Source of the DNA: a virus
Virus record (IMG/VR): IMGVR_UViG_3300035666_000125
Span: 1 to 29,991 of that record
Length of the DNA: 29,991 nucleotides
Strand: one strand, 5' to 3'
Within the stretch, counting starts at the first letter, position 1; the number at the start of each line of letters is the position of its first letter. The translations under genes and the position numbers were made by a program. Under the pieces are notes generated by a model. The model was given only the letters and a program-made list of their open reading frames with translations, did not search any database and was not told where the DNA came from. This document shows, piece by piece, positions 1 to 29,991 of this stretch.

Positions 1-2124
1 GCCAGCGGTGACGGTGAACGTGTCATTCGTCACGTTGGCAATGGCATAGGTGCCATTAGGCAGCAGCCCGACATCTGACGAGCCAAGTATCGTGACAGAC
101 CCGCTCAGTCCATGTCCTACTCGGGTGATCGTAACCGTACCACCTGTGGCTGAGAAGGTCAGATCGGCCCCGACGAAATCTTCCAGCAGCCTGCTTACGT
201 CCTGGTTTAGCAGCCCGCAATATGCGAAGGTATACTGGAAATGGCTGGAGCGCAGGCCCTTCCACTGCACAGGGGCAGTAGTCCCACCTGCCGCTTGACC
301 GTTGTTCCAGACCTGCCCGTACATGAGGAAGCCACCAAGCTGGGTGGCCGTGCTCATGTCGAGAGCATCCATGTTCTGATTGAAACTAATCAGCTCCTTG
401 AAAGCGGAATCACAGTTGCCAGCACCAACGAGGTTGATTGTTACCGGAGCACTACCTGTCGAGCGGTAGCAGACTTGGCCGTTGTTATAGTTCCGACACT
501 CGCGCATAAACTGCGACAAGTTGATACCAGTAAGCGAGCCAAGCGGGTTGATTTGCAGCCCATTGATGGACTGGTTGAAGTTCTTGCAGTCATACATGAA
601 GCGATAGAAGTTCGTGCATGCCGCAGCATTCCAACTCAGCGGAATGTCGAACATCTTTGCGCCACTGAACATCTCTGCCATGGTCGTAGCCTTAGCCACG
701 TTCCACGAACCGATGCCGTCAGATCCAGGCCCGACCTTGCTGGCGAGGACAGAGCATGTATTGAACACGCTGTCGAGTTGGTTCTGCTGGATGATGCGAC
801 CGACCAGAACACAGCTTGACGTTATGAACGCCGGGAGGTCGGTGCGCTCCGTTTCGGCTTCTGCCGCTTCCGTTGTGGCGTAAACACTCTTGCCAGCGAC
901 GTAGAAAACGCCCTTGCTTACTGCGCTGACTTCACGGTAGATCCAACGGGTGTACCATTCCCCGATTGCTGAGTTGGTTTGCACCCCGGCATTTTCGTAG
1001 CCGTGGATGTAATACTGTTGCGTCCCCACGCCAAGCACCCAGCCATCCACGCTGTTTTGCTCAACGACCGTGTGCGTCCCGCTACCAGCGTTCGTGTATG
1101 CAATGGTCGGGGTGCCGCTGGGGTCAGAGGAAATAAGATAACATGGAGCGACAAAGTTGGCTGACAGGTTGCCCTGTCGGACTAGGTAGTAATCGGTCCC
1201 GGCGACGAGTCCTGTCGGCAACGTGCCGGTGGTCGTGAAGCGGACCTTGACCAGTGATTGGTAATCGCTCAGTGTGGTAACACGGAGCTTGCCGCCAGAG
1301 TTGTCAAACGAATAGACCTGGGAGGTCTTAGACGAGTACAGCTTGAGGTTGGTATCGGAGGCAGATGCCGTAGCGGCGAGCGCAATGCCATCATAGGTTG
1401 CAGGGCTGGTATTGATCTGGTTGTAGCTGCTGCCGGGGGATCTACCCTTGTCGGGCAGGCACATGGTCAAGAAGCCATTGGCGAAGTTGATCGCCCCGTT
1501 GAACATGCCGGACAGGTTCAGAGCCTTAGAAACATCCAAGGCGCTCAGGTCAACATTCAGTCCAGTGCAGCTACGGAACAAGTTTGCGAGTGAGAGACTG
1601 GCGGGTGAGTCCGTCGCTGAGATGGCCGTCAGGTTCGCGCATCCGTAGAAGTCCAGTGCGGAAGTAACAGGGTTGCCCCATTGCGTAATGTCCGTGACCT
1701 TCCTGCGATCACCTACATTGTTGAAGGACCATTCGGTGCATTGACCATTGATCGAAACAGTTTTCACACCAGCCGAAGCGTATGTGTGCGTTATCTCTGC
1801 TTGGTTGTAGGTGGTGATGGTATCGGTGTTACCATCACCCCAATCCACAACAAAGTTATAGCTTCCAGTGGCAGTGAGGGGCAGCCGGAACTGCTTGGTA
1901 GGCGTTGGATTTGTTCCTACGCCATCACCAACACTGAGTTCAGTGTTCACCGTCAGGATCATGGGTATGTAGCTCGGGCCACTGTTGCGTACTGGCGTGC
2001 TGATGCCGTACCTTGGGATGCGCGGTGTTAGTGCGTTCACTGACGGGACGATGGTGGCGTACCTACCCCCACTGTAGTCAGGGAAGGCTTTGTCCAGCCC
2101 AACGTCGTGGGGGAAATAAACCAT
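1..2124 (-). CDS. Tail/surface protein with PKD-like domain and BspA-type leucine-rich repeats (C-terminus beyond window)
   Basis: I translated this frame by hand. It is open from the ATG at 2124 to base 1 (708 codons), so the protein continues past the left edge. The start overlaps the stop of the upstream gene (TGATG), which suggests coupled translation. Residues about 78-128 look like a PKD/Ig-like domain (VVDWGDGNTDTI, then THTYASAGV). Residues about 143-220 and 475-640 carry BspA/DUF285-type repeats, with units such as IGSWNVAKATTMAEMF and KNFNQSINGL. Residues about 651-708 resemble a beta-rich module common in phage tail proteins (TITRVGHGLSG, then NDTFTVTAG). BspA-like repeats are known mainly from bacterial surface and adhesion proteins. 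A role as a tail-fibre or receptor-binding component is inferred from the repeats and from the position after the head genes. Confidence 0.8.
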   Translation of the reverse strand, partial: MVYFPHDVGLDKAFPDYSGGRYATIVPSVNALTPRIPRYGISTPVRNSGPSYIPMILTVNTELSVGDGVGTNPTPTKQFRLPLTATGSYNFVVDWGDGNTDTITTYNQAEITHTYASAGVKTVSINGQCTEWSFNNVGDRRKVTDITQWGNPVTSALDFYGCANLTAISATDSPASLSLANLFRSCTGLNVDLSALDVSKALNLSGMFNGAINFANGFLTMCLPDKGRSPGSSYNQINTSPATYDGIALAATASASDTNLKLYSSKTSQVYSFDNSGGKLRVTTLSDYQSLVKVRFTTTGTLPTGLVAGTDYYLVRQGNLSANFVAPCYLISSDPSGTPTIAYTNAGSGTHTVVEQNSVDGWVLGVGTQQYYIHGYENAGVQTNSAIGEWYTRWIYREVSAVSKGVFYVAGKSVYATTEAAEAETERTDLPAFITSSCVLVGRIIQQNQLDSVFNTCSVLASKVGPGSDGIGSWNVAKATTMAEMFSGAKMFDIPLSWNAAACTNFYRFMYDCKNFNQSINGLQINPLGSLTGINLSQFMRECRNYNNGQVCYRSTGSAPVTINLVGAGNCDSAFKELISFNQNMDALDMSTATQLGGFLMYGQVWNNGQAAGGTTAPVQWKGLRSSHFQYTFAYCGLLNQDVSRLLEDFVGADLTFSATGGTVTITRVGHGLSGSVTILGSSDVGLLPNGTYAIANVTNDTFTVTAG

Positions 2125-2438
2125 CAGCGCACCGAAACCGTATCCATAAGCATTGCGTACAGAGTGCCGCTTCCTGTTACCGTGGCCGCACCAATGGTCA
2201 GGTTGTCATAGAACGGCAGCACTAGGGATTGTCCTGCGGCAATGAGCATCTTGCGCCCGCTACCTGGGGTGTCGGAATAGAACCAAGCAACATCACTGAC
2301 GAGATTGATGCGCCCTTCCCCTGTGCGAGCGGTCGAACCGTCGATTGGGAAATCCACCGAAGCCTCTACGTCAGTAATGGCGAGCGGGGTGGCGCACTTG
2401 CCCGGATCAACCGGGAATGTGAATGGCATGGAGGGCAT
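2124..2438 (-). CDS. Small structural-type protein of unknown function
   Basis: 104 residues. I do not recognise the family. The protein is rich in beta-favouring stretches (KMLIAAGQSLVLPFYDNL) with no signal peptide or membrane segment, which would suit a small virion or decoration protein. It sits 8 bases after the 396-residue gene and overlaps the next start by one base, so it is co-transcribed with virion genes. The structural role is inferred from position only. Confidence 0.7.
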   Translation of the reverse strand: MPSMPFTFPVDPGKCATPLAITDVEASVDFPIDGSTARTGEGRINLVSDVAWFYSDTPGSGRKMLIAAGQSLVLPFYDNLTIGAATVTGSGTLYAMLMDTVSVR

Positions 2439-2446
2439 GTGGTGTC

Positions 2447-3637
2447 CTAGTTGGGTAGTTCTGGGGTGGTGTACTTCATCTCAGACGAGAACCTACGGTT
2501 GCCGTTCTGGTCGAGAGTCTGCATGGCGAAGTAGTAGTCTGTGTCCGCCGCGAGTCCTGTCACCTTGACCATAACGTGCTTGGTGCTGGACAGCTTGCGA
2601 ACGAGAATGGCACCAGTAGAAAGTCCCGTGGTCTCTGCGCTCGGGTCGAAGGCGGCATCCGTGAACACGGTCTGGTCGAAGACACCGGAGGATGTATTCA
2701 TGCCGACATAAACAATCTTTGTGTCGGGGGTCAGGATCTCCGCGAACTCCAGAATAGCTTCGGATTCGGTGGAGCCTGGAAGGATGTTGAGGATGCGCGG
2801 GGTGTTGGCTTCGCCATCATAGGCGTTGTTGCCGACATAGCGGCCCTCTTCACGGTCCCAAACGACGACCGTGCTGCACTCAATCTGGCTGTCGAGGCCA
2901 GTAACGATGTCATTCAGACGATCTTTCAACCACTCCGCGAGCTTGAAGAGGTTGTCGAACACGGTGTTCGGTGTCACCTCTTCGCTGGCGACTTTCTGCG
3001 GGTGGAACCATGCGGCACGGCCAAGCATGGTATCAACCAGAGAGGCCCAGGTGCGGTAGACGATGGCGTTCTCGTACTCGCTCGGGAGGGTGCTGTACGT
3101 CCAACTGGTGATTTCTCCAGTGTTGTTCTGCTCCGCGAGGGACAGATCCATCATCTCACCAAGGTCGGTGTCGCTCCACTCGACCTTGGCAGGGCTTTCG
3201 TAGCCGCCCTCGTTCAGTCCGAGCTTGAGCAGCCCTGTAACGTCATCCCCGACAGTCGGAGGAAGGACATGGACGACACTCAGGTTTCCAATAGTGCCGC
3301 TGCGGATGACGTAGCCTTCGCGGGCGTCATAGATGCAGGACACACCATCGAAAGCTGGGGTGCGTACAGGGGTTGGAAGGGCAAGGCCGGGATCAGCAGC
3401 GCGGATGGAGGTCTGGATGGCCCGCGCAATGGCAGGGCCGGTGCTGAGAGAAGCGACAGACCCCAGTGGGACATCCACCGGGGTCGAAGCGTCGTCCATC
3501 AGAACTGCGAAGGCTGGGGCGGCGAGTGCTGACGCAGAAAGGTCAGCACTCCATCCAGGGGCGCTCTGGCTGTAGCCGTGGCCTACATCATCAATCAAGC
3601 GCCGAAGACGGCGGATGAGGGAGGCCCGGTCAGACAT
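2447..3637 (-). CDS. Probable neck/tail virion protein with C-terminal fibronectin-III-like domain
   Basis: 396 residues. The N-terminal ~280 residues match no family I can name. From about residue 281 the chain looks like a fibronectin type III fold: PRILNILPGSTESEAILEF opens it, and VKVTGLAADTDYYFAMQTLD is the characteristic 'GL.p.t.Y.f.v...D.ngn' strand. FN3 domains are frequent in phage tail, neck and fibre proteins. The gene follows the 163-residue gene by 3 bases and leads into two further virion-type genes. Its exact virion location cannot be told from sequence. Confidence 0.75.
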   Translation of the reverse strand: MSDRASLIRRLRRLIDDVGHGYSQSAPGWSADLSASALAAPAFAVLMDDASTPVDVPLGSVASLSTGPAIARAIQTSIRAADPGLALPTPVRTPAFDGVSCIYDAREGYVIRSGTIGNLSVVHVLPPTVGDDVTGLLKLGLNEGGYESPAKVEWSDTDLGEMMDLSLAEQNNTGEITSWTYSTLPSEYENAIVYRTWASLVDTMLGRAAWFHPQKVASEEVTPNTVFDNLFKLAEWLKDRLNDIVTGLDSQIECSTVVVWDREEGRYVGNNAYDGEANTPRILNILPGSTESEAILEFAEILTPDTKIVYVGMNTSSGVFDQTVFTDAAFDPSAETTGLSTGAILVRKLSSTKHVMVKVTGLAADTDYYFAMQTLDQNGNRRFSSEMKYTTPELPN

Positions 3638-3640
3638 TGG

Positions 3641-4132
3641 CTATTCCTTGGTGACGATATTGCGCGGGTAGGAGAGGGCGAACCACTTCGGGAGCAGGAA
3701 GGTCTGGCCCTTCTTGAACTCGAAGCTCAGTCCTACGCCAATGCAGCCTTTCAGATCTTGGACGATCTGGCAGGCGATCTTTCGCACCATATCCTGCGCC
3801 ACTTCCGCGCCGAACGAAGAGAAGGCAGCGGGGTCACAGGGGATGGGGAAAGGAGCGTCAGTGATAGCAGCTACCCTACCCATAACCGGATTCTTCGGGG
3901 CTGCAACCTGCGAGGCGGGACGCGCAGCAGCAGGCTCGGGGGCGCTCAACGCCTCGGTGGCAGGGCGGATGGAGGCGGGGGCCTCGGGCTGCTCGGTCTG
4001 CTGGCTGGTGATCTCGGCGTTGCTCGGGGGAGAGGTGGCGTCCTTGTCGGTCTCTTCGACCTCGACGGCGCTGGTCGATTCGGGGGTGGGGAGGATGGCC
4101 TTGGCGGCGGGATTGGAGTGCTTGTTGCTCAC
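3641..4132 (-). CDS. Unknown protein with disordered Ala/Pro/Glu-rich N-terminal half
   Basis: 163 residues. Residues 1 to about 85 are low complexity (Ala, Pro, Ser, Glu, Thr) and probably disordered. The C-terminal ~75 residues look folded (SFGAEVAQDMVRKIACQIVQ, FEFKKGQTFLLPKWFAL). It is the first gene after the hairpin that follows the capsid gene, and it starts the group of virion genes running to base 1. I cannot assign a function. A head-completion or neck role is possible from position only. Confidence 0.7.
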   Translation of the reverse strand: MSNKHSNPAAKAILPTPESTSAVEVEETDKDATSPPSNAEITSQQTEQPEAPASIRPATEALSAPEPAAARPASQVAAPKNPVMGRVAAITDAPFPIPCDPAAFSSFGAEVAQDMVRKIACQIVQDLKGCIGVGLSFEFKKGQTFLLPKWFALSYPRNIVTKE

Positions 4133-4160
4133 GGGGATAGTCCTTGGCTAGTGGGGTTGT

Positions 4161-4200
4161 GTCATAAACAATCCCGCACTAGATTTCTCTAGTGCGGGAT
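4161..4200 (-). terminator. Strong hairpin after major capsid gene
   Basis: Bases 4171-4183 and 4188-4200 form a perfect 13-bp stem (ATCCCGCACTAGA and its complement) around a 4-base loop. On the minus strand the stem is followed by TGTTTATGACA, which is only weakly T-rich, so termination may be partial. It lies 25 bases after the capsid stop codon. A leaky terminator or RNA-stabilising hairpin that keeps capsid message higher than tail message fits the position. Confidence 0.7.
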
Positions 4201-4225
4201 CTCGTTCAGTCCGTTGATCGGAAGA

Positions 4226-5203
4226 TCAGACGGTTTCGATGCCGACCACGTTCTCGGGGCGGATCTGGCCCGCGCCCATGATCGAGTACCAGCCAAGCTG
4301 GCGGGTGCGACCGAAGTCGATCACGCCGTTGTCGCGGAACTCGACCGGCAGGGCCTCGGCCCAGCCGACCGCGTTGGCACCCAGCAGGACGGCCTGATAG
4401 GTGTCCAGGGTGGCGTTGTACAGGGCTTCGGTCTGGCCGGTGTTCTTGTTGTCGGCGAAGACGAGGCCGGTGGCCTTCTTGATGACCCGCGAGAAGGTCG
4501 TCTCGATGAAGCGCACGCCTTCGATCTGGCCGATCTCCCCACGGAAGATCTCGCCGGGCGAGGCGTACTTGTGGGCATCCAGCCACGCCGGATCGTCGCG
4601 CAGGCCACGGCTCTGGTGGGGGTGAACCACGCAGACGTAGCTGCCGCCGATCTTCGGCACCTTGTTGACCGCCAGGATTTCCACGCCGTCCTTGATGGCC
4701 TTGACGTTCAGCGTGTGGGCCGAGGTCAGGGCAGCGCGGTTGGCGATGGCAGCCGGGTAGACGGTCTGGAGCGAGCCGCAGGCCGTGAGTTCGTCACGGA
4801 TGAGGCCGTCCACGGTGCGACCGTAGTGCTGGCCCAGGAGGACGGTCGCACGGGCGACGACATCATCCCAGGAGGTGCGGATCAGCCGCTCGGACTCGCT
4901 CACCGCGAAGCCATGCTCCGCGACTTCGATGCCGATCTGGCTGCTCGACAGGTGGGTGGTCTGGATGTTCTCGACTTCCGAGAGCAGCGAGCTGCCTTCG
5001 AGGTCGTTGTACTTGGTGAACTTGATGCTGTCGCCCGGTTCGCGGTTCAGCTCGGTGCGGCGATCCGCGAACTGAGCGTAGACGAGATTGGGCTGGGCCT
5101 GGAAGATGATCTCCTGCGAGTACACGTCGCGGAGAGCGCCGGTCAGGAGGACACCGTTCTTGGTGCCGCCAGCCGAAACTGCGGAAGTCATTGACGAAGG
5201 CAT
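4226..5203 (-). CDS. Major capsid protein, N4-gp56 family
   Basis: 325 residues. The N-terminal region has the hallmark of N4-gp56-type capsid proteins: QAQPNLVYAQFADRR (residues 35-49), then GDSIKFTKYNDLEG (57-70), and an 'EHGFAVSESE' segment near residue 100. The family adopts the HK97 fold and forms the icosahedral shell. Length is within the usual range. It lies just after the scaffold-like gene and after the portal and terminase, the normal head-gene order. The ATG at 5203 was kept; an internal ATG four codons on is possible. A strong hairpin follows the gene. Confidence 0.9.
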   Translation of the reverse strand: MPSSMTSAVSAGGTKNGVLLTGALRDVYSQEIIFQAQPNLVYAQFADRRTELNREPGDSIKFTKYNDLEGSSLLSEVENIQTTHLSSSQIGIEVAEHGFAVSESERLIRTSWDDVVARATVLLGQHYGRTVDGLIRDELTACGSLQTVYPAAIANRAALTSAHTLNVKAIKDGVEILAVNKVPKIGGSYVCVVHPHQSRGLRDDPAWLDAHKYASPGEIFRGEIGQIEGVRFIETTFSRVIKKATGLVFADNKNTGQTEALYNATLDTYQAVLLGANAVGWAEALPVEFRDNGVIDFGRTRQLGWYSIMGAGQIRPENVVGIETV

Positions 5204-5233
5204 GTGATCTTTTCCTTGAGTTTGGTGGTTGGT

Positions 5234-6001
5234 TTACGACTGGAACGAAGCGATCTGATCCCTGGCGGCTGCGGAGGCTTCCTTGAGCATCTGCTCACGG
5301 TTCTTGCTCCACTCAGCCAGAGACATGTTGCGAGCGCCGGGAGCGGTTGCACCGGGGGGAGTGCCGCCATTCGCGGGAGGCAACGGAACCATCTTGCGGC
5401 CTGCGGCGTCGGCTGCGCCACCTGCCTTCTTCGTCAGTGCTTCGGCAGTGCGGGCGAAGATCTGCTTCGCCTGGATCAGTGAGGTGTCCAGTTCTTCACG
5501 GGTCGAGCCCGTAACGAGTTCGGGGATAATCTGTCCATCGTTTTTGGAAATCAAGCTCTGGCGATACTCGTCCAGATCCTTGACCTCTAGGGTCTTCTTG
5601 AGTTCGTCGTTCTGAGCCTGGAGCTTGGAAAGCTGCGGGTTGAAGATTTCTTCCTCGGCCCGCTTGAGCGCGGCGGCGATGACGAGGTTCAGCTTGTCCT
5701 CGGAGAGACCAGCCTGCGGCTCGGTCTTCTTCTCCTCGGGCTGCTTCGTTTCGGCCTTCTTCTCGGCCAGATTCTTGATGGTGTTATCGCGCTCGGTCAG
5801 AGCACCACGGGCGGCGTCGAGTTCCCCACGCAGCTTTTCGATAGTGCTGTACTGCTTGTCCTTCTCGTCCTTGCGGACCTTCTCGATCAGCTTCTTGATG
5901 TCGCCGTCGAGAGCGAGAGCTTCGGGTGCCGGGGCGGCAGCTTCCGGCTTCTTGTCATCAGCAGGGGCAGGGGTTTCGGTGGGGGTGGCGGTGGTGGACA
6001 T
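5234..6001 (-). CDS. Capsid scaffold-like protein (coiled coil)
   Basis: 255 residues, highly charged. An Ala/Pro-rich N-terminus (to about residue 28) is followed by a long helical, coiled-coil-like part rich in Lys, Glu and Leu (DGDIKKLIEKVRKDEKDKQ, LSKLQAQNDELKKTLEVKD). A Gly/Pro linker lies near residues 200-225, followed by a short C-terminal helix. This composition and the position directly before the major capsid gene are typical of internal scaffolding proteins that guide procapsid assembly. Assignment rests on composition and synteny, not on a catalytic motif. I see no protease motif. Confidence 0.75.
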   Translation of the reverse strand: MSTTATPTETPAPADDKKPEAAAPAPEALALDGDIKKLIEKVRKDEKDKQYSTIEKLRGELDAARGALTERDNTIKNLAEKKAETKQPEEKKTEPQAGLSEDKLNLVIAAALKRAEEEIFNPQLSKLQAQNDELKKTLEVKDLDEYRQSLISKNDGQIIPELVTGSTREELDTSLIQAKQIFARTAEALTKKAGGAADAAGRKMVPLPPANGGTPPGATAPGARNMSLAEWSKNREQMLKEASAAARDQIASFQS

Positions 6002-6057
6002 GGGAGGCTCCAGAGGGGAGGTGTCAGGGGTTCAGACGGGATGGCCGAGCGGAATGC

Positions 6058-6282
6058 TCAACGCTTCATGGCTTTGTTGGCGATGGAGAGGGCCGACTTG
6101 CGGGCCTCTTCACGCTGCTGGAGAATGGCCGTGGCACCGGAGAGGCGCTTCTTATCGGCCAGGATCTCCTGGGAACTGATGAGGGTATTCGCATCGTTCT
6201 GCGCCCTCCAGTATTCCTCAGTGTTGGGGGCTGGAATCGACGGCACGCTGGCCGAAGATTTCGCGGGGATGGTGGGGGACAT
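6058..6282 (-). CDS. Small helical protein of unknown function in head module
   Basis: 74 residues, with a Pro/Ser-rich start then a basic helical part (LQQREEARKSALSIANKAMKR). It sits between portal (9 bases away) and scaffold, so it is translated with the head proteins. I do not recognise it. Confidence 0.6.
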   Translation of the reverse strand: MSPTIPAKSSASVPSIPAPNTEEYWRAQNDANTLISSQEILADKKRLSGATAILQQREEARKSALSIANKAMKR

Positions 6283-6291
6283 GGGTTTCCT

Positions 6292-7911
6292 TTACTCGTC
6301 TTTCGTAGAGCCGACTGGACGGCCCTTGGGTGTGTCGGACTCTTCTTTTGGTTCGCCTTGGTTGGCCCCTGCGCCGGAAGCGATGCCACTTCCATCCGGC
6401 TTGTTCTTGGCTGCGATGGTGGCTTCACTGGTCATCAGTTCCAACGCTTTCGCCTGCTTTTCCTCGGCTTCCTCTTTGATCTCTTCCGCCTTTTCGTCGG
6501 GGCGGGCTTCGCCAAGCTCAACGAGAGCATCGCGGGTGGTCTGGAGTCCACCAGCCATGAGAGTGGTCTGGATCTGCGCTTCGATGAGGCGATCCTTGGG
6601 GAGCGGAAGGGCTATGCGGAGTTCGCTGTCCTGGCGGATGGACTCGTAATCCTCATCCGTAAGTTTCTTTGTGCGTCCGTCCTTGGGCTTCTTGTTTCCT
6701 TCCTCATCGAGCGAGTACATGAGGTTGAGTTCTTCGAGCCACTTGATCGAGAGGATGGAAACCTCCGTGAGAGACGGACCATAAATCTGATGCTTGGTGA
6801 CAGCGCGTTCGATCAGAGGCAGATACATCGTATGCAGGGCAACGCCGCTGGTATTGCTGATTGCCTGCTTGGTTCCCTGCGCGATTTCGGGTACGCCCAT
6901 CGTGGCGTGCAGAGATTCCTTGAGCGTGTCCATGTACGTGTTGGCGGCGGTCAGGTCGGTGTTCAGCGCAAGGTTCTCGACCTTCGCGTCCTTGGGCAGA
7001 TTGCCCCAGATCTTGTTGGCACCTTTCTTGAGATTGCTGCTCTTCGCGCCGAAGATGATGGTGATAGGATCCCCGTGATACTTGAGGATCTGGCCGATAT
7101 TGGCGATGGCGTTGGCGAGAGCGGAGTTGAGAGAGGCGGCTTCGGTGATGTCATCCATCCCGTACACGCTGTCGCCGCACGGGTAGTTGCGGATATGGAC
7201 CACGTAGATCGTCTTGATCGGGTTCGGGATCGTGGTCCTCGTACCCATGATTTCTTTGCCCGCGTTGTCGAGCGAACTGGTGATAATCTCGTTCTTGGTG
7301 ATGGTCTGGTGGTAGTAGGTTGTGGTCCACTGCCCCGTCGAGGCTTCGTACTTCCGCACGGGGATGTCGATGTCCATCGCCACCAGAACATCGCTATCGA
7401 AGGCATCGTAGGTGGGGGTGCAGTAGGCGGGATTGAGTGGAACCACGCGAACCTGCGCGGGGATCTTCACCTCATAATCGACCAGTTCTTTGTTGTACTG
7501 CACGATCTGCTCTGCGACTTGCGCGGGAGCGACCATTATGAAGGCGTCTCCGGTCACTGATCCGAACTGGCCGACGCGGAGCATCTTCTCGACGCGCTTC
7601 GGACCCCAGCACTGGAGGGCAACGTCAAGCTGCTCCTGGTATTTGTAGTGCGTCAGCTTGAACGGGCGACCGAAGGCGAACCAGTTGATCTTGTCGATGT
7701 TGCGCCGAAGGAAGTTGACATAGGTGATCGGGGTCTTGTCTTCGCTCTGGGCGGCAGCGATGGGCAGACCGCGATAGTCACGCCAGTTCGTCTTGTATCG
7801 GTCGATGCGGACGCGGTTCTCAGCCGCCGTATCGAGCGAAAGCTGCTCGTAGGTGCTGCCCAGGCGAGTGGGCAGAAGGAACATGGTCCGCAGAGAGTCG
7901 ATGAGTGACAT
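6292..7911 (-). CDS. Portal protein (SPP1 gp6-like type)
   Basis: 539 residues, normal for a portal. The portal forms the dodecameric ring at the capsid vertex through which DNA is packaged. Supporting features are the N-terminal YVNFLRRNIDKINWFAFGRP (residues 64-83), a central segment DSVYGMDDITEAASLNSALA (247-266), and the stretch MGVPEIAQGTKQAISNTSG (338-356), which matches the 'GvP......n.SG.AL' signature of phage portals. The C-terminal ~70 residues are charged and low complexity. The start codon overlaps the terminase stop by one base (TAATG), the usual terminase-portal coupling. Confidence 0.9.
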   Translation of the reverse strand: MSLIDSLRTMFLLPTRLGSTYEQLSLDTAAENRVRIDRYKTNWRDYRGLPIAAAQSEDKTPITYVNFLRRNIDKINWFAFGRPFKLTHYKYQEQLDVALQCWGPKRVEKMLRVGQFGSVTGDAFIMVAPAQVAEQIVQYNKELVDYEVKIPAQVRVVPLNPAYCTPTYDAFDSDVLVAMDIDIPVRKYEASTGQWTTTYYHQTITKNEIITSSLDNAGKEIMGTRTTIPNPIKTIYVVHIRNYPCGDSVYGMDDITEAASLNSALANAIANIGQILKYHGDPITIIFGAKSSNLKKGANKIWGNLPKDAKVENLALNTDLTAANTYMDTLKESLHATMGVPEIAQGTKQAISNTSGVALHTMYLPLIERAVTKHQIYGPSLTEVSILSIKWLEELNLMYSLDEEGNKKPKDGRTKKLTDEDYESIRQDSELRIALPLPKDRLIEAQIQTTLMAGGLQTTRDALVELGEARPDEKAEEIKEEAEEKQAKALELMTSEATIAAKNKPDGSGIASGAGANQGEPKEESDTPKGRPVGSTKDE

Positions 7912-9539
7912 TAGGATTTCCTGTAGAGGTTTTCTTCGGTCTCTTCAACCTCCCCACCGAATGGCTTCGAGCAGGCAGCCCAGATAGCCAACATGAGAGA
8001 GTCAGGGTAGTCGTCCTTTGCGCCACGCATGTCGGGGTGGTGCAGGGAAAGGAGACCGTTGCGATACTCCTTTTCTAAATCAAGCATCTGGGAATGGAAG
8101 GACTTCCATTCGCGGGTCTGGCGAAGCTCGTCCCCACCCGGCCATGTGATCATTCCTGTGTGTATATCTGCGAGAAACTGCCGTCCCATATCGTCTTTGC
8201 TCTGGGCGCTGAACGGGATCATGTCGATGTCAACGCCCTCAAAGCGGGCTTTTACCCGGTCGCCCAGGCTCACGCCGACACCAGTATAATCGAGGGCGAG
8301 GCGTTCGATGCCCCACTTGGCAAGGAACCTTTGGATCTCTTCAAACTGCGCTTCGTAGTCATCGCCCTGCATCTCAAGCCAGTCAACGACATGCTTACCA
8401 AAGATTTCTACAGTGAATGCCCCTTGCTCGCCATCGTAGCCTTCGAGGGTCTGGCGGGGATTGTCCCAGTTGACTTCGAGGACGGTAACGACGGTCGAGT
8501 CATGCAGCTTGCCGAAGTCGATGCCAGCAACGTAGTGCATTCCCTTGCGCGGGCGCGGGAGAACATTGGAGAAAACGCCGGTAGAGACACAGCGATTTTC
8601 AAACATGACCTCGTTGAGCGCGAGGCCACGGTGCAGCATGAAGCGGCAGAGGTAGGACATCTGGAACTCGTCGCTGCGCTCTCCCAGACGCATCATCTCC
8701 TTCTTGACGAACTTCTCATAGAAGGAGTTGTACTTGGCGGCGGTGGTCCAATCCGCGAAAAAGTGAGTACGGTCGGCCCCTTCGCGCTCTCTGCGCTCGT
8801 TGCGCCGGATGGTGTTGTAGAAATGGGATTTCTTGGCGTTCGCAGTGCCAATCTTGACGATTGTGCCACCAGTTGCAGCAAGCATCGGGCCGATGGATTT
8901 CGTTGCCTTCTCATCACTTATGTCTTGCGCCTCTTCCATGATACCGAGGTGGAGCGTCAACCCTTCGATGTTCGACTGATCACTGGCGGTGCTGCACTTG
9001 ATGTAGGAACCGTTAGAAAGTTTGAGTGTGTCACCGTTGTTCGTGTCGAACTGGAGGCCCAACTCGTTGGCAAGCTCGACCGCCTGTGGCTGCTTGAAAA
9101 AAGAACGGACGCGGTTGTAGATAACCCCAGCCTGTTCCTTCTTGGGGGCGAAGATGCCGATCCAGAAGCCATTTTCGTAGGATCGGATCGTGCCGCTCTT
9201 CGGATCGCGGTAGCGGAAGCGGTCATCCTCTGGGAACTGGCGAGCAAGCTCTGGCAGCAGGAGCATGCAGGAGCCAGCCGTTGCGCCGAGCGTGTGGGAT
9301 TTACCGCTCTGGCGCGAAAAGAGGGCGCTGATCTCTTCTGACTCACGCTCAAGAACCGCACGAAAGATTCTTTTGGCGAAAGAAATCTGATACGGGTAGA
9401 GTTTGCCGTTGGCAAGAAGCTCTGAAATCAGAACCATCTTGTCGATGATCTTCTCAGTCGTCAGGCCTGGGGTGCGGCGAACGATGAGGCTGTCCATCGT
9501 TAGCTGGGACAGGCCATCCTCTGGATCTTCATCGCTCAT
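7911..9539 (-). CDS. terL: Terminase large subunit
   Basis: 542 residues. This is the packaging motor: an ATPase plus a headful nuclease. The Walker A-type loop is SRQSGKSH (residues 75-82). Walker B with catalytic acids is HLGIMEEAQD (198-207). The RNase-H-like nuclease is shown by GIDFGKLHDS (D341), LALDYTGVG (D417) and DDYPDS (509-514). All ATPase and nuclease acids I would look for are present, so it should be active. The ATG overlaps the stop of the LAGLIDADG gene (ATGA). No small terminase subunit is recognisable next to it. Confidence 0.95.
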   Translation of the reverse strand: MSDEDPEDGLSQLTMDSLIVRRTPGLTTEKIIDKMVLISELLANGKLYPYQISFAKRIFRAVLERESEEISALFSRQSGKSHTLGATAGSCMLLLPELARQFPEDDRFRYRDPKSGTIRSYENGFWIGIFAPKKEQAGVIYNRVRSFFKQPQAVELANELGLQFDTNNGDTLKLSNGSYIKCSTASDQSNIEGLTLHLGIMEEAQDISDEKATKSIGPMLAATGGTIVKIGTANAKKSHFYNTIRRNERREREGADRTHFFADWTTAAKYNSFYEKFVKKEMMRLGERSDEFQMSYLCRFMLHRGLALNEVMFENRCVSTGVFSNVLPRPRKGMHYVAGIDFGKLHDSTVVTVLEVNWDNPRQTLEGYDGEQGAFTVEIFGKHVVDWLEMQGDDYEAQFEEIQRFLAKWGIERLALDYTGVGVSLGDRVKARFEGVDIDMIPFSAQSKDDMGRQFLADIHTGMITWPGGDELRQTREWKSFHSQMLDLEKEYRNGLLSLHHPDMRGAKDDYPDSLMLAIWAACSKPFGGEVEETEENLYRKS

Positions 9540-10339
9540 GCGCGTACCTCATACACAGAAATAGGTTTAGGCAATCGGAGGATCTTCAAAACGGGCGTTT
9601 CGTACCACATATCGCCGTATTTGTCTTTGATGGTGGAGATCTTCGCCGCTGATTTCTTGACGGGAGAGTGCGACAGACGCTTATCGCGCAGTTGTCCCAC
9701 GAGATCCACAAATAAACGGTAGTTGGCGTACCCGCTGAATATGAGGCGGTGCGCGTCGGGCTGGTTCTTGGTCGGACTGTCTCGACGCTGCCCGCGAAAA
9801 CCGTGGCTGGCGTGGATGTCGCGCATGAGGGATGAGAAAGCAGTGTTGGTGCTGCGCCTCATGCCCATGTCGATGTCGTTTCCACCCTTCTTCGCGGACA
9901 TCCAGCCGTCAGCGCCCCACAGGCCGCGCAAAAAAGCTACTTGGGCCGTGGAGTGAAAAAGAGACACAGCAGTTGGGAACCCCTCTATGAAGCACATCTT
10001 CCTAATAAAATGACGTAGGGGGTTGTTGATGCCGCCGGTCATCGTCAAATCGAACCCGGCGAGCTTGTTGTACCACGAAACTTTTACTGTGGGGAACTCT
10101 TTGCTGACGAGGCGCTCCAGATGATTTAGGCACCACACGTCGCTGTTGGCGAATCTTACCGACTGACTGGCGTTATTTATGGTGCCATCGCCCAGAAGCC
10201 ACCCGAGAATCTCTGCTTTGCCGTCAGTGATCGGCTCGACCCCGGTAGCGCGGTGCTGCTTGCCCTGGTTATCGTTGAAAAAGTAGTCGTAGGGCAGTTG
10301 GACGGGTGCGGAAGGGAGAATCCGGCTCGCTGGGCTCAT
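9536..10339 (-). CDS. Intein-derived LAGLIDADG homing endonuclease, apparently free-standing
   Basis: 267 residues from the ATG at 10339. Two LAGLIDADG motifs are present: ILGWLLGDG (residues 44-52) and FLRGLWGADG (136-145), each with its catalytic acid, so this is a single-chain enzyme. The C-terminus (ETPVLKILRLPKPISVYEV) resembles intein splicing block F but stops there: no His-Asn end and no downstream extein. The frame upstream of the ATG is open but crosses a terminator and has no ATG, GTG or TTG start in the 26 codons between the terminator and the chosen ATG. The best reading is an intein endonuclease core that lost its splicing ends. It overlaps terL by 4 bases (ATGA). Confidence 0.8.
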   Translation of the reverse strand: MSPASRILPSAPVQLPYDYFFNDNQGKQHRATGVEPITDGKAEILGWLLGDGTINNASQSVRFANSDVWCLNHLERLVSKEFPTVKVSWYNKLAGFDLTMTGGINNPLRHFIRKMCFIEGFPTAVSLFHSTAQVAFLRGLWGADGWMSAKKGGNDIDMGMRRSTNTAFSSLMRDIHASHGFRGQRRDSPTKNQPDAHRLIFSGYANYRLFVDLVGQLRDKRLSHSPVKKSAAKISTIKDKYGDMWYETPVLKILRLPKPISVYEVRA

Positions 10340-10417
10340 CAGAAGCTCGCCTGGGGCGATATTCTGGACGGGTAGGGTCTGGGTGGCAGTTCGGACGATT
10401 GCGCGTCCTGGGGCATC
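10340..10417 (-). other. Untranslated remnant resembling intein N-terminal (Hint) block
   Basis: In the same frame as the endonuclease, the 26 codons upstream of its ATG read APGRAIVRTATQTLPVQNIA and then PGELL. This resembles the start of an intein splicing domain ('g.tlV.T..g.lpVqdI.pGdlLms'). There is no start codon inside it, the usual first Cys/Ser is not evident, and it begins at the T-tract of a terminator. I therefore annotate it as a probable decayed piece, not coding sequence. This is inference from similarity by eye. Confidence 0.45.
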
Positions 10418-10452
10418 AAAAAAGAAGCCTCCGCGTAAAACTACGCGGAGGC
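10418..10452 (-). terminator. Rho-independent terminator between MoxR-VWA unit and terminase unit
   Basis: Bases 10427-10437 and 10442-10452 form a perfect 11-bp GC-rich stem (GCCTCCGCGTA and its complement) with a 4-base loop. The minus-strand product continues TTCTTTTTT. This is a textbook terminator and marks a transcription boundary ahead of the endonuclease and terL. The terminase unit must be read by read-through or by a promoter I could not place. Confidence 0.85.
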
Positions 10453-10567
10453 ATCGCTCTTCACCACAGAACGTGGATTTTGGATATTGGCTGGGCAGTG
10501 AAAGCCGACCGCAGGGCAGTCGGATGGAGCAGTGGTCGGACAGGGCCGTGGGGTAGAACACCCGCGA

Positions 10568-10589
10568 ACCCTACCACAAGCGGTAGGGT
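10568..10589 (-). terminator. Hairpin directly after the 257-residue gene
   Basis: An 8-bp perfect stem (ACCCTACC with its complement, loop of 6) starts 1 base after the stop codon at 10591. No T-tract follows, so it may act as an mRNA 3' stabiliser with the true terminator at 10418-10452. The ~115 bases between the two hairpins hold nothing else I can recognise. Confidence 0.45.
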
Positions 10590-10590
10590 G

Positions 10591-11364
10591 TCAACCCTTG
10601 GAGCGAACAAGGGCTTTAATGTAGGCCTCTGGTGCGCGGGTCTGGAGGTTGCGCTTGCGGTGGGGAGCGACCTTGGCCTCCTTCACAGCATCCATGGGAG
10701 ATTCGTCTCCCCGGCCTGCTACATAGTCTTCTGGATTGGACGCCGCACTCACTGATTTCTTGGCGGGAGCGTCGGTCAGCCCGAGAAGCTCTGCTAGATC
10801 GTCTTGCGCTTGCGGCTGCGAGCCCGGCATGACGTAGTGCGTCAGGGGACCGACGCGCATGGTCTCTGCATTGCTAGGCCTACGCTGCATGAGCAGTGCT
10901 GCGCCCACGCTAGCGTGGTAGGCTGCGTGGAAGGTGTCGCCTTGGGAGGGGGCGTCGTACTTGTAGTAAACGACTTCGACGTTGCCTCCGCCATCCGTCT
11001 TGAACTTTTTGAGTATCCCGCCGATGTAGGCGTCGATGTCGTTCTTGCTCGACAGGTCGTACTGCCGCATGTAACGATTGTCTCCCCTAGCGACTTCGGG
11101 CATGTAGAGGATGGACGCACCCATGCTGACGATCTGCACCTCGTACTCGGAAGCTGCGCTGCCCGCCTTGCGGACAACGGTGACGAGGCTGCCGTTGAAC
11201 GAGGCTGGGACGGCATCGTAGAGGTAGTTTGTTCCGCTGATCTTGCTGCCCATGCGTTGGTTCTCCTGTGCGGTGGTCTTGAGGTCGTTGACGATGCTGG
11301 ACATACTCGGCTTTCCGAGCTTTTTTACTAGCTCGGAAATGTTGTTGACCAGGGAGTTAGACAT
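10591..11364 (-). CDS. Unknown protein, third gene of the MoxR-VWA unit
   Basis: 257 residues, no family recognised. It is a soluble mixed alpha/beta sequence with a basic C-terminus (HRKRNLQTRAPEAYIKALV). A central stretch has several Tyr (KNDIDAYIGGILKKF, VEVVYYKYDAP). It begins 5 bases after the VWA gene ends and is closed by two hairpins, so it belongs to the same transcript as MoxR and VWA. In other MoxR-VWA operons the extra genes are often substrates or adaptors; that role is only inferred here. A small-terminase role is also possible from its place before terL. Confidence 0.7.
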   Translation of the reverse strand: MSNSLVNNISELVKKLGKPSMSSIVNDLKTTAQENQRMGSKISGTNYLYDAVPASFNGSLVTVVRKAGSAASEYEVQIVSMGASILYMPEVARGDNRYMRQYDLSSKNDIDAYIGGILKKFKTDGGGNVEVVYYKYDAPSQGDTFHAAYHASVGAALLMQRRPSNAETMRVGPLTHYVMPGSQPQAQDDLAELLGLTDAPAKKSVSAASNPEDYVAGRGDESPMDAVKEAKVAPHRKRNLQTRAPEAYIKALVRSKG

Positions 11365-11369
11365 AGGCC

Positions 11370-12857
11370 TTACTCGTCATCATCGTCATCGTCGGCGGGA
11401 GCAGTGCGCTGCGCTCCGGTGGGTTCGTGGATGCCGAGCGATGACTCTTCCTCGTTGATGCCGTCGAGGGCGTTGCCGACCGTCAGTTCGTTCTTGGCGT
11501 TGTCCCAGGTGATCTTCTGGTGCGTGTCGCTGGCGGCGATCAGAGCGCCGATGTGACCCCCATAGGAGCGAAGACTGTGCGAGATGAACAGGCTCCGCAG
11601 GATGGTGCGAGCAGGCTTGTCCGTCTTGAGCGAGGGATTGATGGGCGAGCATCCATCCGTGATCAGAACGATGTCGCATTTCTTGTAGGTCGGGTCCTCA
11701 CTCACGTTCTTGTACGCGAAGCGCACAGCGGCCTCGATGTCAGTCGAAGAGCCGTTATAGCTCTGCCGACCGAGCCACTTCATCGCGTTGAGCGCACTGG
11801 TCTTGTCCATTGCGGTCTGCATGTTCGTGCGAGACGGTGCGCCTGCGAAGGGGACAACCCAGACTTTGTAGTTGCCCTTCATGGCGAACTGGAGCAGTGC
11901 GAGCGTGATCACGTTGGACGCGAAGGCGCGGCAGACGCGACCACCGAGATCTTGAGCCATCATCGACCCTGACACGTCGAGCAGCACGAAGAGGTGGGAG
12001 ATACCTTCCTTCTCTTCGATGTTGTACTTCACGTCCAAGTTCTTGTTGGCGACCTTAGCGTCGAAAGTCTCATGCGCGACCTCCGTGGGATCGACAGTGG
12101 AAACTTGAGTGTGATCCTCCATCTGATCTACACGCTTGCGGTCCTTCTCTTCGTCGCTGTCCTTGTCCTTGAGCTTGGCGAGGCCGAGCTTCTCGGACAG
12201 CTTGGTGAAGACCTCGAACAGCAGCGGGTACATCTTCGGGAGTTCCTGACCCTTGCTGACAACGGAACCCGCAAGCTGGCTACTGGAACTTTCAGTAGCA
12301 TCGTAGTAGCGACCCGCGCCGCAGCCGGAACTGATGAACGCTGACAGTTCCTCGGACTCAAGAATGTCCTGGTAGGTGGTCAGTTGCTTGTAGATGAGGT
12401 CGAAGGACAGAGGGGTGGCACGCGCCCTCTGGATCTCATCAAGGCCGTTCTGGTCGATGTAGGTGCCGCTGAACGACCCGCTGGCGTGGTCGATGTTCTG
12501 GGTCTTGCTGGCAGCGAGGGCGCGGGCCTCTTGAGCCTTCTTCAACTGCTCGACGAAGACGAGAACCGCCTTCATCGGATCGTTGAGCTTGATCAGCGCC
12601 TCCATGTAGGTCGAGGTGGCGAGGGACTCAAGAAAGTCCTTGCGCTGCGCGATCTGGCTGCGCGAGGTCCAGAATGCGGGATCGAAGCGGTCGATGTCCT
12701 TGAGCAGCTCCTCGTCGGGGATGAAGGACGTTCCCTTGTTGGAGCAGACCAGATAGATGTCGAGGATCAGATCGGGGTCGCTGACCTTGTTGTCGATGCA
12801 GACCTTCTTCAAGGACTCAGCGATGGTCGGGATGATAAAGCCGTCGTTGACGTTCAT
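11370..12857 (-). CDS. VWA-domain protein, partner of the MoxR ATPase
   Basis: 495 residues. The C-terminal half is a von Willebrand factor A domain with a complete metal-site (MIDAS) motif: DVSGS (D294, S296, S298), T372 in NGSSTDIEAA, and LITDG (D401). The layout (long helical N-terminus, acidic linker at about 228-260, VWA near residues 285-450) is like ViaA/CobT-type partners of AAA+ ATPases. The C-terminus ends in an Asp run. It follows the MoxR gene by 45 bases. In known pairs the VWA protein bridges the ATPase to a target; the target here is unknown. Confidence 0.85.
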   Translation of the reverse strand: MNVNDGFIIPTIAESLKKVCIDNKVSDPDLILDIYLVCSNKGTSFIPDEELLKDIDRFDPAFWTSRSQIAQRKDFLESLATSTYMEALIKLNDPMKAVLVFVEQLKKAQEARALAASKTQNIDHASGSFSGTYIDQNGLDEIQRARATPLSFDLIYKQLTTYQDILESEELSAFISSGCGAGRYYDATESSSSQLAGSVVSKGQELPKMYPLLFEVFTKLSEKLGLAKLKDKDSDEEKDRKRVDQMEDHTQVSTVDPTEVAHETFDAKVANKNLDVKYNIEEKEGISHLFVLLDVSGSMMAQDLGGRVCRAFASNVITLALLQFAMKGNYKVWVVPFAGAPSRTNMQTAMDKTSALNAMKWLGRQSYNGSSTDIEAAVRFAYKNVSEDPTYKKCDIVLITDGCSPINPSLKTDKPARTILRSLFISHSLRSYGGHIGALIAASDTHQKITWDNAKNELTVGNALDGINEEESSLGIHEPTGAQRTAPADDDDDDE

Positions 12858-12902
12858 GGGTTCCTCGTGTTTGTTTGAGTGTGGTTGCTTGTGAGTCGCA
12901 GC

Positions 12903-14021
12903 TTAGGTGGCCTGGGACTTCTGGTACAGGGTATCTGCGAGCTTCAAGATGCTCTCGCACTCGGCTGCGCCTCTCGCTTCGCCCAGGTGGTTGCAGGCAT
13001 CGAACGCTTCTCGGGCCTCTACTGCGACGGAGAGGATTTCCTCGTAGGTCTCAGCCGCCTCTGCGAACTGCTTGAGCCGCTGGATGCGCGAGGTGGTGAT
13101 CAGCACATGCGCCTTGGCTTGCTGCTCTTGCAGCGCGGTGCCGTAGACAGACATGGCAGTGCCGAACTTCTGTGCGCTAGTCTTATCATTGGTGACGACG
13201 AAGCACGTCTCCAGCGCGGTCAGGTCTTGCACAAGTGCAACGCTGCGGCCCGACAGGACTGCGCTGGATCGAACGATGTCCAGGCATCGCTTGACGGTTC
13301 GGTCTGTGAGTTCCAGGCCCTCACAGATCTTGAGGTAGACGCCCATGAGCTTGTCGTTGATCTCGACCTTCCGCAGGGCGCGGTTGATCCGCAATACGTC
13401 TGAAAAGTTGAGTGCAGGGATGACAACCGGATTGCGGTCGGCCTTGAGCATCCGCATGCGATCCTCAAGGCGGGGCAGCTTCTCCAGCTTGGCGCGAAAC
13501 AGGAAGCGGTCGAGGACAGCCTCAAGCTCACCGTCCTCGTCGCGGTTGAAGTTGGTGGTGGCGATGGCCGTATGCAGGGGAGACTTCACCTGCTGGACGC
13601 CGCGAGTGAAGGTGCGCTCGTTGAGGATCTCAAGCAGGGCGCGAAGAGCGCCACTGGAGAGGTCGAACACTTCATCAATGAACCCGAAGTGCGACTCGAC
13701 AAGTGAGCCTTCGGTGCGGTGCTGGTAGACACCCTCTTCGCGGAAGAGCTTCATGTCGAGCGGGCCGACGAGGTAGTCCTCCGTCATTTTCTTGGTGCAT
13801 TGGACCTTGAAGGTGTCACAGCCTTGCAGCACGTCGAAAAACATGCGTACCATGTAGGACTTGGCAACGCCAGGAGGACCTTCCATCAGCAAGTGCTGGC
13901 CGGTGATGGTCGCGTACTTCATCTGCTCCACGATGGCGGTGCGCCCGATGACGGCCTTGTCGAGAGCGGAGAACGTAGCGTTGATGCGGGCTACTGAGTC
14001 CCTTACTGGCGCGGTTTGCAT
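12903..14021 (-). CDS. MoxR-type AAA+ ATPase
   Basis: 372 residues, usual length for the family. Walker A is GPPGVAKS (48-55), Walker B is FGFIDEV (112-118), sensor 1 is ATTNF (154-158), and an arginine-finger candidate is VLDRF (R172). The insert LLEILNERTFTRG (129-141) is typical of MoxR/RavA proteins. The C-terminal ~90 residues are helical. A clear Shine-Dalgarno (AAAGGAG) lies 4 bases before the ATG. With the VWA gene downstream it forms the classic MoxR-VWA pair, which acts as a chaperone or metal-insertion machine in bacteria. Confidence 0.9.
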   Translation of the reverse strand: MQTAPVRDSVARINATFSALDKAVIGRTAIVEQMKYATITGQHLLMEGPPGVAKSYMVRMFFDVLQGCDTFKVQCTKKMTEDYLVGPLDMKLFREEGVYQHRTEGSLVESHFGFIDEVFDLSSGALRALLEILNERTFTRGVQQVKSPLHTAIATTNFNRDEDGELEAVLDRFLFRAKLEKLPRLEDRMRMLKADRNPVVIPALNFSDVLRINRALRKVEINDKLMGVYLKICEGLELTDRTVKRCLDIVRSSAVLSGRSVALVQDLTALETCFVVTNDKTSAQKFGTAMSVYGTALQEQQAKAHVLITTSRIQRLKQFAEAAETYEEILSVAVEAREAFDACNHLGEARGAAECESILKLADTLYQKSQAT

Positions 14022-14065
14022 GTTGCTCCTTTGCTGTTTGGTAGCTGCTGCTTGGTTGGACTTCG

Positions 14066-14092
14066 ACTGTACGCGGCCTGGAGATTATGGAA
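14066..14092 (-). promoter_or_regulatory. Candidate promoter upstream of MoxR gene
   Basis: Minus strand: TTCCAT, 15 bases, TACAGT, with a shared TAATC...GGCC spacer. A similar 27-base block (TTGCCG, 15 bases, TACAGT) stands before the 217-residue gene at 14858-14884. It follows a terminator and precedes a gene start, as a promoter would. The -10 and -35 matches to sigma-70 are only moderate. Confidence 0.4.
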
Positions 14093-14096
14093 GCGG

Positions 14097-14135
14097 GACA
14101 AAAGAAAACCCACGCAGGGGTTGCCTGCGTGGGTT
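14097..14135 (-). terminator. Rho-independent terminator after the 217-residue gene
   Basis: Bases 14107-14118 and 14124-14135 form a perfect 12-bp stem (AACCCACGCAGG and complement, loop of 5). On the minus strand it runs on into TTCTTTTGTC. Position is 29 bases after the stop codon at 14165. Confidence 0.85.
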
Positions 14136-14164
14136 CTCGAACCTTACTCGGTGACGAGGGCCGG

Positions 14165-14818
14165 TTACTTCTTCGCCTTGCCGGGGAGCGCGGTGCGCTT
14201 CGCGGGCGGGGCGGCGGGGGCCTTCTTGTTCGGATCCGCGAGCTTCTCGGCCTTGCAGGTCTCTTCGTCGAGGGTGACACCACCCTTGATCCAGTGCAGC
14301 TTGGTCTCACCACCCGAGACGCGGCTGGCCTTGTAGGCGTCGGTGAAGCTGGAGGTGAACTCCATCTCGCCGCCGTCCTTCTCGATGACGAGACGGGCCG
14401 TGTAGTCGGTGTAGGCCGCACGCAGCTCCTCTTCGCTCATGCCAGCCAGGGTCGAGGCGATCTCCTCCTTGGCGTTGCCCTGCGAGACGAAGTAGTCGAG
14501 CAGTTCCGACTTGATGTTTTCGATCTCGGCCTGGGCGACGGTATCGGCCACGAACTCCTTCTGCGCGTCGGTGACGAGATCCGAATCGTCGGCGGGCTGC
14601 TCTTCGGCGGCGGGCTCCTCGGCAGCGGGTTCCGGCTCGGGCTCGGCAGCGGGCTTGGCCTTCGCGGGCGGCTTGGCTTTGCTGGACTTGTCGTTGGCGG
14701 GCGGGACCACGGTGGCGGGCGGCGCAGCGGGGGTGACATCCCCTCCGTTGAGCTTGGCGGCGACCTTGGTGGCGATCAGATCCGCGAGGGATTCGACCAG
14801 TGTGGTGATGTCAGTCAT
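14165..14818 (-). CDS. Unknown protein with Ala/Pro/Glu-rich linker
   Basis: 217 residues. A short helical start (about 1-25) is followed by a low-complexity Pro/Ala/Lys/Glu stretch to about residue 80, a helical folded core (QKEFVADTVAQAEIENIKSE, GMSEEELRAAYTDYTARLV) and a basic tail. It has an excellent Shine-Dalgarno (AAGGAGGACAGC before the ATG), its own candidate promoter and its own terminator, so it is probably a single, strongly expressed gene. I do not recognise the family. Confidence 0.7.
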   Translation of the reverse strand: MTDITTLVESLADLIATKVAAKLNGGDVTPAAPPATVVPPANDKSSKAKPPAKAKPAAEPEPEPAAEEPAAEEQPADDSDLVTDAQKEFVADTVAQAEIENIKSELLDYFVSQGNAKEEIASTLAGMSEEELRAAYTDYTARLVIEKDGGEMEFTSSFTDAYKASRVSGGETKLHWIKGGVTLDEETCKAEKLADPNKKAPAAPPAKRTALPGKAKK

Positions 14819-14857
14819 GCTGTCCTCCTTGTAGGGTTTGGACGGTGGTGAGCGATT

Positions 14858-14884
14858 ACTGTAGCAGGCCGTGGATTACGGCAA
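14858..14884 (-). promoter_or_regulatory. Candidate promoter upstream of the 217-residue gene
   Basis: Minus strand: TTGCCG, 15 bases, TACAGT, sharing TAATC, GGCC and TACAGT with the block at 14066-14092. It overlaps the last codons of queE. Similarity of the two blocks is the main evidence. Confidence 0.4.
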
Positions 14885-15574
14885 GCTCAGAATCTTGTGA
14901 AGCTGGATCGAAAGGCGGAAGCCTTGCGACAGTGAGAGCGAAAGAGCGGCCTGTAAGTTTTCGCGTGTGCGATTGGCCCGTGTGATGGGATCATCGCTGC
15001 GATCTTCTACAGGTTGGAGATAGATTACTGCGCCTGGATCGTGCGCTATAACGTGGTTGATCAGTTGCGTCTTGGCCGGGACAAGGACTTTGTACCAGTC
15101 AGCTTTGATCACGATGCGTGCGGTCTTGGGCGAGCATGACAGGAATATATCGGGCCTGCTGTAGTGCAAAGGGTTGAACTTCGGCTCGACGGTCCCGTTC
15201 GTTTCGACATCGACCCAGCCGAAACTTCCGAAGACGATCCGCTCAAGAAAAGGTACATCAAGCTGGAGCAGTGGCTCGCCTCCGGTGAGGACGAGGCCGA
15301 ACTTGTCAAAGTCGTCCGTCTTGATGTGCGCGATGCTTGCGAGAACGGCGATCCTTGCGCGGATCTCCGTGGTGGTCATCTCGGTGCTGCGGTGAAGCTG
15401 CGGGGTATCGCACCAGGGACAGGTCGCGCTGGGCTTGGATTCGTCCTCCCAGAGATTGCAGCCTGAGAAGCGGATGAAGAAACATGGCATTCCCGCATGG
15501 CGACCTTCTCCTTGGATCGTGGGACCAAAGATTTCGCTAATGCGGTACTTACTACGCTGGAGAGAATCGTTCAT
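14876..15574 (-). CDS. queE: 7-carboxy-7-deazaguanine synthase (radical SAM)
   Basis: 232 residues. QueE converts 6-carboxy-tetrahydropterin to 7-carboxy-7-deazaguanine, on the route to preQ0. Seen here: the family opening EIFGPTIQGEGRHAGMPCFF (residues 14-33), a cluster motif C39-X12-C52-X2-C55 (QueE proteins often carry such an enlarged loop in place of CX3CX2C), and TGGEP (97-101). In phages this pathway feeds 7-deazaguanine modification of DNA as protection from restriction. FolE, the first step, is two genes upstream. QueD and QueC are not in this window. The ATG overlaps the upstream 83-residue gene by 23 bases. Confidence 0.92.
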   Translation of the reverse strand: MNDSLQRSKYRISEIFGPTIQGEGRHAGMPCFFIRFSGCNLWEDESKPSATCPWCDTPQLHRSTEMTTTEIRARIAVLASIAHIKTDDFDKFGLVLTGGEPLLQLDVPFLERIVFGSFGWVDVETNGTVEPKFNPLHYSRPDIFLSCSPKTARIVIKADWYKVLVPAKTQLINHVIAHDPGAVIYLQPVEDRSDDPITRANRTRENLQAALSLSLSQGFRLSIQLHKILSLP

Positions 15575-15803
15575 CGTGCCAGTGCTCCATCTTGTTCATC
15601 ACTTCGTCGGAGAAGCCAGCAGCTTGGTACGGCTCTTTCTCCTTGAAGCGGAAAGCGGTTTGGACGGTCCATTCTCCGTCAGTGCTGTTGACGCGGCGTA
15701 GAGCGCCAAGCACCACGACATCAAAACGGCTGTGGAGTGCGTCGAGAAGTTCCTCGTCCGTGGCGAGGTCGAGAGGGGAGGGGCGGGCTGGTTCATCGGT
15801 CAT
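15552..15803 (-). CDS. Unknown small protein between folE and queE
   Basis: 83 residues from the ATG at 15803, chosen because it makes an ATGA overlap with the folE stop; a start 24 bases upstream is possible. It lacks the His motif of QueD, so it is not the missing pathway enzyme. Mixed alpha/beta, acidic start. Its place inside the folE-queE unit hints at a link to that pathway, but nothing in the sequence shows a reaction. Confidence 0.6.
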   Translation of the reverse strand: MTDEPARPSPLDLATDEELLDALHSRFDVVVLGALRRVNSTDGEWTVQTAFRFKEKEPYQAAGFSDEVMNKMEHWHDERFSPA

Positions 15804-16444
15804 GCGTTTCCTTTCATGCTGTACCACTCGCTGATGTTACGATAGAACTCCTGCTTCGTAGGCTCAAAGTCATCCATCGTGAGAGGTTGTCCGCTGATGG
15901 ACGACTTCTCTTCACACCAGAAAGCGTCAGTGAACGTGCGTGAGTTATAGTCTAGCACACCTCGGCAACTCATACAGGTATGTTCTGCCGCGATGCGGAC
16001 GCCGACGAAGCGCGGGTCGAGGTTCCTGACAAGCTCGTCGCGGATCTTGGTCAGAATCTCTTCCTGCATGCTGGGCTGACGGGCGATCCACTGGACGGTG
16101 CGCGGCAGCTTTGACAGTCCTACTAGCTTATTTCCTGGTAGGTAGCAGACGTGGCAGACGCCCGTGAAGGGCAGGTGGTGGTGGGCGCACATACTGACGA
16201 GGCGGATACCGCAGATGGAGACAAGCTGGTTGGCCGTGTCTTTGCACACTGGAAAAGTTGTGAACTTGAACGGCATCTTCCGCAGACCCGGCATGAAGTC
16301 GTTGTGCATCATCTTCGCAACGCGCAGGGGAGTGCCCTTTGTGTCGGGCTTCGTCAGGTCTATACCCAGACACTCACAAAAATCTGCGTAGTGGGCTGCC
16401 GCCTCGGCAATGCGAGACGGGTCTTTGGAAAGCAGCTTGGGCAT
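15800..16444 (-). CDS. folE: GTP cyclohydrolase I
   Basis: 214 residues, normal length. It makes 7,8-dihydroneopterin triphosphate from GTP, the entry to preQ0 and folate synthesis. Motifs in order: TPLRVAKMM (38-46), SMCAHHHLPFTG (84-95), YLPGNKLVGLSKLPRTV (101-117), MQEEILTKI (126-134), EHTCMSCRG (154-162). Zinc ligands C86, H89 and C157 and the catalytic Ser-Lys of GLSK are present. Odd point: most family members have Cys-Glu-His-His, here Cys-Ala-His-His. With queE nearby, a role in DNA 7-deazaguanine modification is more likely than folate supply. Confidence 0.93.
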   Translation of the reverse strand: MPKLLSKDPSRIAEAAAHYADFCECLGIDLTKPDTKGTPLRVAKMMHNDFMPGLRKMPFKFTTFPVCKDTANQLVSICGIRLVSMCAHHHLPFTGVCHVCYLPGNKLVGLSKLPRTVQWIARQPSMQEEILTKIRDELVRNLDPRFVGVRIAAEHTCMSCRGVLDYNSRTFTDAFWCEEKSSISGQPLTMDDFEPTKQEFYRNISEWYSMKGNA

Positions 16445-16458
16445 TTACGAATCCAGAG

Positions 16459-16656
16459 CTAGGCGTGAATGGTGAGAGAGATCTTGCCCGTCTGGATGAG
16501 CCAGTCAACAGCTTGGATTAGCTTGTCTGGCGCGATCTTTGCGCGTCCGTGAAGCCAGTTGGACAGTACAGATTTCGTGAGTTCCGTATTTTCGCACAGC
16601 TCCGCAGCAGCTCCATGGGGAGCTGCCGACAGGTAATCACGGAGGGCTTGCTCCAT
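16459..16656 (-). CDS. Small helix-turn-helix DNA-binding protein
   Basis: 65 residues. AAAELCENTELTKSVLSNWL (residues 17-36) fits a Cro/CI-like HTH, with the second helix as recognition helix, followed by a dimer-type helix (DKLIQAVDWLIQTG). It is coupled to the ligase stop (one-base overlap) and sits 14 bases before folE. It is likely a local transcription regulator; its operator is unknown. Confidence 0.65.
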   Translation of the reverse strand: MEQALRDYLSAAPHGAAAELCENTELTKSVLSNWLHGRAKIAPDKLIQAVDWLIQTGKISLTIHA

Positions 16657-17912
16657 TACTTCTCCAGGTCAGGGCGTCTGCGGAGGTATGAGGGAAACAG
16701 GAGTGAACCGTCACGGGTGGTATTCTGGAACTTGATCTCGACCACTGCGTCTTTCCACGCATCTTGGTTGTTCCAGATCTCTTCGCGCTCGGCATCGGAG
16801 AAGCCTGTGCCGATCTCGGAGGTGATGTCTTGGTCTTTGTACTTGCCACTGATGAGGAAGGCACCCAATCGGCCCTTGTGCTTGCCAGTTCCCGCGATGA
16901 ACGACTCGACGCGGAACTCGGAGGACTTGAACACCTTCACTTTGACCCAGGAGGTCGAACGCTTGCAGGCGTAGACGGAGTTGAGGTCATGGAGGACGGT
17001 TCCCTCCCAGCCCTCTTCGATGCAGAGGTCGCGCTCGGCCTCGACTTCTGCAATGGTCTTCACTGGCAGACGATGGACCTTGGTGAACAGGGTGTCGCTG
17101 AGCTTGTCCATGATTTCGTCAAGGACCGCGAATCGCTCGCGTGCGGGAGTGACAAACTTTCCGCTAGTGTACTCTTCGCCGCTGACGCAATCGAATGAGT
17201 AGTGGGAGACAGCTACCTTCGAGCCCGTTTTCTTGGTCGCGGTGATGGAGTTTTCCCAGGTGTTGTCGTTCGACATCGCTTCGCCATCAAGAACGAGCGA
17301 ACGCTTCCCGACGATCTTGAGGATTTCCGCATGATGCGCTCCGAGATTCTTGAGTGGTTTGAGGGCGCGAGACATTGCCCCGTCCATCCCTGGGATATTG
17401 CAGAAGAACAGGCAGCGAAGCCCGTTCAGCTTGGGGGTGGCAACGTAGTCATGCTCCTCAAGAATCTGCAAGTGCTTCTTCTCGCTCATGTCGAGCCAGT
17501 CGGAAGCGAGGGCGGGGCTGAACCTCTTGATCTCGCCCTGAGATTTCTTGATTGACGCGACGGTGATGCCGATGTCAGGCGTCTTCTCGACAATCGCCTT
17601 GATCACGTTCTCGGGATAACCCTCTGCGATGAGACCCTTGATCTTGGATGCAGTCTGGGCTGGGGTCGAGATGCGCGATTCCGCTGCGTACCAGACATCA
17701 TCCCACGTCTCGCCGCAGGTAGGGTGCGCGGCTTGGACGCTCGCCCAGGTGGTGAACCACTGCCGCTTGTTGTTCCCCACCATGTCGAGGAACTCCTTGT
17801 GGTCAGGAGAGGTGAAGTGGGCGGCAGCGAAAAGCTCCTTCTCGTTACGGCCTGACAACGCACGGATCTGAGTCAGGTGCAAAGAAATCTTGCGTGCGTC
17901 TGTTATCTCCAT
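16656..17912 (-). CDS. ATP-dependent DNA ligase
   Basis: 418 residues. Nucleotidyltransferase motifs in order: I, TPKLNGLR with the adenylated Lys161; III/IIIa region, VLDGEA (207-212) and SHYSFDCVSG (236-245); IV, EGTVLH (303-308); V, SWVKVKVFK (321-329). An OB-fold domain follows (GRLGAFLISG, VVEIKFQNTT, LFPSYLRRRPD). Motif I has Asn where KxDG is usual (KLNG), seen in some phage ligases. The N-terminal ~150 residues form an extra helical domain. It seals nicks in replication and repair. Confidence 0.9.
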   Translation of the reverse strand: MEITDARKISLHLTQIRALSGRNEKELFAAAHFTSPDHKEFLDMVGNNKRQWFTTWASVQAAHPTCGETWDDVWYAAESRISTPAQTASKIKGLIAEGYPENVIKAIVEKTPDIGITVASIKKSQGEIKRFSPALASDWLDMSEKKHLQILEEHDYVATPKLNGLRCLFFCNIPGMDGAMSRALKPLKNLGAHHAEILKIVGKRSLVLDGEAMSNDNTWENSITATKKTGSKVAVSHYSFDCVSGEEYTSGKFVTPARERFAVLDEIMDKLSDTLFTKVHRLPVKTIAEVEAERDLCIEEGWEGTVLHDLNSVYACKRSTSWVKVKVFKSSEFRVESFIAGTGKHKGRLGAFLISGKYKDQDITSEIGTGFSDAEREEIWNNQDAWKDAVVEIKFQNTTRDGSLLFPSYLRRRPDLEK

Positions 17913-17921
17913 GGTGTCTCC

Positions 17922-18329
17922 TTATTTGGTGAGTTTCTTGAACGGCAGCTTGACCGCAGGCTTTGGAGCGATGGCTTTCTCATTGTACGGAGCCTGGAGA
18001 CGTGCATCGACTTCTGGGATCTCGACCTTGGAGTTACAGTGGATTTTGTTGAAGCAGTCGAGGCATAACCACACGATGCTGTGGCCGAAGTGCGTCATCT
18101 TGCAGGCGCACACGTGGGCTTTTGGGTGCGTCCAGTGGATCTTGCAGACCTTGCAGAAGCATTTCTCTGGCGCGGGTACATACTCCGAGGAAAGAACTGG
18201 AGGATTCTTTGTCTCATCCATGACGACTGTGAGCGAAGACTTTCCAACCGGGGCCGCAGTGGTCAGGTTGGATGCGAGGATCACGGGAACCGCCTGTTTG
18301 GGCTTGGTGAACTTGGACAGAGGGTTCAT
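17922..18329 (-). CDS. Unknown protein with Cys-rich zinc-binding-like core
   Basis: 135 residues. The centre has eight cysteines (57, 59, 62, 74, 76, 89, 92, 98), including CFCKVC, CAC and CLDC, with His residues between. This looks like one or two structural zinc sites. Both flanks are basic and probably disordered. Its ATG overlaps the stop of the upstream gene (ATGA). Nucleic-acid or protein binding is the likely role; no family recognised. Confidence 0.65.
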   Translation of the reverse strand: MNPLSKFTKPKQAVPVILASNLTTAAPVGKSSLTVVMDETKNPPVLSSEYVPAPEKCFCKVCKIHWTHPKAHVCACKMTHFGHSIVWLCLDCFNKIHCNSKVEIPEVDARLQAPYNEKAIAPKPAVKLPFKKLTK

Positions 18330-18598
18330 TCGCTAACCTTTTCATACGCGAGGGACATGATGACCCGGTTGGTCGAGTGGACGACGGTGGGAGCTTCCGC
18401 ACCATGAGCTTCTGCGAGCATGGAGCGAAGATCCTGGGCGTACTGGTACGCATCTTCGATGTTCAGCTTCATGTCCTCGCTATCGTTGAAATGAAAGATC
18501 TCCTTCCCGCCGCACTTGCTGAGAAACTCGAAAACGGTCATGGTGCCGGTACGGGTGCGGGGGATGGAGGGGGTAACTATAGCTTTGACTGCATCCAT
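18326..18598 (-). CDS. Unknown small protein
   Basis: 90 residues from the ATG at 18598, chosen because AAGGAG lies 6 bases before it. A GTG at 18613, overlapping the upstream stop, would add 5 residues. Helical, acidic centre (FHFNDSEDMKLNIEDAYQYA). Not recognised. Confidence 0.6.
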   Translation of the reverse strand: MDAVKAIVTPSIPRTRTGTMTVFEFLSKCGGKEIFHFNDSEDMKLNIEDAYQYAQDLRSMLAEAHGAEAPTVVHSTNRVIMSLAYEKVSE

Positions 18599-18609
18599 GG
18601 CATTCTCCT

Positions 18610-19194
18610 TCACAATGATTTGATGAGGTCGTCCGTGAGGTTTGATTCCTCCAGGGTTTTCTTGAGCGCATCTTGGATCTGGGATCTCAGAGCAGGGTTG
18701 CTCATGCAGTCGAGATTACTGATCCAGGCATCTTTGCGAGCATCGTTGGTTCTGAGGATGGCTGCACCAGTGGCTTTGTCGAAGCCGACAGTCATCAGCG
18801 TGGTGAAGAACGTGCGAAAGATTTCCGTAGGATTCTTGTTGCACAGGATGAGGTAGCCGATCTGTTCCGTGATTTCGGAGCAGATGTTCATCACCTCCGA
18901 AGAAGACAGGTCCTCGTTCTTGATGCTCTTCCGCTGGGCTGGCATATGCTTGAACAGTTCGATCACCGCCATGGTGTAGTCATCGAACAGCATTGCCGCT
19001 TCGGCGGCGGCTGCGATCTTCGCATCGTTTCGCTCCGCCCGCTCGTCAGCGGCGGGCGGCTTGAGGATGCGGAGAACCTCGTCGGGAGAAACGCCGGGAA
19101 GAGCAGCGAGAATCCTTCGCTTGGCATGCTCTTCCTTTCCCGCCGCGAACTCTTCACGGGCTTTCGTGATGTTCGCCTCCTGCGAGGGAGTCAC
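18610..19194 (-). CDS. Unknown helical protein
   Basis: 194 residues starting at a GTG (19194) that overlaps the upstream stop and follows GGAGG by 4 bases. Almost entirely helical, with an Ala-rich stretch (NDAKIAAAAEAAMLFDDY) and a C-terminal helical part (NPALRSQIQDALKKTLEES). No catalytic motif seen and no family recognised. Confidence 0.65.
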   Translation of the reverse strand: MTPSQEANITKAREEFAAGKEEHAKRRILAALPGVSPDEVLRILKPPAADERAERNDAKIAAAAEAAMLFDDYTMAVIELFKHMPAQRKSIKNEDLSSSEVMNICSEITEQIGYLILCNKNPTEIFRTFFTTLMTVGFDKATGAAILRTNDARKDAWISNLDCMSNPALRSQIQDALKKTLEESNLTDDLIKSL

Positions 19195-19382
19195 GCTGCC
19201 TCCACGCGAGGATTCGCCACGTTGAACTTGAGGCTGAACACGGCACAGGCAATCGCAGCCTGGGTGTCGTCCTCAAACTTTGTTGCGTCCGCTCGATCCT
19301 TGGTGAAAGCGATCTGGTGGTTGTGGGGGTTGACGTATAGGAAGACAGGATCGGCCCTGACGTTGGCGGCGACGATCAGCAT
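19191..19382 (-). CDS. Unknown small protein
   Basis: 63 residues, coupled to the next gene by a 4-base overlap (GTGA). Mixed beta/alpha with an N-terminal beta-like segment (DPVFLYVNPHNHQIAF). Not recognised. Confidence 0.55.
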   Translation of the reverse strand: MLIVAANVRADPVFLYVNPHNHQIAFTKDRADATKFEDDTQAAIACAVFSLKFNVANPRVEAA

Positions 19383-19384
19383 GG

Positions 19385-19582
19385 TTATCCTTTCACGTCG
19401 AGGGCAGCGCGGACGAGGCAGTCCTTGGCTTCCAGCAGCTTGCGGAGGCCCGCCGACTTCTCGGCGCTGTCGGGCAGGCTGCTGTCGTAGTGCTGGGCGA
19501 CTTCGCAGAGCGGTTTGCTGACCGCCTGGAGTCGTTCGGGGAGGTGTGCGAACTCAAAGTAGCGCATGATGGGGGATGGCAT
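19385..19582 (-). CDS. Conserved small phage protein of unknown function (RYFEFAHLP / LRKLLEAKDC type)
   Basis: 65 residues. The pattern RYFEFAHLPERLQAVSKP then LRKLLEAKDCLVRAAL matches a short protein I know from many phages of high-GC hosts, always without assigned function. Helical throughout. A GGAG lies 9 bases before the ATG. It is 11 bases after the lysozyme-like gene. Confidence 0.7.
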   Translation of the reverse strand: MPSPIMRYFEFAHLPERLQAVSKPLCEVAQHYDSSLPDSAEKSAGLRKLLEAKDCLVRAALDVKG

Positions 19583-19593
19583 GATGGTGTCTC

Positions 19594-20028
19594 CTATGGG
19601 TTTTTGACTTTGTATCCGTCTCGGTGTGCGGCCTCGACTACATCTGCGAGGTACTGGCGATTTCTCCCGCCCGGACCTACATTATACTTTTCTACAGCGC
19701 GGCTCCAGTTACCCTTTGCGCTGTTTTGGTACAGCCACGTCAGGTAGCGCCACGCGATCTCTTCGCAGAAGGCAGTATCCTGTTCGATCTGCCAGAACTG
19801 CTCTCCCTTGTGGCGGACCTGCTTGAAGGCGATCTCACGGATCTGAAAGCATCCGCGCTCTCCTGCTCGCCCTCTCGCTTTGTTGACATAGCGGATGCTG
19901 CCGTCTTCACGGTAGAAGCTGCCTGTCTCAACGCGCAGGATGCCAGCTAATACCCATTCGGGAATATCAATCCGCTCTTGGGCACAACAGACACCACAGA
20001 AAAGGAGAGTGAGCAGGAGGCGAAGCAT
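19594..20028 (-). CDS. Exported lysozyme / lytic-transglycosylase-like protein
   Basis: 144 residues. An N-terminal hydrophobic signal (MLRLLLTLLFCGVCCAQ) suggests Sec export, possibly with lipidation at one of Cys11, 14 or 15. The rest resembles the soluble lytic transglycosylase fold: catalytic-Glu segment ILRVETGS (E34), a 'G-x-Q-I' segment ERGCFQIREIAF (57-68) and YNVGPG (115-120). It cuts peptidoglycan, so it is a candidate endolysin or virion lysin. Start overlaps the thyX stop (TGATG). No clear holin is adjacent; the two-helix protein at 22801-22983 is the only candidate in the window. Confidence 0.75.
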   Translation of the reverse strand: MLRLLLTLLFCGVCCAQERIDIPEWVLAGILRVETGSFYREDGSIRYVNKARGRAGERGCFQIREIAFKQVRHKGEQFWQIEQDTAFCEEIAWRYLTWLYQNSAKGNWSRAVEKYNVGPGGRNRQYLADVVEAAHRDGYKVKNP

Positions 20029-20651
20029 CAGACCGCCTCTTCGGAAAAGACGGCTCCGGCCTTCTCGACCAAGATCTTCTGGATGGCCTGGGCGAGCGGA
20101 GCGATGTCAGGGTGCGCCGGAGGTGCCTTCGCACGCAGGTCGATGAAGTGCAGCCATGCACGGAAGTTCATCGTCACCGCGATGTCAGTCTTGGTGCAGG
20201 TTGGAAGGACACTGCGGGCACGCTGCGGGGTCGAGCCCATACTGATCAGGTTGAGGTAGTGACGTTCCGCGTCGAGCATAGCATCCCACCACTCGGAGGA
20301 TTCCTGCTCGCTCATGCCGCTGGGCTTGATTACGAAGATCTCACCAGTCATTTTCCCCGTCGTCTTGCTGTAGTTGCAATACCGGGTGCTTTCCTGGGAG
20401 AACGAGGCGATGCGGTGACGCACGATCTCATGGCTGACGCCCCGGTCGGTGATGATCTCGAAGGTTGCCGAGGCATGTTCGATCACCGAAATGTGCTTCT
20501 TGTTCTTCAGCATCTTGATGAACTTGCTGGCAGAGCCAGGTTCGATCTTGTCCTCGGACTTCCAGCACTTGCGGCCGCAGTATTCGATGAGTTCCTGTGC
20601 CTTGTCCGTGATGGAGATGAGGTTGACGTAGGGCTGGAGGATGGTGGGCAT
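20028..20651 (-). CDS. thyX: Flavin-dependent thymidylate synthase
   Basis: 207 residues. The ThyX signature RHRIASFSQESTRY (78-91, the RHRxxSxxxxSxRY motif) is perfect, and the C-terminal part SVLPTCTKTDIAVTMNFRAW carries the substrate-binding region. It makes dTMP from dUMP with FAD and methylene-tetrahydrofolate. It supplies thymidylate for phage replication. It is coupled to the lysozyme-like gene. Confidence 0.95.
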   Translation of the reverse strand: MPTILQPYVNLISITDKAQELIEYCGRKCWKSEDKIEPGSASKFIKMLKNKKHISVIEHASATFEIITDRGVSHEIVRHRIASFSQESTRYCNYSKTTGKMTGEIFVIKPSGMSEQESSEWWDAMLDAERHYLNLISMGSTPQRARSVLPTCTKTDIAVTMNFRAWLHFIDLRAKAPPAHPDIAPLAQAIQKILVEKAGAVFSEEAV

Positions 20652-20675
20652 TAGGCTTTTTCCTTGTGTAGTGGG

Positions 20676-20918
20676 TCATTCGATGCCGCGCATCTCTTCG
20701 TAGATGCGGATCATAGCAGCCACATCTCTGGTGATCGCGGCTCTGTCTGCCGCCGCGAGCGTGGATTTTATGGAGTTGATAGCGAAGATGCACCCTCGAC
20801 CCGCACCATTGGGCATGCGGTAGGTTTCTTCGTAGTGCGACAGGATCTCGCGCACTCGGGCCTGCTGCTTGGGGTATTCCTCCCCAAGCGAGGCATGGGC
20901 TGGAACATCATCACTCAC
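20676..20918 (-). CDS. Unknown small protein
   Basis: 80 residues. The frame is open further upstream but that part lies inside the next gene and is compositionally poor. The GTG at 20918, overlapping that gene's end by 8 bases, is the likely start. Helical (QARVREILSHYEETYRM, AAITRDVAAMIRIYEEM). Not recognised. Confidence 0.6.
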   Translation of the reverse strand: MSDDVPAHASLGEEYPKQQARVREILSHYEETYRMPNGAGRGCIFAINSIKSTLAAADRAAITRDVAAMIRIYEEMRGIE

Positions 20919-21300
20919 TGGCAGCCGCCTCAGTGGTCCCGGTCGGTTCGACCACGAACGAAATCTTGAGGACATCACCCAGGTCGTGCTTCTCCAGCAG
21001 CTTCTTGCCCGAGCGCATGTACTTCTCGGCGTACTTGATGATGAACTCGCGCACCTTGTCGGGGCGATCACCGCGCAGCGGAGCGCCGACGATCTTGGAC
21101 AGCTTGATGTCATCCGCGTTCTTGAACGAGTCCATCAGCACGATGGTCAGGAAGGCGACTGCGATGTCCTTGTTGGACATCTTGCGGGCCACCTTCTTGA
21201 TGGACTCGACGCGGCTGGCGCGTTCGCTGGCCGTCTCGGACTTGAACTTGACCGGAGGGGCGGGGGTCGGGAGCTTGCGCTTCGGGAGGACGAGGGGCAT
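20911..21300 (-). CDS. Unknown basic helical protein
   Basis: 129 residues, basic N-terminus (PLVLPKRKLPTPAPPVKFK) then helices (SRVESIKKVARKMSNKDIAV, KVREFIIKYAEKYMRSGKK). Nucleic-acid binding is possible from charge, but no motif supports it. Sits 15 bases after the next upstream gene. Confidence 0.6.
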   Translation of the reverse strand: MPLVLPKRKLPTPAPPVKFKSETASERASRVESIKKVARKMSNKDIAVAFLTIVLMDSFKNADDIKLSKIVGAPLRGDRPDKVREFIIKYAEKYMRSGKKLLEKHDLGDVLKISFVVEPTGTTEAAASE

Positions 21301-21315
21301 GTAGGTTTCCTTGTG

Positions 21316-21765
21316 TTAGAACGAGCGATCAGTGTCGCCGTCTTCGGGTTGGTCAACGTGAGGGGCAGCAGGAGCGGCGACTCGGGCCTGGATGGAGGCG
21401 CGAACGTCGTCCCACATGTAAAGGCAGTTTTCTTTGGCGAGGTAGAGGCGCGTCTCCTTGGAGGCGAGCGCGTAGTCGTGATTGCAGACCGGCAAGATGG
21501 CGAAGAAATGCTCGACTGCAAGCGCCTTGGTCATGCGCTTCGATCCAGCAGGGTCGTTGCCGTTGATGATGATCGAACCGTTGGGAAGTTTCTTGTGGAA
21601 CTTCTCTCGGGACTTGATCTCGGAAAGGAACGAGGAAAACAGGCCTTCATCGACCTTGTTGTCTCCTGTGGAGCGTGGTGACATGTTGGTGGACCTCCGA
21701 CGGCGTGAGAAACGGGTACGCATGGACAGACGACGGCGACGAGGACCGTGAAGAATATGGAACAT
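21316..21765 (-). CDS. Unknown protein with Arg-rich N-terminus
   Basis: 149 residues from the ATG at 21765, which has a perfect AGGAGG 4 bases upstream overlapping the end of the radical SAM gene; the longer open frame is rejected for that reason. Residues 8-25 are very Arg-rich (GPRRRRLSMRTRFSRRRR). The folded part is near residues 35-120. Its close coupling with the radical SAM gene suggests the two act together, but this is not shown. Confidence 0.6.
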   Translation of the reverse strand: MFHILHGPRRRRLSMRTRFSRRRRSTNMSPRSTGDNKVDEGLFSSFLSEIKSREKFHKKLPNGSIIINGNDPAGSKRMTKALAVEHFFAILPVCNHDYALASKETRLYLAKENCLYMWDDVRASIQARVAAPAAPHVDQPEDGDTDRSF

Positions 21766-21773
21766 AAGTCCTC

Positions 21774-22523
21774 CTAGAGTTTTCTCCCGATGGGAGCGTT
21801 GGGATCTTCGGTTCTGGGGAACACGCAGGAACGGCACATGCGATAGTGTCGCGTACCTGAGATTAAGTCATCACGAATCTTCTTCATGCGCGACTCTGCT
21901 GCACCGTACACTTCTGCAATGCGGGACCTGTTGAGGTCTCCAAACGGCACAGAAGCGTTCCAGTCCATGCAGCATAGGACGAGCTTGCCTTCGTGGTTGA
22001 TGGTGAGATCGACCAGAGGCGAATGGCAGGGACGGTGGCCGGTTATCTCACCGCTGGTGTCATCTTTCTTGAGCCGGTCATCGAACTGCTGGATCTCCCA
22101 GGAAAAGATGAGTGGGGCCTTCGGATTGTCGAACGCAAGCTGCTGCATCCGGTCGCGCTCATGCTCGCTGTAAAGCGAAACGCGAATGGTGTGGACGCCG
22201 TGCCGCATCAGGCGCTCAAGAGATTCTTGTTTGAGGTACGCCCCGTTGGTCCAGATCAGAACGCCTTTGGACGTTGGGCAGTGCTGCTGGACGTAGGCGC
22301 AGAAGTCGAGCAGCCTCGTGTCCATCATTGGCTCGTTGTAGATATGAAAAGCGAAGCCGCCTTGGAACTGGTGCTTCCCGGCCCACCTGATCACGTCACA
22401 AACGATGTCCGTGGACAGCTCCTTCCTCTCGGTGACATGGTGCGCTGGACAGAGCGCATGCAACGGAGCCAAGTTGCATTGGTTTGAAAGCTCAAGAGTG
22501 ATCCGCTGGGTGTATTCAAGCAT
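21774..22523 (-). CDS. Radical SAM / SPASM-domain protein with unusual cluster motif
   Basis: 249 residues. A TIM-barrel-like radical SAM part (ITLELSNQCNL at 8-18, FHIYNEPMMD at 59-68 in place of GGEP, VLIWTNGAYL at 88-97, HTIRVSLYSE at 111-120) is followed by a SPASM-like Cys region (C166, CC184/185, C230, C233). The usual CX3CX2C is absent: C16 is followed by C25 (CX8C) and then Pro-Ala-His-His. Substrate unknown. SPASM enzymes often modify peptides, and some phage radical SAM enzymes modify DNA bases. It lies between the inverted repeat and the Arg-rich gene. Confidence 0.75.
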   Translation of the reverse strand: MLEYTQRITLELSNQCNLAPLHALCPAHHVTERKELSTDIVCDVIRWAGKHQFQGGFAFHIYNEPMMDTRLLDFCAYVQQHCPTSKGVLIWTNGAYLKQESLERLMRHGVHTIRVSLYSEHERDRMQQLAFDNPKAPLIFSWEIQQFDDRLKKDDTSGEITGHRPCHSPLVDLTINHEGKLVLCCMDWNASVPFGDLNRSRIAEVYGAAESRMKKIRDDLISGTRHYRMCRSCVFPRTEDPNAPIGRKL

Positions 22524-22557
22524 GGTGGTCCTTTGGTTTTGGTGTTTTAGGCACTAG

Positions 22558-22646
22558 AGTTTTTAAATGCAAATGCCTATTAGTTAAGCTATATAATGTA
22601 AGTAAGATAATATAGCTTAACTAATAGCCATTTGCATTTAAAAACT
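22558..22646. repeat. AT-rich 36-bp inverted repeat (cruciform/hairpin)
   Basis: Left arm 22558-22593 and right arm 22611-22646 are complementary at 35 of 36 positions, around a 17-base AT-only-like loop. The arms are about three-quarters A+T in an otherwise GC-rich genome. It lies in a 278-bp gene-free gap just before the radical SAM gene. On the minus strand no T-tract follows, so a simple terminator is unlikely. Origin, protein-binding site, RNase III-type hairpin or a small inserted element are all possible. Confidence 0.85.
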
Positions 22647-22658
22647 TGAGTGTCTCGG

Positions 22659-22685
22659 AATCAAAAGCGGCCCAGTCGAACTGGG
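22659..22685 (-). terminator. Weak terminator-like hairpin after the two-helix gene
   Basis: CCCAGT and ACTGGG (22671-22676, 22680-22685) form a 6-bp stem with a 3-base loop. The minus strand continues CCGCTTTTGATT. It is 116 bases from the stop at 22801. The stretch between (22686-22800) holds nothing else I recognise. Confidence 0.35.
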
Positions 22686-22800
22686 TAAGCCCTCAGAAAT
22701 CGTGTTTTGGTCACAGAAGCGTTCCTAGCGTGTTAGGGGTCAGAGGGGAGTCAGAGGGTAGAATCGGCGGAATAGTCGATCCTGGGGCTTTTAAAGGGCT

Positions 22801-22983
22801 CTAGCGCCGATTCTGGTAGAGGTGCGCGATCAGATAGACGCACGCAAAGGGCCAGCCAACAGAAATGAGAAAAGCAGAGGCTACTGCGGTCAGCGCATCA
22901 TGCCTATCGTGAGCAAAAGGCTGCGTGATCACCAAGAAGAACAGGAACGCGGGGATCATCCCACCGAGGTAGAGGAAAAGCAT
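22801..22983 (-). CDS. Small two-helix membrane protein
   Basis: 60 residues from the ATG at 22983, which overlaps the stop of the fusion gene (TGATG); a GTG one codon earlier is possible. Two hydrophobic segments (LFLYLGGMIPAFLFFLVI and ALTAVASAFLISVGWPFACV) flank a short polar loop with Arg and Asp, and the chain ends NRR. Size and topology would fit a class II holin, but it is far from the lysozyme-like gene, so function is open. Confidence 0.6.
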   Translation of the reverse strand: MLFLYLGGMIPAFLFFLVITQPFAHDRHDALTAVASAFLISVGWPFACVYLIAHLYQNRR

Positions 22984-25925
22984 CACGGAGTCCTTTTCAT
23001 AAAGGCGCGGAGCTTGAGGCTACCGCTAGAATGAGAAACTGGAAGGGGTGAGGCCTGGACAGCCTTCGCAGCCGCCCAGGGATCTCCTTTGACGAACACT
23101 AGGATGTTCTGGTGTGTCTTGCCGAACTTTCGGCTGGAGGTGAACTGCTTGGAGGCCCGCATCGGGAGTGAGCCGACCGGAGTAACAAGAATGGCTTCGT
23201 TGTAGAACTTGAGGCCTGCGTCGAGGAACGCTTGCACGGTGTCCCCGACGAAGTTGCGGTACGGGCCACCAGGACTGCGGACTTCCCCAACAACAAACAC
23301 GGCGAAGCGGTTATCTTTTAGTAGGGCGCAGGACTTCTGAATGATGTCCCGGTAGGCTTCGCGGAACTTGGGGTAATCCATCGTGCTGATGTCTCGCGGG
23401 TCATCAGAGTACACCTCCAGATCTGCATAGGGAGGGCAAGAGAATATCATATCGGCCTGGAGTTTGCACAGAGCCGGAATATCTCTGCTGTCTCCCACGA
23501 TCCATCGCGGAGTGATGTCAGCCGACGGATGATGTCTGGACCGCTCTTCGGCCACTGCTTGACGGCGTGGCTGTGGCTTGGTGTTGGCTTCCTCCCAGCG
23601 TGTCTCAATGGCGAGGGCGGTGGAGATGTCCTGTGGCACGCTGACGGTGGTGTCACGTCCTCCCTTGATCTCAGCCACAATCCGGTCCCGTTCCTCCGTG
23701 CCGAATAGGGTGGCTAGGCTATCGCTGACCACATCAATGATGGCAGGCCCGTGACCCCAGTTTGGCTTACAACAACCCGTTGGTGCCCGGTGGTGGCATA
23801 CCAGTGTTTGAGCTGGGTTCAGCCGAAGCGGGTAGAGGTGGCATACCACCGGCTTGTCTTCAGGGGGTAGCGTACATCCCTGTGGTCCGAGCAGATCGCA
23901 CCCATGGCCCTTAGTCGTGCCAGACTTCGGCGGCCAGAAGCTCTCACTGCGGCAACAACGACCACCACACCCGCCGGGCTTAGTGATGCCCTCAACGGTG
24001 CAGTTCAGCGGCTTGTTGGCCCACGCGGCGCTGATCCGCCATACCTGTTCGTCCTTGTCGAACTGTGGCTTGGCTGTCTTGGTTGCGTCTTCGTGCGTGC
24101 TGGTAGCAGTCTGACGGACGCCCACGCACCAAAGGCAGTCGGAGTCCTTGAGAAAAGATACGCACTTGGCTTCGTACACGGGGTCGAGGACGATACTTGA
24201 CCCAGAAATAGTTGCGTGAGTCTCCGCGTGGTAGTCAACACCACTAGAAACTAGAGTAACCATCTCACGCCAGTTTGGTGGAGCCCACTTATCGAGTCTG
24301 GCTGTAGGATCTGCGCCAACGATGACCCCGAGAACTGGCGTTGACCTCTTGGCGTCGAGCAGACCCCACAAAACTCCAGCGAGGGACATCCCCGAGCCGA
24401 CAGGGATGACGATACGGGAGACAGTCTTTGGGATGTTGGCAACCTGAGCGCGGGTAGCTGTGATAGCCTCCTCGCATTCCATCCCGAAAGGAATCTCTTT
24501 CCATCCGCGAGCTTGCGCGTCTGCGTGCGCTCTCGCTACGATGACGGTATTGTACCCTGGATTGTGGGTCACGCGCTCTGCGCCAACGTCGATGGCTGCT
24601 TGCACTTCTGGACTGGCTTCGCCTGTCGGAGTATGCACGCGACAGGGGATACCCAGGCGCTCGGCAATGTGCGCTACTATATTTACTTGTGGTGAGGCGC
24701 GAGAGCCTGCGGTCACAAGGCCTTTAGCTCCTTGAGCTAGACCCCAGCAGGTGCGTACCTTGCCACCGGCTACTCCCGCGATGCTGAACAAGTCATCACG
24801 CTTGAACCAGATGTTCCCGTGCTTCTCGACAGGGGTGATCTCTGGGGTATTGGACCCGAGCGGTTTGGCTGGGGTTGTATCCAGTTCCTTCCACTGCGCG
24901 ATGTTCGCTGAAACCTGCTCGGGGCGAAGGTCAACGCCGACATAGGGAAAACCCATCTTGGCAGCGACGACTCCGCGAACACTCCCGCCCGCAAACGGAT
25001 CAAGCACAAGGCCCTTCGGAGGGCAGAACCAGTTATACATAAGCTCGCACAGAACCGGATCAAAGATGCTCGTAGCATTCTGCTCACTAATGTTTCCTTC
25101 TGTGCCGAAGGCTTTCCCACTTCTGCGGGCTTCATTCCAGAGCTTCTTCTCTTCTTCGTCAGTGACGCCCGCCATAGCAGCGGACATATCAAGCATGTTG
25201 GAGCCACGGCCAACCTCACTGCGGATGCCAAGTGACTTCCATTCGTTCTTTCTGTCCTGCCACGCGCCATCACGGGCATTGAGGACACTGAACGGAGGAA
25301 AGCCGAAACGCTTGGAGAGGTTTCCTGGGGCAGTGACTCCGCGACGAAGCATGTCGAGCATCTTCCGCAGATCGTCATTCATGCCCATAGCGCGAAATCT
25401 ATCACGCATCTCTTGCGGGGCGCTACCGATCTGGACGTACATGAACACCAGCCGTGGCGTGGCATTCATCAACTTCGCGGTCTCCACCGCAAAGCCCTTC
25501 CCTTCGTACAACGTCTTCTTCAACACGATCTGCTCGGCCTTCTCCAGTACAGTCAGTTCTTTGCGTACCAGATTCTCGTCTATTTCAACGATTCGCGGGT
25601 CTCTGTCCGTCACGCACACGCTCACCTCCTTCCAACCCAACTTTTTTATAGCTAGCAGTCTGTGCATTCCTGCAACCAACGACACGCGCCCACTGCCGTC
25701 CTTGCTAACAATAATAGGCTGGAGCAATCCGTTCTGGCGTATGCTGTCCACCAGAGATTCCGAGACCTCCCCGACACGCATTCGTGAGCCTACGTGAATC
25801 TCTGACACTGGTATCTTCATCAGTGTGTCGGTACTTTGGGCAGGGGTGCTTGTTTCTGGCGTAGCCCGATTTTTCATGCTTGCTGCTGCGGTGGACCGTA
25901 CTAGCATTTTCTTGAGTGCGTTCAT
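22983..25925 (-). CDS. Fusion: ParB-like domain + DNA methyltransferase interrupted by PLP-dependent enzyme and Cys-cluster domain
   Basis: 980 residues from the ATG at 25925 (AGGA 8 bases upstream); the frame is open further but that part crosses repeats, a terminator and another gene. Domains: ParB-like, about 37-170 (IPVSEIHVG, LVAGMHRLLAIKKLG, ENLVRKELT); first half of a methyltransferase, 285-345, with SAM motif LDPFAGGSVRG; fold-type-II PLP enzyme of the D-cysteine desulfhydrase/ACC deaminase type, 362-605 (WFKRDD, GGKVR with likely Schiff-base K389, PVGSGMSLAG phosphate loop); YkgJ-like cluster, 640-725 (CGGRCC, HGC, GCTLPP, KPVVCHLYPL); second methyltransferase half, 800-948, with catalytic SCPPY (829-833). 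The methyltransferase thus seems split by two inserted domains. DNA modification is the likely field of action; the chemistry is unknown. Confidence 0.85.
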   Translation of the reverse strand: MNALKKMLVRSTAAASMKNRATPETSTPAQSTDTLMKIPVSEIHVGSRMRVGEVSESLVDSIRQNGLLQPIIVSKDGSGRVSLVAGMHRLLAIKKLGWKEVSVCVTDRDPRIVEIDENLVRKELTVLEKAEQIVLKKTLYEGKGFAVETAKLMNATPRLVFMYVQIGSAPQEMRDRFRAMGMNDDLRKMLDMLRRGVTAPGNLSKRFGFPPFSVLNARDGAWQDRKNEWKSLGIRSEVGRGSNMLDMSAAMAGVTDEEEKKLWNEARRSGKAFGTEGNISEQNATSIFDPVLCELMYNWFCPPKGLVLDPFAGGSVRGVVAAKMGFPYVGVDLRPEQVSANIAQWKELDTTPAKPLGSNTPEITPVEKHGNIWFKRDDLFSIAGVAGGKVRTCWGLAQGAKGLVTAGSRASPQVNIVAHIAERLGIPCRVHTPTGEASPEVQAAIDVGAERVTHNPGYNTVIVARAHADAQARGWKEIPFGMECEEAITATRAQVANIPKTVSRIVIPVGSGMSLAGVLWGLLDAKRSTPVLGVIVGADPTARLDKWAPPNWREMVTLVSSGVDYHAETHATISGSSIVLDPVYEAKCVSFLKDSDCLWCVGVRQTATSTHEDATKTAKPQFDKDEQVWRISAAWANKPLNCTVEGITKPGGCGGRCCRSESFWPPKSGTTKGHGCDLLGPQGCTLPPEDKPVVCHLYPLRLNPAQTLVCHHRAPTGCCKPNWGHGPAIIDVVSDSLATLFGTEERDRIVAEIKGGRDTTVSVPQDISTALAIETRWEEANTKPQPRRQAVAEERSRHHPSADITPRWIVGDSRDIPALCKLQADMIFSCPPYADLEVYSDDPRDISTMDYPKFREAYRDIIQKSCALLKDNRFAVFVVGEVRSPGGPYRNFVGDTVQAFLDAGLKFYNEAILVTPVGSLPMRASKQFTSSRKFGKTHQNILVFVKGDPWAAAKAVQASPLPVSHSSGSLKLRAFMKRTP

Positions 25926-26034
25926 TTGTGATCCTGTTGGCTTTGAGTGGCGCAAGGGCCTGTGAAACGGTTTCGTCAGCCTATACAGCACAACATGCAG
26001 GTCAATCGGCCCCTTTCGTCCTTTCGCCAGGGCC

Positions 26035-26119
26035 ATTTCATGCACTAACTGCCGATTATCTATGGAACTGCGTTCTTTGGGCCAGGTTATTTCATGGCTT
26101 GACGCCCGATTATCTATGT
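26035..26119. repeat. Two direct repeats upstream of the fusion gene
   Basis: Units 26035-26065 and 26089-26119 share ATTTCATG, 10 variable bases, and CGATTATCTATG, with a 54-base period. They lie 110-195 bases upstream of the fusion start, in a gene-free stretch (25926-26214), and after a terminator on the same strand. They look like operator or activator sites. A TTGACC...TATAGG pair near 25985-26010 (minus strand) may be a promoter, but its spacing (14) is short. Confidence 0.65.
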
Positions 26120-26139
26120 TACTTAGGTGCGATTGGAAA

Positions 26140-26204
26140 ATAAAAAAAAAATAAAGGGCGGGGCTCTTGCCCCGCCCCTTGCCCCGCCCCGATTGGGGCG
26201 GGGC
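26140..26204 (-). terminator. Tandem GC hairpins and long T-tract: strong terminator
   Basis: Minus strand, after the stop at 26215: first a 10-bp hairpin (26181-26190 with 26195-26204), then a 9-bp hairpin (26156-26164 with 26169-26177), both nearly all G and C, followed by a long T-tract (TTTATTTTTTTTTTATTTT). It is the strongest terminator in the window and closes the right-hand early-type region. Confidence 0.92.
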
Positions 26205-26214
26205 GGGTCGCGCC

Positions 26215-26826
26215 TCAGGCGGTCGGCTCGTCGGCGGTGATCGTCGGCTCGACGCTGGCCTCCGGCTTGGCCTCCGGCTTGGCCTCCAGGTCGGCGGTGA
26301 TCCCGCCCGCCATGTTGTGGCTCGCCAGGTGAAAGCTGAGCCATGCGGTGGCCTTCTCCTCGTCGGTGTGGGTGGCATCCGCCAGGTAGGTCAGCATCCG
26401 CTGGTTCGTGGTCTTGAGCTGGAGGACTCGCGTTGCCTTGCCCCCCTTGCTACGCCAGACTCCGCCAGTCGAGTCCACAATCTCGAGGCCTCCGGGGCTC
26501 CGTCCGTAGGCTGGTACGCGGATGCTGGCGGTGACGGCCTCGATCCCGGTCAGGCTCTTGAGCCAAGGAGCAGCTCCCGGCTTGCCATCGGCTCCCACGG
26601 TCCAGCGGAGGCCTCCGTGGTGGGCGAGCAGGCTGAGTGCCATGCCGGCGGTCTTCAGGGTCAGGTCGCCCCGGTATCTGATCCCGAGCATGCTCAGGTC
26701 GGCCAGAAGGGCGGTGCTCGCCCTCTTGCCCTCGATCCCTCCATTGCGTCCCACGGTCGCGGTCGCGAGGCTGGCCTCGGCGAGTGCCAGGTTCTTGAGG
26801 TTGGTCTTGGTCGGCTTGGTAGCCAT
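26215..26826 (-). CDS. Unknown protein of the early-type region
   Basis: 203 residues from the ATG at 26826 (GGAG 7 bases upstream). The frame is open further upstream but passes through the 31-bp repeat and a hairpin. Ala/Leu-rich helical start (NLKNLALAEASLATATVGRN), mixed core with Gly-rich turns (IVDSTGGVWRSKGGKATRVL), and a Glu/Ala/Pro repeat tail (LEAKPEAKPEASVEPTIT). No family recognised. Confidence 0.7.
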   Translation of the reverse strand: MATKPTKTNLKNLALAEASLATATVGRNGGIEGKRASTALLADLSMLGIRYRGDLTLKTAGMALSLLAHHGGLRWTVGADGKPGAAPWLKSLTGIEAVTASIRVPAYGRSPGGLEIVDSTGGVWRSKGGKATRVLQLKTTNQRMLTYLADATHTDEEKATAWLSFHLASHNMAGGITADLEAKPEAKPEASVEPTITADEPTA

Positions 26827-26858
26827 GGTGTACTCCGGTGCGCGGTTTGCGCGGTTGG

Positions 26859-26879
26859 TGCGGGGCGGTTTGCCCCGCA
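26859..26879 (-). promoter_or_regulatory. Hairpin in the 5' leader of the 203-residue gene
   Basis: An 8-bp perfect stem (TGCGGGGC with its complement, loop of 5) lies 33 bases before the ATG at 26826 and 16 bases after the 31-bp repeat. It has no T-tract, so it is more likely a leader structure than a terminator. Confidence 0.5.
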
Positions 26880-26894
26880 TGGTAGGCACTATGC

Positions 26895-26925
26895 CAGACA
26901 CTAGAAAAAACGCAAGGGGCGGTTT
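26895..26925 (-). repeat. 31-bp perfect repeat, copy 1 (leader/terminator element)
   Basis: Identical at all 31 bases to 27524-27554, and the flanks continue with two mismatches in the next seven bases. Minus strand: AAACCGCCCC, TTGCGTTTTTTC, TAGTGTCTG. Here its GC part pairs with 26931-26937 (7-bp stem) and is followed by TTGCGTTTTTT, so this copy could end the 172-residue gene's transcript. TTGCGT plus CATAGT 16 bases on could equally be a promoter for the next gene. Confidence 0.8.
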
Positions 26926-26950
26926 CGTCTCCGCCCCATGCGAAACGGTT

Positions 26951-27469
26951 TCAGACTCTCCAGCCCTCGACGGTCCAGGTGGCGGTCGGGGTCGGCTTGG
27001 CCTCGATGGCATCCCATGCGGGGCGGGGTTGCCAGCCTGCGGGGCGAGCGATGGCATGGTCGGGATCGTCTGAGCCCCACAAGCCGGTCGGGGCTCCGAC
27101 ATCCGCTCGCCCCGAGCCATGCGGTCCGCTGGCAATCAAGGTCGGGTCGATCCCGGTCGGCTTGGTCATGGGATCGCGGTGCAGGGTCGGCTTGTGGGTC
27201 GGGTGGCGCTCCTGGCGGATGCGGGGCGGGGCTCCCAGGTCGCCCCATGATTCCACAATGGCGAGGAAGCCGGGGTTGCGGTCGGTCGGGATGGCAACGC
27301 CAGCGGCGGTGGCGTATCCATTCTCGACGGCCTCGCGCATCCGGTCGATGGAAGGGTCGCGCATGGCGGTGGACATGCGCTCCGCCATCCGCTTCTCAGC
27401 GGCGGTCTTGCGGATGGCGGTGCGAGCGCGCTCAGCGGTCGCGGTGGGGAGGAAGGAGAGGAACGACAT
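26951..27469 (-). CDS. Unknown protein of the early-type region
   Basis: 172 residues from the ATG at 27469. Helical Arg/Ala/Met-rich start (ATAERARTAIRKTAAEKRM), then a Pro/Gly/Asp-rich middle and a Trp-containing C-terminus (ATWTVEGWRV). Flanked on both sides by copies of the 31-bp repeat. No family recognised. An ATG codon further upstream would run through the repeat and is rejected. Confidence 0.65.
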   Translation of the reverse strand: MSFLSFLPTATAERARTAIRKTAAEKRMAERMSTAMRDPSIDRMREAVENGYATAAGVAIPTDRNPGFLAIVESWGDLGAPPRIRQERHPTHKPTLHRDPMTKPTGIDPTLIASGPHGSGRADVGAPTGLWGSDDPDHAIARPAGWQPRPAWDAIEAKPTPTATWTVEGWRV

Positions 27470-27523
27470 GGAAGGCCTCGGTGCGCTCTTGGCGCGGTTT
27501 GGTGGACGACAAGCGCACAATGG

Positions 27524-27554
27524 CAGACACTAGAAAAAACGCAAGGGGCGGTTT
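27524..27554 (-). repeat. 31-bp perfect repeat, copy 2
   Basis: Same 31 bases as 26895-26925. It stands 55 bases before the ATG at 27469, close to the distance of copy 1 from its gene (69). The constant placement before genes favours a promoter or leader role. Confidence 0.8.
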
Positions 27555-27794
27555 CCACCGACTACAAGGGCGACCACCGCCTTAGTGTTCGTTTGAACTA
27601 CTACCCAAAAAAACCGTAGTTTTTCGGAGTGGTCGGGTTGCGAAATCCTCGCCATGTCGGACGGCCCGAGCCCTGCGCGGCTGCGTAGCTGGGCCTCCCC
27701 TCAAAAGCTCAAGAAAACCTGTGCCTGTTCCCCTTTGTCTATCGCGTTGTCCTGAAAAACGGTCCGTTTTTTCAAATCTGGACATTCCGAAGAG
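27555..27794. other. Gene-free stretch with short palindromes
   Basis: About 240 bases with no gene I can support; an open frame here crosses a terminator and has no ribosome site. It holds a tight palindrome, AAAAACGG-T-CCGTTTTT (27755-27771), which could act as a terminator in either direction or as a binding site. There are also several A/T homopolymer runs near 27606-27624. Confidence 0.5.
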
Positions 27795-27835
27795 ACACAA
27801 AAAGAAACATGCAATACCCGAAGGCATTGCATGTT
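27795..27835 (-). terminator. Terminator after the 55-residue gene
   Basis: A 10-bp stem (27806-27815 with 27826-27835, AACATGCAAT and complement) with a small inner loop is followed on the minus strand by TTTCTTTTTGTG. It is 35 bases after the stop at 27870. Confidence 0.8.
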
Positions 27836-27869
27836 CCGTATTTCGCAAACGCGGGCGGCGAATCCGCTG

Positions 27870-28037
27870 TCAGAAATCAGCATCTTCCAGATCGCGTTCG
27901 CGCTGGGCGTTGAGCCGCTGCTTGCGTTTGGCATTGCCCTTCTTGTCGCAGGAGTTGTACCGGCGCTCTTCGTGGAGCTTGAACTCCTTGCGGGTGCGGG
28001 TGACGAGGGCCTGGTTGGGGAGGTCGCGGTGTTCCAT
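27870..28037 (-). CDS. Small basic protein of unknown function
   Basis: 55 residues, found by translating the minus strand from the ATG at 28037. It starts MEHRDLPNQALVTR and is very rich in Arg, Lys and Glu (KKGNAKRKQRLNAQRERDLE). It begins 16 bases after the 47-residue gene and is closed by a terminator. Nucleic-acid or host-protein binding is possible, without a motif to show it. Confidence 0.6.
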   Translation of the reverse strand: MEHRDLPNQALVTRTRKEFKLHEERRYNSCDKKGNAKRKQRLNAQRERDLEDADF

Positions 28038-28053
28038 GTGTGTTTTCTTTCGT

Positions 28054-28197
28054 TTAGCCGAAGATGGTGATGGCGATCTGCCGCGCTTCGCGGAGCTCGG
28101 CCTTGGTGATGGTCGAATCGAGTCTCCGCTGCATCGTGCGTGCGCTCTGCCTCTTGGCGTTGCGTGCGATCAGCCGGTTCCAGGTGTGCTTGCTCAT
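28054..28197 (-). CDS. Small basic protein of unknown function
   Basis: 47 residues (MSKHTWNRLIARNAKRQSAR...), from the ATG at 28197 with AAGGAA upstream. Basic helix-rich chain. A longer frame upstream runs through the repeated leader and was rejected. It shares its transcript with the 55-residue gene. Confidence 0.6.
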   Translation of the reverse strand: MSKHTWNRLIARNAKRQSARTMQRRLDSTITKAELREARQIAITIFG

Positions 28198-28283
28198 GGG
28201 AGTTTCCTTGTGCGCGTGTAGCGCATCTCTTGTGAGAACACAGCATCGGCGGCCTGCACGGATGCACAGGCCGCCTTTGGTGC
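28198..28283 (-). promoter_or_regulatory. Repeated intergenic leader, copy 1 (hairpin + GTTCTCAC + AAGGA)
   Basis: Minus strand order: 9-bp hairpin (28248-28256 with 28267-28275), then GATGCTGTGTTCTCAC, a GCGC-rich stretch, and ACAAGGAA before the ATG. The same order is found at 28536-28636, 28901-28985 and 29425-29485. The hairpin lacks a T-tract, so it is probably a leader or processing element. Confidence 0.6.
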
Positions 28284-28535
28284 TCAGGACGCGAGCTTGG
28301 CGTCCGTCTTCTTCTTCTGCTTGATCTCCTGCTTGACCTGCTGGGACTTCATCATCTCCAGACGGGTCTGCTCGGCCTTGCTCTCCTCGTAGTGGTTCTC
28401 GCCCTTCTGGACATCGCGGATCGTGCCGGGCGCGTTCGGGTTGAACCGCACGGTGGTTCCGAAACGCTTCGTCTTGAAGCCAGCGGCTTTCAGCATCGCA
28501 TCGGCCTCGCGTTCGAGTTCCCAGGGGGTCTTCAT
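28284..28535 (-). CDS. Unknown small charged protein
   Basis: 83 residues from the ATG at 28535 (AAGGAA 7 bases upstream). N-terminal WELEREADAMLKAAGFKTKR and VRFNPNAPGT suggest a small alpha/beta fold; the C-terminal part is a Lys/Gln/Glu helix (QQVKQEIKQKKKTDAK). Not recognised. Confidence 0.65.
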   Translation of the reverse strand: MKTPWELEREADAMLKAAGFKTKRFGTTVRFNPNAPGTIRDVQKGENHYEESKAEQTRLEMMKSQQVKQEIKQKKKTDAKLAS

Positions 28536-28636
28536 GGCTGATTCCTTGTGCGCGGGTGCGCGTTGTGCAGCGTTGCGCTGCGTGTGAGAGTGCAGCATGC
28601 GGGGCCAGCATCTACTGCAAGGCCCCGCTAGTCTTT
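28536..28636 (-). promoter_or_regulatory. Repeated intergenic leader, copy 2
   Basis: Minus strand: 8-bp hairpin (28599-28606 with 28621-28628, GCGGGGCC and complement), GCATGCTGCACTCTCAC, GCGC-rich stretch, ACAAGGAATCAGCC, ATG. Same order as copy 1. Confidence 0.6.
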
Positions 28637-28900
28637 TCAGAAGTGTCCGAAGCTGACTTCGGTGTCCTCGGGCGACTCGCCCGTGAGCGCGACCCAGGCG
28701 CGGAAGTCGAGATCATCGTCCCGGCACTCGGGCAGGAAGCACGGGTTGCCGTGGGTGTCGTTGACCTTCTTCCACCCGAGCTTGACGAGCGCAGCTTCGA
28801 CCTCGGCGGTGGGAAAGGGCAGCAGGACCTTCACCTCATTGCAGGGTCCATTTAGGAACATGTTGCAGAGGGAGGCCAGGGTACGGGAGAGCAGATCCAT
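28637..28900 (-). CDS. Unknown small acidic protein
   Basis: 87 residues from the ATG at 28900. Contains FPTAEVEAALVKLGWKKVND and an acidic end (CRDDDLDFRAW, GESPEDTEVSFGHF). No classic Shine-Dalgarno; the start is preceded by CAAAGAAAGAACCCC, identical to the gene at 29424. Not recognised. Confidence 0.65.
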   Translation of the reverse strand: MDLLSRTLASLCNMFLNGPCNEVKVLLPFPTAEVEAALVKLGWKKVNDTHGNPCFLPECRDDDLDFRAWVALTGESPEDTEVSFGHF

Positions 28901-28985
28901 GGGGTTCTTTCTTTGCGCGGGTTGCGCTGGGGGTGAGAACGCAGCTTGCTGGGCCAGTGTTGGCTGCAAGGGTTCCTATGTGTGC
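28901..28985 (-). promoter_or_regulatory. Repeated intergenic leader, copy 3
   Basis: Minus strand: imperfect hairpin (CTTGC...GCAAG), GCTGCGTTCTCAC, GCGCAACCCGCG, then CAAAGAAAGAACCCCATGG. The last 19 bases are identical to copy 4, and the body is similar. Confidence 0.6.
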
Positions 28986-29029
28986 TGTTGTTCCTGAACC
29001 GCTTTTCCTATTCCTAGATTCCTAAGATC

Positions 29030-29093
29030 AAATACCTCAATAAAGAAACCTACGCGCAGAAAGCCCTTGAGAGCATTTCCGCACGTAGGTTTC
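29030..29093 (-). terminator. Long hairpin terminator after the 90-residue gene
   Basis: A perfect 10-bp outer stem (29045-29054 with 29084-29093, GAAACCTACG and complement) continues inward as a wobble-paired stem of about 8 bp. The minus strand then reads TTTATTGAGG. The flanking gene-free bases (28986-29044 and 29094-29151) show nothing else clear. Confidence 0.7.
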
Positions 29094-29151
29094 CTACAGT
29101 GCATTACCTGGAATACGATGCCTGAGATACAAATCCGCGCTGGCGAATCCG

Positions 29152-29424
29152 TTAGCATCCTGCCCAGTCGAACTCCGGCTTCTTGCCCTTGTGATCGTAG
29201 GCGACCAGGATGTTGATCACATCCTGGGGATTCGCGGGGGCGAAGATCGGGAGGCCCTGGTCGGGGCAGCGAGCATCCGACTTGTAGTTGTCGTGCCAGA
29301 ACCACCAAAGGTTCGTTGCGTCACGGCGCACCGCGCAATGCTTGCGCCAGACGACTTCGCCGTCATTGGTCTTTGACCAGATGCAGTTCGGATCGGTGTC
29401 ACCGACGAGGGAGAGTTTTTCCAT
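29152..29424 (-). CDS. Unknown small Trp-rich protein
   Basis: 90 residues from the ATG at 29424. Has five Trp before residue 45 (CIWSKTNDGEVVWRKHC, LWWFWHDNYKS), four Cys, and ends DWAGC. It looks like a small compact domain. No classic Shine-Dalgarno; same 19-base start context as the gene at 28900. Not recognised. Confidence 0.65.
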   Translation of the reverse strand: MEKLSLVGDTDPNCIWSKTNDGEVVWRKHCAVRRDATNLWWFWHDNYKSDARCPDQGLPIFAPANPQDVINILVAYDHKGKKPEFDWAGC

Positions 29425-29728
29425 GGGGTTCTTTCTTTGGGCTGGATGCGCTTGCTGTGGAAACGCAATCTGGCGGGCCAGCAATAGAATCAAGTTTCCT
29501 GGGAATCTTCTCCCTCCGGCGGGAAAGAGTTTGACCAACATCGCGCATCCAGCATTGATCCTCCCTAGAGGCGTTACCTCTGGTGATGCGCTTCTGCACC
29601 TGCTCATAATAGAGAACCGCTGCTATAACGCACCGTGCGGGATTGAGTCCGTTTCTACGAATCAGCGCCAGCTCCGCCTCGGTGAGTTTGATGAGGATGG
29701 CCCGGTCTCGGGGATCGTGTGTGTCCAT
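29399..29728 (-). CDS. Unknown small protein, C-terminus running through leader copy 4
   Basis: 109 residues from the ATG at 29728 (AGGA 8 bases upstream). Residues 1-75 look like a normal helical protein (RAILIKLTEAELALIRRNG, CVIAAVLYYEQVQKRIT). The last ~30 residues are encoded by the repeated leader and overlap the next gene by 26 bases, and they look low in information. Either a stop was lost or the element inserted into the gene end. First gene on the right side of the window. Confidence 0.55.
   Translation of the reverse strand: MDTHDPRDRAILIKLTEAELALIRRNGLNPARCVIAAVLYYEQVQKRITRGNASREDQCWMRDVGQTLSRRREKIPRKLDSIAGPPDCVSTASASSPKKEPHGKTLPRR
29425..29485 (-). promoter_or_regulatory. Repeated intergenic leader, copy 4
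   Basis: Minus strand: GCTGGCCCGCCAG, ATTGCGTTTCCAC, AGCAAGCGCATCCAGC, then CAAAGAAAGAACCCCATGG. It aligns with copy 3 over about 60 bases. It lies inside the 3' end of the upstream open frame. Confidence 0.6.
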
Positions 29729-29787
29729 AACCGCATCCTAATCGCATTATCTCAAGGTCAAGCCATAAGGCTATACTTAAAACGCCT

Positions 29788-29835
29788 GATGGATAAACTT
29801 ATGCCAAGGGCTGGAAGCCGATGGATAAACTTATG
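29788..29835. repeat. Two 16-bp direct repeats (iteron-like)
   Basis: GATGGATAAACTTATG occurs at 29788-29803 and 29820-29835, 32 bases apart (three helical turns). On the minus strand each holds TTTATCCATC, which matches a DnaA box at 7 of 9 bases. They lie 60-110 bases upstream of the first gene, where an operator or replication iteron would sit. The gap 29729-29991 has no gene. Confidence 0.65.
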
Positions 29836-29864
29836 ACCGAGCTTCGGCGGGCGGGCCAGAAGAC

Positions 29865-29944
29865 GCCTAGAGGCAGATCGTCTGGAGGGTACATACGGTA
29901 TGGGTAGGTAGGCTCCGATGGCTGCCTGGGGTGCCTAGAGGCAG
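29865..29944. repeat. Two 12-bp palindromic repeats
   Basis: GCCTAGAGGCAG is found at 29865-29876 and 29933-29944, each centred on a GCCT-AG-AGGC palindrome. They share the gene-free right end with the 16-bp repeats and may be further protein-binding sites. Confidence 0.5.
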
Positions 29945-29991
29945 TGCTGGTGGTCCCTCAAAGTGGCATTAGAATGCAGTTTGGTGGCACC

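Follow-up and report, generated by a model that had tools for sequence, protein, structure and literature searches.

A phage ParB–DNA methyltransferase with PLP-enzyme and cysteine-rich inserts: a member of a modular system and a candidate for DNA base hypermodification

A stretch of viral DNA of 29,991 nucleotides (IMG/VR record IMGVR_UViG_3300035666_000125, positions 1 to 29,991; hereafter, the window) encodes a chain of 980 amino acids in which a ParB domain precedes a DNA methyltransferase (MTase) fold, and this fold is interrupted by a PLP enzyme and a YkgJ-like cysteine domain. It represents one of several arrangements in which a modular phage system occurs. The explanation that best covers the whole, and that we hold to be somewhat probable, is a self-contained phage enzyme for DNA base hypermodification. 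In such an enzyme, the ParB domain would help DNA binding, the transferase would attach a group taken from SAM to a DNA base, after which the PLP domain would process, on the DNA, the amino-acid part of this group; the Cys domain, putatively Fe-S by analogy with FliB, would provide a further or alternative step. Likely, in more general terms, is base hypermodification in which the PLP enzyme works on an amino-acid group attached to the base.

The gene (22983..25925, minus strand) starts with an ATG at 25925, preceded by AGGA 7 nt upstream, and ends with a stop at 22985-22983. The open frame extends past this ATG to 26390, and the plus strand across the same interval is closed by many stops. 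A preliminary description, made from the letters alone, had reported one unbroken frame of 980 residues holding ParB, the first MTase half, a complete PLP enzyme, a YkgJ-like cluster, and the second MTase half; the frame lies at exactly these coordinates, Pfam, PHROGs, and motif searches returned the same order, and the strand, absent from that description, can now be added.

All of the domains that follow lie on the minus strand. The ParB N-terminal-type domain and its following helices span residues ∼34-140 (25506..25826), with ParB_N matched at residues 54-108 (E 2.7e-9) and phrog ParB families matched as well. The first MTase half, residues ∼203-350 (24876..25319), contains PPFSVL..W..RK, FDPVLCEL, motif I, and beta2-alphaB; motif I itself, DPFAGGSVRG (309-318; 24972..25001), is the SAM-binding loop. 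The inserted PLP enzyme occupies residues 358-617 (24075..24854), and the YkgJ/DUF3109-like domain with eight Cys residues 625-785 (23571..24053). The MTase then resumes at residues 803-955 (23061..23519) with motif III (W..GDS), motif IV, and the C-terminal strands; motif IV, SCPPY (829-833; 23427..23441), has a Cys where amino-MTases have D/N/S. The N6_N4_Mtase profile is matched in two stretches (4.2e-10) and PALP at residues 370-540 (5.8e-10). Thus, the profile check proposed at the outset came out above the curated Pfam cut-offs for ParB, MTase, and PALP, but weak for YkgJ (DUF3109, residues 690-744, 0.006). Among the PHROGs, the fusion matches the phage MTase families phrog_12517 (1e-96) and phrog_498 (2e-90), ParB families, and phrog_3650.

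Do the two MTase halves belong together? In the AlphaFold2 model of the full chain, built with 46 homologues, pLDDT exceeds 90 in both halves (residues 286-350 in the first) and in the PLP domain, and is low in the Cys region. An uninterrupted phage MTase of 318 amino acids aligns on this model with a target-normalised TM of 0.81 through a gapped alignment of 768 columns (Foldseek, BFVD), so that the residues of both halves make up one fold with the PLP domain looped out, as the preliminary description had foreseen. Its word “split” is apt insofar as the PLP enzyme is nested within one fold, but the MTase is interrupted at a loop rather than truly split. In the model, the insertion site is the loop joining helix B and strand 3. 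The junction is common to PLP and YkgJ inserts, after a helix with ..EQ..AN..Q and before P.W..GDS, and it is closed in insert-free members. The spacing between motifs I and IV varies from 67-79 residues without insert to ∼257-281 with YkgJ alone, 320-355 with PLP, and 521 in the window.

The motifs DPFAGG and SCPPY are near-invariant in the family: the former reads D[PC]F[AC]GG[SP][VT]RG in ∼183 family frames, and [ST]CPPY stands at motif IV in 83 of 86 members. With ParB_N, motif I (DPFAGG), and motif IV (CPPY) in one fold, the window protein belongs to the phage ParB-MTase family. Insert-free members, such as gp36 of Enterococcus phage phiFL3A and gp11 of HCTV-2 (phrog_498/phrog_12517), share with it the ParB domain, the MTase core, the motifs, and the C-terminal half at ∼39% or more identity, but carry neither a PLP nor a Cys domain.

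As for the novelty of the architecture, of which the preliminary description knew no other case, the relatives tell another story: the same parts recur, which excludes a unique architecture, and PLP and YkgJ behave as interchangeable cassettes that are often separate genes. MTase relatives number at least 550 in IMG/VR and 101 in bacterial genomes (80 were kept from each), and 37 records of the phage collection match the fusion. The search for homologues of the same order, suggested earlier, found this MTase with PLP inserted at the identical site in 30 or more contigs, in isolate phages, and in one bacterial MAG contig. The isolates include Pseudanabaena phage Pam4 (gp70) and Erythrobacter phages ZS04 and R6L (“DNA methyltransferase”), all without YkgJ. 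Mycobacterium phage Vincenzo has the same MTase (gp1) and PLP family (gp2) as consecutive, overlapping genes, and in Microcystis phage Mae-JY30 the two are again separate genes. YkgJ alone fills the insertion site in loci L047, L073, L089, L206, and L219. PLP, YkgJ, and MTase occur together in L040, L041, and L116 (MTase-YkgJ-PLP in tandem), in L108 (three separate genes), and in L102. Other layouts have PLP and/or YkgJ as C-terminal fusions or adjoining genes, and the exact double insert of PLP and YkgJ was found in this contig only.

How often was the site used? Inserted copies occur in both clades of the PLP tree, and the inserts are distributed patchily on the MTase tree (FastTree, 210 columns), in which only a few gains or losses are firmly forced; hence, the site appears to have been filled or emptied several times. 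The PLP enzyme of ZS04 comes from the other PLP clade, which implies at least two insertions. Even motif IV can be interrupted: in one contig (L035, 6497-9397) an intein splits this motif of a PLP-inserted MTase (..MIFT/CHPTGT...VVSHN/CPPYGD..), so that the chain has two nested inserts.

Among the alternatives to hypermodification, the one that survives best makes the protein a conventional methyltransferase (N6A/N4C, or N2G), in which PLP and YkgJ are metabolic passengers (serving, e.g., amino-acid or sulphur metabolism) that became fused since adjacent genes are easily joined. Plain methylation does fit a part of the data, and this counts against our reading: 92 of the ∼190 family loci, about half, have neither PLP nor YkgJ nearby; no column within the catalytic motifs separates PLP-linked from PLP-less MTases; and the solved structures closest to the MTase are those of Trm11-type enzymes, MboIIA, and CcrM. 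We nevertheless consider it unlikely, because mere passengers accord poorly with a single insertion site combined with several fusion layouts, with PLP relatives that accompany thymidine hypermodification genes (see below), and with the outcome of scans seeded with PLP or YkgJ, a check independent of the MTase query. The MTase family was present in 27 of the 28 loci seeded with PLP alone and in 16 of the 18 seeded with YkgJ. The sole PLP-seeded exception (L118, 863-4078) combines ParB, PLP, phrog_3271 (the aGPT-Pplase family), and P-loop genes, without the MTase. A separate YkgJ-seeded scan gave four loci only, and tblastn of YkgJ against the phage collection gave no match. In another contig (L117, 1829-4526), a PLP gene is flanked by a pair of other MTase-like genes (TSPP types), from which it appears that this PLP family may partner other MTases too.

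The PLP domain was described from the start as a complete fold-type II enzyme, and the two-domain fold, the Schiff-base Lys (K389), and the GSG phosphate loop (510-512) are indeed all present. Residues 358-617 superpose on the ACC deaminase homologue 1j0a with Z 25.3 (259 residues, rmsd 3.4; VIA-align), and D-cysteine desulfhydrase follows with Z about 24.9. K389 is invariant in all 52 relatives, the GSG loop is nearly so, and a Tyr-Glu/Asp-x-Lys signature near the C-terminus of the domain (Y584-E585-x-K587) is found in 51 of 51. Both the Glu (YEGK) and the Ser-x-Gln (here SPQ, 411-413) are shared with ACC deaminase 1f2d; D-cysteine desulfhydrase and 1j0a carry Thr in place of the Glu (YTGK). 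ACC carries the carbon skeleton of SAM's 3-amino-3-carboxypropyl (acp) group. Although fold and catalytic Lys are shared, the window domain differs from both enzymes: it is shorter, it is fused to a DNA MTase, and it scores 16-29 bits against cut-offs of 289-392 for ACC deaminase (TIGR01274) and D-cysteine desulfhydrase (TIGR01275), for example 29 versus 289 bits.

In the Cys domain, eight Cys are invariant or nearly so across 20 relatives, which makes a conserved cluster of the YkgJ kind. The DUF3109 profile gives 19 bits against a cut-off of 33.5, and the CxxCxxCC profile is matched in only 2 of the 20. Modelled alone with these relatives, the domain reaches a pLDDT of 82.7 (AlphaFold2); Foldseek and VIA found no solved structural match for this model, a result that does not show a new fold. 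FliB, a user of SAM, binds its [4Fe-4S] cluster through a CX4CX3CC motif (PMC8598068). FliB/YkgJ proteins likewise have a cluster of about eight Cys, the homology by the DUF3109 and CxxCxxCC profiles being weak and the cluster here putative; by this analogy, the domain is probably an Fe-S one, and one may guess at a redox or radical step.

Which group would the transferase move? A hint comes from a branch in whose loci neither PLP nor YkgJ was found, that of Croceibacter phage P2559S and the related contigs L200-L202. Here, a member of the ParB-MTase family overlaps speD (L010, 5224-6865, in P2559S); the linkage amounts to one clade with three distinct sequences. In P2559S, an ASCH-domain gene precedes the pair, and spermidine synthase gave no match. 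Decarboxylated SAM (dcSAM) is known to serve mainly as a donor of aminopropyl groups. The SpeD of P2559S is a true AdoMet decarboxylase (PMC9992855), so that the neighbour expected of a dcSAM aminopropyl-transferase is at hand in this phage; in the window, which is a genome fragment, AdoMet_dc has no match. Only in the SpeD-linked branch does GGSVRG of motif I become GDTVFG, which changes the positions of G314 and R317. Judged from the sequence, an Arg that is lost and an Asp that is gained where the loop holds SAM's methionine part would fit the loss of the carboxylate.

Together, the SpeD branch and the PLP link lead to the simplest unifying model: the enzyme would transfer either acp, which is then decarboxylated on DNA, or aminopropyl taken from dcSAM. 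In the likeliest chemistry, the acp end of SAM would be moved to the base and the PLP enzyme would decarboxylate it to a 3-aminopropyl base, while in the P2559S branch SAM would be decarboxylated first, with the same product. This exact chemistry is offered tentatively. The same reserve applies to its extension to the family as a whole, according to which the ParB-MTase proteins might not be methyltransferases at all but move acp or aminopropyl to the base, with PLP, alone or with YkgJ, finishing the group.

Alternatively, the PLP enzyme itself could make the adduct by adding aminoacrylate from serine (or a relative) to a base amine, with the MTase recognising and flipping the base or methylating it. 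Cysteine synthase and tryptophan synthase beta share the fold-type II of the domain (Z 20-21), Thr/Ser dehydratase profiles match it, and no gene that would supply an amino acid recurs beside the MTase/PLP pair, where only terminase, structural, or unidentified genes recurred as a third gene. On balance, this route is improbable: Tyr-Glu/Asp-x-Lys suits carbanion chemistry of the ACC deaminase type, and the SpeD linkage would be left unexplained.

On-DNA trimming, as hypermodification would require of the PLP domain, has relatives to point to. Residues 359-542 match phrog_3650 (1.3e-36), which is the family of the PLP enzymes of the Ackermannviridae, of phage Montesquieu, and of locus L118, where phrog_3271 also occurs. 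The LIMEstone1 enzyme matches phrog_3650 at 3e-238. That of Montesquieu adjoins a gene annotated as alpha-glutamyl/putrescinyl thymine pyrophosphorylase and matches several hundred phages, those inspected being mostly Ackermannviridae; both Montesquieu and LIMEstone1 have phrog_3271. These enzymes have the YE-x-K signature too, but they stand alone, with aGPT-Pplase and not with this MTase. Such phages reportedly make 5-(2-aminoethoxy)methyl-dU, the PLP enzyme being said to decarboxylate a base-linked amino acid (work of Lee et al., 2018/2022). The presence of 5-(2-aminoethoxy)methyl-dU in phage ViI is documented (PMC6449724). The established setting of the PLP family is likely the trimming of amino acids on DNA bases. 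Thus, the link to base modification drawn in the preliminary description gains from a family shared with aGPT-Pplase phages, while its chemistry keeps the rank of a proposal.

Could the PLP domain simply belong to thymidine hypermodification as already known, by 5-hmdU kinase and aGPT-Pplase, with the remaining genes of that pathway outside this 30-kb fragment and the MTase merely a carrier? The common PLP family, the fragmentary window, and the ThyX that it encodes would agree, yet the idea is very doubtful, since phrog_3271 is absent from the complete genomes of Pam4, Vincenzo, ZS04, and Mae-JY30 and has no match in the window, a genome fragment. In complete phages with MTase and PLP but no pyrophosphorylase, the amino-acid group must come from another source, and the MTase cofactor carries one. 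The 5-hmdU kinase profile PF18751 has no match in the window or LIMEstone1; in Vincenzo it matches, as a P-loop kinase (7.5e-74), a gene annotated as terminase small subunit (L005, 2562-3128), two genes after PLP. Finally, an assembly chimera, mis-assembly, or chance juxtaposition, which the restriction of the exact double insert to this contig might suggest, has practically no probability and is excluded by the unbroken frame, by the recurrence of the PLP insertion in unrelated contigs, isolated phages, and the MAG contig, and by the loci that unite all three parts.

CmoX offers a precedent of modified-SAM chemistry on phage DNA (PMC12783734). Its carboxymethylcytosine system (CmoX/CmoA/CmoY) likewise unites a phage MTase-fold, non-methyl SAM chemistry, ParB association, and further hypermodification; CmoX differs in being a C5-cytosine MTase homologue with an SPPC motif that uses Cx-SAM and has no PLP (PMC12783734).

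Should the ParB-MTase family as a whole move acp or aminopropyl, hundreds of phages and prophages would hold a class of DNA modification new to science. Our reading ties together three enzyme types whose common role in phages lacks explanation. The model predicts a new DNA base in the cultured phages Pam4, Vincenzo, and Erythrobacter R6L/ZS04. It would show that amino-acid-decorated phage DNA can be made without the known kinase/aGPT-Pplase route, and it would supply candidate enzymes, each a single chain, with which amines could be attached to DNA as labels. Part of the system may already have been predicted by Iyer et al. in 2013. A literature search that did not cover Iyer 2013, Lee 2018/2022, and Hutinet 2021 found no previous proposal of a system that joins PLP and MTase or uses dcSAM.

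The rest of the window has its own points of interest. Genes for QueE (7-carboxy-7-deazaguanine synthase) and FolE at 14876-15574 and 15800-16444 (minus strand) suggest a second DNA modification, of the 7-deazaguanine kind; TGT/DpdA-type (PF01702) has no match in the window, a genome fragment. Directly downstream of the fusion, a Radical-SAM/SPASM-like protein (21774-22523, minus strand) departs from the typical Cys spacing where CxxxCxxC would usually stand. A MoxR AAA ATPase adjoins a VWA-domain protein (11370-14021, minus strand), and a LAGLIDADG homing-endonuclease-like ORF (9536-10561, minus strand) lies directly upstream of the terminase gene.
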